A DNA stretch of 64,000 nt, taken from the NCBI RefSeq assembly GCF_002735925.1, contig NZ_PEDL01000003.1, positions 62,001-126,000 of the forward strand, in the 5' to 3' direction. The notes under the pieces are model-generated. The model ran no database searches. It was not told the DNA's origin and saw only the letters and a program-made list of their open reading frames with translations. The stretch is from Sporanaerobium hydrogeniformans. Its GTDB lineage: Bacteria > Bacillota > Clostridia > Lachnospirales > Cellulosilyticaceae. The translations under genes and the position numbers were made by a program. This document shows positions 1-64,000 of this stretch, one piece after another; positions within the stretch are counted from its first letter, which is position 1; each line of letters opens with the position of its first letter.

Positions 1-1
1 T

Positions 2-1438
2 ATCTGCAAGCTAAAGGAGCGTTTAGAAGAGGAGCCGCTAGAAGAAGTAAGAGGGCTTTTGCCTTGTCTTAAAAAAGAGGATCTAGAGAAGGAAGTTCCC
101 TCTTTTACCTTTCAACAAGAAAACTGGGGACAAACCCCAGTGATTTATGAGACAGCAGGTATACAGGGCATTGTATACGTCCACTTGCTATTTAACACAA
201 CCTATGTGCAGGAGGAAGATTTACCTTATGTAGGACTTCTAACCCAGCTTTTAACATATGTAGGAACAACGACTCTTTCAGCAGAGGCTTTAGAAAATCG
301 GATTAACAGCTTAACGGGTGGTATTAATTGTAGTTTAAATACGTATACAAAAGGTTATTTAAAAAGTCCACAAACACCTTATTTAAAAATAAGTGGAAAG
401 GTTGAAAAAGAGGTTCTAGAAGACTTTGCAAACCTTATGCTACAGATTGTAACGGCTACCATCTTTAAAGAAAAAAATAAAATAAAAGAAATGATACGCT
501 TTGTACACTATGAAATGAAGCGCAGCTTTGAAAGTGCTCCAGAATATCGCGCAATGAAAAGACTTTTTAAACATTTTACATGGGCAGGTGCTTATGAGGA
601 TCAAGTAGGAGGAATGGCTTATTATTATTTTTTAGAAGAGTTAGAAGAGCATTTTGAAGAACGGATTGAAGGGGTGTGTGAAAAGCTTGAGAAGGTCTAT
701 CGCTGCATTTTTCATCAAGATGCACTTACAATAAGTTTTACAAGCTTACCATCTTATTATGAGAAAGTGAGAGGATGTTTAGAACGTATTAAAAGGGCTT
801 TACCACACATAAGATTGATGAAGCAAGACTATCTCTTTCAATTTGCTCCACAAAAAGAGGCCTATATCACCTCTCATGCCTTATATACTGTTGCAATGGG
901 CGGTAATTTTGTAGAGAAAGGGTATCCTTTTCATGGTGCCTTGTATGTCATAAGTGGTTTGTTAGAAAGTAATTATTTATGGGAGAAGGTACGTATGCAA
1001 GGGGGAGCCTATGGCTGTGATCTAGTTATTGATCGCACAGGTAATGTACTTCTTTGTTCTTATGCTGACCCTCACCTTAAAGTAACTTTGGAAGTTTATG
1101 AGAAGATAGGCACTTTTTTGCGTGAGCTTTCAATGGAGCAAGAGGAACTAGATCAACTGATTATAGGTACCATTGGTGCGATGGATATGCCACTTACAAC
1201 GGAGCAACGTAGTGAAAGAGCTTTAAGTTATGCTTTAAGTGACATAACGTGGGAGATATTAGCCAAGGAACGTAAAGAAATATTAAGCCTTACACCAGAG
1301 CATTTAAAATCTTACGCTGTCTATCTAGAAGAAGCTCTGAGATCTGCTTCTCTTTGTGTAATGGGAAATGAAAAAATACTAAGAGAAGAGACTTTAACAG
1401 GGGATAGTTTAATGAAATTTCGAATAACTTTTCTTTAA
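2..1438 (+). CDS. M16C-family metallopeptidase (PreP-like), 3' part only
   Basis: The reading frame is open from base 2, so the gene starts upstream and only the last 478 residues are visible. The sequence resembles the C-terminal half of presequence-protease/insulinase-like M16C peptidases, which are about 970 residues long. That half forms the second part of the clamshell and lacks the HxxEH zinc site, which would lie outside the window. Visible features include a glycine-rich stretch (MQGGAYGCD) and a late region with EQRSERALSYALSD, both typical of this half. It is probably a cytosolic oligopeptide-degrading enzyme. An in-frame TTG at 59 is unlikely to be a start, because homologous sequence continues upstream of it. 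A downstream exported transpeptidase gene follows after 58 nt. Family assignment is fairly secure; the substrate is unknown. Confidence 0.85.
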   Translation: MCKLKERLEEEPLEEVRGLLPCLKKEDLEKEVPSFTFQQENWGQTPVIYETAGIQGIVYVHLLFNTTYVQEEDLPYVGLLTQLLTYVGTTTLSAEALENRINSLTGGINCSLNTYTKGYLKSPQTPYLKISGKVEKEVLEDFANLMLQIVTATIFKEKNKIKEMIRFVHYEMKRSFESAPEYRAMKRLFKHFTWAGAYEDQVGGMAYYYFLEELEEHFEERIEGVCEKLEKVYRCIFHQDALTISFTSLPSYYEKVRGCLERIKRALPHIRLMKQDYLFQFAPQKEAYITSHALYTVAMGGNFVEKGYPFHGALYVISGLLESNYLWEKVRMQGGAYGCDLVIDRTGNVLLCSYADPHLKVTLEVYEKIGTFLRELSMEQEELDQLIIGTIGAMDMPLTTEQRSERALSYALSDITWEILAKERKEILSLTPEHLKSYAVYLEEALRSASLCVMGNEKILREETLTGDSLMKFRITFL

Positions 1439-1496
1439 AAAAACTTCATAGATGTTACCTTTTTGGGGAATTCTAAAAAGGAATGGAGTGTGAAAG

Positions 1497-2918
1497 ATGA
1501 GCAGAAAAGTAGGATTATTTTTTATAATTTGGGCTTTAATCTGGGGAGTTTTAGAAGCCAAGCCACTTAATCAGGATTCGGCTATTTGGAAAGAAAAAAT
1601 AGCTTTAGATGTCTTAGAAGAAAGTGAAAAGGTGATTTTGTATCAAGGGAAGAGTTATCCAACCTATCAATTTTATGGACAGACCTATATTTCTTTAAAT
1701 ACTTTGGAAGCTATGGGTGTGGCAAATAAAAAGGAAGAAGGTTTAACTTATTGGTATTTACCTTCGGAAAGTATAGCTTTACCCTTAACACTTATCCCAG
1801 CTGAACAAGCAATAGCTTACTTTAATCCACTCCCGCTTTATGTAGGAAATATAAGAAGCTATAGCCTTCAATGTGGAGCATATACCTTTATCCCTATAGA
1901 AACCTTAAAGGCGTTGTGGCAAGTAAGTCTGCAAGGCGATCTTTATGTGGTGACTTGGCGCTACGACAACTTAGAAGCCTTATATACTTTAAAAGAAAAC
2001 GGTATTACCAATTTAATGGATTATCCTTTAAGGATAGATCTTATAGAGATTTATTGGAATGGCCAGCAGTTCCTTTATAAGCAGTTGCCTACCTTTGTGA
2101 TAGCTCCTCATAGTACTTTAGAAAAAGAAACATTTAGCAAACCCCTTTTAGAAGGGGAAAGACTGGTCACACGTATAGTGATAAAACTCAATGGTTTAAC
2201 ATTTCAAGAAGAGAAAGAGTTTTATGGACAGACAAGTGAAAGGCTCTTTAAAGCCTATACGTATCTTAGTGAGGTCAAACATTTAAAGGAACTTTTTAAA
2301 CCTTATATCGTAAAAGGTACCCTTAAATATAGTATAGGTATGTTGAAGGAAGGAGAGAAAGTGCCTGTTTGGCGTACAGAAAAAAGAAATTATTATGTAG
2401 TTTTAGATGAAAAAGGTGAAAAGCGTATCTTACCATGGAATAGCCTGGTGATTGAACCAGATAGTGGTACTTTATCCTCTAAACCAACCCCACAAGAAAT
2501 ACAAGCCTATGTTAAGCTGAACAAGCTTCAAAGCGGTACACCTTATCTATTATGGACGGATTTAAGGCGACAGCGTACTTATGTATTAAAGAAAAAAGAA
2601 GAGGGATGGGAGCTTATTAAAAATTTTATTTGCTCCAGTGGTAAAAACAGTTATCCTACACCTAGAGGAATTTTTAAAGTAGAATATTCCATTCCTTATA
2701 TAGGAATGGATAAGGGATACCGTTGCAAAAATGCTATGGTTTTTTTTAGAGACTACATGTATCATTCCGTTCTTTTTGATCGAGAAGGACGATACATTAT
2801 CAGAGGGCTGTATGAGTTAGGGCATCGCGCATCGCATGGGTGTATTCGTCTCTCGGAAGAAGATAGTGCATGGATTTACCACAATGTACCTTTAGGAACA
2901 ACAGTATGGATTGACTAA
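1497..2918 (+). CDS. Exported L,D-transpeptidase (YkuD domain)
   Basis: 473 residues with an N-terminal hydrophobic signal (about residues 4-21, ending VLEA) that sends it across the membrane. The middle part has short beta-rich segments like the copper-amine-oxidase-type stalk domains of Clostridia (about 45-160). The C-terminal 120 residues form a YkuD catalytic domain. The signature runs from a histidine in YMYHSVLF to GHRASHGCIRL, containing the SHGC catalytic cysteine. Such enzymes make 3-3 peptidoglycan cross-links or attach proteins to the wall. The start is supported by GGAGTG upstream of ATG 1497. A hairpin after the stop (2954-2994) ends the transcription unit. Function is inferred from the catalytic motif; the exact acceptor is unknown. 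Confidence 0.9.
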   Translation: MSRKVGLFFIIWALIWGVLEAKPLNQDSAIWKEKIALDVLEESEKVILYQGKSYPTYQFYGQTYISLNTLEAMGVANKKEEGLTYWYLPSESIALPLTLIPAEQAIAYFNPLPLYVGNIRSYSLQCGAYTFIPIETLKALWQVSLQGDLYVVTWRYDNLEALYTLKENGITNLMDYPLRIDLIEIYWNGQQFLYKQLPTFVIAPHSTLEKETFSKPLLEGERLVTRIVIKLNGLTFQEEKEFYGQTSERLFKAYTYLSEVKHLKELFKPYIVKGTLKYSIGMLKEGEKVPVWRTEKRNYYVVLDEKGEKRILPWNSLVIEPDSGTLSSKPTPQEIQAYVKLNKLQSGTPYLLWTDLRRQRTYVLKKKEEGWELIKNFICSSGKNSYPTPRGIFKVEYSIPYIGMDKGYRCKNAMVFFRDYMYHSVLFDREGRYIIRGLYELGHRASHGCIRLSEEDSAWIYHNVPLGTTVWID

Positions 2919-2953
2919 AATGAACTAAAAAGACAACGAGTAATAGAGCTAAT

Positions 2954-2994
2954 AAAGCACCTTTTTATCGCCTTAAATGGCTAAAAGGTGCTTT
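2954..2994. terminator. Bidirectional terminator hairpin
   Basis: A perfect 12-bp stem pairs AAAGCACCTTTT with AAAAGGTGCTTT around a 17-nt loop. It lies between two convergent genes, the L,D-transpeptidase (plus) and the aminotransferase (minus), and probably serves both, although the trailing T tract is short. Confidence 0.75.
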
Positions 2995-3033
2995 GCTTAA
3001 CTTTATAAATTTTTTGCTATGTAACAAGTATTT

Positions 3034-4200
3034 CTATTTTTCTAGTAAACCACTTTTTTTAATGGCTTTAATGGCACGGCGAATGGTATCTTCTGTTTCA
3101 ACAAGGGCAATGCGTACAAAGCCTTCACCTTCTTCTCCAAAGCTTATACCAGGTACCACCATTACATGGGCCTTATTCATTAAATCATAAGTAAAGTCAA
3201 GGGAAGAAGTGTAGTGTTTAGGGATAGGAGCCCAGACGAACATACTTCCTTGGGGAAGTGGGATGTCCCATCCAATTTCTCTTAGGCCTTCTACCAAAAC
3301 TTTGCCACGTTCATAGTAAGTATGACGTACAACCTCCACATAATCTTGAGAGCCTGTTAAAAGGGCAGTAGCAACCTTTTGAAAAGGAAGAAACATCCCA
3401 TAATCTACATGGGATTTTAGAATGCGAAGTCCCTTAATAATTTCTTGGTTACCAATGGCAAAGGCGATACGACAGCCAGGAATGCTATAGGTTTTAGAGA
3501 GAGAGTTAAATTCAATACCTATATCTTTTGCACCTTTAATACTTAAGAAGCTTTCACCTACCGAGCCATCAAAAAGGAGCTCACTATAGGCATTATCATG
3601 GAGCACAATAATATCATATTTTTTAGCAAAAGCAACTAGCTTTATATAGAAATCACGAGGTGCGATAGCTGTAGTGGGATTATTGGGATAAGAAACAATC
3701 ATGAGTTTAGCTTTGCGTGCCACTTCCTCATCAATAGCATCCAAATCGATTAGGAAATTATTTTCTTTTAAAAGAGGCATTTTATGAAGCTGTGCACCTG
3801 CTAAAAGTGGCCCAATTCTAAAAATAGGATAGCTAGGGACAGGAACAAGAACAGTATCACCAGGATCAATAAGGCAAAGAGCAAGTTCGGCAAAACCACT
3901 TTGTGAGCCTAAAAGTGAAACAACTTCTTGGGAAGAAATATTAACATCATAACGGTGCTTATACCAGGAAGTCACTGCTTCTAGAAGTTCTGGTGTATCA
4001 TTAATGGCATATTTATAGTTAGATAGCTTGCTACATTCTTCTTGTAAGAGTGTCATCACCTGAGGAGAAGGAGGAATGTCAGGGGTGCCAATACTAAAGT
4101 CAATCATTTCATAACCTTGAGCCATAAGTTCTGCTTTTTTATAGTTAAGTTCAGAGAAAATTGCAGAAGACAAGCTGGTCATTTTTTTTGAAAAAATCAT
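3034..4200 (-). CDS. PLP-dependent class I/II aminotransferase
   Basis: 388 residues of the fold-type I aminotransferase family, closest in appearance to the LL-diaminopimelate/alanine/aspartate aminotransferase group. The start was set at 4200 because AAAGGAG precedes that ATG by about 9 nt; the frame stays open upstream but lacks a ribosome site there. The PLP lysine lies in SLSKTYSIPGCR, followed by the substrate-carboxylate arginine. SYPNNPT and the HDNAYSEL aspartate/tyrosine contacts for the cofactor ring are also present. It would work in the cytosol. The gene stands alone on the minus strand, divergent from the DUF815 gene. Substrate cannot be decided from sequence; LL-DAP or a neutral amino acid is most likely. 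Confidence 0.88.
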   Translation of the reverse strand: MIFSKKMTSLSSAIFSELNYKKAELMAQGYEMIDFSIGTPDIPPSPQVMTLLQEECSKLSNYKYAINDTPELLEAVTSWYKHRYDVNISSQEVVSLLGSQSGFAELALCLIDPGDTVLVPVPSYPIFRIGPLLAGAQLHKMPLLKENNFLIDLDAIDEEVARKAKLMIVSYPNNPTTAIAPRDFYIKLVAFAKKYDIIVLHDNAYSELLFDGSVGESFLSIKGAKDIGIEFNSLSKTYSIPGCRIAFAIGNQEIIKGLRILKSHVDYGMFLPFQKVATALLTGSQDYVEVVRHTYYERGKVLVEGLREIGWDIPLPQGSMFVWAPIPKHYTSSLDFTYDLMNKAHVMVVPGISFGEEGEGFVRIALVETEDTIRRAIKAIKKSGLLEK

Positions 4201-4373
4201 GCTGTATACTCCTTTTATTGATTTAATCAGAAAGGTATATAAAAAACCTTCTATTTTGCTATTATAATAAATACACTTTAAAAGAGTCAATAAAATATAA
4301 ATATTATTATTTAATCTATTACAATTTGACAATTTATGCTATGATGAGTAGAAAAAACGAGGAGGAGAAGAAA

Positions 4374-5537
4374 ATGTCCTTTTTATTTTATACGGGATTT
4401 AACAACAATACGATTATTCAAAATGTAGAGCAACTTATTATGAAAAGAGAAGAAACACTCTATACGAAGACCTTAAGTCTTTTATTAGAAGAAAGCTATA
4501 AATGGGATTTGGTAGGGAACATTTTTGAGAGTTATTTAGTGTATTGCATAGCAACGAGTGAAAATCCTTTTTCTCTTTGGGCAGAAAAGAAAGGTGCTCA
4601 AATGGATGAGCAGGTGCTAGATTTAGCCAGGGGGGATTTAGAAAAGCTATGCTATTTATATAAGCACCAGCCTTTTAAAGAGGAAATAAAGGGAAATAAG
4701 ACGAAGAATTTAGAGGTATTAGAAAAATTGCTAGAGACAGTGACGGATAGTAAGATGTGCATACGTCAGTTAGCAGAGTATTACCACTTCTATGGAGCAG
4801 GAAAGATGAATGGCTATAAAGCTTTTAAGTGGAATGAAAAGGCAGGTTTTATTGGAATCAGTGAATGTGATCCTATTATGTTAGATGAACTGATTGGGTG
4901 TGAGTATCAGAAAGAAGCACTTATTAAAAATACAGAGAATTTTTTGGCAGGTAAAGTAGCTAATAATGTCCTTCTTTTTGGAGATAGTGGGACAGGAAAG
5001 TCTTCTTTAGTTAAGGCACTTTTAAATACCTATGTAGAGAAGGGGTTGCGTATGATAGATCTCTCCAAAGCAGACTTTTTTCACTTTAACTCCATCAGCA
5101 ATGAGCTTAGAAAAAGGGGACTAAAATTTATTATTTTCTTAGATGATTTATCCTTTGAAGAATTCGAGACGGAATATAAATATATGAAAGCTCTCATTGA
5201 AGGCGGTGTAGAAATTAAACCGAATAACGTACTGATTTATGCCACTTCGAATCGTCGTCATCTGATTCGTGAGACATGGGATGAAAGAGTGGGACAAGAT
5301 GTACATATCAAGGATACACGTCAAGAAAAGCTTTCTCTATCGGAGCGCTTTGGTATGACACTAACCTTTACATCACCCGACCAAAAAGCTTACCTTACTA
5401 TTGTAGAAGATTTAGCCCAAAAGCATGGTATTGTTTTACCAGAAAACGTATTAAGAGAAAAGGCTATTCAATGGGAGCTGGTGCATGGAGGACGTTCAGG
5501 GCGAGTCGCTAAACAGTTTATTTTATCACTTCTATAA
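4374..5537 (+). CDS. DUF815-family AAA-type ATPase
   Basis: 387 residues. An N-terminal helical region of about 190 residues precedes a P-loop ATPase module. The Walker A motif GDSGTGKSS lies at residues 203-211 and the Walker B-like strand is FIIFLDDLSFEE. The C-terminal part contains TSNRRHL and ERFGMTLTF, characteristic of the DUF815 family related to ORC/CDC6-type ATPases. Start ATG 4374 has AGGAGGAG 7 nt upstream; a longer reading frame begins at 4326 but without a ribosome site. It is expressed divergently from the aminotransferase gene and ended by a strong hairpin. The cellular role of this widespread clostridial family is not known. Confidence 0.88.
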   Translation: MSFLFYTGFNNNTIIQNVEQLIMKREETLYTKTLSLLLEESYKWDLVGNIFESYLVYCIATSENPFSLWAEKKGAQMDEQVLDLARGDLEKLCYLYKHQPFKEEIKGNKTKNLEVLEKLLETVTDSKMCIRQLAEYYHFYGAGKMNGYKAFKWNEKAGFIGISECDPIMLDELIGCEYQKEALIKNTENFLAGKVANNVLLFGDSGTGKSSLVKALLNTYVEKGLRMIDLSKADFFHFNSISNELRKRGLKFIIFLDDLSFEEFETEYKYMKALIEGGVEIKPNNVLIYATSNRRHLIRETWDERVGQDVHIKDTRQEKLSLSERFGMTLTFTSPDQKAYLTIVEDLAQKHGIVLPENVLREKAIQWELVHGGRSGRVAKQFILSLL

Positions 5538-5538
5538 C

Positions 5539-5588
5539 AAATGACCTCTTTATTTGGTGAATGATTGCCAATTGAAGAGGTCATTTTT
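5539..5588 (+). terminator. Rho-independent terminator
   Basis: AAATGACCTCTT pairs perfectly with AAGAGGTCATTT and is followed by further T residues. It lies directly after the DUF815 ATPase stop codon. Confidence 0.88.
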
Positions 5589-5709
5589 GTGTAAAGCTAG
5601 TAAAAAAGACGAAAATAAGAGGATTTTTTGTATAAGTAGAAAAAATGAAAAGGGTGGCGTATAATGGAAATCGTATGAAAACAAGAAAAAATGAGATAGG
5701 GTGATTTAA

Positions 5710-7365
5710 GTGGTAAAGCAATTTGTTTTGGATTTAAAGCAAGAGTTTGGGAGATATAACGCTAAACGTCTTTCAAAGGATATATTAGCTGGGTTAACAG
5801 TTGCTGCTGTAGCACTTCCCTTAGCACTTGCTTTTGGTGTGAGCAGTGGTGCAGATGCAGCAGCAGGACTTATTACTGCCATATTAGCAGGTTTTATTAT
5901 TAGTGCACTTTCAGGTGCTTCTTATCAAATATCAGGGCCTACTGGGGCAATGACAGCTATTTTAATTGGATTAGTTCAGAAGTATGAAATGCAAGGTGTT
6001 TTTGTTGTAACCTTATTAGCAGGTATTATGCTATTATTAGCTAGTTTTTTTAAGTTTGGAAAGATAGTTTCGTTTATACCAGCACCTGTTATTACAGGAT
6101 TTACCTCAGGTATTGCTATTATTATTGCCCTTGGGCAGCTTGATAATTTCTTTGGTGTTCAATCTCAAGGTGGAGATGCTATTTCTAAGTTTTTTTCTTA
6201 CTTTAATGGAAACTTTTCCCCTAATAGGTATGCCATACTATTAGGTGGTAGTGTCATTCTAACAATGCTAATATGGCCTAAAAAATGGGGGACTAAAATC
6301 CCTTCCTCTTTAGTAGGAATTAGTGTAGCAACCGGTATAAGCGCACTTGCTAAATGGGATGTAGCCATTGTTGGAGCCATCCCTAAAACATTGGTAGCTG
6401 GTACACGTCTTCATCTAAATACTATTCATTGGGGACAGATCAATGATTTGATTTTACCAGCTATAAGTGTAGCTGCATTAGGACTTATTGAAAGTTTATT
6501 ATGTGGGGCAGCAGCAGGACGTATGAAAGGTGAAAAGCTTAATGCAGATCGTGAACTTTTTGCTCAAGGCATTGGAAATATACTTATTCCTTTTTTCGGA
6601 GGGGTTCCTGCAACAGCAGCTATTGCGCGTACAAGTGTGGCCATTAAATCAGGGCTTGAAACGCGTTTAACAGGTATTTTTCATGCAGTAGGCTTAGTGC
6701 TTTCTATGTTTTTACTAGGCCCTCTTATGTCGCAAATTCCACTCTCAGCTTTGGCAGGAGTGCTTATAGTAACAGCTTGGCGTATGAATGAATGGGAAAG
6801 TATTGCCTTTATCTTCAACAAAAAGTTTAAAACAGCTATTGCACAGTTTTTAATTACAATGATAGCAACGGTTTGTTTTGATTTAACCATTGCTATTGTC
6901 ATTGGTGTTGTCTTTTCTGTTCTTATTTTCATGGTAAAGATTTCTAATATTGAAATATGTGCGAGTGAAATTAAGAATGACAAACTCAAAGAGCAAGGTT
7001 TAGTTTTGCAAGACTATCATGAGAAGGCGAAAGTTCTTTACCTGACAGGTCCTATTTTCTTTACAACCACTGAAAAGATTAGTGAGCAAATTCTAGGTCT
7101 TAATGAATTAGGAATACTTATCTTTTCAATGCGTGGCGTTCCACTTATTGATACAACAGGTGTACAATTTTTAGAAGAAATGTGTGATAGTTTAAAGCAA
7201 CAAGGTACACACGTTATGTTTGCGGGAGTACAACCTAAAGTGCATCACATGATGAAGCGTAGTGGTTTTGAAGAACGGTTAGGAAGAAAGCAATTCTTTT
7301 GGAGTGTACAGGATGCATTAATGGCACTAGAAAAAAAGTTTGAACCCATAGATAAATGTAGTTAA
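5710..7365 (+). CDS. SulP-family anion permease with STAS domain
   Basis: 551 residues, the usual length for bacterial SulP (SLC26) transporters. Residues about 20-425 hold many hydrophobic helices with family signatures such as SGPTGAM near residue 80 and GGVPATAAIARTS. The C-terminal cytoplasmic STAS domain (about 430-540) contains RGVPLIDTTGVQFLEE, the region that carries the conserved turn of anti-sigma antagonists. It should move sulfate, bicarbonate or a dicarboxylate; the substrate is not readable. Translation starts at GTG 5710 behind AGGGTGA. It is monocistronic, with a terminator before it and a very long palindrome after it. Confidence 0.93.
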   Translation: MVKQFVLDLKQEFGRYNAKRLSKDILAGLTVAAVALPLALAFGVSSGADAAAGLITAILAGFIISALSGASYQISGPTGAMTAILIGLVQKYEMQGVFVVTLLAGIMLLLASFFKFGKIVSFIPAPVITGFTSGIAIIIALGQLDNFFGVQSQGGDAISKFFSYFNGNFSPNRYAILLGGSVILTMLIWPKKWGTKIPSSLVGISVATGISALAKWDVAIVGAIPKTLVAGTRLHLNTIHWGQINDLILPAISVAALGLIESLLCGAAAGRMKGEKLNADRELFAQGIGNILIPFFGGVPATAAIARTSVAIKSGLETRLTGIFHAVGLVLSMFLLGPLMSQIPLSALAGVLIVTAWRMNEWESIAFIFNKKFKTAIAQFLITMIATVCFDLTIAIVIGVVFSVLIFMVKISNIEICASEIKNDKLKEQGLVLQDYHEKAKVLYLTGPIFFTTTEKISEQILGLNELGILIFSMRGVPLIDTTGVQFLEEMCDSLKQQGTHVMFAGVQPKVHHMMKRSGFEERLGRKQFFWSVQDALMALEKKFEPIDKCS

Positions 7366-7394
7366 AAGTAGCCTTATTGTTCTCTTAAAAATTC

Positions 7395-7448
7395 AAAATC
7401 CATAAATTGGAAATATTTAGTAAAATATATTTCCAATTTATGGATTTT
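7395..7448 (+). terminator. 22-bp perfect palindrome, probable terminator
   Basis: Two 22-nt arms, 7395-7416 and 7427-7448, are exact reverse complements around a 10-nt loop, and the right arm ends in TTTT. It lies 30 nt after the SulP stop and before the GerMN gene. It is more A/T-rich and longer than a normal terminator; see findings. Confidence 0.65.
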
Positions 7449-7484
7449 ATGTTATTTTATAAAGAGGACGAGGGGGAGAGCAGC

Positions 7485-8042
7485 ATGGTCTATAAAAAAG
7501 GATTAAAAGTACTTATTTTTATTATCACATTTCTCATGCTATGTCTAGAGTGTCGTACCATTTATGGTAGTAAGTGGGAAAACAGTAGCTTAACAAAAAG
7601 AAATAAAGATGCTAAAATAGAAGAATCTATCACTGTTTATATGGGGAATATGGAAACTGAAGCATTAGAATACGAGAAGGCAGTTCTGAGCTATACAAAT
7701 GGAGAGAATATAAAAGGCTGGAATGAGATTTTTGCTTATTATAAGATACATAATAGAGAGTTAATCCCTCCTATAAGTAATGAGGCGAAACTTTTAGATA
7801 TGAGAGTGGATAAAGAAAAAAATCAAGTGACTATTGATATGAGTAATAACTATGCACAAATGAATTGGGGACATATGGGGGAGTATTTAGCCTTAAAAAG
7901 TCTTGCCTATACAATAGGTCACTACTATGGCATAGGTAAGATATGTATTACCTTAGAAGGGCAACCTTATGTATCTGGTCATTATTTTTTTACAACAGAA
8001 GATGTATGGATTGTTGAAGATCTAAACAAAGTAGGCGAGTAA
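7485..8042 (+). CDS. Exported GerMN-domain protein
   Basis: 185 residues counted from ATG 7485, which has AGGGGGAG 6 nt upstream; the frame is open further 5' but that part is covered by the palindrome. A hydrophobic segment (residues about 6-21) ending near a cysteine gives a signal or anchor sequence. The rest has the GerMN layout: a beta strand with ITVYMGN, then a strand near VTIDMSNNYAQ, a helix with ALKSLAYTIGHY, and a final ICITLEGQPYVSGHYF strand. GerMN domains occur in spore-germination and wall-associated lipoproteins. It is followed after 28 nt by a transglutaminase-like gene. The domain call is moderately secure; the role is unknown. Confidence 0.7.
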   Translation: MVYKKGLKVLIFIITFLMLCLECRTIYGSKWENSSLTKRNKDAKIEESITVYMGNMETEALEYEKAVLSYTNGENIKGWNEIFAYYKIHNRELIPPISNEAKLLDMRVDKEKNQVTIDMSNNYAQMNWGHMGEYLALKSLAYTIGHYYGIGKICITLEGQPYVSGHYFFTTEDVWIVEDLNKVGE

Positions 8043-8070
8043 AGGCAAAACAAGTAAGGAGGATGAAAAA

Positions 8071-9384
8071 ATGAAAAGTTATCAGATAAAAAAGCATCTC
8101 TTTTTTCTCGTTTTGTGGGGGTGTATGATTCTTCCAGTTTATGGGAAGACAAGCTTATTAACCGAAAATACAAGTGCAATAGGGAAATATAAGGTAAGTT
8201 TTGAAAAAGGTGTGGCTTTTATAAGCCGTGATGGGAGTGAGGCTACTCCTGTTAAGAATGGGACAATACTTTCTAAGCCAGGTAGTTATTTTATTAGCTT
8301 TTATGAAAAGGGTGTGTTAGAAGGTATTCACAAAGTAACAGTGTTACGTCAACAAACAGCTACAACAGTAACAATTAAGCAGGAAACGGAGTTAGAAGAG
8401 GTGCTTAAAGGAGCACTAGAGGATTTTATACCTACTTTAAAATTAAATTTTGCATACGGTACCTATAATATGGAGGAGTTAAGTGCACTTATTAATAAGA
8501 CAATTGATCGCTTAGTAGAAACTTATCCTAAGCTAACCTATCAAGGGAATCGTATGAAATATGCAGCGTATAATAATCCCTCTTTAAAAGTTGAAAAACC
8601 TGTAGTAGAGTTAAGTTTTATATATCCTTTACAAGTAAAAAATACGTTAAAGCTTTATGATCAATCAGCGAACCAAAAGATTGTGCAGATTTTAAAGAGC
8701 TGTTTAGAAAAGGGGATGTCAGACTATCAAATTGAACTTGCCCTAGCAGACTATATCATTCAAAATGTAGAGTATTCTGACAATGAAGTAAAAGGAGAAA
8801 GTTATGCAAACCCAACCTTACTCTCTCACACCTTGTACGGAGCACTTATAGATGGAAAAGCTGTGTGTGACGGATATGCCCATGCCATGCGCTATCTTTT
8901 AAATGCAGCAGGTGTACCTACTAAACTTGTTATAGGAACAACACTAGGTAATGTAGGGCATGCATGGAATTTAGTTAAAATTCAAGGTGCCTATTATCAC
9001 TTGGATACAACATGGGCAGATGAGGATAAACCCGTAGAAGGAGTCTACAATTATTTTAATGAACAAGATAGTTTTATGGAAAATACACATACTTGGGAAC
9101 GTATAAAATATCCTAAAGCTATTTCCTTAGCTTATACAATTCCTTATATGCCTGTTAACTTTAAGGCTACTTATAAGATTGAAAAAAATAATCAAGTGAG
9201 TGAGGCCATCTCTGATTTTCAGAAAAAGAAGCTACAGGCAGGAACCTTTATTTTAAAAAATGTCAATGAACAAAGATGGAAACCTGAGCAAATTTTGAAA
9301 CAAATGGTAGATGAGTTGGGGCGCAGTATAAGTTATACCTGCTATTATAAATACAATTGTTTTGTGGTGACCTTTGAAATATAG
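8071..9384 (+). CDS. Exported transglutaminase-like (cysteine protease fold) protein
   Basis: 437 residues with a signal peptide (hydrophobic 10-23, ending VYGK). The transglutaminase-core domain lies at about 220-330 and has a complete catalytic triad: Cys266 in AVCDGYAH, His297 in GHAWN and Asp312 in YHLDTTWAD. An N-terminal region (about 30-95) looks beta-rich. Proteins of this type in Firmicutes are thought to cleave or cross-link surface peptides, but few have been assayed. Ribosome site AAGGAGGATG precedes ATG 8071. It is probably co-transcribed with the GerMN gene, suggesting a shared envelope role, and is followed by a strong terminator. Confidence 0.88.
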   Translation: MKSYQIKKHLFFLVLWGCMILPVYGKTSLLTENTSAIGKYKVSFEKGVAFISRDGSEATPVKNGTILSKPGSYFISFYEKGVLEGIHKVTVLRQQTATTVTIKQETELEEVLKGALEDFIPTLKLNFAYGTYNMEELSALINKTIDRLVETYPKLTYQGNRMKYAAYNNPSLKVEKPVVELSFIYPLQVKNTLKLYDQSANQKIVQILKSCLEKGMSDYQIELALADYIIQNVEYSDNEVKGESYANPTLLSHTLYGALIDGKAVCDGYAHAMRYLLNAAGVPTKLVIGTTLGNVGHAWNLVKIQGAYYHLDTTWADEDKPVEGVYNYFNEQDSFMENTHTWERIKYPKAISLAYTIPYMPVNFKATYKIEKNNQVSEAISDFQKKKLQAGTFILKNVNEQRWKPEQILKQMVDELGRSISYTCYYKYNCFVVTFEI

Positions 9385-9386
9385 AT

Positions 9387-9435
9387 AAAAAAGAGCATTC
9401 CTCTTTGCATTTAAGAAAGAGAGAATGCTCTTTTT
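9387..9435. terminator. Terminator hairpin, serves both strands
   Basis: AAAAAGAGCATTC pairs with GAATGCTCTTTTT and an adjoining CTCTTT/AAAGAG segment extends the stem. It separates the transglutaminase gene from the convergent small zinc-ribbon gene. Confidence 0.88.
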
Positions 9436-9439
9436 GCAT

Positions 9440-9634
9440 TTAAGTTGTCCAGCTCCCTACTGTTTTACAATAAGGACAGATGATATCTTGGTAAGGGCGA
9501 GTATTTAAGTCTAAAAGTGCTGCATTGGAATAAATGGGTCCCTCTTTAGCCAATGAAGAGTCTACTGTATTTGCAATATACTCTGCACCGTACATATCAT
9601 AACCACAATTACTGCATTGTAGATGTTTCATCAT
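9440..9634 (-). CDS. Small zinc-ribbon-like protein
   Basis: 64 residues with two CxxC pairs, CSNC near the start and CPYC near the end, spaced as in small zinc ribbons that bind one metal ion. ATG 9634 was chosen because AAAGGAG lies 8 nt upstream; the upstream GTG at 9643 overlaps that ribosome site. No enzyme domain is visible. The convergent terminator supports a real transcribed unit. It may be a nucleic-acid- or protein-binding accessory; function unknown. Confidence 0.7.
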   Translation of the reverse strand: MMKHLQCSNCGYDMYGAEYIANTVDSSLAKEGPIYSNAALLDLNTRPYQDIICPYCKTVGSWTT

Positions 9635-9681
9635 AAAAAGCACTCCTTTTACTTATACAATCCTATGAGGTTAGTGATAAT

Positions 9682-9710
9682 TTGTGCAAAAGAAAGTGTT
9701 TTTATACAAT
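9682..9710 (+). promoter_or_regulatory. Sigma-A-type promoter
   Basis: TTGTGC (9682-9687), a 17-nt spacer and TACAAT (9705-9710) lie 84 nt ahead of the small exported-protein gene at 9794. Confidence 0.6.
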
Positions 9711-9793
9711 AACTTTATAAATTGGGTATTTTTTACAGTATAGAAAATGACAGATATCATACCCTATTAGAGACACAAAAGAAGGAGGCTTTT

Positions 9794-10198
9794 ATGAAAC
9801 TAATAAAAAAAATAAGTGTTATTGCTTTAGCAGGACTTTTAGCTCTACCAAGTTTAGCAGCATCTACAACGCCTGCTCCTTCATCTGCACCTACAACGCA
9901 GGAATCTATTCAGTCAAAACCTTTTGTTTTAGACAACTTCAAAGTGATTGCCACCACATTAAACCGTTTAGGGGTTTCTAAAGAAGACCTACTAACATAT
10001 ATCCAAGAAGGTAAAAAGCTTGAAGATGTATTAGCGCTACGTAAAATTTCTGCAAAAAAATTTAAAAAAGTAGTTCTTAATGAGTATTTCAAAGTAGTGG
10101 ATGAAGGTGTAGCTATGAAACAACTAAGTGCAGAACAAGCTGCACAGTTAAAAGCAGCCATTCAGGAAACGGTTAAAGGTTGGCTCCCTAAAAAGTAA
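9794..10198 (+). CDS. Small secreted helical protein, uncharacterised
   Basis: 134 residues. A clear signal peptide (KK near the start, hydrophobic core, ALPSLAAS cleavage region) is followed by a Thr/Ser/Pro/Ala-rich linker (about 24-40) and a basic, mainly helical domain with many lysines and no cysteines after cleavage. ATG 9794 has AAGGAGG 6 nt upstream; an earlier ATG at 9722 lacks a ribosome site and would bury the signal. It is flanked by its own promoter and terminator, so it is a separate unit. I do not recognise the mature domain. It could act in the envelope or outside the cell. Confidence 0.75.
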   Translation: MKLIKKISVIALAGLLALPSLAASTTPAPSSAPTTQESIQSKPFVLDNFKVIATTLNRLGVSKEDLLTYIQEGKKLEDVLALRKISAKKFKKVVLNEYFKVVDEGVAMKQLSAEQAAQLKAAIQETVKGWLPKK

Positions 10199-10221
10199 AG
10201 CACTCCGGTGTTTTACTTTTT
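10191..10221 (+). terminator. Terminator overlapping the stop codon region
   Basis: AAAAGTAAAGCAC pairs with GTGTTTTACTTTT (one G-U pair) around a TCCG tetraloop, and the T-rich strand closes it. The left arm includes the last codons of the secreted protein gene. Confidence 0.75.
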
Positions 10222-10296
10222 ATAGTGTCAAATATAAGTGAAAAAGATTTTAAAAAGGACAATTTTAAAATTAAGACTGTTCAACATAGAATAATA

Positions 10297-10305
10297 TGGT
10301 ATAAT
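10297..10305 (+). promoter_or_regulatory. Extended -10 promoter of glmS
   Basis: TGGTATAAT gives a TGn extended -10 element about 20 nt ahead of the ribozyme; no good -35 hexamer was seen. Transcription would start near 10312 and include the whole ribozyme. Confidence 0.5.
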
Positions 10306-10324
10306 AGGCAAATGGGAAATAAAA

Positions 10325-10475
10325 AATATCAAGCGCCAGAACTTGGAGGCTTCCAAGTTGACGAGGACTAGAGTGATCGAAAATTCGGCGGATGCTCTAG
10401 AGGTCTCACAGCCTAAATAAACTCACAAACCTAAAGGGTAACTTTTAGAACAAAGGGTTTATCGTGAATTTCCCT
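10325..10475 (+). ncRNA. glmS ribozyme/riboswitch (GlcN6P-responsive)
   Basis: The leader contains the conserved blocks of the glmS catalytic riboswitch in order: AGCGCCAGAACT, GACGAGG, then ATCGAAAATTCGGCGGATG, and a 3' pseudoknot region ending near TTTATCGTGAA. Self-cleavage in this family occurs just 5' of the G in AGCGCC, here before about position 10333. When glucosamine-6-phosphate binds, the mRNA is cut and degraded, reducing GlmS. It lies directly upstream of glmS, exactly as expected. The 3' limit is approximate. Confidence 0.95.
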
Positions 10476-10510
10476 GATTAAAAATTAAAAAATCAGGAGG
10501 TTTATTTGTT

Positions 10511-12340
10511 ATGTGCGGAATTGTAGGTTATATCGGAAAAAAACAAGCAGTAGAAATGATTATGGATGGTTTAGCAAAGCTGGAGTACAGAGGATATGAC
10601 TCAGCAGGAGTGGCTATTGTCAATGGAGAAAGTGTCGTAAACTTTGCTAAAAAACAAGGAAGGCTCAGTAAGCTTGAAGAAGTTTTAGAAGAAAGTCCCA
10701 TTCAAGGATGTACTGGTGTTGGGCATACCCGTTGGGCAACTCACGGTGCACCATCTGATGCAAACTCTCACCCTCATTTAAATACTACAAAAACGCTTGC
10801 AGTAGTTCACAATGGTATTATTGAGAATTATATGGAAATCAAAGAAATGCTCTTAGAAGAAGGTTATACCTTTCAATCAGAAACAGATACAGAAGTAGCT
10901 GTACATTTAATTGATAAATTTTATGAAGGCGATCTTTTAGAAGCTGTTTATAAAGCAGTTGCTTGCTTTAGGGGGGCTTATGCCTTAGGTGTTGTTTCCG
11001 CAGAACATCCAGATGAATTAGTGGCTGTGCGAAAAGAAAGCCCACTTATTGTTGGTTTAGGAGAAGGTGAATATTTCATTGCTTCAGACGTACCAGCTAT
11101 TTTAAAGTATACACGAGATGTGTATTATTTAGAAAATGATGAGGTTGTTTATGTAAAAGGTGACAAAATTACTATTTTAGATGCAACAGGTCAACCTGTA
11201 AACAAACAAGTGGTACGTGTGGAATGGGATATTGAAGCTGCATCAAAAGGTGGTTTTGAACACTTTATGATGAAAGAAATTTATGACCAGCCACAAGCTA
11301 TTCGTGACACACTACTTCGTCGTTTAGATAACAATCGTATGATTCACTTAGATGATATTAAGCTTACAAAAGAAGATTTGGAAGCTATTACTAAAATGTA
11401 TGTGGTAGCATGTGGTACAGCTTCTCATGCAGGTCTTGTAGGTAAATATGCCATTGAAAAGTTAGCAAAAATCCCAGTAGAAGTAGATATTGCTTCAGAA
11501 TTTAGATACAGTGATCCATTCATCGATGAACACACCTTGCTTATTGTAGTTTCTCAATCAGGAGAAACCGCAGATACGCTAGCAGCTATGAAGCTTGCTA
11601 AGTCTAAAGGGGCAAGAGTACTTGCTATTACAAATGTAGTAGGTTCTTCAGTAGCTAGAGAAGCGCATGATGTCTTTTATACATGGGCTGGACCTGAGAT
11701 TGCTGTTGCATCTACTAAAGCGTATACAGCTCAGATGATTGCATTTTATATGATCGCTTTAGATTTTGCTTATAAAAAAGGAACAGTGACTCTTGAAAGA
11801 TATCACGAACTCATTGATCGCATTGAAGCTTTAGCGCCATTAGTAGAAAAAATTCTAGAAAATAAAGAAGCTATCAAAACTATTGCTGAAGATATTAAAG
11901 ATACATCAAGTGCTTTCTATCTTGGCAGAGGCATAGACTATACAACAGCACGTGAAGCAGCACTTAAACTTAAAGAGATTTCTTATCTTTATACAGAAGC
12001 CTTTGCAGCAGGTGAGCTAAAACACGGTCCCATTGCTCTTATTGACCAAGGTACTCCTGTTCTTTGTGTAGTAACTCAAAAGGCACTAGAAGAAAAAATG
12101 ATTTCAAATATTAAAGAAGTAAAAGCTAGAGGTGCTTTTGTTATTGCTGTAACAAAAGAAGGCCATAGTGAAGTAGGCAAGGTAGCAGATGATATCATCT
12201 ACATCCCAGAAACTGAAGACTTGCTTATGCCTGTACTTTCAGTTATTCCAACTCAGCTGATTGCGTATTATGTATCAATCGCACGTGGTAATGATGTGGA
12301 TAAACCAAGAAATTTAGCTAAATCTGTAACAGTAGAATAA
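10511..12340 (+). CDS. glmS: Glutamine--fructose-6-phosphate aminotransferase
   Basis: 609 residues, the standard length. The N-terminal class II glutaminase domain starts MCGIVGYIG, with Cys2 as the nucleophile after Met removal. Two SIS sugar-isomerase domains follow (SQSGETADT near 350; SIS-2 with ELKHGPIALI near 500), and the C-terminus ends KPRNLAKSVTVE, the conserved GlmS tail. It makes glucosamine-6-phosphate from fructose-6-phosphate and glutamine, the first step to UDP-GlcNAc for peptidoglycan. Controlled by the upstream ribozyme. Its 3' end is the classic recognition site of Tn7-type transposons, and a relic of one begins 25 nt past the stop. Confidence 0.98.
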   Translation: MCGIVGYIGKKQAVEMIMDGLAKLEYRGYDSAGVAIVNGESVVNFAKKQGRLSKLEEVLEESPIQGCTGVGHTRWATHGAPSDANSHPHLNTTKTLAVVHNGIIENYMEIKEMLLEEGYTFQSETDTEVAVHLIDKFYEGDLLEAVYKAVACFRGAYALGVVSAEHPDELVAVRKESPLIVGLGEGEYFIASDVPAILKYTRDVYYLENDEVVYVKGDKITILDATGQPVNKQVVRVEWDIEAASKGGFEHFMMKEIYDQPQAIRDTLLRRLDNNRMIHLDDIKLTKEDLEAITKMYVVACGTASHAGLVGKYAIEKLAKIPVEVDIASEFRYSDPFIDEHTLLIVVSQSGETADTLAAMKLAKSKGARVLAITNVVGSSVAREAHDVFYTWAGPEIAVASTKAYTAQMIAFYMIALDFAYKKGTVTLERYHELIDRIEALAPLVEKILENKEAIKTIAEDIKDTSSAFYLGRGIDYTTAREAALKLKEISYLYTEAFAAGELKHGPIALIDQGTPVLCVVTQKALEEKMISNIKEVKARGAFVIAVTKEGHSEVGKVADDIIYIPETEDLLMPVLSVIPTQLIAYYVSIARGNDVDKPRNLAKSVTVE

Positions 12341-12364
12341 GTTAAAATAAAAACCTGCAAAATT

Positions 12365-12430
12365 TGTGGGATTTAAACAAAGCCTATATATTTTAAACAA
12401 AGATTGTATATTTTAAATAAAGTTTGTATA
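12365..12430 (+). repeat. Tn7-like transposon end: TGTGGG terminus plus three tandem 20-bp repeats
   Basis: TGTGGG at 12365-12370 is the same hexamer that begins both Tn7 ends. It starts at the 25th nucleotide after the glmS stop, the insertion point of Tn7. Three uninterrupted 20-bp repeats follow at 12371-12390, 12391-12410 and 12411-12430, with consensus WTTTAAAYAAAGNYTRTATA. Tandem or overlapping repeats of about 20-22 bp are the TnsB-binding sites of the Tn7 right end, the end that faces glmS. Repeats and position are seen directly; the Tn7 assignment is inference supported by the adjacent tnsA fragment. Confidence 0.75.
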
Positions 12431-12474
12431 AAAATCATCTTGAGAGCTATAATAGCTTAAAAGATGATTTTTTT
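12430..12474 (+). terminator. Strong hairpin inside the transposon end
   Basis: AAAAATCATCTT pairs with AAGATGATTTTT and an inner AGCTAT-A-ATAGCT hairpin stacks on it; seven T follow. It abuts the third 20-bp repeat and precedes the tnsA fragment. It would stop read-through from glmS. Confidence 0.75.
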
Positions 12475-12477
12475 ATT

Positions 12478-12816
12478 GCTAAAAGAAATACAACACTTAA
12501 TATAGAACGGAATTATTTTTATTTTTTGGAGTTCTCAGAGAATGTTATTGATATTCGAGAACAGTATCCGCTTTTTCCACTTCAAGAAACGTTACTTATT
12601 ACAAAAGAATTAGGCATTCAGCATCCTAAGCATCCCAAAACACAAGAGCCAATTGTGATGACGACAGATTTTCTTATTACTATAAAAGACGCTGAAGCAG
12701 AAGTAAGAGACATTGTAAGAACCTTCAAATATAAGAAAGAGCTCCTGAAGAAAAGAGTGCTAGAAAAGTTTGAGATTGAAGTTAATACAGGTAAGTTACA
12801 AGAAGGGCATAGCTAG
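12478..12816 (+). pseudogene. TnsA endonuclease fragment (Tn7-like transposase)
   Basis: The frame encodes the core of TnsA, the endonuclease that cuts the 5' ends of Tn7-like elements. Recognisable parts are ERNYFYFLEFSENVIDIREQ, then an ELGIQHP segment, MTTDFLITI, and KKRVLEKFEIE. The first Glu, the TTDF Asp and a Lys 20 residues later match the positions of the catalytic E, D and K of TnsA. The N-terminal 60 or so residues are replaced by the terminator hairpin, and similarity stops near base 12785, just before an IS66 fragment. There is no convincing start. It is oriented away from glmS, as tnsA is in Tn7. No tnsB, tnsC or tnsD is visible. Confidence 0.75.
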
Positions 12817-13046
12817 ATGTCGATACACCTAAGGGTGTAGCTACCAATGCTGTACTTTATACCTTGGTAGAAACTGCAAGAGCTAATAAACTCAATGTTT
12901 ATGAGTATCTCAGTTATTTGCTAATAATAATGCCAAACACAGATTTTAGGAATCAATCCGAAAAGCTAAATGCCTACCTACCAGGGTCGGAAGAACTGCC
13001 ACAGGAATGTAGGTTGACTCATACAACTAAAAAGCGCCTCCAATAG
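12813..13046 (+). pseudogene. IS66-family transposase C-terminal fragment
   Basis: In frame from 12813 the translation reads DTPKGVATNAVLYTLVETA and continues through NVYEYLSYLL to a leucine/proline-rich tail, matching the conserved C-terminus of IS66 transposases (usually SLIETAKANGLNPYxYL). About 77 residues remain of roughly 500. It begins where the tnsA similarity ends, so the insertion or a later deletion destroyed tnsA. Confidence 0.7.
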
Positions 13047-13195
13047 ATGCTATCTGATTTTAACAAGATAGTGTCTTTTTTTATAGACGTCACCTTTTGA
13101 AGCAATTACAAAAGAGTATTGATAAAACCATTGAAAATAAAGGAATTGAGCTATATATTGATTTTATTGATTTATTGAATAGAAGATTCTAATCC
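13047..13195. other. Unassigned remnant sequence between IS fragments
   Basis: About 150 bases with no intact gene. One plus-strand frame (about 13096-13191) reads LLKQLQKSIDKTIENKGIEL and stops after LNRRF; I cannot assign it. A short hairpin, AGATGCTATCT to AGATAGTGTCT (13045-13077), may be a decayed terminator. Confidence 0.4.
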
Positions 13196-13651
13196 TACCC
13201 CTTAATTCTGGGCTCTTATACCTGTTCTTTCGGTCAGCTTTATTGTAATACAGAAATCGGTACATATCGTCTTTTTTTGCTTGTGGTATTTAGTTTTTAT
13301 AAGTTTTAAATAGTTGTAGCATGCATTCGTACATTTTTAAGCATCCAACGGATGCCAAACTCTTCTTGATGTTATTCTATGAATCGATAAGTCACTAATG
13401 GATTTCCTTTGCAAAGAATGCCGCCGCTTTTTTAGAAAGTTATTTTCTTTTTCAAATTTAGCCTTTTCTTGTCGTTAATTTTCAACTCAGTTAGAAATGG
13501 TAGCATTAGATGCTCCAAATTCAGTGGATAAACTGGCGATGATACAACCATCTTGAATACGAAGTTTTACTACTTTTTTCTTAAATCGTTGTATTGTAAT
13601 CTCTCCTTTATCTGTATAGGTATTATAACCTGTTAGATAGGAGTGTTACAA
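13196..13651 (-). mobile_element. Degraded IS3-family insertion sequence
   Basis: The minus strand carries orfA-like text with internal stops: VVKLRIQDGCIIASLSTEFG, then ASNATISN, KFEKENNFLKK and, one frame over, KKAAAFFAKEI. The beginning of orfB follows (YRFIE, HQEEFGIRWML, CYNYLKLIKTKYHKQKK). These are standard motifs of IS3-group transposases. The element end may be the TGTAACACTCC (minus) at about 13651. Stops and frameshifts show it is dead, and most of orfB is missing. Confidence 0.7.
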
Positions 13652-14020
13652 ATTCACTATACCATTACAAGTCTAAGAAGACTAAATGATAAAGGAGGCA
13701 TAAAGAACTGGGGCGCAATCAAATAGGGTCAGCCATTTACAGGAAAAAAGTTATAGAAATATATTTATATGAATTATATACAATGGATAAGGGATATCCA
13801 TATAAATATTGATATTGTGTTAATGAGTGATTATTGTATTGAGATATTGATAATAGATAAAAAGGTATAATATCAGAAAAGAATAAAAAATTTCACCTCT
13901 TAAATCTTGACACTTATAATTAGGTTTCTTAGGAATTTATTTTACTAATTTAGATTAAATTTTAAGGAAAGGGATTAAAAAAGTTTTAATGTCGAAATTT
14001 GTTTTTAAAATGTTGTTTAT
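13652..14020. other. Non-coding accessory DNA, possible transposase tail
   Basis: About 370 very A/T-rich bases without an intact gene. Near 13690-13730 the plus strand gives DKGGIKNWGAI, reminiscent of the C-terminus of IS256-type transposases, and a shifted frame NQIGSAIY may continue it. This is weak. The remainder shows nothing I can assign until the promoter at 14022. Confidence 0.3.
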
Positions 14021-14021
14021 G

Positions 14022-14050
14022 TTGTGTATTAACGCAATATTATGTATAAT
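14022..14050 (+). promoter_or_regulatory. Sigma-A-type promoter of the XRE-PAS gene
   Basis: TTGTGT (14022-14027), a 17-nt spacer and TATAAT (14045-14050), 22 nt ahead of the start codon. Confidence 0.65.
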
Positions 14051-14072
14051 TAAGAAAAGGAAGTGATTTTAA

Positions 14073-14741
14073 ATGGAACAATTTGGTGATTATTTAAGAA
14101 ATGTTAGAAAAAGCAAAATGACACAGAGAGAACTTGCACGACAGGTAAGGGTAGGATATCCATATATAAGTAAACTTGAGAATAATATTGAATCTACTCC
14201 GAGTGACGAACTTTTGATAAAGATAGCAGGAGTTCTAAATATTAGTATTGATGAATTGTTTATTAAAGCCACTAGACTCCCACCAGACTTTAAAAACTTT
14301 ATTATTAATGAACCAGAGATTTTTAAATTTATTAGATTTTTACAAGACAATGATCATTTATTAGGTGAATTCAAGAACTTAATTAAAGATAAAGAACATA
14401 ACTATCGAGTATTTTTCAATCAAAGTAATGAAGTAATGTTAATTATTGATCCTAATACTGGAGGTATTATTGATGCTAATGATTGTGCTATAGAGTTTTA
14501 CCAATATACTTTAGATAAGTTAAAGCAGATGAATATAACAGATATAAATATATTACCTAAAGAAGAAATATTTGAAGAGATGAGAAAAGTAAAATTAGAA
14601 TCAAGAAAAAATTTTCATTTTAAACATAAGATTGGTAGTGGTGACATTAAGGAAATAGAAGTATACTCTAGACCTATTATTATAGGTGGAAAGGTTTATC
14701 TGAATTCAAGGGTGCAGCAAGTACATTTAAGTAGTGTATAG
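14073..14741 (+). CDS. XRE-type HTH regulator with PAS domain
   Basis: 222 residues. Residues 5-62 form a lambda-repressor-like helix-turn-helix (MTQRELARQVRVGYPYISKLE, then the SIDEL end of the fold). After a helical linker (65-105), residues about 108-215 form a PAS sensor domain, with VMLIIDPNTGGIIDANDCAI matching the PAS core. It should bind DNA and sense a small molecule or redox state through PAS. ATG 14073 has AAGGAAG upstream and a good promoter. It lies inside the glmS-proximal island, 124 nt ahead of a chemoreceptor gene, and its codons are more A/T-rich than those of neighbouring housekeeping genes, consistent with transfer. Confidence 0.85.
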   Translation: MEQFGDYLRNVRKSKMTQRELARQVRVGYPYISKLENNIESTPSDELLIKIAGVLNISIDELFIKATRLPPDFKNFIINEPEIFKFIRFLQDNDHLLGEFKNLIKDKEHNYRVFFNQSNEVMLIIDPNTGGIIDANDCAIEFYQYTLDKLKQMNITDINILPKEEIFEEMRKVKLESRKNFHFKHKIGSGDIKEIEVYSRPIIIGGKVYLNSRVQQVHLSSV

Positions 14742-14865
14742 ATAATTTATAATAAGAATATATGTTAAGAATAATTTTGTGCAAAAAAATTTGAGGTTAA
14801 AGGATAAAATTTAATTTATATTAAATTAGAATTTAAACAAATGATATAATAAAAGGAGAACAGAA

Positions 14866-16854
14866 ATGAAGAGCATTAAAATAAAATTAGTAATTTGCTT
14901 TTCTATATTAATTTTAGTATCTACTTTTTCTACAGGCCTTGTTTGTATATACAGAGCAGGGCAATCTCTTACAAAAGAAGCAGAAAAATCATTAGAATCA
15001 CTGTCACTAGAAGCTGCGAAATTTACAAGTAGCCAAATTGAAATTCAAAAGAAAACTTTAGAAATGATAGCATTGAGAGATGATATTAGAAGCATGGATT
15101 GGAAGATACAACAGCCTATATTACAAAGACAAGTAAAGCGGACAAACTTCCTTGATATAGCAGTGGTTCAAATTGATGGAACTACCTACTATTCAGATGG
15201 AACTACAACTCAATTAGGTGATGATGAATATGTAAAAAAAGCCTTAAATGGTGAGATAAATATATCTGACTTGTTGGTCAATAAAGTAAACAATGAACTT
15301 GTTTTAATGTATGCTACTCCAATTGAAAGAAATGGAAAAGTAGTAGGGGCATTATTAGGTTGTAGAGACGGAAGTACATTGAGTGAAATTTCAGATAATG
15401 TAGCATATGGTGATAAGGGATATGGATACATAATAAATAATAATGGGACAGTGGTTGGTCACCCGGACAGAGAAAAAGTAATTAAGCATTTTACACCAAT
15501 TGAAGAAGCAAAAACTGATAATAATTTGACTTCAGTGGCTACACTATTTGAAAGAATATTAAGAGATAAAAAGGGTGTTGGTACATATTACATTAATGGA
15601 AACAATTTGTATGCTGGATATGCTCCTATCCAAAATAGTAATTGGATATTTGTTATAACTGCTAATAAAGATGAAGTTTTATCTTCAATTCCAATACTAC
15701 AAAAAGAAATTTTTATAGTTATTATTCCTATTTTAATAGTGAGTGTTATTATTACCTACTTAATTGGCAATTCTATTACAAAACCAATTATAAACACAAT
15801 ATATCATTCGAAAAAATTAGCAAGTTTGGATTTAACAGAAAACATTTCAGAAGTATTTTTAAAAAGAAAAGATGAAGTAGGGGTGCTAGCAAAAGCGTTA
15901 CAAAGTATAACTGTGAGTATTAGAGAGACTATTATGGAGATTAGTAATTCTTCAGAGAAAGTTACTGCTGCATCAGAAGAACTAACGGCTATCTCTCAAC
16001 AATCAGCTAATGCAACAGAAGAGATATCAAAAACAGTAGAAGAAATAGCAACAAGTGCAACAAAACAAGCACGAAATACAGAAGAGGGTTCCATTAATGT
16101 AGATGTATTAGGACAAATAATTGAAAAAGATCAAGTACAGATGAGAGAATTGAACGATAGTTATCAAAAGGTTACTATATTTGTTAACAAGGGATTGGAA
16201 GAAATTGATAATTTAATAAAAATAACTGAAGAAAGTAATGTGGCTACAAAAGAAATTTATGAAGTTGTTTTAAAAACAAACGACAGTTCAAATGAAATAG
16301 GACAAGCAAGTAGTGTAATTGCTTCTATTGCAGAGCAAACTAATTTATTGGCCTTAAATGCCGCTATAGAAGCAGCAAGAGCAGGTGAAGCGGGAAGAGG
16401 CTTTTCAGTAGTTGCTGAAGAGATAAAAAAATTAGCCGAGCAATCAGGAACATCTACAAAGGTAATTGATAAATTGGTAAATGAATTACAAAGTAATTCT
16501 AAAAACGCTGTAAAAACTATGGCAAGAGTATCTTCTATATCAAAAGAACAGGCAAGTAGTGTAGTTAGCAGTCAAAATAAATATGAATTAATAGCCCAAG
16601 CGATGGAAGAGGCAGAACAAGCCATTAGAGAATTAAATGTTTCAGGTGATGAAATGAGAATAAAGAAGAATGAAATACTCCTTATCTTACAAAATCTTTC
16701 TTGTATTGCAGAGGAAAACTCTGCGGCCACCCAACAAGCATCAGCGTCCATGGAAGAACAGACTGCCTCTGTTGAGGAAATAGCAAGTTCAAGTGATGGA
16801 TTATCAAATTTAGCACAGAATTTACAGGCAATTATTATGCGGTTTAAACTTTAA
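14866..16854 (+). CDS. Methyl-accepting chemotaxis protein (Cache sensor)
   Basis: 662 residues. TM1 at about 9-30; extracytoplasmic double-Cache-type domain to about 275 ([19 protein letters not shown], then [16 protein letters not shown]); TM2 at about 281-300; HAMP at about 302-355; cytoplasmic coiled-coil signalling domain to the end. The hairpin tip reads [20 protein letters not shown], the CheA/CheW contact region. It should detect an external ligand and steer motility. ATG 14866 has AAAGGAG upstream. No che or flagellar genes are in the window, so it must join a core signalling array encoded elsewhere. It is one of only two intact genes of the island. Confidence 0.93.
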
Positions 16855-17028
16855 TATATTATAGAAACTTCATGCTGTAAAATAAGTAGTAGAATTAAAC
16901 AAACCTACAGCAAAATTTGTAAGAGAACTAGTGTTGTTTATAAAAAATTATGCAAGTGGATACAAAAGTACAAATAAAATCAAATAGCACCTTTTATAGG
17001 TAGTGGTAATCTTAGAAGTGATGAATAA
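16855..17028. other. Intergenic island edge with direct repeat of the glmS junction
   Basis: Contains AAACCTACA followed by GCAAAATTTGT (16901-16920). GCAAAATTTGT also occurs at 12357-12367 across the Tn7-like junction, where it follows AAACCT directly. No gene is visible; see findings. Confidence 0.5.
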
Positions 17029-17124
17029 ACTGTACGTGACATGGAGGGAAGATTCCGTGACCTTGAAGAAGAAAATGCTATTTTAAAAAAGGCTATGGGT
17101 ATTTTTGTGAAAGACCTAAAGTAG
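17029..17124 (+). pseudogene. IS3-family orfA C-terminal fragment
   Basis: The short frame encodes EGRFRDLEEENAILKKAMGIF and ends KDLK before TAG. The LExEN-LKKA-F pattern is the typical C-terminal leucine-zipper end of IS3-family OrfA. Nothing upstream or downstream continues the element. The sequence to 17350 is non-coding, with no feature I can assign. Confidence 0.6.
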
Positions 17125-17366
17125 TTTATTACTTCATTTCACCAAAATGACTTAATCAGAAATTCAAGTAGAAAATTTCTTTTTGTAGTGTCTAACTTCT
17201 TGACATAGTACCAGTGCAGTATTACCTTGAAGTAAAGATTATTATGTAATTAAGAATTTAAGGTTATAATAAGCGTATACAATAAGCGTTCTTCTGTTGG
17301 AAGCTTTGAATAAAATAGTAGTCATTTATTAAAAATAGAAGAAAAAAGATGAAAGAAGGAAACGGG

Positions 17367-18716
17367 ATGCAGGAGAAACATCAAAGAGTGTATAAAGAAC
17401 TAATCAAAGCTTATTATACTAATCATTTTGAAGAAACCTTTAAAAAAATACTTAAAGAAGAGTTCGAGAATAAGCAAGAAGCAAAAGATGTTCTAAGTAT
17501 ACTTTGTGGAGTGGAAGATTTAGAGGAAGAAGAGGACTATCTCTTTACTCAGAAGCTTTTAGATGCCATCACACGCCAGCAGGTGAGGAAAAAGATTGTA
17601 CAAAAGGTAAGGATTTGTAAAGAAGATTGCGAGAGAGAAGGGGAGAAAAGTAAATGTCAGAGTGTTTGTCCTTTTGATGCAATTATACGAGATGGAGCAG
17701 GGGAGAAATGGATTGATGAAAGTTTATGTATCAGTTGTGGGTGTTGTGTGAGTGTTTGTGAAAAAGGAAATTATATGGAGACCCCTCAGTTTTTACCCCT
17801 TATAAGCTGGCTTAAAGGAGAAGAAAAGGTAATCGCTATTGTAGCTCCTGCTATTGCAGGACAGTTTGGTAAAGAGATCAGCTTAGATCAATTAAGAGAA
17901 GCCTTTATTAAGCTGGGTTTTGCAGATATGGTGGAAGTGGCTATAGCAGCAGATATCCTGAGCCTTAAAGAGGCTCTTGAGTTTAGTGAGCATGTTGCTA
18001 AAAAAGGTGACTTTATGATTACTTCTTGCTGTTGTCCTATGTGGGTAGCTGCTCTTAGGAAGGTTTACTCTAGTATTATTAAAGACGTTTCACCTTCTGT
18101 GTCTCCTATGATTGCTATGGGAAGAGTTCTAAAGACTCTTACTCCAGAAATAAAAGTTGTTTTTATAGGACCTTGTATGGCAAAAAAAGCTGAAGCTAAG
18201 GAAAAAGATTTGGTAGGTGCAGTGGATGCTGTTTTAACTTTTGAAGAGCTAAAACTTATTTTTGAGGCTTTTGAAATAGAAGTAAAGTCTTTAAAAGGTG
18301 TACCAGCTATTGATTATGCTTCCACAGGTGGACGTCTCTATGCACGAACAGGTGGAGTATCACAAGCGGTATGGGATATTGTGGATCAGGTATTTCCTAA
18401 AAAAAGAGAGCTTTTTACAGCTCAACAAGCAGATGGAATGAAGGCGTGTAAGTCCCTTCTTGAAGAATTAGTCAAAGGAGAAGTAAAGGCAAGTTTCATC
18501 GAAGGAATGGGTTGTAAAGGTGGCTGTGTGGGAGGCCCTAAGGCGATTATTTCAGTGGAAGAAGGAAAACAAGCTGTGAATCAAACAGCTTATGAATCTG
18601 TTATAAAAATACCTATTCATAGTGAAGTTCTACAGGCTCTACTAAGCCGATTGGGAATAGAGAGGTTAGAAGAACTGAGTAAAGAACAAAGTTTGTTTGA
18701 AAGAGATTTTAGGTAA
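17367..18716 (+). CDS. [FeFe]-hydrogenase-family protein, divergent active-site motifs
   Basis: 449 residues. The N-terminal part carries a 2[4Fe-4S] ferredoxin-like domain (cysteines in KCQSVCPFDAI and CISCGCCVSVC, about residues 92-138). The large domain follows with three H-cluster motifs in altered form: TSCCCPMW for TSCCPxW, GPCMAKKAEA for MPCxxKxxE, and EGMGCKGGCVGGP for ExMACxGGCxxGGG. The small C-terminal subunit domain is short. It may oxidise or make hydrogen, or act as a redox or hydrogen sensor as proposed for divergent groups. ATG 17367 has AAGGA 6 nt upstream, a better site than ATG 17349. Monocistronic, with no maturases nearby. Confidence 0.85.
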   Translation: MQEKHQRVYKELIKAYYTNHFEETFKKILKEEFENKQEAKDVLSILCGVEDLEEEEDYLFTQKLLDAITRQQVRKKIVQKVRICKEDCEREGEKSKCQSVCPFDAIIRDGAGEKWIDESLCISCGCCVSVCEKGNYMETPQFLPLISWLKGEEKVIAIVAPAIAGQFGKEISLDQLREAFIKLGFADMVEVAIAADILSLKEALEFSEHVAKKGDFMITSCCCPMWVAALRKVYSSIIKDVSPSVSPMIAMGRVLKTLTPEIKVVFIGPCMAKKAEAKEKDLVGAVDAVLTFEELKLIFEAFEIEVKSLKGVPAIDYASTGGRLYARTGGVSQAVWDIVDQVFPKKRELFTAQQADGMKACKSLLEELVKGEVKASFIEGMGCKGGCVGGPKAIISVEEGKQAVNQTAYESVIKIPIHSEVLQALLSRLGIERLEELSKEQSLFERDFR

Positions 18717-18724
18717 TGATGTAC

Positions 18725-18780
18725 GAAAGGCTGATAACACTAGAGTAATTTACTTAAATAGTGTCATCAGCCTTTCTTGT
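18725..18780. terminator. Bidirectional terminator
   Basis: GAAAGGCTGATAACACTA pairs with TAGTGTCATCAGCCTTTC with one mismatch, placed between the convergent hydrogenase-like and deacetylase genes. Confidence 0.85.
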
Positions 18781-18832
18781 AATAAGTAAGAAATAGAGCA
18801 TTACTTCAAAGCAATGAAAGCTCAAAAAAATT

Positions 18833-19633
18833 TTAGTAGGGTAATAGTTCGAAGGTATAGCCCAAGCTACGTGCATCGTCAATAAAAGGATCAAGAACCT
18901 CTGTATTGGTTTTAGAAACAGCATGTAAAAGATAAATGGCACCATTATGAAGACCATTTACCATAACTGTTTTAGCGTGGGAAGGTTCGGGCTGTTTTTT
19001 AGGATCCCAATCAGCATAGGCAAAACTCCAAAAAACAGTTTTATAACCTAGCTGCTGAGTAAGTGCCAATGAACGCTCTGAATAATGTCCCATAGGTGGT
19101 CTGAAGAAAGGTGGCATTTCTTTTCCAGTTATTTCTTTATAATGAGTAGCTACCGTTAAAAGTTCATTTTTAAACTTTTCAAGGTCATTGGCGATACTAG
19201 GCATAGAAGGATGATGAACAGAATGATTAACCACTAAATGACCTTCATCCGTCATACGAGTAATGATAGCTGGATTCTGAGTAAGGTAAGGATCAGTTAC
19301 AAAAAACATGGCGGGGACATTTTTAGCTTTAAGAATATCTAATATTTGGGGTGTATAACCATTTTCATACCCTTCATCAAAGGTGAGGTAAATTACTTTA
19401 CGACTTGTATCACCTAAACAAAGGGCATCATAGTCCTCTAATTTAAAGGATAATTGAGTGTTAAAGCCAGGAAGTTCATGATTTTTAGCACGAACAAGCC
19501 ACCAATCAATTTTCATATTATTTATGGGTAAACCTTGCTCTTTGGTAGAAGAATTTGAAGGGATAGGGCCTGCTTGTAAAGAAAGAGGGAAAAAAGAAAA
19601 CCATAATAAAAAAAGTGTAAAAAATGAATACAT
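18833..19633 (-). CDS. pdaA: PdaA-type polysaccharide deacetylase
   Basis: 266 residues with a signal peptide (hydrophobic about 5-20, ending LQAG). The NodB-homology domain shows motif 1 TFDEGYENGYT, in which the usual second Asp is Glu; the YENGYT continuation is typical of PdaA. The zinc-binding NHSVHHP and the substrate-groove FRPPMGHYSE follow. PdaA removes the acetyl group from muramic acid so that muramic-delta-lactam can form in spore cortex. ATG 19633 has AAAGGAG 7 nt upstream; a longer frame starts at a TTG that overlaps this site. Likely expressed during sporulation, though I saw no clear forespore promoter. Confidence 0.88.
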   Translation of the reverse strand: MYSFFTLFLLWFSFFPLSLQAGPIPSNSSTKEQGLPINNMKIDWWLVRAKNHELPGFNTQLSFKLEDYDALCLGDTSRKVIYLTFDEGYENGYTPQILDILKAKNVPAMFFVTDPYLTQNPAIITRMTDEGHLVVNHSVHHPSMPSIANDLEKFKNELLTVATHYKEITGKEMPPFFRPPMGHYSERSLALTQQLGYKTVFWSFAYADWDPKKQPEPSHAKTVMVNGLHNGAIYLLHAVSKTNTEVLDPFIDDARSLGYTFELLPY

Positions 19634-19742
19634 AATAAAACTCCTTTTTAACAAAATAAGATTAAAGATAGTTTACCCGATTCAAAGGGAATTATAATAA
19701 AAAGAGAATTTAATAATTTGACTTTCTTGTTATATAATAGTA

Positions 19743-19771
19743 TTGACAAATTAAATATAAAAAGTTACAAT
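19743..19771 (+). promoter_or_regulatory. Sigma-A-type promoter for the 19794-clpB unit
   Basis: TTGACA (19743-19748), a 17-nt spacer and TACAAT (19766-19771). No CIRCE-type or CtsR-type heat-shock operator was recognised near it. Confidence 0.7.
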
Positions 19772-19793
19772 TTGTTTAGAAAGAGGTGAGAAA

Positions 19794-20441
19794 GTGAAAA
19801 AAAGTGTTTATAGCCTAGTATTGATGGATGAGGTTATTGAACAAGTAGATGCGCTTGCTTATTCTATGAATACGAGTCGATCCAATTTAATTAACCAAAT
19901 TTTAGCGGAAAAGGTTGCTCTTGTCACACCTCAACAGCATATGCAGGAAGTTTTTGAGACAATGGTAGGACTTTTACGGGTTTATCAAAATTTCCAAATT
20001 CAAGAACAGCTTTCAGATAGTTTATGTACGATTAGGAGTATTCTCAAATATAAATATAACCCTACTATTCGGTATACAGTTACATTAGGAAGGAAAGGCA
20101 ATCAATTTTATGGTGAGGTGAAGGTTATTTCACGTACGCAGAGTGCTATACTTCATCAGTATTTAAAGGGATTTTTTACTATTTGGTCGAGCTTTGAGAG
20201 AAAACAGGCTTTACCAGGTTGGTATGAAGAAGAAGGTACGAGATGGGTAAGACCTTTATCCACACAGAGACAGCAAGGAATAGGTGCAGAAGAATTAGGA
20301 AGAGCCTTATCAGGTTATATTAAAGCTGTTGATGATGGACTTAAAATTTATTTTTCACATCTAGAAGATTCTGATTATACAGGACTTAAGGTCTACGAAC
20401 ATTATAGGGATTATATCAAGAAATCACCCTTTATGCTTTAA
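19794..20441 (+). CDS. Ribbon-helix-helix-like protein upstream of clpB
   Basis: 215 residues. The first 45 residues fit a ribbon-helix-helix layout: a short strand KSVYSLVLMD, helix VIEQVDALAYSMN, then the turn TSRSNLINQILAEKV, as in CopG/MetJ-like DNA-binding proteins. The remaining 170 residues are unrecognised, with aromatic-rich strands (FYGEVKVISR, FFTIWSSFE) and a C-terminal helix. It starts at GTG 19794 behind AGAAAGGTGAG and precedes clpB by 21 nt, so the two are probably co-transcribed from one promoter. It may regulate the unit or act with ClpB; neither is shown by the sequence. Confidence 0.65.
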   Translation: MKKSVYSLVLMDEVIEQVDALAYSMNTSRSNLINQILAEKVALVTPQQHMQEVFETMVGLLRVYQNFQIQEQLSDSLCTIRSILKYKYNPTIRYTVTLGRKGNQFYGEVKVISRTQSAILHQYLKGFFTIWSSFERKQALPGWYEEEGTRWVRPLSTQRQQGIGAEELGRALSGYIKAVDDGLKIYFSHLEDSDYTGLKVYEHYRDYIKKSPFML

Positions 20442-20462
20442 ATAAAGAAGGAGGAATAGAAA

Positions 20463-23063
20463 ATGAACATGCAAAAATTAACAGTACGTTCTATGGATGT
20501 TATCAATCGGGCACAACAACTGGCCATTGAAAAACAAAATATGCAAATAGAGCAGGAGCATCTTTTGTATGCGCTTTTGACACAGGAAGAAGGGCTTATT
20601 CCACAACTTATGGAAAAGATGAATGTGGATGTAGAGTCCTTTATTCAGAAAGCAGAACAAGGTTTAAATAAAAAACCAACTGTAAGTGGTCCTGGACGTG
20701 AGCCAGATAAAATTTATGTAGCAAATGATGTAGATAAAGTATTAGTAGCCAGTGAAAAATGTGCCAATAAGATGCAAGATGCTTATATTTCAGTAGAACA
20801 TCTTATGTTAGCACTTATTGAAAATGCCAATTATGAAGTAAATCAGCTGCTTAAAGCTTACGGTATTCAGAAAAAAACATTTGAAGCTGTTCTTAAACAA
20901 GTACGTGGAAATGTCAAAGTAACTAGTGAAAATCCTGAAACAACGTATGATGTGCTTAGTAAATATGGATATGATTTAGTGGAACGTGCAAGAAGCCAAA
21001 AGCTTGATCCTGTTATTGGACGAGATAATGAAATTCGTAATGTTGTTCGTATCTTATCACGAAAAACAAAAAATAATCCTGTTTTAATCGGTGAGCCAGG
21101 AGTAGGTAAGACAGCTATTGCTGAAGGGTTAGCACAACGTATTGTGCAGGGTGATGTACCTGAAAGTTTAAAAGAGAGAAAAATATTTGCCCTTGATATG
21201 GGTGCTCTTATAGCAGGTGCTAAGTACCGTGGTGAATTTGAAGACCGTCTAAAAGCTATTTTACAAGAGATTAAAAAGAGTGAGGGTAAAATTATCCTCT
21301 TTATCGATGAGCTTCATACGATTGTAGGTGCAGGTAAGACAGAAGGGTCTATGGATGCAGGAAATCTTTTAAAACCCATGCTTGCTCGTGGGGAACTTCA
21401 TTGCATTGGCGCTACAACACTTAATGAATATAGACAGTATATAGAGAAGGATGCAGCGCTTGAAAGACGTTTTCAGCCTGTTATGGTAGAGGAACCTACA
21501 GTAGAAGATACCATTGCTATCTTACGTGGTATTAAAGAAAGGTACGAAATCTATCATGGTGTGCAGATTCAGGATAATGCACTTATTGCAGCAGCAACCT
21601 TATCAAATCGTTATATTTCTGATCGTTTCTTGCCGGATAAAGCCATTGACCTTGTTGATGAAGCCTGTGCTATGCTCCGTACAGAAATGGATTCAATGCC
21701 TATTGAATTAGATGAAATTTCTAGAAGGATGTTACAACTTGAAATTGCAGAGACTGCTTTAAAGAAGGAAGAAGATACTCTTTCCAAGCAAAATCTAAAA
21801 GAAACTCAAAAAGAATTGGCTGAATTAAGAGATCAATTTAATACACTTCGTACACAATGGGAAAATGAAAAAGAAATGATTTTAGCTGTAAGGCGTATAA
21901 AAGAAGAGATTGAGTCTACAACTAATGAGATGCAACGTGCTGAACGTAATTATGATTACAATAAGGCGGCAGAATTAAAATATGGGACGCTTCCAATGCT
22001 TCAAAATAAGCTTAAAGAGGCAGAAGAAAAGATTTTTAAAAAAGGTGAGGCAACTCTTTTAAGAGATAAAGTAAATGAGGAAGAAATTGCAAAGATTATT
22101 GCTCGTTGGACACATATTCCGGTAACCAAGTTGATGGAAGGGGAACGACATAAATTATTACAACTAGATAACATCTTACATCAACGTGTTATTGGCCAAG
22201 AAGAAGCTGTTCAAAAAGTAACAGATGCTATCATCCGTTCAAGAGCAGGTATAAAAGACCCAAGAAGGCCTATAGGTTCTTTTCTCTTTCTGGGACCAAC
22301 AGGTGTAGGTAAAACGGAGCTTGCAAAGGCTTTATCAGAAGCTTTATTTGATAATGAGCAGAATATGATTCGTATAGACATGAGTGAATATATGGAGAAA
22401 CATTCAGTGGCAAGACTTATTGGTGCACCTCCTGGTTATGTAGGCTATGAGGAAGGTGGACAACTAACTGAAGCAGTAAGACGTAAACCCTACGCTGTCC
22501 TTTTGCTAGACGAAGTAGAAAAAGCACATCCTGATGTATTTAATGTCTTGTTACAGGTGTTAGATGATGGACATATTACAGATTCGAAAGGACGTACAGT
22601 AGACTTTAAAAATACAATTATTATTCTTACATCTAATATAGGTTCCAATATGATTTTAGAGGGATTAGAAGAGGATGGACGCTTAAGTGAAGCAACAGAA
22701 AGTAAAGTGCATACCTTACTCAAACAACATTTTAGACCAGAATTTATAAATCGACTTGATGAGATTGTGCTCTACAAGCCACTTCGTCAAGAAGAAATTG
22801 TTCAAATTGTGGAGCTTCTTGTAAAGGATTTACAAAAACGGTTAGCGCCTCAACAGATTGAACTTGAGTTAACAGAGATAGCTAAAAAGTATATTGCTGA
22901 ACAGGGATTTGATCCTGTTTTTGGTGCAAGGCCTCTTAAGCGTTTTTTACAGCGCAAAGTAGAGACACTCATTGCACGTTATTTGATTCAAGAAGATGTT
23001 GAACCGTTCTCTTGTTTTAAGGTAGATTATAAAGAGGGTGAGTTAATTATAAATAAACAATAA
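20463..23063 (+). CDS. clpB: ATP-dependent disaggregase ClpB
   Basis: 866 residues, the usual ClpB length. N-terminal double Clp-N repeat (1-145); first AAA module with Walker [10 protein letters not shown] and Walker [11 protein letters not shown]; the ClpB-specific middle coiled-coil (about 400-520), which distinguishes it from ClpA/ClpC; second AAA module with GPTGVGKTE and [11 protein letters not shown]; and the D2-small domain. It works with DnaK to pull apart aggregated proteins. No ClpP-binding loop was recognised. ATG 20463 has AAGGAGGAA upstream. Confidence 0.97.
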
Positions 23064-23069
23064 GGTTTC

Positions 23070-23110
23070 AACCCTGTTCTTTTGAAAGGAAAAGAACAGG
23101 GTTTTTTTTA
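23070..23110 (+). terminator. Terminator of clpB
   Basis: AACCCTGTTCTTTT pairs perfectly with AAAAGAACAGGGTT around a 6-nt loop and is followed by a T tract. Confidence 0.92.
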
Positions 23111-23226
23111 CGTGTCAAATAAAGCAATAAAATTTATATGAAAATCATATTTTATATGATAAAATATTAAGTAAATATTTTATTTTTAGAATAAAAATCT
23201 TCTAACAAAAAATGAGGAGAGTATCT

Positions 23227-24561
23227 ATGCGAAAAAAACATATTCTTTTTTTGACGGGGAGCATTTTAGGTATTATCTTTATCTTTATTTATTATTTGTC
23301 AGGGAGTACAAAAATAAAGAAGGAAATGAATGTGAAATCCTTAGATTCTGTTCAGCAAAAAACAAAATTACAATTTATTAGTAGTTGGGCATCTTATGAT
23401 ACAAAATCTCAACCACTCCAGCAGCTTCTAAAGGAGTTTACTCAGACACATTCTGATGTAGAAATTGAAGATAAATCTATGGCAGGAGAGGATTTTTTAT
23501 TTATCTTAAAAACGGATTTCGCAAGTGGTAATCCGCCTCATGTATTTGGCCTTTGGCCTGGTTCGGATATTAGGCTTCTCGTTCAAAAAGGAGAAGTTGC
23601 TGATTTAACAGGTTTATTAAAGGCAAATCCTGATTGGTACAACCTGTATCGTGAAGCTACATGGGATTATGTCACAGAAGATGGGCGGATATATGGGATT
23701 CCTTTAGAAATTATTTATGAAGGTTTATTTATTAATAAAGATTTATTTTTAGCCTATGATGTTAAACCACCTACTAATTTTGAGGAATTATTAGAGGCTG
23801 TTAAAATTTTTAAGGCACATGATATTGTGCCTATTGCTTATAATGCAACGCCAGAAGGAAGTTATATTTACCAAAACATTGTAATGAAGCTCGGTGGAAA
23901 AGAAGATGTAGAAAATCCTTTTTATCCAGATGGGAGCATTAAACAGTGTTTTATTGATGGGATGTATTACATGAAAGCACTTTATGAAGCAGGTGCTTTT
24001 CCAGAAAAGACACTTCTTCTGGATGATAAAACCCGAAATGATCTTTTTATTCAAAAGGAAGCAGCTATGATTGTACAAGGATCTTGGTTTATTGGAGATT
24101 CTGCTCTTAGTAATTACGATACGACTGTAGATATTATTCCTTTTCCAAGTTTAGAGGGAGGGAAGGCTGATCCAACAGCTATTATTTATGGGTGTGGTAA
24201 TGGTATTTTCCACATTAGCCAAAAAGCATGGGAGGATGAAAAGTTGCGAGAGAAGAGTATCGCTCTTTTGAAGAAGCTTACTTCAAAAGAAGCTTCTGAT
24301 ATTTTTACTGAACGTACGGGATTTATAACCAATATTCAGCTTACTTCAGAACAAAAAGATAAAGCGAGCATGACACAAAAGGGAGATAAGCTAATGGAAA
24401 CTGCAAAAGAGTTAGTAGGACCAGTAGATAGTTTTATTGACCGTGTGATTTGGGAAGAAGTCATAATTGGTCAATTTACTCAAATGCTTAATGGGGAAAT
24501 AACACCTGAGGAGATTTATGAACAAGTAAAAAAAGAGATGCAAAATAAAACAGTGCAATAA
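23227..24561 (+). CDS. Membrane-anchored extracellular solute-binding protein (family 1)
   Basis: 444 residues. The N-terminus has a basic start and a single hydrophobic helix (about 6-24) but no lipobox cysteine, so the protein is probably held by an uncleaved signal anchor. The rest is a family 1 carbohydrate-binding fold: KLQFISSW, SGNPPHVFGLW, YGIPLEIIYEGLFINKD and AAMIVQGSWF. ATG 23227 has GAGGAGAG upstream. It is 21 nt before a YesM-like kinase gene, while the transporter's own lipoprotein binding protein is encoded 6 kb away. That placement suggests a ligand-presenting sensor role rather than transport, but this is inference. Confidence 0.85.
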   Translation: MRKKHILFLTGSILGIIFIFIYYLSGSTKIKKEMNVKSLDSVQQKTKLQFISSWASYDTKSQPLQQLLKEFTQTHSDVEIEDKSMAGEDFLFILKTDFASGNPPHVFGLWPGSDIRLLVQKGEVADLTGLLKANPDWYNLYREATWDYVTEDGRIYGIPLEIIYEGLFINKDLFLAYDVKPPTNFEELLEAVKIFKAHDIVPIAYNATPEGSYIYQNIVMKLGGKEDVENPFYPDGSIKQCFIDGMYYMKALYEAGAFPEKTLLLDDKTRNDLFIQKEAAMIVQGSWFIGDSALSNYDTTVDIIPFPSLEGGKADPTAIIYGCGNGIFHISQKAWEDEKLREKSIALLKKLTSKEASDIFTERTGFITNIQLTSEQKDKASMTQKGDKLMETAKELVGPVDSFIDRVIWEEVIIGQFTQMLNGEITPEEIYEQVKKEMQNKTVQ

Positions 24562-24582
24562 AGTAAGGACTAGGAGGCTTAA

Positions 24583-26370
24583 ATGCTCAATCGGATTTCT
24601 AGATTTTATAAAAAAATATCTATTAGAACAAAATTACTTTTGCTTTTTTCTGTACAAATTATTATTCCAATCGCTTTTATGGGAATCATGATTTATAGAA
24701 ACACACGTACGATTATTCAAGATAAGTCTATTAAATATTCTATTGATATTCTAAGTATGGTAAAATTACGACTCAATGATTTTTATAGTAATCTAGAAGA
24801 TATTTCAGATGATTTATTGTGTGATCCAGGTATTTACGAAGCCTTAAGTCAAAAGGAATTAGATAATCAATATGATACATTCATTCATGCTAATAATGTA
24901 TTAAGACGTATTTGCTTGTCGCGTAAAGAAATTCAATCCATCGCTCTTGTATCGAAAATAGGAGAACGCTATAGCTATAGTTTGAGTAGTGGAAGAGTGG
25001 GATTAGATGATCAATTACCTTATGATGAAATGTTTAAAGAAGTAAAAGGGAAACAAATGCCTATTTGGTTTTTGGATAAAGAAGAAAGTGGAGCCGTTAA
25101 AAATATCTATTTTGTAAGACTTATTAGAGATATAGATACATTTAATGAGATAGGTATTATGGTGATTGGAATTAATCGTGATTATTTACGTAGTGTATAC
25201 AGTGATCTTTCTACAGAATTCATGCAAAATATAGCTATTCTTACTCAAAGTCAAGAGGTGCTTGTAGGTACGACATCGCTAGAAGAAAGCAATTTTAAAA
25301 GTGACTTTATCATAAATGGTAGTAAAAATAGTGATTATTATACAGATAAAAGTCATGGCGTACTTTTATGCTACATGCAAGTAGGACAACCAGAATGGAA
25401 AATTGTTACAGAAAGCTCATTAGGTAAGCTGAATGAAGAACTATATCGTTTTAGGACATGGTTTATCCTTTTAGTAATTTGTACGATTCTTATTCTTTCT
25501 ATTTTTAGTATTTTAATGGCAATTGATATGATTACACCTATTAAGCAATTAGTAGAAGGAATTAAAAAATTTGAAGAAGAAAATGTACATCAAGAGGTAG
25601 TTGTTGATAGAGAAGACGAGCTAGGATATTTAAATAAATGTTTTAATAAAATGTCCATACAGATAGATACACTTGTTAATAGTGTCTACAAGGAACAATT
25701 AACGCGTAAAGAAGCAGAATTAAAAGCTTTGCAAGCACAAATTAATCCACATTTTCTTTTCAATACTTTAGAATCTATTAATTGGATGGCACAGCTGAAT
25801 AATGTTCCTGAGATTAGAGATATGGTGACATCTTTAGGTTCTATAATGGAAGCAAGTATAGGAAAGGGAAGTCCCCTCATTCCTCTTAGACAAGAACTTA
25901 AATATGTAGAAAGCTACATACTTATTATGAAAAATCGTTATGGTGAAAGACTAACTTATGAAGCAGAAATAGATGAGAATCTTATACAGCATCAAGTACC
26001 AAAACTTTTACTACAGCCTCTAGTAGAGAATGCTATTTACCATGGTATTGATCGGAGTCGTAAAAAGGGACTTATACGTTTAGTTGTAAGGAAACAAGAA
26101 GATTCCGTATATATAGAAGTAATGGATAATGGAAAGGGAATGGAAGAGGAGGAGTTACAACTGCTTAATAATAAATTCCAAGAAGTAAATCCAGATTACA
26201 TGTTAATGGGGCATCGCAAAGGAATTGGACTTGAAAATGTCAATGCACGCATTAAGCTCTTTTTTGGTCCACAATATGGATTAAATGTAGAAAGTGAATA
26301 TGGAAGCTATACAAAAATAAAGTTGACATTACCATTAGACAATGAGTTAGGAGGACACATAAATGTTTAA
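24583..26370 (+). CDS. YesM-like sensor histidine kinase
   Basis: 595 residues. TM1 at about 17-37, a large extracytoplasmic sensor region to about 290, TM2 at about 292-314, then HAMP (about 315-370). The His_kinase domain has QINPHFLFNTLESINW, in which His390 is the phosphorylation site. The HATPase domain has the N box QPLVENAIYHG and G box DNGKGM. This is the family that senses sugars in Firmicutes. It overlaps the next gene by 8 nt, which couples its translation to the partner regulator. Confidence 0.95.
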   Translation: MLNRISRFYKKISIRTKLLLLFSVQIIIPIAFMGIMIYRNTRTIIQDKSIKYSIDILSMVKLRLNDFYSNLEDISDDLLCDPGIYEALSQKELDNQYDTFIHANNVLRRICLSRKEIQSIALVSKIGERYSYSLSSGRVGLDDQLPYDEMFKEVKGKQMPIWFLDKEESGAVKNIYFVRLIRDIDTFNEIGIMVIGINRDYLRSVYSDLSTEFMQNIAILTQSQEVLVGTTSLEESNFKSDFIINGSKNSDYYTDKSHGVLLCYMQVGQPEWKIVTESSLGKLNEELYRFRTWFILLVICTILILSIFSILMAIDMITPIKQLVEGIKKFEEENVHQEVVVDREDELGYLNKCFNKMSIQIDTLVNSVYKEQLTRKEAELKALQAQINPHFLFNTLESINWMAQLNNVPEIRDMVTSLGSIMEASIGKGSPLIPLRQELKYVESYILIMKNRYGERLTYEAEIDENLIQHQVPKLLLQPLVENAIYHGIDRSRKKGLIRLVVRKQEDSVYIEVMDNGKGMEEEELQLLNNKFQEVNPDYMLMGHRKGIGLENVNARIKLFFGPQYGLNVESEYGSYTKIKLTLPLDNELGGHINV

Positions 26371-27979
26371 AGTACTAATTATTGATGATGAACCAACGAT
26401 TAGAAAAGGACTAATTAATATTATTAATTGGAAAAAATTTCAATGTGAAGTATGTGGAGAGGCATGGGATGGGGTAGATGGGCTTGAGAAGTTAGAAGAA
26501 TTTAAGCCAGATATTGTATTTGTAGATATTAACATGCCTGAGATCGATGGTTTAAGTCTGATAAAAAAGGCAAAAGCCATTGTACCCCACAGTAAGTTTA
26601 TTATTTTATCTGGCTATAGAGAATTTTCTTATATGCAAGAAGCTATTAAGATTGGTGCATTTGATTACATTTTAAAACCTTCCAGTATTGAAGAAATTTG
26701 TGAAGTAGTCAAGCGAGCAGTTATTGAACTTAAATATCAAAAAGAAGACCAATTAGAAATTACAAAGCTCAAGAAATGCTTTGAGGAGAGTATTCCTTTA
26801 CTGAAAGAAAAGCTACTTTACGATATTATCTTTCAAATTAATATTAATGAAGACGAAATTAACGATGGCTTTGAGCTTTATGGAATAGACATTCATGATT
26901 TTGTAATGATGATTATTGAAATGGATAAAGAGTCAGAGAGAAAGGAACCGTATCAAAGGCAGCTCTATCAATTTGGGGTTATTAATACCGTAGAAGAAAT
27001 GTTTGCCGAAGACTTTAAAGTGGAAAAAATTGTACTAAGTAATAAACAAATTGCATTTATCATTCTTCCAATGGAAAAAGGTGAATTGCTAGTAGATAGT
27101 GTCTATAAAAAGGCAAATAGTATACAGCAATTAGTTGAAAGTTGCTTTGATTTTACTGTAACCATTGCCATTAGTACAAAAGGGAAGTCTGTAGAGGACT
27201 TGCATCAAAAATTAATAGAATGTAAAAATGGTCTTTCTTATCGTTTTTACATGGGAGATAGTTCAATTATTCTTTATCGTGACTTAGATGGTTTCTATAA
27301 AGATCAAGATAATTGGCAGTATGAAGGATATGATAAAATTCTCTGTGAAGCCATAAAAACAGGTAATGAAGAAAATGTAGTTCAAATATTGGAACAAATT
27401 AAAAACAAAGTATTACACACAGGAAGAGACCCTGAACAAATTAAAAGTTTTTATTGGAATCTAATTTATGAGATCAACAACATTCGTATTTCTATTAAAA
27501 ATCTCGAAACTTCAGAACGAGAAATTAGTAAGGATATATCAGGGCTCTATAAAATGATAGAATCAGCTGCCCATATTGGAGACTTGCATGAACTTCTAGA
27601 GGAAGTGGCTAGCAATATTGTTAATCGAATTAATAAATACAATAAGAAAAATATTAATCAGATTCTCCAAAATGCAATGAAATACATAGGTGATCACTAT
27701 GCAATGTCTATTACTTTAAATGAATTAGCAGAGCATACCTATGTGAGTACTTATTATTTGAGTCGGATGTTTAAAAAGGAATTGGGTAAAAATTTTGTAG
27801 AGTATTTAAATGAAGTACGTATTGAAAAAGCAAAGGAGCTTTTGCAAGATAATAAATACAAAACTTATGAAGTTGCAGAGTTAGTAGGAGTGCAAGATCC
27901 ACACTACTTTTCAAAGATATTTAAAAAGTATACGAATATGACACCAACTGAATACAAGGAAAAGCACTTTAATCATTAG
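26363..27979 (+). CDS. YesN-like response regulator (REC plus AraC-type HTH)
   Basis: 538 residues. The receiver domain (1-120) has the acidic pair DDE near residue 9, phospho-acceptor Asp55 in FVDINMPEIDG and the conserved Lys in FDYILKP. A middle helical region of about 300 residues has no named motif. The C-terminal AraC/XylS double helix-turn-helix (about 440-535) includes VSTYYLSRMFKKELGKNF and the signature YEVAELVGVQDPHYFSKIFKK. It should be phosphorylated by the YesM-like kinase and switch on the adjacent sugar transporter genes. Followed by a perfect terminator. Confidence 0.95.
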   Translation: MFKVLIIDDEPTIRKGLINIINWKKFQCEVCGEAWDGVDGLEKLEEFKPDIVFVDINMPEIDGLSLIKKAKAIVPHSKFIILSGYREFSYMQEAIKIGAFDYILKPSSIEEICEVVKRAVIELKYQKEDQLEITKLKKCFEESIPLLKEKLLYDIIFQININEDEINDGFELYGIDIHDFVMMIIEMDKESERKEPYQRQLYQFGVINTVEEMFAEDFKVEKIVLSNKQIAFIILPMEKGELLVDSVYKKANSIQQLVESCFDFTVTIAISTKGKSVEDLHQKLIECKNGLSYRFYMGDSSIILYRDLDGFYKDQDNWQYEGYDKILCEAIKTGNEENVVQILEQIKNKVLHTGRDPEQIKSFYWNLIYEINNIRISIKNLETSEREISKDISGLYKMIESAAHIGDLHELLEEVASNIVNRINKYNKKNINQILQNAMKYIGDHYAMSITLNELAEHTYVSTYYLSRMFKKELGKNFVEYLNEVRIEKAKELLQDNKYKTYEVAELVGVQDPHYFSKIFKKYTNMTPTEYKEKHFNH

Positions 27980-27982
27980 AAG

Positions 27983-28035
27983 AAAAGCCAATAAACTGTA
28001 GAGAAGAGATGAACTACAGTTTATTGGCTTTTTTG
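27983..28035 (+). terminator. Terminator of the two-component unit
   Basis: A 19-bp stem, AAAAGCCAATAAACTGTAG paired with its complement, followed by TTTT. It separates the regulator from the transporter operon. Confidence 0.92.
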
Positions 28036-28192
28036 TGAGATGAAAAGTATCAAAATGCCTAACTAGGAGTGTAAATAATTGTTGTAATTTTTATACAATG
28101 TGTAATTATATAAATATTCACAAAAAGCAACATCGTCTATTACGAATTTTAGACAAAAGTTATAAGATAGTTGTGAGGAGAGGTGAGAGCTA

Positions 28193-29176
28193 ATGAGTAG
28201 TCAAACAAGAACGACACAGGAGTTAGGACAAAATAAACAGACTAAAGTGAAGAGCCGAAAAAAGACAGGATTTCTTCATGAATTAGTAAAAAACAAGGCA
28301 CTTTTTATTATGCTATTGCCAGGGCTTATAGTGATGGCAATTAATAACTACTTACCCATGTTTGGTCTTTTATTCGCTTTTAGAAAAATGGATACAGTGA
28401 CCAAACTCTTTGGTTCCGGGTGGAATGGCCTAAATAACTTTAAGTATCTATTTGGTACAGATGCAGCATGGGTTATTACACGTAATACAATTGGGTACAA
28501 TGTCATTTTTATTTTAATTGGATTAACGTTACCTGTTACCATTGCAATTGGATTGAATGAATTAAGAAACAAGAAAGGTGCTAAAATTTATCAAAGCTTA
28601 TTCTTTATCCCTTATTTCTTATCTTGGATTGTAATTAGTTATTTAGCATGGGGCTTCTTAAGTAACGAATATGGTGTAGTTAATAGGTTCCTTCAAGCTA
28701 TGGGAAAAGAGCGTGTACAATGGTTTACAGCACCTCAGTATTGGCCCTATATATTAGTTATCGTCAACACTTGGAAGTGGACGGGATATGATACTATTGT
28801 TTATCTTGCAGCTGTTGTAGGGGTTAACAAAGAATTGTTTGAAGCAGCTGCAGTAGATGGTGCTTCTCGGTTTCAGCAAATTTGGCACATTACTATACCA
28901 AGTTTAATACCGCTTGCCATAGTACTTGTCCTTATTCGATTAGGAAGAATGTTTTATACAGATATGGGACTATTCTTCACAGTACCTCGTAATACAGGAA
29001 CCTTGCATCCAGTGACGAACACCATTGATACCTATGTTTATCGAGCTTTCGTTATGACAGGGGATGTTGGACTCGCGTCAGCAGCTGGTTTCTATCAAGC
29101 AGTTTTAGGTTTAGTAGTTATTCTTACATTCAATGCCATTGTAAGAAAATATGACAAAGACAGCGCAATGATTTAA
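28193..29176 (+). CDS. Carbohydrate ABC transporter permease (LplB-like)
   Basis: 327 residues with an N-terminal cytoplasmic tail and about six membrane helices. The EAA loop reads EAAAVDGASRFQQIWHITIP, which docks the ATPase. Start ATG 28193 has GGAGAGGTGAG upstream. It is paired with a second permease 15 nt downstream and a binding lipoprotein, forming a sugar importer of the Lpl/YtcQ type. No ATPase gene is present, as is usual where a shared MsmX-type ATPase is used. The 215-nt leader before it is A/T-rich, and the YesN-like regulator would be expected to act there. Confidence 0.93.
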   Translation: MSSQTRTTQELGQNKQTKVKSRKKTGFLHELVKNKALFIMLLPGLIVMAINNYLPMFGLLFAFRKMDTVTKLFGSGWNGLNNFKYLFGTDAAWVITRNTIGYNVIFILIGLTLPVTIAIGLNELRNKKGAKIYQSLFFIPYFLSWIVISYLAWGFLSNEYGVVNRFLQAMGKERVQWFTAPQYWPYILVIVNTWKWTGYDTIVYLAAVVGVNKELFEAAAVDGASRFQQIWHITIPSLIPLAIVLVLIRLGRMFYTDMGLFFTVPRNTGTLHPVTNTIDTYVYRAFVMTGDVGLASAAGFYQAVLGLVVILTFNAIVRKYDKDSAMI

Positions 29177-29191
29177 GAAGGAGGAGAACAA

Positions 29192-30097
29192 ATGGCTAAG
29201 CAAAAAGTACCTTCAGAAGCAGGCATCCAAATTTCCAAACCAGCAAATGCAATTTGGAATGTCATCTTCTTTATAACAGCAATTATGTGTGTATATCCTC
29301 TACTTCTTGTGTTTGCTGTTTCATTTACTGACGAAACACAAATTTCTATGGCAGGATATACCTTATTTCCGCAAAAGTTAAGTTTATCAGCTTATGCATA
29401 TATAGCAAAAAACATGGCAGCTATTACACGTGGCTATGGTGTAACAATCTTCGTTACAATCGTAGGAAGCGCCATTGGACTACTGATTATGGCCCTGTAC
29501 GCGTACCCTCTTTCGAGAGAAGATTTTAAGTATAAAGCCTTTTTTAACTTTTTAGCAGTTGTTACCATGATGTTTTCAGGTGGGCTTGTTCCAACTTACA
29601 TGGTTTATGTACGCATACTTCATTTAAAAGATAGTCTATTTTCACTTATTTTGCTTTATTTATTCAGTGCTTATTATGTTATGATTATCCGAACTTTTTA
29701 TAAGCAAAATGTGTCAACATCTCTTATTGAAGCAGCCCAAATTGATGGAGCAGGAGAATTTAAAATTTTCTTCCAGATTGTACTACCACTTGCTAAACCT
29801 GCTTTAGCAACCGTACTTATGTTTAGTATGCTGATGTACTGGAATGACTGGTATGGTCCACTTCTTTACATCACTAAAAAAGAGCTTTATAACTTGCAAT
29901 ATTTGATGTATCAGATTCAAGCTAAAATTGCAAACCTATCACTTATTGCCAACAGTCCAGAGTCTGTAAAAGATATTCCATCAGAAGCTGCCAGAATGGC
30001 AATGGCAATTGTTGCTATTGGACCCATTATTCTTTGCTATCCTTTCTTTCAACGTTATTTTGAAAAAGGAATTACGTTGGGTGGGGTAAAAGAATAA
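29192..30097 (+). CDS. Carbohydrate ABC transporter permease (LplC/YtcP-like)
   Basis: 301 residues with about six membrane helices. The EAA loop is EAAQIDGAGEFKIFFQIVLP. Length and helix pattern match the second permease of the CUT1 sugar importers. It starts at ATG 29192 behind AGAAGGAGGAG and is 15 nt from the LplB-like gene, so it is translated from the same messenger. Confidence 0.93.
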   Translation: MAKQKVPSEAGIQISKPANAIWNVIFFITAIMCVYPLLLVFAVSFTDETQISMAGYTLFPQKLSLSAYAYIAKNMAAITRGYGVTIFVTIVGSAIGLLIMALYAYPLSREDFKYKAFFNFLAVVTMMFSGGLVPTYMVYVRILHLKDSLFSLILLYLFSAYYVMIIRTFYKQNVSTSLIEAAQIDGAGEFKIFFQIVLPLAKPALATVLMFSMLMYWNDWYGPLLYITKKELYNLQYLMYQIQAKIANLSLIANSPESVKDIPSEAARMAMAIVAIGPIILCYPFFQRYFEKGITLGGVKE

Positions 30098-30155
30098 GCG
30101 GTTTGATATAAACTATTTAATTTTAAAAATTATAGTTAAACTAGGAGGAGATTGT

Positions 30156-31709
30156 ATGAAGTTAATGAAAAAGGGGTTAGTAGCTGGGTTAACAACAATC
30201 TGTGCAATGAGTATGTTACTTGCAGGATGTGGCGCAAAGAAAGAGGAAGCAGCACCAACACCAAGTGCAGACACCAAATCAGAAGCACCTGCTTCAGAAG
30301 CACCTGCTACAGATGCAGCTGGCGTAGATACTTCTAAAAAGGTAGAATTGACATGGTACTTTATTGGAAATGGACCACAAGAAGATGTTGGCAAAGTAGA
30401 AGAAGCTGTTAACAAATATCTTGCAGATAATACTAAACTTAATGCAACAATCAAATTAAATTGTTTTGACTGGGGTTCTTATCCAGACAAATTACAAGCA
30501 ATGATTGCATCAGGTGAAAAATTTGATATTTGCTTTACTGCTAACTGGGCAAATGATTATTTCCAACAATCAGCTAAAGGTGCATTCTTACCACTCAATG
30601 ATTTACTTCCTAAATACGCTCCTAAAACACAAGAGTTATTAGGCGCAGATTTCTTAGCAGGTTCTCAAATTGATGGTATTAACTACGCTATTCCAGCTAA
30701 CAAAGAAAAAGCTCATCAATGGGGCTTAGTGATTCGTAAAGATATTGCAGAAAAATACAATATGGATTTCTCAAACGTAAAAACACTTGCTGATATGGAA
30801 CCATTTTTCCAAACCATTAAAGAAAAAGAGCCAAACATGTATGCTTTTGAATCATGTATTGGTGAATCAGCATTCCGTACATTAGACTTTGACTTCATTG
30901 GTGCTGAAAAAACAATTGGTGTACTTAAAAATGATTCAACAGATATGAAAGTATTTAATCAATTTGAAGCTCCAGAAACAAAAGAATTCTTCAAATTAAT
31001 GCATAAATTCTACAAAGCTGGTTATATCAGAGAAGATGCAGCTTCTGTAAATGACTATTCTGCTGACCAAAAAGCAGGTAAAATCTTTGCAGCTGTTCGT
31101 TCATTAAAACCAGGAAAAGATGCAGAAGAAAGTAACGCAATGGGTCAACAATATATGCAATTAGAATTAACACCTCCTGTTATGTCAAACAGAGAAACAA
31201 CAGGCTCTATGCAAGCTATCTCTAGAACATCTGAAAATCCTGAAAGAGCTTTAATGTTCTTAGAATTATTTAACACAGATCCAGCACTTAATAACTTAAT
31301 TAACTATGGTATTGAAGGTATTCATTATGAAAAAGTAAGTGACAATGTAATCAAAGCCCTTCCAGATAGTGCAAAATATGGTAGTGGTCTTGGATGGATG
31401 TATGGTAACCAATTTATCAACTATTTAATGGATAATGAAGATCCTCAAAAATGGGCAAAATTTGAAGCATTTAACGCTGCTGCTACACCTACAAAAACAT
31501 TAGGTTTTGTATTCAATCCTGATAAAGTTAAAACAGAAATTGCTCAATGTGCAAGTATTTGGGATCAATACGTTGCTCCACTTGAAACAGGTACAGCTGA
31601 CCCAGAAGTAGAGCTTCCAAAAGCAATTGAAGCTTTCAAAGCTGCTGGTTCAGATGCTATTATGGCTGAAAAACAAGCTCAATTAGATGCATGGTTAGCA
31701 GCTAAATAA
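30156..31709 (+). CDS. Sugar-binding lipoprotein of the ABC importer (LplA-like)
   Basis: 517 residues. A lipobox, MLLAGC, gives the lipid-attached Cys at about residue 24, followed by an Ala/Pro/Ser-rich linker (to about 55). The mature domain is a large extracellular binding protein of the LplA type: ELTWYFIGNGPQ, KFDICFTANWANDY and NYAIPANKEKAHQWG. It captures the sugar for the two permeases. Codon choice is more biased than in neighbours, consistent with high expression. It ends the operon before a terminator. Confidence 0.93.
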   Translation: MKLMKKGLVAGLTTICAMSMLLAGCGAKKEEAAPTPSADTKSEAPASEAPATDAAGVDTSKKVELTWYFIGNGPQEDVGKVEEAVNKYLADNTKLNATIKLNCFDWGSYPDKLQAMIASGEKFDICFTANWANDYFQQSAKGAFLPLNDLLPKYAPKTQELLGADFLAGSQIDGINYAIPANKEKAHQWGLVIRKDIAEKYNMDFSNVKTLADMEPFFQTIKEKEPNMYAFESCIGESAFRTLDFDFIGAEKTIGVLKNDSTDMKVFNQFEAPETKEFFKLMHKFYKAGYIREDAASVNDYSADQKAGKIFAAVRSLKPGKDAEESNAMGQQYMQLELTPPVMSNRETTGSMQAISRTSENPERALMFLELFNTDPALNNLINYGIEGIHYEKVSDNVIKALPDSAKYGSGLGWMYGNQFINYLMDNEDPQKWAKFEAFNAAATPTKTLGFVFNPDKVKTEIAQCASIWDQYVAPLETGTADPEVELPKAIEAFKAAGSDAIMAEKQAQLDAWLAAK

Positions 31710-31727
31710 TAAAGTAAATTATTCTTT

Positions 31728-31770
31728 AAAGACTTCTAGGCTATATTTTTATAGCTTAGAAGTCTTTTTT
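31728..31770 (+). terminator. Terminator of the sugar importer operon
   Basis: AAAGACTTCTAGGCTATA pairs with TATAGCTTAGAAGTCTTT with one mismatch, followed by a T run. Confidence 0.92.
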
Positions 31771-31817
31771 ATTCTACTTGTCCTTAGGCATGCATATGAT
31801 AAAAAAGGAGGGGATCA

Positions 31818-32123
31818 ATGATGAAACAAGCAAAGTCACATAAAGCTAAGCGAAATTATAATTTACGTGAGCAATTCACAGAAGCATTAGAGGTGCCTAG
31901 AGAAGTAGTAAGTGATTTGCCCGTTATCACTTTAGTAGGTGATAAAGAACTCAACATAGAAAATTTCAGTCGCTTAATAGAATACACAGAGGAAATAATG
32001 CGTTTGGAAACAAAATGTGGTCTATTGACCATTCAAGGGAAAGCCTTGGAAGCAAAAAGCATGACCGCTGAAATGTTAACGATTAAGGGAAGAATTCAAG
32101 TTATTCATTTTAGTAAGCTGTAA
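31818..32123 (+). CDS. yqfC: YqfC-family sporulation protein
   Basis: 101 residues, matching the YqfC family: LREQFTEALEVPREVVSDLP, then ITLVGDKELNIENF and a final GLLTIQGKALEAKSM region with two short strands. In Bacillus and Clostridia yqfC is expressed in the mother cell and precedes yqfD, as here. The start may be ATG 31818 or 31821; AAGGAGGGG favours either. It leads a cluster continuing to era and recO. Confidence 0.85.
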   Translation: MMKQAKSHKAKRNYNLREQFTEALEVPREVVSDLPVITLVGDKELNIENFSRLIEYTEEIMRLETKCGLLTIQGKALEAKSMTAEMLTIKGRIQVIHFSKL

Positions 32124-32137
32124 AGGAGGTAAGGACT

Positions 32138-33358
32138 TTGTTTGTAGGAATATGGAATTATTTACGTGGGTATGTTATAGTAGAAGTAAGAGGCCTTGCA
32201 CTTGAGCGTTTTATTAATTTAGCTGTTCACGGTGGCATTTATTTATGGGATGTTAAAAAACAAAGTGACCGACTCTGTTTTAAGATAAGCATTGGTGATT
32301 TTAAAAAGCTAAAACCTTATGCAAAAAAATCACGTTGTAAGTTACACATTGCCCGAAAGATAGGTATACCTTTTAAGCTGCATCGTTATAAGAAAAGAAA
32401 GGTATTTACACTAGGTATTTTTGTATTTATTGCTATTTTGTGGGCCTTATCTTCATTTATATGGCTTGTGGATGTAGAAGGAAATGAACAGGTTCAAGCT
32501 TTAGATATTGTCCTTACTTTAGAGGAAGCAGGATATGGCGTGGGACAATTTAAGCCTAGCCTTAATTTAAGACAAGCCGAGGCACTTCTTGTAAATAAGT
32601 ATCCTGAGATTATATGGACAGGAATTAAATTTCAAGGAACACGTTTAGTCGTACAAGTAAGTGAGATGGTAAAAAAGCCAGAAATGCATACAGATCATAC
32701 ACCGTGTCATTTAGTAGCTAAACGTGATGCATTAGTAACCTATATTGCTACTTATAAGGGAAAACCTTATGTTAAAAAAGGTGATATTGTTAAGAAGGGA
32801 GAGGTTCTTGTATCAGGGCAAATGCCTTTAGGACCAGATAATCCTAATCTTTATGTGACACAGGCAAAAGCACAAATTAAAGGTAAGACATTTTATCGTA
32901 GCGAAGGTGCTTATCAATTAGAACAAGTTGAAAAAAACTATACTTCTCGTTCTAATAAAAAGTGGAGCTTTAAGTTTTTTAATCAAAGATTTGTTCTGAA
33001 GAACCAGAAGAATACCTTCAAAAATTGGGATTCAATGATTACCTGTCATCAGTTAAGTATTACAAAGCTATTCCCTTTACCCTTTGCTCTAGAAGTGGAA
33101 GAAAGAGTAGAGTATGAACCTATAAAAAAGAAGATTACAGAAGAAGAAGCGAAGGATTATTTAACAGTTAGTTTATGGGAGGCAATAAGTAAGCAACTCT
33201 CTCCTAATGCAGAGATTTTAAAAAGAGAAATCATTTTTACGAAAAATGGCAATGCTATACATGCAAGCTTTCAAGTTGTAGCTGAAGAAGATATTGGATA
33301 TGCTATAGAATTACAAGCTGTAGAATTGCAAAATGAAGGAGACAAACAAAGTGAATAA
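32138..33358 (+). CDS. yqfD: Stage IV sporulation protein YqfD
   Basis: 406 residues. An N-terminal globular part (1-90) precedes a single membrane helix (about 92-112). The extracytoplasmic part then has VDVEGNEQV, NKYPEIIWTGIKFQGTRLVV and the RDALVTYI domain typical of YqfD. It is needed for spore maturation in relatives. Start is TTG 32138 with AAAGGAGG 7 nt upstream. Its last 8 nt overlap the next gene. Confidence 0.9.
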   Translation: MFVGIWNYLRGYVIVEVRGLALERFINLAVHGGIYLWDVKKQSDRLCFKISIGDFKKLKPYAKKSRCKLHIARKIGIPFKLHRYKKRKVFTLGIFVFIAILWALSSFIWLVDVEGNEQVQALDIVLTLEEAGYGVGQFKPSLNLRQAEALLVNKYPEIIWTGIKFQGTRLVVQVSEMVKKPEMHTDHTPCHLVAKRDALVTYIATYKGKPYVKKGDIVKKGEVLVSGQMPLGPDNPNLYVTQAKAQIKGKTFYRSEGAYQLEQVEKNYTSRSNKKWSFKFFNQRFVLKNQKNTFKNWDSMITCHQLSITKLFPLPFALEVEERVEYEPIKKKITEEEAKDYLTVSLWEAISKQLSPNAEILKREIIFTKNGNAIHASFQVVAEEDIGYAIELQAVELQNEGDKQSE

Positions 33359-34307
33359 AGTAGAAGAAAAACTTGAAATCCCTTCTTATTATATAGCAGG
33401 GGTATTTGGGCAGTTTGATGAACATATAAAGTTGATTGAAAAAGAATTAGAGGTTAGTGTGATTTTAAGAGATGATAAAATCAAACTGGCAGGCAATCTA
33501 GAAGCTGTTAAAAAAGCAAAGCAACTGTTTAAAAAACTAGTGGATTTTTGTGAACAGGGAGAGTCGATAGACTTGCAGATGGTCAAATACACAATGGATG
33601 CGATTAAAAAAAGTCACGAACAAGATTTACAAAAAATAAATAATGAAGTAGTGGCACTTACTTATTTAGGCAAACCCATTAAATGCAAGACAGCAGGTCA
33701 AAACCATTATGTGGAGCAAATTAAAAAGAAGACAGTTGTTTTTGGAGTAGGTCCTGCTGGAACTGGAAAAACTTATTTGGCTATGGCTATGGCAGTAAGC
33801 GCTTTTAGAAAAAATGAGGTAAGTAAGATTATCTTAACAAGACCTGCTATTGAAGCGGGTGAAAAGTTGGGTTTTTTACCAGGTGATTTACAGAGTAAGG
33901 TAGATCCTTATTTACGTCCACTTTATGATGCTTTGTTTGAAATCATGGGACCTGATAATTTTGAAAAAAATATGGAAAAAGGACTTATTGAAGTAGCACC
34001 ACTGGCTTATATGCGAGGGCGTACACTGAATAATGCTTTTATCGTACTTGATGAAGCACAAAATACAACACCTGAGCAAATGAAGATGTTTTTGACACGT
34101 ATTGGTTTTAATTCTAAAGTTGTGATTACAGGGGATCTGACTCAGATTGATTTACCGAATGAGAAAAAGAGTGGCTTGCAACAGGCGGAGCGGATACTCG
34201 CTCCAGTAGAAGAGATAGGTTTTTGTTATCTAGGGAAGCAAGATGTTGTACGTCATCCCATTGTGCAAAAAATTGTAGAGGCGTATGAAACATTCGAGAA
34301 AAAATAG
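33351..34307 (+). CDS. phoH: PhoH-family ATPase (YbeZ/PhoH type)
   Basis: 318 residues counted from GTG 33351, which has AAGGAG 9 nt upstream; an in-frame ATG at 33333 has no ribosome site. An N-terminal KH-like segment (about 15-65) precedes a P-loop ATPase with Walker A GPAGTGKT and Walker B AFIVLDEAQN. The family is linked to RNA metabolism and functions with YbeY, encoded two genes downstream. It is translationally coupled to yqfD by overlap. Confidence 0.93.
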   Translation: MNKVEEKLEIPSYYIAGVFGQFDEHIKLIEKELEVSVILRDDKIKLAGNLEAVKKAKQLFKKLVDFCEQGESIDLQMVKYTMDAIKKSHEQDLQKINNEVVALTYLGKPIKCKTAGQNHYVEQIKKKTVVFGVGPAGTGKTYLAMAMAVSAFRKNEVSKIILTRPAIEAGEKLGFLPGDLQSKVDPYLRPLYDALFEIMGPDNFEKNMEKGLIEVAPLAYMRGRTLNNAFIVLDEAQNTTPEQMKMFLTRIGFNSKVVITGDLTQIDLPNEKKSGLQQAERILAPVEEIGFCYLGKQDVVRHPIVQKIVEAYETFEKK

Positions 34308-34352
34308 GATTAGTCAAGTAAGAAAGTGTTAAATGTGTGAGGGGGACAAATG

Positions 34353-36381
34353 ATGAAAAAAAAAAGGTTATTGGTGGCTTTTATTTTTGACGATTGCATT
34401 GTGCACCACATTTTTTTCAGTTATTACAGGTAACTTTTTTGCAAAACGTGTATCCATACAGGTTGGACAGATTGCAAGTGAATCCTATTATGCCCCTTTC
34501 TTAGTAGAAAACGAAATAGCAACAGAAAGAAAACGTGCACTGCAAGAAAAAAGTGTAGAGCCTGTCTATAAGTCGGATATCAAAGTACAGGAAAAAGCCA
34601 TCTCAGATATGGAAACCTTATTTAACTTTACACAAACAATCCAGACAACTGATATAGCAGAGCGTCTTAATAAAACACCATTAGAAGCCCTAAAGGCAAG
34701 GGCACCTGTTGCACTGTATAACGAAGAATTCGAGAATCTTTTAGCCACCTCACAAATGGAACTAGCTGCTATAAAGGAAACGTGCATTGCCCTTGCAGCA
34801 GAGCTTTTTCAAGCGGGGATACAGGAAAATGACAATAAGGAAGCAGAAATCAGAAGTCTTTTAAGCCAAAGTACATTAAGTATGGCACATCAACGTCTTG
34901 CTAAAAGTATTATCTTAAGTGTGATTAAGCCCAATGTGATATTAGATGAAATAGCTACAGAAGAAGCTAAAAAGTTAGAACGTGAAAAGGTAGAAGCCAT
35001 TTGTATTTTACCTGGAGAAATTATTGTAGAAAAGGGAAAGCTTGTAACCGAAGAGATTTATACATTACTTGAAAAAGTAGGTTATCTGGACACTAATAAA
35101 AATGACCGTTATAAACAATATGCAGGAGTTCTCCTCCTTATAGCATTTGTTGTTTACTTTTGGACAATCTATACGAATAAGTCTGGTTTAGATTCTAAAT
35201 TATTACCTGTGAAAGAAATAAATCTACTACTTATTCTCTATAGTGTATCCATTATGATGGTAAGAGTTTTAGTAAAGGCCCCCTTTGTATATATCCCCCT
35301 TAGTATTGCTCCTATGCTTGTAGCAGTACTTATGGGCATACCAGTAGCTATTGTTTTAAATATTATTTTGACATTATTTAGTGCTTTGGTTTTAAAGAGT
35401 GATAGTATCTCGATTATCTATTTTGTTTTAACAGGTATTATAGATATTCTTATTATTAGTCATATGCAAGAACGCAAAAAGACAATGGTAAGTGCTTTAT
35501 TTGTAGGAGGTATTCAGTTTGGAGCTTATATGGCACTAAAGCTTTTTATCGGAACGGATATGACTATGAGTATAGGGGTAGAAGCAAGTATAGCCTTTGT
35601 AATAGGTGTTATTTCAGTAGTACTTGTAGTAGGAAGTTTACCTGTTTTAGAATCTGCTTTTGGCTATATTACGCCCATGCAACTATTAGAGCTTACAAAT
35701 CCCAATCAGCCTATTTTAAAACGTTTGCTTTTAGAAGCTACAGGAACTTATTATCACAGTTTGCTTGTAGCTAATTTAGCAGAAGCAGCTGCGAGTGTAA
35801 TTGGGGCGAATCCACTTTTGGCCCGCGTAGGTGGTTATTATCATGATATAGGAAAATTAACTTGTAGTAATTATTTTAAAGAAAATCAGGTACTTGGCAA
35901 TCCGCATGATCAAATGGATCCTTTTAAAAGCTATGAAGTTATTTCTTCTCATGTGACAAGTGGGGTAAAATTAGCAAATGAGTATCGTTTGCCGAGCTAT
36001 ATTAAAGATATGATTACACAGCATCATGGAACAGGCCTTATGCAGTTTTTTTATGTAAAAGCCAAAAAAGAAAAAGGGGATTTAATAAAAGAAGAGCAAT
36101 TTAGCTACAAAGGCCCTAAACCTAAAACGAAAGAAGCAGCTCTTGTGATGTTAGCAGATGTCGTAGAGGCAACTGTAAGAGCCATGCAAGAAAAATTAGG
36201 TGCAGATTTAACAATTGAACAATTAGTACGTAAAATGGTAAAACAGAAGCTTGATGAAGGACAACTTGATGAATGTGAACTGTATATTTCTGATATTGAG
36301 AAGATTATACAGTCCTTTACAAAGATGCTAAAGGGTATGTATCATGAAAGAGTACAATATCCAGAAAGGGATGAAAAATAA
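34353..36381 (+). CDS. pgpH: PgpH/YqfF 7TM-HD cyclic-di-AMP phosphodiesterase, apparent frameshift near start
   Basis: About 675 residues if the frame is repaired. The only start with a ribosome site (GAGGGGGAC) is ATG 34353 (or 34350). It enters an uninterrupted run of ten A (34356-34365) and then stops at a TGA after 12 codons. With nine A the frame would read MKKKGYWWLLF and join the long downstream frame, open from 34357. Domains: N-terminal TM, extracellular 7TMR-HDED region (to about 240), a block of seven helices (about 250-430), and a C-terminal HD domain with YYHDIGK and QHHG. It degrades cyclic di-AMP. Confidence 0.88.
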
Positions 36382-36882
36382 GTGCAAATTTATATAGAAG
36401 ATGAAAATGATTTTTTTGAAAGTAATCAGGAGATACTATCTCTTATCTATCAAGTAATAGAAGAGTGTCTTATAAGGGAAAAGGTACCTTATGAGGTAGA
36501 ATTAAGTTTAACAGTCGTGAATAAAGAAGAGATACAAAAAATGAACAAAGCATATCGCCAAATAGATAAGGCAACAGATGTCCTATCATTTCCTCAGTTG
36601 GAAGCCACTGGTCAAGGTAAAATCGATTGGAGCAATCTCGATGAGATGGAAGTCATGAACCTAGATACACAGCAATTGATGCTAGGTGATATTGTTCTAT
36701 GTGTGGATAAGGCAAAAGAGCAAGCAGAAGACTATGGACATTCTCTTAAAAGAGAAATATGTTTCTTAGTAGCACATAGTATGTTTCATCTTCTCGGATA
36801 CGACCATATGAATGAAGAGGATGAAGAAGAGATGATGCAAAAGCAAGAAGCAGTTTTAGAGACCCTTGATATAAGTCGATAA
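36382..36882 (+). CDS. ybeY: Endoribonuclease YbeY (16S rRNA maturation)
   Basis: 166 residues. The zinc-binding histidine motif is HSMFHLLGYDH near residues 133-143, and the core ATDVLSFPQ appears at about 63. YbeY trims the 3' end of 16S rRNA and helps ribosome quality control. Start GTG 36382 directly follows the pgpH stop, with AAAGGGATG upstream. Clusters with phoH and era as in most Firmicutes. Confidence 0.96.
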   Translation: MQIYIEDENDFFESNQEILSLIYQVIEECLIREKVPYEVELSLTVVNKEEIQKMNKAYRQIDKATDVLSFPQLEATGQGKIDWSNLDEMEVMNLDTQQLMLGDIVLCVDKAKEQAEDYGHSLKREICFLVAHSMFHLLGYDHMNEEDEEEMMQKQEAVLETLDISR

Positions 36883-36893
36883 GGAGGATTTAT

Positions 36894-37301
36894 ATGGAAA
36901 ATTATCACATACTTTTAGATAAAGCAAGGGAAGCAATGGCGTATGCCTATGTTCCTTATTCTCAATTTAAAGTAGGTGCTGCAGTACTTAGCAAGTCAGG
37001 AAAAATTTATACAGGTTGTAATATTGAAAATGCCTCTTATGGTGCCACCAACTGTGCAGAGCGAACAGCTATTTTTAAAGCGGTATCGGAAGGTGAGAAG
37101 GAGATTATAGCTATAGCTATTGTCAGCAGCTCAGGGGCGATCACCTATCCTTGTGGTATTTGCAGACAAGTTATTGCAGAATTTATGGAGGAAGGGACAC
37201 TCATCTTTGAAAATGAAAAGGGTGAGATGCAAACCATGCCACTTAGTACAGTATTTCCCTATACTTTTACGAAGAAGGACTTAATAAAAGAAAAACAATA
37301 A
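36894..37301 (+). CDS. cdd: Cytidine deaminase
   Basis: 135 residues of the homotetrameric T-CDA family. Zinc site: NCAERTAIF (Cys and catalytic Glu) and PCGICRQV (two Cys). It converts cytidine or deoxycytidine to uridine for pyrimidine salvage. Ribosome site AAGGAGG lies before ATG 36894. Relatives usually carry dgkA between ybeY and cdd; here dgkA is missing. Confidence 0.95.
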   Translation: MENYHILLDKAREAMAYAYVPYSQFKVGAAVLSKSGKIYTGCNIENASYGATNCAERTAIFKAVSEGEKEIIAIAIVSSSGAITYPCGICRQVIAEFMEEGTLIFENEKGEMQTMPLSTVFPYTFTKKDLIKEKQ

Positions 37302-37313
37302 ACGGAGGAAAAA

Positions 37314-38225
37314 ATGAATTTAGCATTTAAATCAGGTTTTGTATCTATTATTGGAAGACCCAATGTAGGTAAATCTACACTCATGAATCAATTGATAGGG
37401 GAGAAGATAGCCATTATGTCTAACAAACCCCAAACAACACGTAATCGTATCCAAACAATCCTAACAACAGATGCTTTTCAAGCTATTTTTATTGACACAC
37501 CTGGTATCCACACCCCTAAAAATAAGTTAGGTGAGTATATGGTAAAAGCTGCAACCACTACCCTTAATGAAGTGGATGCTATTTTTTATCTTGTGGAGCC
37601 AGAACCCTATATTGGTAAAGGTGATGAAGAGATTATTGAACGCTTAAAGACTGTTCAAACACCTGTTTTCTTATGTATTAATAAGATTGATAGTGTGGGA
37701 AAGGAAGCCGTTTTAAAAACGATAGATCTTTATCGTAGCCTATATGATTTTGCAGAAATTATTCCACTTTCAGCCTATGAAGGGACCAATATTCAAGCAG
37801 TTTTAGAGTGTTTACCTCGCTATTTGCAAGAAGGGCCTAAGTTCTTTCCAGAGGATATGATTACAGATCAACCAGAAAGACAATTAGTAGCTGAAATTAT
37901 TCGTGAAAAAGCGCTTCATCTTTTAGATAAAGAAATTCCCCATGGGATTGCAGTAGAAATTGAAACCATGACTAAAAGAGAAGGTAAAGAGATTGTGGAT
38001 ATTGAAGCTACCATTGTATGTGAGCGTGATTCACATAAACGAATTGTAATTGGGAAGAATGGGCAGATGATCAAAGAGATTGGTTCTAAGGCACGTTTTG
38101 ATATGGAACGTTTATTAGGCTCGAAAGTTTATTTAACTTTATGGGTAAAAATTAAGAAAAATTGGAGAGATAGTGATTTTTTAATTAAAAATTACGGTTA
38201 TAATAAACGAGAGTTAGATGAATAA
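37314..38225 (+). CDS. era: GTPase Era
   Basis: 303 residues. GTPase motifs: G1 GRPNVGKST, G3 DTPGIH, G4 NKID and G5 SAYEG. The C-terminal KH domain has IVIGKNGQMIKEIG. Era binds 16S rRNA and checks assembly of the 30S subunit. Starts at ATG 37314 behind CGGAGG, 12 nt after cdd. Confidence 0.97.
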   Translation: MNLAFKSGFVSIIGRPNVGKSTLMNQLIGEKIAIMSNKPQTTRNRIQTILTTDAFQAIFIDTPGIHTPKNKLGEYMVKAATTTLNEVDAIFYLVEPEPYIGKGDEEIIERLKTVQTPVFLCINKIDSVGKEAVLKTIDLYRSLYDFAEIIPLSAYEGTNIQAVLECLPRYLQEGPKFFPEDMITDQPERQLVAEIIREKALHLLDKEIPHGIAVEIETMTKREGKEIVDIEATIVCERDSHKRIVIGKNGQMIKEIGSKARFDMERLLGSKVYLTLWVKIKKNWRDSDFLIKNYGYNKRELDE

Positions 38226-38323
38226 AAATGTCAAGGGTCCTAGTACTGGTAGATTTTTTGTAGGATAGAAAGACTTAATTTGTACACCTTAATAAGTAAG
38301 ATATTCTATAGGGGGTCTTTCAA

Positions 38324-38467
38324 ATGTTACAAGAATTATGGAATTACTTTTTGAAAACAGGTGACATTAACTTGTACTTAGGCTTTAAAGAATATGAAAG
38401 TTTATACAATAGTAGAATAGAGGCATTGCCTCTTCAGTCTACTCAAGAAGTGGAAGAGATGATGTGA
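38324..38467 (+). CDS. yqzL: YqzL-like small protein
   Basis: 47 residues encoded from ATG 38324, with AGGGGGT upstream. The text MLQELWNYFLKTGDINLYLG continues with FKEYE, the hallmark of the YqzL-type small proteins found between era and recO in Firmicutes. Its stop overlaps the recO start (ATGTGA), giving translational coupling. It was found by reading the gap between era and recO. Function unknown. Confidence 0.8.
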   Translation: MLQELWNYFLKTGDINLYLGFKEYESLYNSRIEALPLQSTQEVEEMM

Positions 38468-39231
38468 CAATAAAAACAAAAGCACTGGTGATAAGAGAAT
38501 ATATTGTAGGCGAGAGTGACAAATATGTCACTCTCTTTACAAAGGATTTGGGAAAAATACAAGCATTAGCGCCTAAAGCTAAAAAGTATAGTGGAGGGTT
38601 AGCTACGGGCACTCAACTTTTTGTGTATGGTGAATTCATGCTCACCCAATACAAGGATACATATCGTTTGCTCAGTGTAGATATCTTAGATATGTTTCAT
38701 GATCTTAGAAAAGACCTCTTTTGCTTAACGTATAGTAGTTATATTGTAGAGTTTGTGGCTGCTGTTACAGAGGAAGCTTTAGTACAAGAGGAGCTCTTGC
38801 TACTGACACTCATAACACTTAAAAATCTATCGCAAGAAGAGAAGAGGTTACGTTTAGTAAGGCGTATTTTTGAACTACGAGCTCTTTCATTACTAGGATT
38901 TATGCCACAAATAAAAAAATGTGTAGATTGTGAAGTATTCTTAACTGAAACAGAACAAACAACGTATGATTTTCATGTGGAAGCAGGAGGAATTTTATGT
39001 TCGAACTGTCAAAAACATTATATTCATACTTTAAAAATAAGCTATGGAACTCTTTATACATTACGATATATTATGGCTACTCCTGTTGAGAGATTATTTA
39101 AATTTGAAGTAAGTGAGCAGGTATTAAAGGAATTAGAGCATATTAGTGAGGATTACCGATCCTATTATATTGATAAGTCTTTTAAAACATTAGATTTCAT
39201 TTCTAAATTGCATCAATTAGAGAAGAAGTAG
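38464..39231 (+). CDS. recO: DNA repair protein RecO
   Basis: 255 residues. The N-terminal OB fold (KALVIREYIVGESDKYVTLFT) is followed by a helical domain with a zinc-finger-like CVDC and CSNC pair. RecO loads RecA together with RecR during gap repair. GTG 38464 overlaps the yqzL stop codon. Ends at a terminator. Confidence 0.95.
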   Translation: MTIKTKALVIREYIVGESDKYVTLFTKDLGKIQALAPKAKKYSGGLATGTQLFVYGEFMLTQYKDTYRLLSVDILDMFHDLRKDLFCLTYSSYIVEFVAAVTEEALVQEELLLLTLITLKNLSQEEKRLRLVRRIFELRALSLLGFMPQIKKCVDCEVFLTETEQTTYDFHVEAGGILCSNCQKHYIHTLKISYGTLYTLRYIMATPVERLFKFEVSEQVLKELEHISEDYRSYYIDKSFKTLDFISKLHQLEKK

Positions 39232-39257
39232 GTCAAAAAGGTACTACTTCTTTTTTT
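39223..39257 (+). terminator. Terminator of the era-recO unit
   Basis: AAGAAGTAG, including the recO stop, pairs with CTACTTCTT around a 12-nt loop, followed by T7. Confidence 0.85.
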
Positions 39258-39283
39258 GTTAGGAGAATCTTTGGAAATTAATG

Positions 39284-39311
39284 TTTAAATAAGTACTAAA
39301 TATGCTATAAT
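39284..39311 (+). promoter_or_regulatory. Possible polA promoter
   Basis: TTTAAA, a 16-nt spacer and TATAAT (39306-39311) lie 55 nt ahead of polA. The -35 match is weak. Confidence 0.45.
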
Positions 39312-39365
39312 AAATAAAAATTATAGGAATGTAAATGGACGTAATGATTGAGGATGAGGTGTAAA

Positions 39366-42014
39366 ATGAAATCTAAATTACTTTTATTTGATGGACATAG
39401 TATGGCCAATCGCGCTTTTTATGGAATCCCGCTATTAACTAACAAAGAGGGCGTTTATACAAATGCTGTTTATGGTTTTTTAAATATATTATTAAGTATT
39501 ATAGAGAAAGAAAAACCTGATTATTTGGGAGTTGCCTTTGATGTAAGTGCGCCTACCTTTAGACATGAGTTTTCAGCAGAATATAAAGGAAATCGTAAAG
39601 GAATGCCCCAAGAGTTAAGGCCCCAAATTCCACTGATTAAACAAGTATTAGAGGCTATGTCTATTCATATGTTAGAAAAACCAGGTTTTGAAGCGGATGA
39701 TGTTTTAGGTACACTTGCTAAAAGTGCGGAGAAAGAAGGGATGGAGGTAGTAGTCGTTTCAGGAGATCGTGACCTTTTTCAGATTACAAGTGATCACATT
39801 CAAATTAAAATCCCTCGCACAAAGAAAACGGGAACAGAAATTGAAAGTTTCTTCGCCAAAGATGTAGAAGCTACTTATGGTGTAACTCCTATTCAATTTA
39901 TAGATGTAAAAGGACTTATGGGAGATACATCGGACAATATTAAAGGGGTTCCTGGAATTGGTGAAAAAACAGCAATAAAGCTTATTCAAGAATATGGAAG
40001 TATGGAAAATTTACTTGACCATGTAAGTGAATTAAAACAAAAAAAGTTAAAGGAAAATCTAGTAGCTTATAGCCAAGATGCACGGGATAGTAAAATGCTT
40101 GCAACGATTGTTTGTGAAGTACCTTTAAATTATAAATGGGATGACTTTCATTATGACCTCACTTTAAGTGAGGAGGCCTATGATCTTCTTAAAAATCTAG
40201 AGTTTAAATCACTTTTAAATCGCTTGCCACGTCAAGCACAAGAGAGACAAGAGAAAGAAAAGGAAGTAAATATAAGTCGTTGGGAATTTCTAGAACTCAA
40301 AAAATTTATAGAAGAACAAAAGGATAAAGAAGTTGTTGTCACTTATTTTATAGAAGAAAGTAAATGGGGATTTGGGATAGCTACCCAAGAAGAGATTGCT
40401 TATTTTGAGGTAGGTCCTCAAAATGAGCAGATGCAGAAGCTCTTAAAGACTTTTTTTGAGGACAAATGTTATCCCAAAATTATTCATGATAGTAAGAAGT
40501 TAAAACATTTACTTTATCCTTATGGGATCAATATAGAAGGTGTATGTTTTGATCCTTTTATAGCAGCCTACCTTCTTTATCCAACAGAGTCTTCTTATGC
40601 AATGGAAGTAATAGAAGAACATTTGCTAGGCTCAGAAACCTTAGCTTCAGAAGAAACTCTTTTAGGAAAGGGTAAAAATAAAAAAAGTTGGATGGATTTA
40701 GAGGAAGGAGTGCGTCTAAATTACTTTGGAAGAGCGGCAGCTCTTCTTTGGGCGTGTTATCCTCTTTTAAAAGAAAAAATAGTACAGGAAAATATGGAGG
40801 AACTTTTCTATACAATAGAACTCCCTCTTATTGAAGTTCTTTTTAGTATGGAAATTCAAGGTATCTCAGTAGATAAAGAAAGATTAATGGCTTATGGTAA
40901 GGAATTGGATATACGAATAGAAGACCTTACAAAAACCATTTATGAAGAAGTAGGAGAGGCCTTTAATATTAATTCACCTAAACAATTAGGTAGTATTCTT
41001 TTTGAAAAGCTTAACTTACCAGTTATTAAAAAAACGAAAACAGGTTATTCCACAGCGGCAGAAGTTCTAGAAACCTTACAAAAAGAGTATCCTATTGTAG
41101 CTAAAATATTGGAGTACCGACAGTATATTAAGCTAAAATCTACTTATGTTGATGGTTTAATGGCTGTATTGGATGAGCAGCATAAAATCCACTCTACTTT
41201 TAATCAAACGATTACAGCAACAGGGCGTTTGAGTAGCACTGAACCTAATTTGCAAAACATTCCTGTTAAATTTGAAATGGGTAAGAAGATTAGAGGGATG
41301 TTTATTCCTTCTTCTAAGGATTATATTTTCTTAGATGGTGACTATTCACAAATCGAACTAAGGGTACTAGCCCATATGGCACAGGATGAAGTGCTTATTA
41401 ATGCTTTCAAAGAAAATATAGATATCCATAAATTAACAGCTTCTCAAGTTTTTCATATACCTTTTAATCAAGTAACTCCTTTACAACGTAGCAATGCAAA
41501 GGCCGTTAATTTTGGTATTATTTATGGGATAGGAGCTTTTTCTCTTTCCGAGGATCTAAAAATCTCTACTAAGGAAGCTCAAATTTATATTGACGGCTAT
41601 TTTGAAAAATATCCACAGGTTAAAGCATATTTAGAAGAGTGTATAGCCCTTGCTATGAAAAAAGGATATGTCACAACATTATTTAATCGTAAACGTGAGA
41701 TTCCAGAAATATTAGCAAGTAATTATAATATGCGTGAATTTGGTAAACGTGTAGCCATGAATACACCTATTCAAGGGACCTCAGCAGATATTATTAAAAT
41801 TGCTATGGTAAAAGTGTATCAAAGGTTAAAAAAAGAAAAAAGAAAGTCACGTCTTATTCTTACAGTGCATGATGAGCTGTTGATTGAAGCACATCTGACA
41901 GAAGTAGAGGCTGTTAAAAAGCTTTTAAAAGAAGAGATGGAGCAAGCAGTAAAATTATTGGTACCTTTAGAGGTAGAAGTGCATAGTGGTGAAAATTGGT
42001 TAGAAGTGAAGTAG
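39366..42014 (+). CDS. polA: DNA polymerase I
   Basis: 882 residues. 5'-3' exonuclease domain (1-290), with KPGFEADDVLGT and the helix-hairpin-helix GVPGIGEKTA. A degenerate 3'-5' exonuclease-like domain (300-470) lacks the DxE metal ligands, as in Bacillus Pol I. Family A polymerase: motif A DGDYSQIELRV, motif B RSNAKAVNFGIIYG, motif C TVHDELLIE. It does Okazaki fragment and repair synthesis. Start chosen at ATG 39366, with GAGGTG upstream, rather than ATG 39348. Confidence 0.96.
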   Translation: MKSKLLLFDGHSMANRAFYGIPLLTNKEGVYTNAVYGFLNILLSIIEKEKPDYLGVAFDVSAPTFRHEFSAEYKGNRKGMPQELRPQIPLIKQVLEAMSIHMLEKPGFEADDVLGTLAKSAEKEGMEVVVVSGDRDLFQITSDHIQIKIPRTKKTGTEIESFFAKDVEATYGVTPIQFIDVKGLMGDTSDNIKGVPGIGEKTAIKLIQEYGSMENLLDHVSELKQKKLKENLVAYSQDARDSKMLATIVCEVPLNYKWDDFHYDLTLSEEAYDLLKNLEFKSLLNRLPRQAQERQEKEKEVNISRWEFLELKKFIEEQKDKEVVVTYFIEESKWGFGIATQEEIAYFEVGPQNEQMQKLLKTFFEDKCYPKIIHDSKKLKHLLYPYGINIEGVCFDPFIAAYLLYPTESSYAMEVIEEHLLGSETLASEETLLGKGKNKKSWMDLEEGVRLNYFGRAAALLWACYPLLKEKIVQENMEELFYTIELPLIEVLFSMEIQGISVDKERLMAYGKELDIRIEDLTKTIYEEVGEAFNINSPKQLGSILFEKLNLPVIKKTKTGYSTAAEVLETLQKEYPIVAKILEYRQYIKLKSTYVDGLMAVLDEQHKIHSTFNQTITATGRLSSTEPNLQNIPVKFEMGKKIRGMFIPSSKDYIFLDGDYSQIELRVLAHMAQDEVLINAFKENIDIHKLTASQVFHIPFNQVTPLQRSNAKAVNFGIIYGIGAFSLSEDLKISTKEAQIYIDGYFEKYPQVKAYLEECIALAMKKGYVTTLFNRKREIPEILASNYNMREFGKRVAMNTPIQGTSADIIKIAMVKVYQRLKKEKRKSRLILTVHDELLIEAHLTEVEAVKKLLKEEMEQAVKLLVPLEVEVHSGENWLEVK

Positions 42015-42025
42015 GAGTTAAGAAA

Positions 42026-42619
42026 ATGAAAGTAATAGGTGTTATCGGTGGAATAGGAGCTGGAAAAAGTACCGTTATTGAAAAAATAAGAGAATATACT
42101 GCAACCTATGTAATTAGCGCAGATTGTATTGGTCATGGGATTTTAAAAAAGGGACAGCCTGCCTATGTACCAGTTATAGAAACTTTTGGAGAAGGTATCC
42201 TAGATAGTAAAGGGGAAATCGTCAGAAAAGCTTTAGGAGAAATTGTCTTTAAGGATGCAAAGCAGCTAGAAAAGCTGAATGCTTTGACCCATCCTTTAAT
42301 TTGTGAAGAAGTGGAAAGACAAATTAATTGGTGTAAAAAACAAGCAGCTTATGATTTTATTGTAGTAGAAGGAGCCCTACTTTTAGAGGTAGGGCTGGGT
42401 AAATTAATGGATATTATTATAGCTGTTTATGCTGATGAAGAGACACGCATTAAACGTGTAATGCTAAGAGAAGGTTTTACAAAGGAACAAGTCCTCAGTC
42501 GGTTTAAAGCACAAAAAAAATGGGAAGAATTTCAAGAGGCTGCTGATTTTGTAATTGATAATGGTATTTCTTTAGAAAAAACTTGTGAACAGATAAAAAA
42601 AATAGTTGTACAATTTTAA
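42026..42619 (+). CDS. coaE: Dephospho-CoA kinase
   Basis: 197 residues from ATG 42026, which has TAGGAG upstream; an in-frame start at 41996 would overlap polA. P-loop GGIGAGKST; the lid/CoA region includes ADCIGHGIL, LTHPLICEE and FIVVEGALLLEVG. It phosphorylates dephospho-CoA, the last step of CoA synthesis. It follows polA by 11 nt, a common clostridial order. Confidence 0.94.
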   Translation: MKVIGVIGGIGAGKSTVIEKIREYTATYVISADCIGHGILKKGQPAYVPVIETFGEGILDSKGEIVRKALGEIVFKDAKQLEKLNALTHPLICEEVERQINWCKKQAAYDFIVVEGALLLEVGLGKLMDIIIAVYADEETRIKRVMLREGFTKEQVLSRFKAQKKWEEFQEAADFVIDNGISLEKTCEQIKKIVVQF

Positions 42620-42631
42620 GGAGAGAACCTT

Positions 42632-43171
42632 GTGAAAAAGAGAAAGTATTTAATAGTCTATCTTGTCATAGGGGGATGTTTAGGACTTCTTCTTCCTTTT
42701 GTAATTTATCCAAGACCCTATAAACAACAAGTACTTAACTACTCAGAGCTTTACGGAGTGGATCCAGCTATTGTTTATGCCATTATAAAAGCAGAAAGTA
42801 GATATGATACAGATGCTATTTCAAGAAGTGGGGCCAAAGGGCTTATGCAGATTATGGACAAGACAGGAGAATGGGTAGCTCAAGAAATAGGATTGGTAGA
42901 TTATGCAAATGATAGGCTTTTTAAGCCAGATGTTAATATTCAGATTGGATGCTGGTATATTGCTAAACTTTTAAAACAGTATGATGGAGATTTAGAACTT
43001 GCTTTAGCAGCGTACAACGCAGGTTCAGGTCATGTTGCAAGGTGGCGTAGTAATCTAGCATATAGTTTGGACGGCAAGCATTTACATACCATTCCTTTTA
43101 AAGAAACAGAAAAATATATCAACAAAGTAAAGAGGTACTATACCTTTTATAAATGTTTATATGGGGATTAA
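42632..43171 (+). CDS. SLT-family lytic transglycosylase
   Basis: 179 residues with an N-terminal signal anchor (about 7-25). The goose-lysozyme-like SLT domain shows AIIKAESRYDTDAISRSGAK with the catalytic Glu, then GLMQIM, and the AAYNAG motif. It cuts peptidoglycan glycan strands with 1,6-anhydro ends. GTG 42632 has AAGGAGAG upstream. Its last bases are near the start of the next gene. Confidence 0.93.
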   Translation: MKKRKYLIVYLVIGGCLGLLLPFVIYPRPYKQQVLNYSELYGVDPAIVYAIIKAESRYDTDAISRSGAKGLMQIMDKTGEWVAQEIGLVDYANDRLFKPDVNIQIGCWYIAKLLKQYDGDLELALAAYNAGSGHVARWRSNLAYSLDGKHLHTIPFKETEKYINKVKRYYTFYKCLYGD

Positions 43172-43181
43172 GGAGGCAATA

Positions 43182-44804
43182 ATGAATGAAAAAAAATATA
43201 AACTGCTAGCAATTCTATTAAGTCTATGTATAGGAATTATGGGATGTACCAGTCAAGAGGTAGGTGGGAGTAAGACAAATGAAGTAACTTCTCCAGAAAT
43301 AAAGGAGCAAGGTGACGAAATGAAAAAGCAAACAGTATCTGAGAAAGATCCTCTATTAAAGCTTTCTATGCAAGCACCTGTTTCCCTTAATCCACTCTAT
43401 ACTGCACAAAAAAGTGTTCAGCAAATTCTTTATCTTATCTTTAATCCCCTTGTTAATATCGAAGAAGATGGGCGAATAAGTGGAAACTTAGCAAGTTCAT
43501 GGTCAATTAATGAGACAAATACAGCTTTAACACTTACTTTAAATCAAGGGCTTCGCTGGCAAGATGGAGAACCTTTAACTTCAGAAGATGTACTTTTTAC
43601 CATTCATCAAATACAGAGTATACAGGAGACACCTTATAAGCTTGCAGTAGAAAACATTGCTAGTGTAGAAAAGGTAGATGATACGACCCTTAAAATTAAT
43701 TACAAACAGTCTTTTAGTGGTATTTTGCAAACCTTATTTTTTCCTATTATTCCAAAGCATATTTATGATGTGCCTGATAATAATTCCTTAAGCATAACAC
43801 CCATTGGATCTGGTCCTTATAAGTTTGTGACTTTAACACCTTCTAAAAAATTAGAACTAGAGGCAAACCCAAGTTATTTTAAAGGAAGGCCTTCTATACA
43901 GAGAATTGAAGTAATGATTGTGCCTGATGAAGCGAGTAGTCTGCATGCTTATAAACAAGGTCTTATAGATGCTATTTTTACAGAAGTAACAGAATGGGGG
44001 AAATATGTTAAGGATAAAACTTCCACTTCCTATGAGATGCTGAGTAATATTTATGAATTTATGGGAATGAATATGAAGCTTTTAATGTTTCAAAATCCTA
44101 ATGTGCGAAAAGCACTACTTTATGCTCTAGATCGAGAAAAAATGATTAATCTATACTATTTGGATCATGCAGTCGTGACGGATACTCCCATTCGTCCCAA
44201 TTCTTATCTAGCAGACAAATCATTAGTACCCTGTGACTATGATAAAGAAAAAGCGAAGTTTTTATTTGCACAAGAAGGTTATGAAAAAGATGCAACAACA
44301 GGACTTTTAAGTAAAAATGGTATACCCTTTTCGTTTTCTTTATTAGTAAACATAGAGAATGAGGATCGAATGAAAATAGCAGAAGAGATAAAAAGACAAT
44401 ATAAAGAGATAGGCATTGATATGCATATTGAAGCGGTAGATAAAGAAACCTATTTATCAAAAATAGAGACAAAACAATTTGATGCTTTCTTAGGAGGATG
44501 GCAGCTTTCTTATATAGAAGATTTGAGTTTTGCCCTACACTCTAGTATGATTACAAGTGGTGAAAATTATGTAAGCTTCAATGATACTAAGATGGATGAA
44601 GTGTTAAGGCAAGCCTTTTTAGCAACAGAATCTAGTAAAATAGGTATTTATTCTGATTTACAAAAATATTTTGTGGAGCAAACACCTTATATCAGCTTGT
44701 ATTTTAAAAAGAATGTTTTTATTACACACAAGAAGATTAAAGGTCCTGTTCAACCTCTTCCTTTACAAGTATTTGCAAATATTGAAAAATGGATGATTGA
44801 ATAA
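43182..44804 (+). CDS. Oligopeptide-type solute-binding lipoprotein (family 5)
   Basis: 540 residues from ATG 43182 (AAGGAGG upstream). The lipobox GIMGC anchors it by a lipid. The SBP_bac_5 fold is shown by LKLSMQAPVSLNPLY, LASSWSIN, LRWQDGEPLTSEDVLFT and GSGPYKF. OppA-type proteins capture peptides or other ligands, but no permease or ATPase gene is adjacent. It stands directly after a wall-cutting enzyme, so it could capture muropeptides; that is only suggestion. Confidence 0.92.
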   Translation: MNEKKYKLLAILLSLCIGIMGCTSQEVGGSKTNEVTSPEIKEQGDEMKKQTVSEKDPLLKLSMQAPVSLNPLYTAQKSVQQILYLIFNPLVNIEEDGRISGNLASSWSINETNTALTLTLNQGLRWQDGEPLTSEDVLFTIHQIQSIQETPYKLAVENIASVEKVDDTTLKINYKQSFSGILQTLFFPIIPKHIYDVPDNNSLSITPIGSGPYKFVTLTPSKKLELEANPSYFKGRPSIQRIEVMIVPDEASSLHAYKQGLIDAIFTEVTEWGKYVKDKTSTSYEMLSNIYEFMGMNMKLLMFQNPNVRKALLYALDREKMINLYYLDHAVVTDTPIRPNSYLADKSLVPCDYDKEKAKFLFAQEGYEKDATTGLLSKNGIPFSFSLLVNIENEDRMKIAEEIKRQYKEIGIDMHIEAVDKETYLSKIETKQFDAFLGGWQLSYIEDLSFALHSSMITSGENYVSFNDTKMDEVLRQAFLATESSKIGIYSDLQKYFVEQTPYISLYFKKNVFITHKKIKGPVQPLPLQVFANIEKWMIE

Positions 44805-44869
44805 GTTTATTGCGTGTTTACTTTTCAATAATGTAGCATTGATGTAAAATGGGGAAGGAGAGGAATAAG

Positions 44870-45790
44870 ATGCCTATGCTTCAAGAAGATAGCTATCTAA
44901 AAAGAAATAGTAAGATTACGGAAAATAGAGCAAAACGTCCTTTTATAATGGGTGAGAAGGAGAAATGTCCTTTTTGTAAAGGGAAAGAAAGACAATTAGA
45001 GGAGATTTACTTGGAAGTCCACTTGCCAGAGGAGAGAGAGAGGATTCGTATTGTTAAAAATAAGTATCCTTTTTGCGAACCAATTAAAGGAAATTATGGT
45101 TTTCATGATGTAGTTATTGATACTTTGTCTCATAAAAAAGAACCTAAAGATTTTTCAAGTGCGCATTGGGTACTTCTTCTAGAAGTGATGCAAAAAAGAT
45201 GGTATCAACTCCAAAAAGATGCTCAAGTGAAGTTTACTCAAATTTTTAAGAATAACGGCAGTGGTGCAGGTGCAAGCATTATACATTCTCACTGGCAAAT
45301 AGCTGCTTTTGATACCCTTCCTTTAAAACAAAAAGAACAAAACATTGCTTTAATGCACTATTATGAAGAGGAAAAACAGTGTTATATCTGTGAGCAGCTT
45401 CATGATAAGGTACATGAGCTGATTATAGAAAATAGTGAATGGCAGGCTGTAGCGCCTGCCGTCTCTCAATATACACATGAAACATGGCTCATTCTAAAAA
45501 CGCATAAATCTCAATATGGTCAGCTTAATCTTAAAGAATTACAGGGTGCAGGAGAACTCTTAAAGAAGTTACTTAATGCTTATAATGAGCTTCTTCCCAA
45601 GGTGCCTTATAATATATGTTTTATGAGTAATGCAATGAACGAAGAACCGTATTTACATTTTTATATACAGCTTATTCCAAGATTAGTCCCAATGGGCGGC
45701 TTTGAGGTAGCTACAGGATGCTATATAAACACTGTTCACCCTAAAACCCATGCGACAGCTTTAAGGCAATTAGTAGAAACAAGGAGGTAG
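44870..45790 (+). CDS. GalT-like HIT-superfamily nucleotidyltransferase
   Basis: 306 residues from ATG 44870 with AAGGAGAGG upstream. A zinc-binding CPFCKG near residue 33 and a CYICEQ later give two Cys pairs. The HIT triad-like IIHSHWQIAAF matches the HxHxQ active site of galactose-1-phosphate uridylyltransferases. Overall length is near GalT, but similarity is limited. Probable UDP-hexose or related nucleotide transferase; the exact substrate is uncertain. Confidence 0.75.
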   Translation: MPMLQEDSYLKRNSKITENRAKRPFIMGEKEKCPFCKGKERQLEEIYLEVHLPEERERIRIVKNKYPFCEPIKGNYGFHDVVIDTLSHKKEPKDFSSAHWVLLLEVMQKRWYQLQKDAQVKFTQIFKNNGSGAGASIIHSHWQIAAFDTLPLKQKEQNIALMHYYEEEKQCYICEQLHDKVHELIIENSEWQAVAPAVSQYTHETWLILKTHKSQYGQLNLKELQGAGELLKKLLNAYNELLPKVPYNICFMSNAMNEEPYLHFYIQLIPRLVPMGGFEVATGCYINTVHPKTHATALRQLVETRR

Positions 45791-45794
45791 ACAA

Positions 45795-47822
45795 ATGCAA
45801 GAATATACCAATGAAGAACTTATTTTTGGCTTAGATATCGGTACACGTACTGTTATTGGCATAGTAGGCTATAAAAAAGGAGAGCAGTTTGTAACCATTG
45901 CTTATGAGCGCATTGCACATGAAGAACGAGCTATGCTAGATGGTCAAATTCATGATATACATAAGGTGGCTAAAACTGTAGCAGAAGCAAAAAATAGAAT
46001 TGAAAAGAAACTAAATATTTCATTGAGAGAGGTCGCAATTGCTGCGGCAGGTAGAACCTTGAATACACAAATTGTTTCTGTAGAGACAAGCTTTAATGAA
46101 ATACAAGAAATTGCTTTAACAGACATACATAACTTAGAGCTATTTGGTGTAGAAAAAGCTAAGAAGGAGCAGGAAAAAAAGAATCATCAAGTAGAATACT
46201 TTTGCGTGGCCTATTCAGTGATTAACTATTATTTAGATGGTTATGTTATGGGTAATTTAGAGGGGCATAAGGGAAATAGTATTGGAGCAAAGGTTATTGC
46301 TACCTTTTTACCTAAACCTGTTATTGATAGTTTGTATGCAGTAGTAGAACGTTGTGACTTAACAGTAAGCCATTTGACCTTGGAACCCATTGCAGCCATT
46401 AATGCTATTATTCCTGAAAACTTAAGACTTCTTAACTTAGCTTTAGTAGATATTGGAGCAGGAACATCAGATATTGCCATTACAAGAGAAGGAAGTGTAG
46501 TTGCATATGGGATGATTCCTATTGCTGGGGATGAGGTCACAGAAGCCATTGTACATCATTACTTAGTTGATTTTAATACTGCTGAAAAAATAAAATATGA
46601 AATGAAACAGAGTGAACTGATTGCCTTTGAAGATATTTTAGGCTTCCCACAAGAGGTAACAGTCTCACAACTGGAGCAGGTCATTCATACAACGTTAGAA
46701 ACTCTTACTACAAGTATTGCTGAAAAAATGGTAGAACTTAATGGTGGACAACCTACTAATGCGGTATTTTGTGTAGGTGGAGGAAGTGAGATGTATGGGG
46801 TAGAAAGTCAGCTAGCAGAGAAACTAGGGCTCCCCTCTCAAAGAGTAGCTATGCGAAAGGTATCTCATGTATCGTCCATAAAGGATGAAGCCTCTTTAAC
46901 CAATTCACCAGATATGATTACACCAATAGGAATTTGCTTAACAAGTATGAAAAATAAGTACAGTGAGTTTACTACTCTTACTTTAAATGGTCAAAAGATT
47001 CAACTTCTAAATGCTAAAAAATTAACAATATGTGATGCTATTATTGCAGCAGGTATTAGCCATACAGCTATTTTCCCTAAACGAGGAAATACGCTAATGT
47101 TTAGATTAAATGGGCAACGTGTACGCATTAAAGGAGAAGCAGGTATACCTGCTCAAATCTGGCTTAATCAGAAGAAGGCTACTATAAATGACCTCATTAC
47201 AGAAGGTGATGAGATTACTTTAGAGCTAGCATTGCAAGGGAAAGATGGAGAAGCCTTTATTAAAGATTATATGGGAGGTAAGAATTTAACTGTATTTATG
47301 GAAGGAGAAACGATTCAAATTCCGTTTTGTTTAGTTAATGGTGATTATGTACCAACTAATTATCGCATTCAAGAAGGTGATCAAGTAGAAGTGATTTGTC
47401 CTTCTACTTTAGATGAGCTTTTAAATGCTTTACAAATTGAGGGCAGTAAAAAGATAATTACTTCTGATTTTAAGCTAGTAGAAGGAACGCATATCCTTCA
47501 AAACAAAGACTCTTTTTTAATAGATAATAAAAGTTTTTCTTTAGATGGATCTTTCAAAGGAGCAGCAGGGGAGCCACAAGAAGAGTTTATGGTAGCAACT
47601 GAAGAATTGAAAGAGGAAAAACTAATCCTTAAGGTTAATGGACAAACTATTGAGCTCCCCCAAAAAGGAGTACCTTATATGTTTGCTAATATTTTTGATT
47701 ACATAGATTTTGATTTGAGTACACCAAGAGGTACTATTCAGCTTATACGTAACGGAAAAGCTGCAGCTTTAACAGATAATTTATGCAATCAGGATGAATT
47801 AGATATATTTTGGAAAAATTAG
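45795..47822 (+). CDS. FtsA-like actin-fold ATPase with long C-terminal extension
   Basis: 675 residues, longer than classical FtsA (about 420). The N-terminal part is an actin-like ATPase: phosphate-1 FGLDIGTRTVIGIVG, phosphate-2 LALVDIGAGTSDIAI, and an adenosine-type GGGSEMYG. The extra region (about 395-675) is beta-rich with repeated NGQ/ITEGDEI-like pieces. No membrane-targeting helix typical of FtsA is seen at the C-terminus. It could be a divergent division or envelope-assembly ATPase; the neighbouring genes do not decide. Confidence 0.75.
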   Translation: MQEYTNEELIFGLDIGTRTVIGIVGYKKGEQFVTIAYERIAHEERAMLDGQIHDIHKVAKTVAEAKNRIEKKLNISLREVAIAAAGRTLNTQIVSVETSFNEIQEIALTDIHNLELFGVEKAKKEQEKKNHQVEYFCVAYSVINYYLDGYVMGNLEGHKGNSIGAKVIATFLPKPVIDSLYAVVERCDLTVSHLTLEPIAAINAIIPENLRLLNLALVDIGAGTSDIAITREGSVVAYGMIPIAGDEVTEAIVHHYLVDFNTAEKIKYEMKQSELIAFEDILGFPQEVTVSQLEQVIHTTLETLTTSIAEKMVELNGGQPTNAVFCVGGGSEMYGVESQLAEKLGLPSQRVAMRKVSHVSSIKDEASLTNSPDMITPIGICLTSMKNKYSEFTTLTLNGQKIQLLNAKKLTICDAIIAAGISHTAIFPKRGNTLMFRLNGQRVRIKGEAGIPAQIWLNQKKATINDLITEGDEITLELALQGKDGEAFIKDYMGGKNLTVFMEGETIQIPFCLVNGDYVPTNYRIQEGDQVEVICPSTLDELLNALQIEGSKKIITSDFKLVEGTHILQNKDSFLIDNKSFSLDGSFKGAAGEPQEEFMVATEELKEEKLILKVNGQTIELPQKGVPYMFANIFDYIDFDLSTPRGTIQLIRNGKAAALTDNLCNQDELDIFWKN

Positions 47823-47838
47823 TAGGAGGTAGGAGAAA

Positions 47839-48108
47839 ATGAAAGGTGTTATTACAGTAGTAGGAAAAGATAAAGTAGGGATTATTGGCAAGGTATGTAC
47901 TTTGCTGAGTGAAGAAAATGTAAATATATTAGATATATCACAAACCATTCTTCAAGGATACTTTAATATGATGATGATTGTGGATTTAGGAGCAACCGAA
48001 ACAGAATTTACACAAATCGTAGATAAACTAAGTGAACTTGGAAAAAACATTGAGGTAGACATTAAATTACAACATGAAGATATCTTCAATAGTATGCATC
48101 GTATTTAG
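47839..48108 (+). CDS. ACT-domain protein (UPF0237)
   Basis: 89 residues consisting of one ACT domain: VITVVGKDKVGIIGKVCTLL, then VNILDISQTI and a YFNMMMIVDL strand. Proteins of this type usually bind an amino acid and are encoded next to UPF0210 proteins, as here. It is likely an allosteric partner of the next gene product. ATG 47839 has AGGAGGTAGGAG upstream. Confidence 0.9.
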   Translation: MKGVITVVGKDKVGIIGKVCTLLSEENVNILDISQTILQGYFNMMMIVDLGATETEFTQIVDKLSELGKNIEVDIKLQHEDIFNSMHRI

Positions 48109-48139
48109 AAAGAAATAAAAGAGACAAAGGGGAAAAAAG

Positions 48140-49498
48140 ATGATTTCAAGATATGAAGTACAAGAAACTAATCGAATGATTCAGGAAGCAAACCTAGATA
48201 TTCGTACGATTACAATGGGTATTAGCTTAATGGACTGTATTACAGATGATATGAATAAATTGTGTGACAATGTGTATGATAAAATAACAAAGCGTGCTGA
48301 AAAATTAGTATCTACAGGTGAAGATATTTCTAAGAAATATGGTATTCCTATCGTAAATAAACGAATCTCTGTTACACCTATAGCTTTAATTGGGGGAGCT
48401 ACTAAAAGTTCCTCCTATGTACCCATTGCAAAGGCTCTCGACCGTGCAGCTCAAACGGTAGGTGTTAACTTTATCGGTGGATTTTCTGCTCTTGTGCATA
48501 AAGGCTGTTCAAATGCAGATACTGTCCTTATGGAATCTATCCCAGAGGCACTGGATGTGACAAGCAATGTATGTTCTTCTCTTAATGTAGGAACCACGCG
48601 TACAGGGATTAACATGGATGCAGTAAAACGTGTTGGAGAACTTATACGTGAGACATCCCTACGTACAGCTGATCGTGATGGTATTGGCTGTGCAAAATTT
48701 GTAGTTTTCTGTAATGCACCAGAAGACAATCCTTTTATGGCAGGTGCATTTCATGGTGTAGGAGAGAGGGAAGCCGTCATTAATGTAGGAATTAGTGGGC
48801 CTGGTGTGGTTAAAAAAGCTTTAGAAGCTGTAAAAGGACAAGATTTCGAAAGTGTTTGTGAAGCCATTAAAAAAACAGCTTTTAAGATTACACGTACAGG
48901 TCAAATGGTGGCACGGGAAGCATCAAGACTTCTTGATACACCTTTTGGCATTATTGATCTTTCATTAGCACCAACACCAGCAGTAGGAGATAGTATTGCA
49001 GAAATCTTAGAAGAAATGGGGCTCGAAATGACAGGTGCTCCAGGGACAACAGCAGCACTTGCTATTCTCAATGACTGTGTTAAAAAGGGAGGAGTAATGG
49101 CTTCTTCTTTTGTAGGAGGATTAAGCGGTGCCTTTATACCAGTAAGTGAAGATCACGCCATGATTCGTGCTGCTGAAAAGGGTGCTTTAACACTTGAAAA
49201 GTTAGAAGCGATGACTTGTGTTTGTTCAGTAGGACTTGATATGATTGCTATTCCCGGTGATACAAGTGCAGCAACTATTTCAGGTATTATTGCAGATGAA
49301 ATGGCTATTGGGATGATTAATGCAAAGACAACGGCTGTACGTATTATTCCTGTTCAAGGGAAGCGTGTAGGTGATCAGGTAGAATTTGGTGGTTTGTTAG
49401 GTTATGCACCTATTATGCCCGTTAATAACTATAAATGTGATGCCTTTATTGCAAGAGGAGGCAGAATACCTGCTCCAATTCATAGTTTTAAAAACTGA
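48140..49498 (+). CDS. UPF0210/PFL-family protein
   Basis: 452 residues matching UPF0210 (DUF711). Recognisable parts are [20 protein letters not shown], a [17 protein letters not shown] block and the [14 protein letters not shown] segment. The family is related to glycyl-radical/PFL-like folds but without a known activity. It always seems to sit with the small ACT protein; the pair may respond to an amino acid. Confidence 0.9.
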
Positions 49499-49533
49499 CA
49501 GTTAAAAATTAAGAGAAGATAAGGTGAATGGAA

Positions 49534-50985
49534 ATGACACAACAACTTAAAGGTTTAGAGCCCCAAAACATTTTTCATTACTTTGAAGAGATAAGCTGCA
49601 TTCCCAGAGGGTCAGGCAAGGAAAAAGCTATTAGTGATTATATGGTACAATTTGCAACAGATCTAGGTTTTTGGGTAAAACAGGATGAAGCGTACAATGT
49701 CTATATCAAGAAGCCAGCAACGCCTGGTTATGAGAAAGCCCCAACGGTGATTTTACAAGGGCATTTAGATATGGTATGTGAGAAAAATAAAGAAACAGTG
49801 CATGATTTTGAAAAAGAAGGATTAAAGCTTTATATTGAGGGAGATTATATTCGTGCGCGTGGTACGACATTAGGTGCAGATAATGGGATTGCCATTGCTT
49901 ATCAAATGGCAGTATTAGCTGACACAGAGCATCCACATCCTGCACTTGAAATACTGATGACAACAGATGAAGAACGTGGTATGACTGGAGTTGCTAATAT
50001 GCATCCTGAGTATTTAGAGGGAAAACTCCTGATTAACTTGGATACAGATTTAGAGGGAGAATTTTTAGTAAGTTGTGCAGGTGGATTAAAAGCGTATATT
50101 GATTTGCCATTACAAACAGAGAAGACTTTATTAGAAGAAGGATTACGCATTACTATAAAAGGATTATTAGGTGGTCATTCGGGAGCAGATATTCATTTTG
50201 AAAGAGCGAATGCTCATCTTTTAATGGGGCGACTTCTTTATAACTTGCGTGAGGAGGTTCCTTTCCAAGTTCAAGAGTTAATAGGTGGTTCTAAGGATAA
50301 TGTGATTACTCGTGAATGTGAAGTGGTATTAGCTATTTCCAAGGAACAAAAGGAACGTGTAAAACGTCTTGTTTTAGGTATTCAAGAAACAATACAAAAG
50401 GAATTTGCAGCTCAAGATGCAGGAATTTGTTTCTACTGTGAAGAGACTACTTTAAAGGATGAAGTTTTTACAAAAGTTTTAACCGATCAAATAATTGATG
50501 CCCTTGTGCTCATTCCAAATGGTATTATGGGTTTTGATCAAAATATGAAGGGACTTGTACAAACCTCTTTAAACCTTGGAATCCTTCAAGTAGGAGATGA
50601 CAAGGTGCGTTTAGGAAGTGCAGTGAGGAGCTCAGTGCCTTCTAAAAAATTAGAAATTGTAGCTAAACTGGAAACACTCAGTCGTTTTCTAGGTGCAGAG
50701 CTTACTGTACAAGGGGATTATCCAGCATGGGAATACCGTGAGGAATCCACTCTTCGTGACCTAGCATTAAAAGTATATAAAAAGCTTTATGATCAAGAGC
50801 CACATGTGACATCTATTCATGCAGGACTAGAATGTGGCTTTATTGCAGAGAAGATTTCAGACCTAGATATGATTTCTTTTGGACCCAATGTAAAAGATAT
50901 TCATTCACCTGAAGAACGTGTAAGTATTTCCTCAATGGCAAGAGTCTATGACTACTTGCTTCACTTACTCGCAAGTATACAGTAA
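49534..50985 (+). CDS. pepD: Aminoacyl-histidine dipeptidase (M20)
   Basis: 483 residues. Metal-ligand motifs: LQGHLDMVCE, GTTLGADNGI and TTDEERGMTG; a further ligand is in HAGLECG near the C-terminus. It hydrolyses Xaa-His and other dipeptides in the cytosol. ATG 49534 is preferred because AAGGTG is 7 nt upstream; ATG 49528 in the same frame is possible. Confidence 0.93.
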   Translation: MTQQLKGLEPQNIFHYFEEISCIPRGSGKEKAISDYMVQFATDLGFWVKQDEAYNVYIKKPATPGYEKAPTVILQGHLDMVCEKNKETVHDFEKEGLKLYIEGDYIRARGTTLGADNGIAIAYQMAVLADTEHPHPALEILMTTDEERGMTGVANMHPEYLEGKLLINLDTDLEGEFLVSCAGGLKAYIDLPLQTEKTLLEEGLRITIKGLLGGHSGADIHFERANAHLLMGRLLYNLREEVPFQVQELIGGSKDNVITRECEVVLAISKEQKERVKRLVLGIQETIQKEFAAQDAGICFYCEETTLKDEVFTKVLTDQIIDALVLIPNGIMGFDQNMKGLVQTSLNLGILQVGDDKVRLGSAVRSSVPSKKLEIVAKLETLSRFLGAELTVQGDYPAWEYREESTLRDLALKVYKKLYDQEPHVTSIHAGLECGFIAEKISDLDMISFGPNVKDIHSPEERVSISSMARVYDYLLHLLASIQ

Positions 50986-50997
50986 GGAGGAAACCCC

Positions 50998-52200
50998 ATG
51001 AAATTTGAAAAAAATGACCATTACTTTACACTAGCAGTTTATACGCTTGTTACCGCTTTAATTTTTGTTGCAGTAACTATTGGCATTTGGCATTATCAAG
51101 CTGTAACACTATTCATTAAAAAGCTTCTAGTAGGAATTTGGGTACTTTTAATGCCGCTTTTATTAGGCATTATCATTGCCTATTTACTCGATCCTATTGT
51201 TTCTTTTTACCATAGAAAATGTCAAAGTACACATTTTAAAAAATGGAATATTCATGGGGGGATTCAAGCAAAAAAAGAGAAGATGGCTAAAAAGAGTTCA
51301 CATCGGACACTTGCCACCCTTCTTGCGTATTTAACACTTTTAGCCTTAGTGGGGCTTTTTGTTTTAATTATTGTAACCAATATGAAAGAAGTGTTAGGTT
51401 CAGCATCTATTAGAAATATTAGGCAAAGTATGGATAGATATATACGATACTTTGAAAATATGCTCATGCAGGTTGCCCAAGTGGCAGAAAACTTGCCAGT
51501 AGGACTTAATAAGGTAGAAATGGTACAAAGAATATATGGTGAGCTTAATGCGATTTTTAACTTAATATCTGCTAAATTTCTCTATTATATCAAAGCAATA
51601 GGACTCAATGCAATGAATATTGTTTTAGCTTTTGTTATTGCTTTTTATCTTTTGCAAGATAAAGAAAGTGTATTGAGCTTTTGGCGTAAAACATTAAAGA
51701 CAGTGTTTCATAAGAAGGCAAGTGACAATTTAAGGAGTCTAGGAAGAGATGTTGATAGTGTTTTTTCAGGTTATATTAGAGGACAATTGTTAGATACCGT
51801 CATCATAGCTGTGCTTACTAGCTTAGCATTAACTTTAATCCGTTTGGATTTTGCAGTAATCATTGGTCTTGTGGCAGGTCTTTTTAATCTGATTCCTTAT
51901 TTTGGACCAGTAGTGGGCTTTATACTTGCAGGACTTATTGGACTTCTTGACCCCAATCCAATGAAAGCCGTTTATGGTGTAATTGCACTGATGATTATTC
52001 AGCAGCTAGACGGGTGGATCATTGTACCTAAAGTAGTGGGGGAAAGTGTAAAGCTACATCCAGTGGTTGTTCTATTAGCTGTTGTTATTGGTGGGAACTT
52101 ATTTGGACTTTTAGGAATGCTTTTAGGCGTACCTATAGCTGCCTTTATTCGTGTGCTTTTACTGCGCTATGTACAGCTTTTTGATACAAATAAAAAATAA
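50998..52200 (+). CDS. AI-2E-family membrane permease
   Basis: 400 residues with about eight membrane helices and a basic cytoplasmic loop (about 75-102). The family signature region FNLIPYFGPVVGFILAGLIG and the C-terminal LLGMLLGVPIAA are present. AI-2E/UPF0118 proteins include sodium/proton antiporters and possible signal exporters. Function here is not defined. It ends in a terminator convergent with tyrS. Confidence 0.92.
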   Translation: MKFEKNDHYFTLAVYTLVTALIFVAVTIGIWHYQAVTLFIKKLLVGIWVLLMPLLLGIIIAYLLDPIVSFYHRKCQSTHFKKWNIHGGIQAKKEKMAKKSSHRTLATLLAYLTLLALVGLFVLIIVTNMKEVLGSASIRNIRQSMDRYIRYFENMLMQVAQVAENLPVGLNKVEMVQRIYGELNAIFNLISAKFLYYIKAIGLNAMNIVLAFVIAFYLLQDKESVLSFWRKTLKTVFHKKASDNLRSLGRDVDSVFSGYIRGQLLDTVIIAVLTSLALTLIRLDFAVIIGLVAGLFNLIPYFGPVVGFILAGLIGLLDPNPMKAVYGVIALMIIQQLDGWIIVPKVVGESVKLHPVVVLLAVVIGGNLFGLLGMLLGVPIAAFIRVLLLRYVQLFDTNKK

Positions 52201-52239
52201 AATACGCCTGTACCACTTTCGAAAGGGTACAGGCGTATT
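52201..52239. terminator. Bidirectional terminator
   Basis: AATACGCCTGTACC pairs perfectly with GGTACAGGCGTATT between the convergent AI-2E permease and tyrS genes. Confidence 0.88.
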
Positions 52240-52262
52240 CTTATAACCGATAAGAAATTTAT

Positions 52263-53489
52263 TTAATTAAGAGTTACACGATGGAAAATCTTTTTACCTT
52301 TTTGAATCATAAGTGTATTTTCTTTAAAATCCACATCTGCTTTAATAAGGTAGTCTATATCTGTAATAGGTGTACCGTCTAATTTTATACCATTTTGTTG
52401 GATAAGACGTCTTGCTTCTGAACGAGAAGGAACAAGATTTGTTTTTTGAAGAAGAGTAATAATGTCCATACCACCTTCGAATTCACTTGCTTCCAAAGTA
52501 GTGGTAGGGATAGAACCACCTGAAGCTGCGCCGCCAAAGAGAGATTTAGCAGCCACCTGAGCTTTTTGAGCTTCTTCTTCTCCATGTACAATTTGAGTTA
52601 CTTCAAAGGCTAAGCGCTCTTTAGCCTTATTCATCTCAGAACCTTCTACGGCTGTAAGAGCATTTACTTCTTCCATTGGAACATAAGTAAGAAGAGATAA
52701 ACAACGTTTAACATCAGCGTCAGCTACATTTCTCCAATATTGGTAGAATTCATAAGGAGATGTCTTGTCAGGATCAAGCCATATAGCTCCTTTTTCTGTT
52801 TTTCCCATCTTTTTACCTTCACTATTAGTAAGCAGGGAGAAGGTCATACCAAAAGATTGATCTCCATGAAGTTTTCTAACAAGTTCTACACCACCTAATA
52901 TATTAGACCATTGGTCGTTACCACCCAGTTGTAATTTACAATTGTAACGACGGTAGAGTTCTAAAAAGTCATAGGATTGCATAAGCATATAATTAAATTC
53001 TAAAAAGGAAAGACCTTTTTCAAGACGTTGTTTAAAACATTCAAAGGTGAGCATGCGATTAACAGAAAAGTGCACACCTACCTCTCTTAAGAAGTCAATA
53101 TAATTTAAATGGCGCAACCAATCAGCATTATTGACCATAATGGCCTCATCATTTTCAAAACTGATAAAACGTGACATTTGTTTTTTAAAGCACTCTACAT
53201 TATGGTCAATCATTTCTACAGTTAACATTTGACGCATATCCGATTTTCCAGTAGGGTCGCCTACCATACCAGTACCGCCTCCAAATAAAGCAATAGGTTT
53301 ATGACCAGCTTTTTGCATATGACTCATTGCCATAACAGTTACAAAGTGCCCTACATGAAGACTATCAGCAGTAGGGTCAAAACCAATATAAAAAGTGACC
53401 TTTTCCTTATCTAAAAGATCTCTAATTTCTTTTTCATGAGTGGTTTGTTCTATAAAACCACGTTCCATCAACGTATCAAAAACATTCAT
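52263..53489 (-). CDS. tyrS: Tyrosyl-tRNA synthetase
   Basis: 408 residues. Class I features: HVGHF for [13 protein letters not shown] in the tyrosine site, KMGKTEKGA for KMSKS. The C-terminal S4-like RNA-binding domain (about 345-405) is present. It charges tRNA-Tyr. ATG 53489 has GGAGG about 8 nt upstream. Expression is set by the T-box leader upstream. Confidence 0.97.
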
Positions 53490-53517
53490 TTCTCTACCTC
53501 CATATAATTATTGAAAT

Positions 53518-53745
53518 AAAAAAGGGCTTCTCATCCCCCATAAGGACGAGAAAACCCGTGGTACCACCTTAATTTACAGAAAAAATCTGCCTCCAGTCAA
53601 GATAACGGTTGATAGCCGAAAATCACTCCAAAGGTGTAATTCAAAAAATAAGCTTGATGCGTTTTCACCTACCACACACTCTCTAGAACAAAACTTATTT
53701 TTCTACTTAAACTTTATCTAAGTGATTTAGTGTATTTTATTATGC
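53518..53745 (-). promoter_or_regulatory. T-box riboswitch, tyrosine-specific
   Basis: Read on the minus strand the leader has the T-box core AAGGTGGTACCACGG followed by a terminator hairpin (GGGTTTTCTCGTCC with GGATGAGAAGCCC, then T6). Upstream is a Stem I with AGAGAG and GGTAGGTG and a specifier region GAATTACACC. The codon TAC (53638-53636) fits tyrosine. Uncharged tRNA-Tyr would pair with the specifier and the GGTACC bulge, preventing termination. It is directly upstream of tyrS. Confidence 0.93.
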
Positions 53746-53748
53746 CTA

Positions 53749-53777
53749 ATCATAGCATATAAAAAATAGATTTTCAA
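53749..53777 (-). promoter_or_regulatory. Promoter of the tyrS T-box leader
   Basis: On the minus strand TTGAAA (53777-53772), a 17-nt spacer and TATGAT (53754-53749) precede the leader by a few bases. Confidence 0.75.
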
Positions 53778-53898
53778 GTCTCACTTTTCGATTTAAAATA
53801 TATAAAATTATTTTTATAGAAAAAGATGTTTGAATAGTGTAAAATAGGGTCATAAAACCATATTTTATTAGTAGAAGTTGTATTTAGGAGGTTAACAT

Positions 53899-55851
53899 AT
53901 GTACACCATAAGAAGGGGAATACCCGTTCTTGGATGTCATTGGGAGAATCAAGGTGCAGCATTTGGGATTTTCTCAGATTATGCAGAGGCCATGCTCCTA
54001 ACCATTTATAATAATAAAGAGGAAATAAAACCTCTTTGTCAAGTGAAGTGTGATCGATTGCAATATGCCACAGGGGATATTTTTCATATTTATATAGAGG
54101 ATATAAAAGTAGGTATGTGTTATACATGGCAACTTATTGATGAAAAGGGGGAAGTGAGCGAGTGCCTTATTGATCCATATAGTTACTGTGTAGGAGAAAG
54201 ACCAAAGGGAGATTACTTAAATGTTATAAAAAAAATGAAGTTGCCAAAGTTAAAAAGGCCTTGTATTCCTTGGGAGAAAACAGTTATCTATGAGCTCCAT
54301 GTAGGTCATTTTACTAAAAGTGAAACATCAGGAGTGGTGGAAGAAGAGAGAGGAACATTTAAGGGGCTCTGTAAAAAACTAGACTATTTAAGAGAATTAG
54401 GTATCACCACTATAGAACTTCTACCCATCTTTAAGTGGAATAGGCATACACTTAAAAATAGACACCCTGAAACTGGTGTGCTGCTTCAAGATGAATGGGG
54501 GTACAATTCTCTAAGCTTCTTTGCGCTAGATGAAAGCTATAGTACACATAAGGATTGTGAAGAGGTCCTAGATGAGTTTCATGAGTTAATAGAAAAGGCT
54601 CATGAAATGGGAATGGAAATTATTTTAGATGTTGTGTATAACCATACAGGTGAAGGAGGAGAGGCTAGTGGCTACTCCAGTTTCAAAAAGCTTTCATCTG
54701 CAACGTATTATAAGTTAACAGAAGACGGTCACTATTTAAACTGTGCAGGTACAGGAAATACTTTGAATACTAATCATCAGGTAGTTAAAAACCTTATTTT
54801 AGAAAGTCTTAGGTATTGGGTTGTTTATCAAGGGGTAGATGGTTTTCGCTTTGATTTAGCCTCTATTTTAGGGCAAGATGTAGAAGGCAAATGGATGGTG
54901 CGTTCCTTGTTAAATGATATCAATGAAGATCCTATTTTATCACATGTAAAACTCATTAGTGAGAGCTGGGATGCGAAAGGAAGTTATGATGTAGGACGTA
55001 TGCCCTATCATTTTAGAGAATGGAGTGATTATTTTAGAGATACCATTCGTAAATGTGTAAGAGGTGACCAAGGTTTAACAAAATCTTTAGCGGATTGTTT
55101 AGGTGGAAAAGAAGTTTATTTTTCAGATACCTATAAAGGAAGTAACCATGCTATACATTTTATAACAGCCCATGACGGTTTTACAATGTGGGATTTGGTA
55201 TCTTATGAACAAAAGCATAATCTTGAAAATGGTGAAGAAAACAGAGATGGGAACAATGCCAATTATAGTACGAATTGTGGGTTTGAAGGAGAAACACAAG
55301 AACAAAGCATTTTAAATAAACGTAAACGTTTAATAAAAAATTATATGGCTTTACTTTTACTTGCAGAAGGGATACCTATGCTTTTAATGGGAGATGAAAT
55401 GGGGCGGACACAAGGTGGTAATAATAATGCTTTTTGTCAAAATAGCTCTTTGGTTTGGGTAGATTGGAAGAGAGCAGCCCACTTTAAAGATTTAGAATAT
55501 TTTATAAAAAAATTGATAATTCTTAGAAAAAAACTTTTATTTATAAAAAAAGAAGGACAGTATACAGTCTCTTGGCATGGTGTAAAATATAACCGTCCAG
55601 ACTGGTCGTATTATTCACGTACCATCGCTTATCATTTGACGCATGAGAAAGAAGCCTTTTATCTTGTCATTAATAATTATTCAGATGCTTTATTGTTTGA
55701 CTTACCTCCTACAGCTTCAAAATGGATCTGTATGATGGATACAAATCTTAGTATGTCCGAGGATTTAAATTTTACAGGAAGTGAAGTATATGAAAATCGT
55801 TACTTGGCAGAGTGTTACAGTATTTGTTTATTTAAAGAAAGTAAAGTGTAA
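53899..55851 (+). CDS. glgX: GH13 glycogen debranching enzyme (GlgX/pullulanase-like)
   Basis: 650 residues. An N-terminal CBM48-like beta domain (1-110) precedes a GH13 barrel. Catalytic signs: VDGFRFDLAS nucleophile Asp, LISESWDA acid/base Glu and ITAHDGF transition-state Asp. The WGYNSLSFFA and NNNAFCQN regions resemble isoamylase/GlgX enzymes. It would cut alpha-1,6 branches of glycogen or maltodextrin in the cytosol. No signal peptide. Start ATG 53899 behind AGGAGG. The gene name is by similarity; other glg genes are not nearby. Confidence 0.85.
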   Translation: MYTIRRGIPVLGCHWENQGAAFGIFSDYAEAMLLTIYNNKEEIKPLCQVKCDRLQYATGDIFHIYIEDIKVGMCYTWQLIDEKGEVSECLIDPYSYCVGERPKGDYLNVIKKMKLPKLKRPCIPWEKTVIYELHVGHFTKSETSGVVEEERGTFKGLCKKLDYLRELGITTIELLPIFKWNRHTLKNRHPETGVLLQDEWGYNSLSFFALDESYSTHKDCEEVLDEFHELIEKAHEMGMEIILDVVYNHTGEGGEASGYSSFKKLSSATYYKLTEDGHYLNCAGTGNTLNTNHQVVKNLILESLRYWVVYQGVDGFRFDLASILGQDVEGKWMVRSLLNDINEDPILSHVKLISESWDAKGSYDVGRMPYHFREWSDYFRDTIRKCVRGDQGLTKSLADCLGGKEVYFSDTYKGSNHAIHFITAHDGFTMWDLVSYEQKHNLENGEENRDGNNANYSTNCGFEGETQEQSILNKRKRLIKNYMALLLLAEGIPMLLMGDEMGRTQGGNNNAFCQNSSLVWVDWKRAAHFKDLEYFIKKLIILRKKLLFIKKEGQYTVSWHGVKYNRPDWSYYSRTIAYHLTHEKEAFYLVINNYSDALLFDLPPTASKWICMMDTNLSMSEDLNFTGSEVYENRYLAECYSICLFKESKV

Positions 55852-55862
55852 ATAATAAGAAT

Positions 55863-55968
55863 AAAAGGGCTTCTCCTAGATAAAGAAACTTTATAGAAAG
55901 TTTTCTCTTCTATTTATATTAAAGAAAAAACTTTTTGCAAGGTTTTATAAAGGAGGAGCCTTTAACAT
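55863..55968. terminator. Long imperfect hairpin between convergent genes
   Basis: AAAAGGGCTTCTCCT (55863) pairs imperfectly with AGGAGGAGCCTTTAA (to about 55966), and the inside has smaller stems such as AAACTTTATAGAAAGTTT. It lies between glgX and pepT and probably terminates both. Confidence 0.5.
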
Positions 55969-55971
55969 TTA

Positions 55972-57198
55972 TTATTCAAGGGCACTTAAACGAATGATTT
56001 GTAAAAGGGTTTGAGTAGCAGCCTCCATATGAGAAAGAACGGCGAACTCAAGGTGACTATGAAAGTTATAGCCACCGGTAAAAAGGTTGGGACAAGGAAG
56101 CCCCATAAAAGAAAGGCGAGCACCATCTGTCCCCCCACGAATAGGTACCTTTTTGATAGGAATTTCCAAATGAGCCATAGCTTTTTTGGCTAAAGCTAAA
56201 ACATGAGGATGTTTTTCAATAATTGTACGCATATTGTTATATTGATTGGTGATGAGAACAGTAACTGCTTCTTTACCATAAATAGCTTGAAGCTGAGTAG
56301 CTATTTGATAAAGAAATATTTTGCGTTTTTCAAAGCTGTCTTGATCAAAATCACGAATAATGTAAGAGAGTGTCGTTTGTTCTACAGTACCTTCCATATG
56401 ATGAAGATGAAAGAAGCCTTCATAGTCACTTGTACATTCAGGTACTTCGTGCACTGGTAAAAGCGCATGAAAGGCATTTGCAATAGTAAGGCTATTTTTC
56501 ATTTTACCCTTTGCATAACCGGGGTGAATATTGCGTCCTTTGCAAATGATTTTAGCCGAGGCAGCATAAAAATTTTCTATTTCACATTCACCTAATTCTC
56601 CACCGTCAACAGTATAAGCAAAATCTGCTCCAAAACGCGCCACATCAAAGTGGTCAGCACCATGTCCTATTTCTTCATCTGGTGTAAAGGCAATACGAAT
56701 GGTACCATGAGGGATTTCAGGATGGGAAAGAAGATATTCCATAGCTGTTAAAATTTCAGCAATACCACATTTATCATCTGCTCCTAATAAGGTAGTACCA
56801 TCAGTGACAATAAGGGTTTCACCAACAAGAGTATCTAAAATAGGAAAATCTTGAGGTGACAAACAGTAGGAATGTGCAGCATCTAAGAAAAGATCTCCAC
56901 CTGAATAAGTAACTAAACGTGGCTTGACCTGATTTCCACTACAGTCTGGTGATGTATCCATATGGGCAATAAAACCAATGGTAGGCAAAGGTTTATCTGT
57001 TGTAGCAGGTAAAGTAGCCATCACATAGCCATAGTTATCGAGCTGTACATCTTTAAGTCCTAACATTTCACACTCTTGAACAAGGAGCTTTGCAAAATCC
57101 ATTTGAGAAGCAGTAGAAGGAAAGGAAAGACTTCCTTCTTGAGACTGTGTATTGTATTGTACGTAAGTTAAAAAACGTTGAAGTAGTTTTTCGGTCAT
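55972..57198 (-). CDS. pepT: Peptidase T (tripeptide aminopeptidase)
   Basis: 408 residues of the M20B family. Metal and catalytic motifs: IAHMDTSPD, TTLLGADDKCGIAE, FTPDEEIGHGADHFD and PIRGGTDGARLS. It removes N-terminal residues from tripeptides in the cytosol. ATG 57198 has AAGGAG about 9 nt upstream. Its minus-strand neighbour upstream is a separate unit with its own terminator. Confidence 0.96.
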   Translation of the reverse strand: MTEKLLQRFLTYVQYNTQSQEGSLSFPSTASQMDFAKLLVQECEMLGLKDVQLDNYGYVMATLPATTDKPLPTIGFIAHMDTSPDCSGNQVKPRLVTYSGGDLFLDAAHSYCLSPQDFPILDTLVGETLIVTDGTTLLGADDKCGIAEILTAMEYLLSHPEIPHGTIRIAFTPDEEIGHGADHFDVARFGADFAYTVDGGELGECEIENFYAASAKIICKGRNIHPGYAKGKMKNSLTIANAFHALLPVHEVPECTSDYEGFFHLHHMEGTVEQTTLSYIIRDFDQDSFEKRKIFLYQIATQLQAIYGKEAVTVLITNQYNNMRTIIEKHPHVLALAKKAMAHLEIPIKKVPIRGGTDGARLSFMGLPCPNLFTGGYNFHSHLEFAVLSHMEAATQTLLQIIRLSALE

Positions 57199-57239
57199 AA
57201 TGAAACTCCTTAATTAAGTAATTTTTACTTAGTATAAAA

Positions 57240-57277
57240 CAAAAAGACACTTTATCACAAGGATTTAGTGCCTTTTA
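57240..57277 (-). terminator. Terminator of the P-loop protein gene
   Basis: Read on the minus strand, AAAAGGCACT pairs with AGTGTCTTTT (one G-U pair) and T residues follow. Confidence 0.65.
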
Positions 57278-57305
57278 AGTTATAAAACGAAATTATTTTG
57301 AGAGA

Positions 57306-57719
57306 TTAAGCAATAAGATAAGGCACTAAATGAGCAGGAAGATCATTGGAAGAACAAGAGGCACCTACAAAGAATTCAACTTGGTACTTATCAGAGAGTG
57401 TGTTAAGTTTATCAAAGAAATAGAGAAGATCATCCATAGAAGCATGTGTGATTTTAATAAGCTCATCAATAAACACTGCTTCAATATCATGATTACTAGA
57501 GAGGACACCGCACAGAAAACCAAAGAAATCATTAGGAGAATGGATAGGGAAGGTAGAGGCTTCAATTAAACGAATTTGATGGGAAAGTGCATAGCGATGA
57601 GTAGTAGCGCTATCAATATAAACGATATGACCTTTAAGAGTTGTTACTTTAGTGTTGGCAACATCAATCATCTTTTTGGTTTTGCCTTCACCATTTTGCC
57701 CTGCAATAATCTTTATCAT
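57306..57719 (-). CDS. Small P-loop protein, uncharacterised
   Basis: 137 residues. Walker A GQNGEGKTKK is at residues 7-16 and a Walker B-like strand AVFIDELIKI is near 83-92. The protein is much shorter than common ATPases, with no sensor or arginine-finger region visible. The layout recalls the thymidine-kinase/RecA-like core. ATG 57719 has GAGGTG 6-7 nt upstream. It stands as its own unit between pepT and a DUF378 gene. I cannot assign a function. Confidence 0.75.
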   Translation of the reverse strand: MIKIIAGQNGEGKTKKMIDVANTKVTTLKGHIVYIDSATTHRYALSHQIRLIEASTFPIHSPNDFFGFLCGVLSSNHDIEAVFIDELIKITHASMDDLLYFFDKLNTLSDKYQVEFFVGASCSSNDLPAHLVPYLIA

Positions 57720-57865
57720 AACACATCACCTCTTAAAATATTTATTTTATTATTATATTTATTCCATATACTTTATCAAATACCTCTTTTTTTATGAAAA
57801 ATATAAAATTTTTTTTTGAAATAAGGTTCTATTAGGTAAATATAACCAAAAATAAAGGTTATAAT

Positions 57866-57893
57866 AAAAACCACTTAAAAATAAGTGGTTTTT
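57866..57893 (-). terminator. Terminator of the DUF378 gene
   Basis: AAAAACCACTT pairs perfectly with AAGTGGTTTTT. It lies 10 nt past the DUF378 stop. Next to it is a separate TATAACC/GGTTATA inverted repeat (57841-57863). Confidence 0.8.
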
Positions 57894-57902
57894 AAAGACT
57901 TA

Positions 57903-58124
57903 TTAATTATTAGAATAGGGTTGGTCGTAAACACGTCCATAAAGAGTAAGACAGTAAATGCCTGCGATACCGATGATTGCATAGATTACACGGCTAATCC
58001 ATGAACTCATGCCACCAAATAAAAAGGCTACTAGGTCAAATTGGAAAAAGCCAACAAGTCCCCAGTTAATAGCACCAATAATAATAAGTGTAATTGCGAT
58101 ATAATCAAAAGTACGAGATTTCAT
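57903..58124 (-). CDS. DUF378-family small membrane protein
   Basis: 73 residues with two hydrophobic helices (about 8-28 and 43-62). The first helix contains IGAINWGLVGFFQFDLVAFLFG, the DUF378 signature. It is an inner-membrane protein of unknown role, often single-copy in Firmicutes. AAAGGTGG precedes ATG 58124 by 10 nt. Confidence 0.9.
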   Translation of the reverse strand: MKSRTFDYIAITLIIIGAINWGLVGFFQFDLVAFLFGGMSSWISRVIYAIIGIAGIYCLTLYGRVYDQPYSNN

Positions 58125-58323
58125 TACCTTATTGCCACCTTTCTAGTAAGTATTGTTTAACATAAGGATAACCTTATTATGGCATAATCTCTTTTTTTTA
58201 TGCATCTTTTAAAAAATTCTTTGAAATGATAAAAAGAAGTTAAAAAGTCAGTTACTAAAACTCATAAATTCGTTGAAAATACAATATAAATGAAAAGAGA
58301 CCCTTCTATAGAAGAGGTAAAAA

Positions 58324-59247
58324 ATGACACTATTTATAAAAAGAAACAATAAGCAAGGTGTTTATGATGTGCTTGAAATGGAAAAAGATTTAAAAAAACT
58401 TACAATAGTTTATCCCTTTTTTAAAAAAAGTATATGTGGAAAAAGTACATTTGGAAATCCTCTTTATCTTGTGCGAATAGGAAAAGGTTCAAGGAAGATA
58501 CATATTAATGGGAGTCACCATGGTAATGAGTGGTTAACTTCACTTATTTTAATAGAAAGCATGTATAGACTGAGTAAAGCAATTCAAAGGAGAGAAACAC
58601 TATATGGAATAGATGCTTATCAGCTTTTAGAAAAAGTAACCTATGATTTTGTACCGATGGTTAATCCAGATGGTGTACAACTCTGTGCAGGAAAGCTTCC
58701 TGATGGTGAAGTAGGTAGGAGGTTAAAAGAGTGGAATCAAGGATTGGAAGATTTTACACGTTGGAAAGCAAATGGAAGAGGTGTTGATCTTAATCGTAAC
58801 TATAATGCTGGTTTTATAGAGTATACCATGCAGAGTAAACAAAAAATTCCCAGTTATGCTTACTTTGCAGGACCTTTTCCAGAAAGTGAAAAGGAAACAA
58901 AAGCATTGGCAGATTTAACACGGCGTCAAAAATATGATCTTGTACTAGCGTACCATAGTCAAGGGCAAGTCATCTATTGGAATTACAAGGCATTAGAGGT
59001 TGATAATGGTTTAAAATATGCTAAAATGTTTTCAGAAGCTAGTGGGTATCAATTGGACACGCCAGAACCTGAAGCTGCTTCAGGAGGCTATAAAGATTGG
59101 TTTATTGAGACCTTCCAAAAGCCTGGATATACAATAGAATGTGGTTTAGGTGAGAATCCTTTACCACTTGACCAATTGGAAGATTGTGTAAAAGCCACTT
59201 TACCTATTTTGGTATTGGCTTCTAAGGACTTAAGAAAAGAGGATTAA
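58324..59247 (+). CDS. M14-family zinc carboxypeptidase
   Basis: 307 residues. Zinc ligands: GSHHGNEW gives the HxxE pair near residue 68, and AYHSQGQ supplies the third His. The catalytic Glu lies in YTIECGLGENP, and the substrate-binding RGVDLNRNYNAG is present. The pattern matches gamma-D-glutamyl-meso-diaminopimelate peptidase I-type enzymes, though no LysM domain or signal peptide is present. It may recycle or cut wall peptides. ATG 58324 has AGAGGT upstream. Confidence 0.88.
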   Translation: MTLFIKRNNKQGVYDVLEMEKDLKKLTIVYPFFKKSICGKSTFGNPLYLVRIGKGSRKIHINGSHHGNEWLTSLILIESMYRLSKAIQRRETLYGIDAYQLLEKVTYDFVPMVNPDGVQLCAGKLPDGEVGRRLKEWNQGLEDFTRWKANGRGVDLNRNYNAGFIEYTMQSKQKIPSYAYFAGPFPESEKETKALADLTRRQKYDLVLAYHSQGQVIYWNYKALEVDNGLKYAKMFSEASGYQLDTPEPEAASGGYKDWFIETFQKPGYTIECGLGENPLPLDQLEDCVKATLPILVLASKDLRKED

Positions 59248-59250
59248 TGT

Positions 59251-60204
59251 GTGGACACTTATTTAAAATATTCAACCTATCTTCGTGAAAAATATGGAGA
59301 AAAGGTTTATAAATTACCCATTCAGCTTCCTGTTACCTGTCCTAATCGGGACGGAACGTGTGGCAGTGGAGGATGTACTTTTTGTGGAGACATAGGAACA
59401 GGCTTTGAAATGTATGAAGCAACTGAGAGTATAGCTGAACAGCTTCAGAAGAATAAAGACTATATGGGAAAACGTTATAAGGCAAGATTGTTTATTGCTT
59501 ATTTTCAAAATTATAGCAATACTTATATGTCTCTAGAAGCCTTCAGTCAAGTGATAGAGACCATTCGTGATAAAGATATTGTGGAAATAGCAGTCTCTAC
59601 CCGTCCTGACTGTATTCATCCAGCCTACTTAGAGATTTTAAAAGCGTGGGCGATTAAGCACCAAAAGGAAATATGTATAGAATTAGGTTTGCAAACAATA
59701 AACTATCATACGCTTAAAAAAATCAATAGAGGACATGGATTAGCGGAGTATTTAGATGCTATACTTATGATTAAAAGTTATGGCTTTAAGGTATGTACTC
59801 ACGTCATTTTAAATTTACCTTGGGATACAGAGCAAGATACTATAGAGACAGCTAAGTGTCTTTCTGTACTCCAAAGTGATTATGTGAAATTACATGCACT
59901 TTATTTAATAAAGGGAACACCACTTGCGAAAGCTTATGAAAAAGGAAATTTTGAAATGCTTTCTCTTGAAGGTTACAAAGAGCGTGTTAAGCTTTTTTTG
60001 CGGTATCTAAATCCTCAAATTGTTGTACAGCGGCTCATAGGCAGAGCGCCAGAAGAGGTAACAATTTTTGCAAATTGGGATACTAGTTGGTGGAAGATTC
60101 ATGATGACCTTGTGGCAGAAATGCAAGAGAGTGGACAAAAGCAAGGAGATCTCTATAACTATAGACAAGGAAAAGCTGTAAGAAGGTGGACAGAATCTTC
60201 TTAA
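59251..60204 (+). CDS. TIGR01212-family radical SAM protein
   Basis: 317 residues. The cluster region is CPNRDGTCGSGGCTFCGD, whose later three cysteines form the 4Fe-4S site, and the family's GTGFE follows. YFQNYSNTY and HVILNLPWDT match the TIGR01212/YtqA group. The reaction is unknown. GTG 59251 lies 3 nt after the M14 peptidase stop, so these two are probably translationally coupled. Confidence 0.9.
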   Translation: MDTYLKYSTYLREKYGEKVYKLPIQLPVTCPNRDGTCGSGGCTFCGDIGTGFEMYEATESIAEQLQKNKDYMGKRYKARLFIAYFQNYSNTYMSLEAFSQVIETIRDKDIVEIAVSTRPDCIHPAYLEILKAWAIKHQKEICIELGLQTINYHTLKKINRGHGLAEYLDAILMIKSYGFKVCTHVILNLPWDTEQDTIETAKCLSVLQSDYVKLHALYLIKGTPLAKAYEKGNFEMLSLEGYKERVKLFLRYLNPQIVVQRLIGRAPEEVTIFANWDTSWWKIHDDLVAEMQESGQKQGDLYNYRQGKAVRRWTESS

Positions 60205-60231
60205 AAATTAAGCAAAGAGAGGAGAGTAGGG

Positions 60232-60531
60232 ATGGTAAGGGGGTTAAAGCTAGAACAGTGGATAAAAGAAAAAGTGTATTTTTATAAAAGAAAAAACTAT
60301 TATAAAATGAAACGTCTTAATTACCGATTCAATCATAATGCCTTAAGGTTGGTGGGAAGTATTTGTATTATAATAGGTTTCTTCCTTATACTTAAAGGTT
60401 GTAATCATCTTATCAAACAAGCTGAAAAATCAATGGATATTTCCAACTCTTTGCAAATATGTTATAGTGAAAAAATAAAGAAGGAGGTCTTAAATGAAAA
60501 TATGGGCAATAGCAGATCTTCACTTAGGTGA
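60232..60531 (+). CDS. Small single-span membrane protein
   Basis: 99 residues. A basic N-terminal half (many Lys, Arg and Tyr) precedes one membrane helix (about 42-60: LVGSICIIIGFFLILKG). The C-terminal tail overlaps the next gene by 38 nt. ATG 60232 has AGGAGAG upstream. No family recognised; it may be a real co-transcribed gene, but the tail overlap lowers confidence. Confidence 0.55.
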   Translation: MVRGLKLEQWIKEKVYFYKRKNYYKMKRLNYRFNHNALRLVGSICIIIGFFLILKGCNHLIKQAEKSMDISNSLQICYSEKIKKEVLNENMGNSRSSLR

Positions 60532-61240
60532 AGCTCTCCATAAGCCAATGGCTATTTTTGGAGCCCATTGGGAGCAGCATACTCAGAAGCTAAAAAAAGC
60601 ATGGGAGGCTTGTATAGAACCTGAGGATGTCATTCTTTTACCCGGTGATTTATCTTGGGGGATGAACCTTGCTGAGGCGTACAAAGACTTGGCTTTCATT
60701 GATGCACTCCCAGGTAAAAAAATATGTATAAAAGGCAATCATGATTATTGGTGGCAGAGCCTTAGAAAGTTAAATAATAGTGGATTTAAGACACTTTTAT
60801 TTCTTCAAAATAATACGTTTATACTAGGCAAATGGGGAATATGTGGTACAAGAGGATGGCTATGTCCTGGACAAGAAGGGACGACTTTGCAAGATGAAAA
60901 GTTATTTATAAGAGAAATAAAACGTTTAAAACTTTCTTTAGAGGCTGCAAGGAGAGAAGGGGCAGAAGAACTTCTTGTAATGCTCCACTATCCACCTACC
61001 TTGGGTGGACAAGCTCAGTCACCACTTACCACACTTCTTAAAGAGTATCCAGTGAAACAGGTTGTTTATGGACATCTCCATGATACTACTTCCTGGGAGA
61101 AGGCTTTAAAAGGTTATCAGGAAGGAATACTTTATCGACTTGTAGCTGCTGATTATTTAGAGTTTAAGCCACTTTGTTTAATAGAAGATAGGACAATAAA
61201 TGATGAAAGGAATATTCATGAAATTACCAGTTGCATTTGA
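60494..61240 (+). CDS. Metallophosphoesterase
   Basis: 248 residues of the calcineurin-like fold. Motifs in order: ADLHLGE, PGDLSWGMN, KGNHDYWWQ, MLHYPPT and YGHLHDT. It should hydrolyse a phosphomonoester or phosphodiester with two metals. Substrate unknown. ATG 60494 has AAGGAGG 6-7 nt upstream. It overlaps the next gene by about 23 nt. Confidence 0.93.
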   Translation: MKIWAIADLHLGEALHKPMAIFGAHWEQHTQKLKKAWEACIEPEDVILLPGDLSWGMNLAEAYKDLAFIDALPGKKICIKGNHDYWWQSLRKLNNSGFKTLLFLQNNTFILGKWGICGTRGWLCPGQEGTTLQDEKLFIREIKRLKLSLEAARREGAEELLVMLHYPPTLGGQAQSPLTTLLKEYPVKQVVYGHLHDTTSWEKALKGYQEGILYRLVAADYLEFKPLCLIEDRTINDERNIHEITSCI

Positions 61241-62582
61241 AACAAAAATGAGGAAATTATTAGGTGAGGAATATGCTCACTATATAGCTTCTTATAACCA
61301 TCCTAAAAGTAGAGGTTTTCGCATCAACCCATTAAAAGTATCTATGGAGGAATGGAATCGAATCTCCCCCTTTGAAACACGAAAAAGAGTGCCTTGGTGT
61401 GAGCAAGGTTTTTATTATGAAGCTAAGGAAAAGCCTACTAAGCATCCTTACTACTTTGCAGGACTTTACTATATTCAAGAACCTAGTGCCATGGCACCAG
61501 GGGCTTATCTTCCTATTGAAGAAGGAGATCGTGTATTGGATTTATGTGCAGCACCTGGAGGAAAATCCACTCAGGTTGGTTCGCGACTTGGTCAAAAGGG
61601 GGTTCTTGTTTCTAATGATATTAGTGCCACCCGAGCAATGGCTCTTCTTAAAAATATTGAAAGCTTTGGTATCCGAAATGCAATTGTAACAGCGGAAACA
61701 CCTGAACGTCTTTCTAGCAAATTAGAAGGTTATTTTGATAAAATTTTGATTGATGCCCCTTGTTCAGGTGAAGGGATGTTTAAAAAAAGTGAAGAAGCCA
61801 TTAAGAGCTGGGAAAAATATGGAGTAAGCCACTGCTGTAACTTGCAACGTGAGATATTAGACTATGCGGCACATATGCTACGCCCACAAGGAATGATTCT
61901 TTATTCTACCTGTACCTTCTCGCCGGAAGAAAATGAGGGGATGATGGAAGCATTTCTTACTAAACATCCGGATTTTAAAGTGATACCTCTAACGCCTAAA
62001 GGTGGTATTCAAAAGGCTCATCCTGAATGGGGAGGTGCGAGAGAAGCTCTGAAGGATGCACTTAGATTATGGCCTCACCATCTAGAAGGTGAAGGACATT
62101 TTGTATGTCTTTTACAAAAAAAGGGGGAAAAGAAAGAATATAGGTCTTATCTGCCTCTAGAAAAACGTATTAAAGATTATCCAGATATGGCTACATTCTT
62201 CGAAAAGGAAACGACAATCTCTTTAGAGACACCTGTGATGGAAGTAAAGGGTAAAATTTATGCTGTCCCAAAGGAAAGCCCCGATTTAAGTGGCCTTCGA
62301 GTTCTTCGTAATGGTCTTTTATTAGGAGAACTTAAAAATAAACGTTTTGAACCTTCCCATGCTTTAGTGCTGGGCTATGAAAAGGATTGTTTTAAACATA
62401 CCATTGATTTTAAGGCAGAGGATGAAGCTGTTAAGCGTTATTTAAAGGGAGAAACGCTTCTCTATGAAGCACCTAAAGGATATCATGTTATAACAGTAGA
62501 TGGCTATCCTTTAGGTTGGGTAAAAGCTCAAAATGACAGGCTTAAAAATGAATACCCACCAAGTTGGCGAATGATGGGATAA
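61218..62582 (+). CDS. RsmF/NOL1-NOP2-sun rRNA cytosine-C5 methyltransferase
   Basis: 454 residues. SAM site DLCAAPGGKSTQ, IDAPCSGEGMFKK, and catalytic Cys in YSTCTFSPEENE. The C-terminal part (about 310-450) matches the RsmF_methylt_ci-type domain with GLRVLRNGLLLGE. It methylates a cytosine of 16S rRNA. Start ATG 61218 has AAAGGA 6 nt upstream; the ATG pair at 61200 lacks one. Confidence 0.93.
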   Translation: MKLPVAFETKMRKLLGEEYAHYIASYNHPKSRGFRINPLKVSMEEWNRISPFETRKRVPWCEQGFYYEAKEKPTKHPYYFAGLYYIQEPSAMAPGAYLPIEEGDRVLDLCAAPGGKSTQVGSRLGQKGVLVSNDISATRAMALLKNIESFGIRNAIVTAETPERLSSKLEGYFDKILIDAPCSGEGMFKKSEEAIKSWEKYGVSHCCNLQREILDYAAHMLRPQGMILYSTCTFSPEENEGMMEAFLTKHPDFKVIPLTPKGGIQKAHPEWGGAREALKDALRLWPHHLEGEGHFVCLLQKKGEKKEYRSYLPLEKRIKDYPDMATFFEKETTISLETPVMEVKGKIYAVPKESPDLSGLRVLRNGLLLGELKNKRFEPSHALVLGYEKDCFKHTIDFKAEDEAVKRYLKGETLLYEAPKGYHVITVDGYPLGWVKAQNDRLKNEYPPSWRMMG

Positions 62583-62594
62583 AGGATGAGGATA

Positions 62595-63317
62595 ATGAAA
62601 ATAAAAAAAATGAGATTAGATCGCTTTTTAGTGCATACAGGGTATGGAAGCCGAAGTGAAGTACAAAAGTTAGTTAAACAAGGCAAGGTAACTGTTAAAG
62701 GTGAAGTGATAAAAAAATCAGATACTTCCATTAATGTGCTAGAAGATGAAGTAAAAGTAAGGGGTGAAAATGTTTCATACCAAGAGTTCTATTATTATAT
62801 TCTTTATAAGCCGGCAGGCTATATTACGGCTACGGAAGACTTAAGGCAGGAAACCGTACTAGATTTATTAGATCCTATTGATCGTAATAAAGGTTTATGT
62901 CCTGTGGGACGTTTGGATAAAGATACGGAAGGGCTTCTTATTCTTACTAATGATGGACAGCTTAATCATGCATTGCTTTCACCTAAAAAACATGTGGATA
63001 AAGTTTATTATGCAAAGCTAGAAGGAGAAGTTGGAAGAGAAGATATAGAGCGTTTTAGAGAAGGTTTGACTTTAGAAGATGGTACAAAGCTTCAGCCAGC
63101 AGAGCTTGAGATTATTAAAACAGGTGCTGAATCAGAAGTCCATGTGACGATTAGAGAGGGGAAGTTCCATCAAGTGAAACGTATGGCTTTAGCAGTAGGG
63201 AAAAAAGTTATTTACTTAAAGCGTATTCAAATGGGAAGACTTTCGTTACCGAGTGATTTAGAGCCAGGTGCTTATCGTCCATTAACGAGTGAAGAGCTTG
63301 AACAATTAAGCAAATAG
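62595..63317 (+). CDS. Pseudouridine synthase of the RsuA/RluB/E/F family
   Basis: 240 residues. S4 RNA-binding domain (1-60: RLDRFLVHTGYGSRSEVQKL) followed by the catalytic domain, whose motif GRLDKDTEGLLILTNDG holds the catalytic Asp. It converts uridine to pseudouridine in rRNA, probably 16S or 23S. Start at ATG 62595 because AAAGGATGAGG lies upstream; ATG 62586 overlaps that site. Confidence 0.94.
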   Translation: MKIKKMRLDRFLVHTGYGSRSEVQKLVKQGKVTVKGEVIKKSDTSINVLEDEVKVRGENVSYQEFYYYILYKPAGYITATEDLRQETVLDLLDPIDRNKGLCPVGRLDKDTEGLLILTNDGQLNHALLSPKKHVDKVYYAKLEGEVGREDIERFREGLTLEDGTKLQPAELEIIKTGAESEVHVTIREGKFHQVKRMALAVGKKVIYLKRIQMGRLSLPSDLEPGAYRPLTSEELEQLSK

Positions 63318-63417
63318 TCTTTATTGGGTTTAAAACCTCTAAAAACTGGAAAATGGTTCTAGTTGAAAAGAGGATAGAATGTTATTCTTAATATATATCG
63401 TAAGTAAAAGTGGAGCG

Positions 63418-63470
63418 AGTGTTTTTTTACAACTGAGAGAATTGTAAAGAAGCACTTGTTTTTCTTTTGG
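63418..63470 (+). terminator. Terminator after the pseudouridine synthase gene
   Basis: AGTGTTTTTTTACAA pairs with TTGTAAAGAAGCACT (two G-U pairs) and is followed by a T-rich tract. Confidence 0.65.
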
Positions 63471-63534
63471 AGCAATAACTAAAAAGCAACAACTAAAAAT
63501 AGAAAAAATTAGACGATAAAAATTTATATGCATA

Positions 63535-63562
63535 TTGAAAAAGTAGGATTATAGTGTATAAT
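63535..63562 (+). promoter_or_regulatory. argF promoter
   Basis: TTGAAA (63535-63540), a 16-nt spacer and TATAAT (63557-63562) lie 50 nt before argF. Confidence 0.75.
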
Positions 63563-63566
63563 AAAC

Positions 63567-63598
63567 TAATAAATATTCAAAAATTTAATAAATATACA
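63567..63598 (+). promoter_or_regulatory. Possible ArgR/AhrC operator
   Basis: TAATAAATATTCA (63567-63579) and TAATAAATATACA (63586-63598) are 19 bp apart just after the -10 element. They resemble ARG boxes (AATAAAAATTCA-like). Binding by an arginine repressor here would block argF transcription; this is inferred. Confidence 0.45.
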
Positions 63599-63611
63599 AG
63601 GAGGATTCAGT

Positions 63612-64000
63612 ATGTTTGGATTAAAAGGAAAATCTTTTCTTACTTTGCATGACTTTTCAAAACAAGAAATTACTTATTTATTGGACTTAGCGGCAGAATT
63701 AAAAGCTAAAAAGCGCATGGGTATTAAGGGGGAGCTTTTAGCAGGTAAAAATGTAGCACTTATTTTTGAGAAGCCTTCTACACGCACACGCTGTGCTTTT
63801 ACAGTAGCCTGTGTAGATGAAGGTGCGCATCCTGAATACTTAGGTAAAGATGATATTCAGTTAGGTCATAAAGAAAGTGTACAAGATACGGCACGTGTAT
63901 TAGGACGCTTATTTGATGCTATTGAATTTCGTGGTTTTTCTCAACAAGTGGTAGAGGATTTGGCAAAATACAGTGGAGTTCCTGTGTATAATGGTTTAAC
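63612..64000 (+). CDS. argF: Ornithine carbamoyltransferase, 5' part
   Basis: 129 residues visible; the gene runs out of the window. The beginning [17 protein letters not shown] and EKPSTRTR (the carbamoyl-phosphate loop) followed by [16 protein letters not shown] are the ornithine carbamoyltransferase signature. It makes citrulline for arginine synthesis or, in arginine deiminase organisms, degrades it. ATG 63612 has AAGGAGG about 9 nt upstream. Its promoter and possible arginine boxes precede it. Confidence 0.95.

Follow-up and report, generated by a model that had tools for sequence, protein, structure and literature searches.

A surplus adenine at the start of pgpH and one-base slips at long A/T runs in the draft genome of Sporanaerobium hydrogeniformans

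In the deposited sequence of Sporanaerobium hydrogeniformans, the start codons of pgpH, a gene predicted to encode a c-di-AMP phosphodiesterase, run into ten consecutive A and from there into a frame that is not the one of PgpH. A preliminary description of this locus had left two explanations side by side, namely an error of one A in the sequence or slippage or phase variation at the run, by which the level of a second messenger would be tuned. This raises the question of where the additional A comes from and whether it has any bearing on c-di-AMP.

The start region of pgpH

All positions refer to the window, i.e., the whole analyzed stretch of 64,000 nucleotides (contig NZ_PEDL01000003.1, positions 62,001 to 126,000). 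Its features around pgpH are the following:

33333..34307, + strand, phoH-like gene directly upstream of pgpH
34341..34346, + strand, Shine-Dalgarno-like purine stretch AGGGGG, part of GAGGGGGACAA, 4-7 nt before the tandem ATGs
34350..34355, + strand, tandem ATG ATG; ATG 34353 is the start common to relatives and lies 7 nt from the Shine-Dalgarno-like stretch
34356..34365, + strand, A10 run directly after the ATGs, with one A surplus for the PgpH frame
34350..34433, + strand, deposited reading frame of 27 codons, followed by TAA 34431-34433
34366..36381, + strand, rest of the pgpH frame, open throughout; 7TM-HD extracellular, 7TM and HD/HDIG domains
36382..36882, + strand, ybeY, directly downstream of pgpH

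As the preliminary description had stated, the ten A behind ATG 34350/34353, with AGGGGG upstream, separate the start codons of pgpH from its frame, and its reading that nine A lead into the PgpH frame as MKKKGYWWLLF holds as well. The stop after 12 codons that it had assigned to the ten-A sequence has to be corrected to 26-27 codons: starting from ATG 34353, the frame comprises 26 codons before TAA 34431 (translation MMKKKRLLVAFIFDDCIVHHIFFSYYR), while translation of run-length variants showed that the 12-codon product (MKKKKVIGGFYF, then a stop) belongs to eleven A or to a -1 ribosomal shift. The PgpH frame is rejoined with either nine or twelve A, nine of them placing MKKKGYWWLLF ahead of the 664-codon frame, and from A10 only the removal of one A or the addition of two A restores it. 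The A10 run is the only A/T run of at least ten in the window, compared to 5.5 expected from shuffled sequences, and by itself is no excess.

Within the PgpH frame, the first codon that could serve as a start is TTG 34387, preceded at a distance of 9 nt by a weak GGTGG. The earlier statement that the downstream frame offers no other start with a ribosome site consequently does not hold entirely. The one start common to relatives is ATG 34353.

Gene identity and the start in relatives

In a single chain, the protein combines the 7TMR-HDED, 7TM, and HD domains (132.9, 90.5, and 63.6 bits, with Pfam cut-offs of 27.6, 29.4, and 22), which is the complete domain order of PgpH (PF07697-PF07698-PF01966), and shares 45-64% identity with family relatives. 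Also the gene order yqfC-yqfD-phoH-pgpH-ybeY is the usual one. Judged from its sequence, the gene is most likely an ordinary pgpH coding for a predicted c-di-AMP phosphodiesterase, differing from other pgpH genes in that its start, as deposited, misses the frame by one A. Since the 664 downstream codons are open and the domains exceed the Pfam cut-offs, pgpH does not show any sign of decay. A second predicted c-di-AMP phosphodiesterase, GdpP, is present with an open frame in the same genome, so that a loss of PgpH would be buffered. Ahead of yqfC, at 31728-31767, lies a strong terminator-like hairpin, which fits the start of an operon there.

In 10 family relatives the start at the position of ATG 34353 is intact and in frame (MKKRRYGWA, MKNKEYGWA, and others), and the context GGGGGACAAA(AG)ATG precedes pgpH in four relatives as well. 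The N-terminus obtained with nine A, MKKKGYWWLLFLTIALCTTFFSVITGNFF, aligns to the relatives without internal gaps, and it is the only run-length reading that does so. By this comparison, the surplus A present in the text of the assembly is an out-of-frame base relative to the conserved protein. No conserved pgpH frameshift was found among the relatives, every one with a readable start being in frame, and the relatives searched did not include a second isolate or another genome of the same genus (the contig search yielded only relatives with 62-64% identity). A programmed frameshift shared by the family was rejected, as both pgpH and mraZ are in frame in relatives.

One-base slips at long A/T runs across the draft genome

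The genome of the organism, a draft of 64 contigs and 3.74 Mb, contains 460 runs of A8, 56 of A9, and 11 of A10, with no A/T run longer than ten. All six A10/T10 runs located in genes break their gene by one surplus base; besides pgpH, these are genes for a sporulation-type, sigK-like sigma factor, MraZ, a chemotaxis receptor, a helix-turn-helix protein, and a small protein. Among approximately 27 genic A9/T9 runs about 8 are broken by one base, affecting a phosphopantetheinyl transferase, a prepilin peptidase, a CPBP-like membrane protein, a CotS-like kinase, an FtsK-like N-terminus, a coiled-coil protein, one unnamed protein, and FliJ. For genic A8/T8 runs the fraction drops to 3 out of approximately 180 in 1.66 Mb of the genome (an ABC-F ATPase, a substrate-binding protein, and an ABC transporter), to which an RNase J gene outside these 1.66 Mb has to be added. 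Altogether, at least 18 genes of the draft are broken, 17 by a run that is one base too long and one by a run that is too short; as frames were judged by eye, these counts may move by one or two, and gene names not backed by a family search are readings of the translations. The bias towards runs that are too long was at first considered a hint at the mechanism but was dropped, because runs of n-1 bases far outnumber runs of n bases, so that the abundances of run lengths account for the 17 of 18 under any symmetric error.

For several of these genes the two halves can be followed across the run. MraZ is split at its T10 run into positions 1-82 and 58-142, RNase J at A8 into 2-184 and 180-546 (an intact second RNase J copy is present), and the Pfam profile Peptidase_A24 of the prepilin peptidase into 1-56 and 55-104, while the sigK-like sigma factor has sigma-70 region 2 in the frame ahead of the run and region 4 in the frame that follows it. 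Breaks in the middle of a gene are common (mraZ at codon 69 of 142, sigK, RNase J at codon ~184, and the prepilin peptidase at codon ~163), and the affected runs are scattered along genes for housekeeping, sporulation, flagella, and other functions. pgpH is thus nothing special among them. None of the named broken genes is strictly essential (RNase J has its second copy).

Regarding single loci, mraZ (contig C54, 88457-88877) is split by a surplus base in T10 and is intact in those relatives that have mraZ on one contig. On contig C33, the genes for RNase J (181688-183320, A8) and for a sporulation-type sigma factor (183561-183570, A10) lie within about 2 kb, and in each a single surplus A splits the gene. 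Long runs with one A or T too many were also seen in the genes for the prepilin peptidase (C11:499935), the phosphopantetheinyl transferase (C1:11891), the chemotaxis receptor (C5:89206), ABC-F (C22:213032), and the FtsK-like protein (C63:10260). The only affected gene found with a run one base short is fliJ (C22:255510).

The draft is not affected by indels in general. When 864 kb were scanned by codon usage, A/T runs of 5-7 and runs of G/C showed essentially no true frame break; candidates at runs of at least 6 were inspected (nearly all turned out to be operon overlaps), and those at shorter runs only counted. Similarly, no broken genic A10/A11 run was found in three relatives, and in one of them none of approximately 21 genic A9 runs was broken. 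For genic A9-A11 runs, this amounts to 14 of 33 broken in the own genome versus 0 of approximately 24 in the relatives (Fisher p = 1.2e-4). As mutS (mutS1) and mutL are both intact in the own genome, a mutator explanation was rejected.

Possible origins of the surplus base

Most likely, one of the ten A is either wrong or newly slipped, this being the best account of the surplus base, while a c-di-AMP switch or a rescue by slippage is disfavored. Between the two explanations left by the preliminary description, the one of a surplus-A error has gained strength, since the same kind of break recurs in the draft and occurs in none of the three relatives, whereas a slippage that tunes c-di-AMP has lost ground, given the wrong directions of the slips and the fact that pgpH is not singled out. 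The finding is probably without significance for the control of c-di-AMP.

We lean towards a homopolymer-length error in the consensus as the origin of the surplus A. The working pgpH would then carry nine A after ATG 34353 where the deposited draft has ten, and the surplus A would be one of the genome-wide one-base slips confined to A/T runs of at least 8, which in turn would stem from homopolymer-length errors in the draft consensus, i.e., from the data and not from the DNA. An error is favored because many genes of a single draft are hit, including 6 out of 6 at the longest runs, while mutS and mutL are intact and the body of pgpH is undamaged. Like homopolymer errors of draft assemblies, the breaks are single-base, depend on length, and are limited to long runs in unrelated genes of one assembly; unlike what would be typical for such errors, A7 and G/C runs are clean here, so that the match to their profile is only a partial one. 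Moreover, error and mutation alike predict both a rise with run length and more surplus than missing bases, and the lack of strictly essential genes among the named broken ones would also match real, tolerated mutations, their number being too small to tell error from mutation. Illumina sequencing is seldom wrong at A8-A10, with spurious indels arising mainly above 14 bases (PMC8808543), and for this reason an error would fit best to a flow-based or another indel-prone platform. Until the run lengths have been checked, it would be premature to take the apparent loss of sigK, mraZ, RNase J, the prepilin peptidase, or pgpH in S. hydrogeniformans as biology.

Rather unlikely, but the first alternative to consider, is that the A10 run is real in the sequenced clone and originated from a +1 replication slip that turns pgpH off or down, either as a chance loss or as a phase-OFF state as known for B. 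subtilis swrA, with c-di-AMP still being degraded by GdpP. Where poly(A) tracts lie close to a gene start, they are indeed prone to slippage and phase-variable, as seen for swrA and L. monocytogenes inlA (PMC2831843), and with these the pgpH run shares its position just past the start codon. The restriction of the breaks to long A/T runs and their steep dependence on length are as expected from replication slippage, and both the open GdpP frame and the absence of strictly essential genes among the named broken ones are compatible with it. However, at least 18 genes would have had to slip in one clone (6 of 6 at A10) in spite of intact mutS and mutL, with none in the relatives. In addition, phase-variable tracts would be expected in only a few contingency genes and at their 5' ends, whereas here the runs are spread along diverse genes, many of them are broken in the middle and thus away from where a switch would sit, and the tract is absent from relatives. 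The abstracts of papers on pgpH frameshifts, which concern other genera, do not describe a poly(A) switch.

It appears improbable that the A10 run is a real and standing feature, with part of PgpH being made by RNA polymerase slippage or a ribosomal +1 shift. At A-rich slippery sites the ribosomal shift is mostly -1. This rescue would be in accordance with the otherwise intact pgpH and its conserved start and domains, and it has a precedent in the poly(A) frameshifts of the endosymbionts Buchnera and Blochmannia (PMC3017870), where several otherwise intact genes per genome are each hit by a single indel within a long A/T run. Should the runs turn out to be real, the present genome would be a rare counterpart of these in a free-living bacterium. 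Yet, frame restoration in pgpH needs -1 or +2 A, while in E. coli and Buchnera the slippage of transcription at A/T runs is overwhelmingly +1 (151 insertions versus 15-16 deletions in Buchnera; PMC5574713), and both the common +1 transcript and the -1 ribosomal shift would end here after 12 codons. Rescue should also make runs that are one base short common, and of the 18 runs 17 carry one base too many. Hence, the main slip direction does not restore the frame, nor is the frameshift conserved, the pgpH genes of relatives being without such runs; further differences to the endosymbionts are the 3.7-Mb genome and its intact mismatch repair genes. There is very little chance that efficient deletion of one base at A8-A10 by RNA polymerase or the ribosome, in a direction contrary to the known +1 bias, lets a lineage of ordinary-sized Clostridia tolerate many tracts across its genome that are one base too long, including the one of pgpH.

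A start of translation at TTG 34387, with the A run as leader, would draw on the weak GGTGG and the 664 open codons but is highly improbable, as it gives up the conserved Shine-Dalgarno-ATG arrangement together with the protein's first 11 residues, among them the positively charged N-terminus and some of the first membrane helix, that are kept by all aligned relatives. It is nevertheless from this TTG that the ORF caller lists pgpH as an unbroken ORF of 664 amino acids, by which standard annotation would hide the frameshift.
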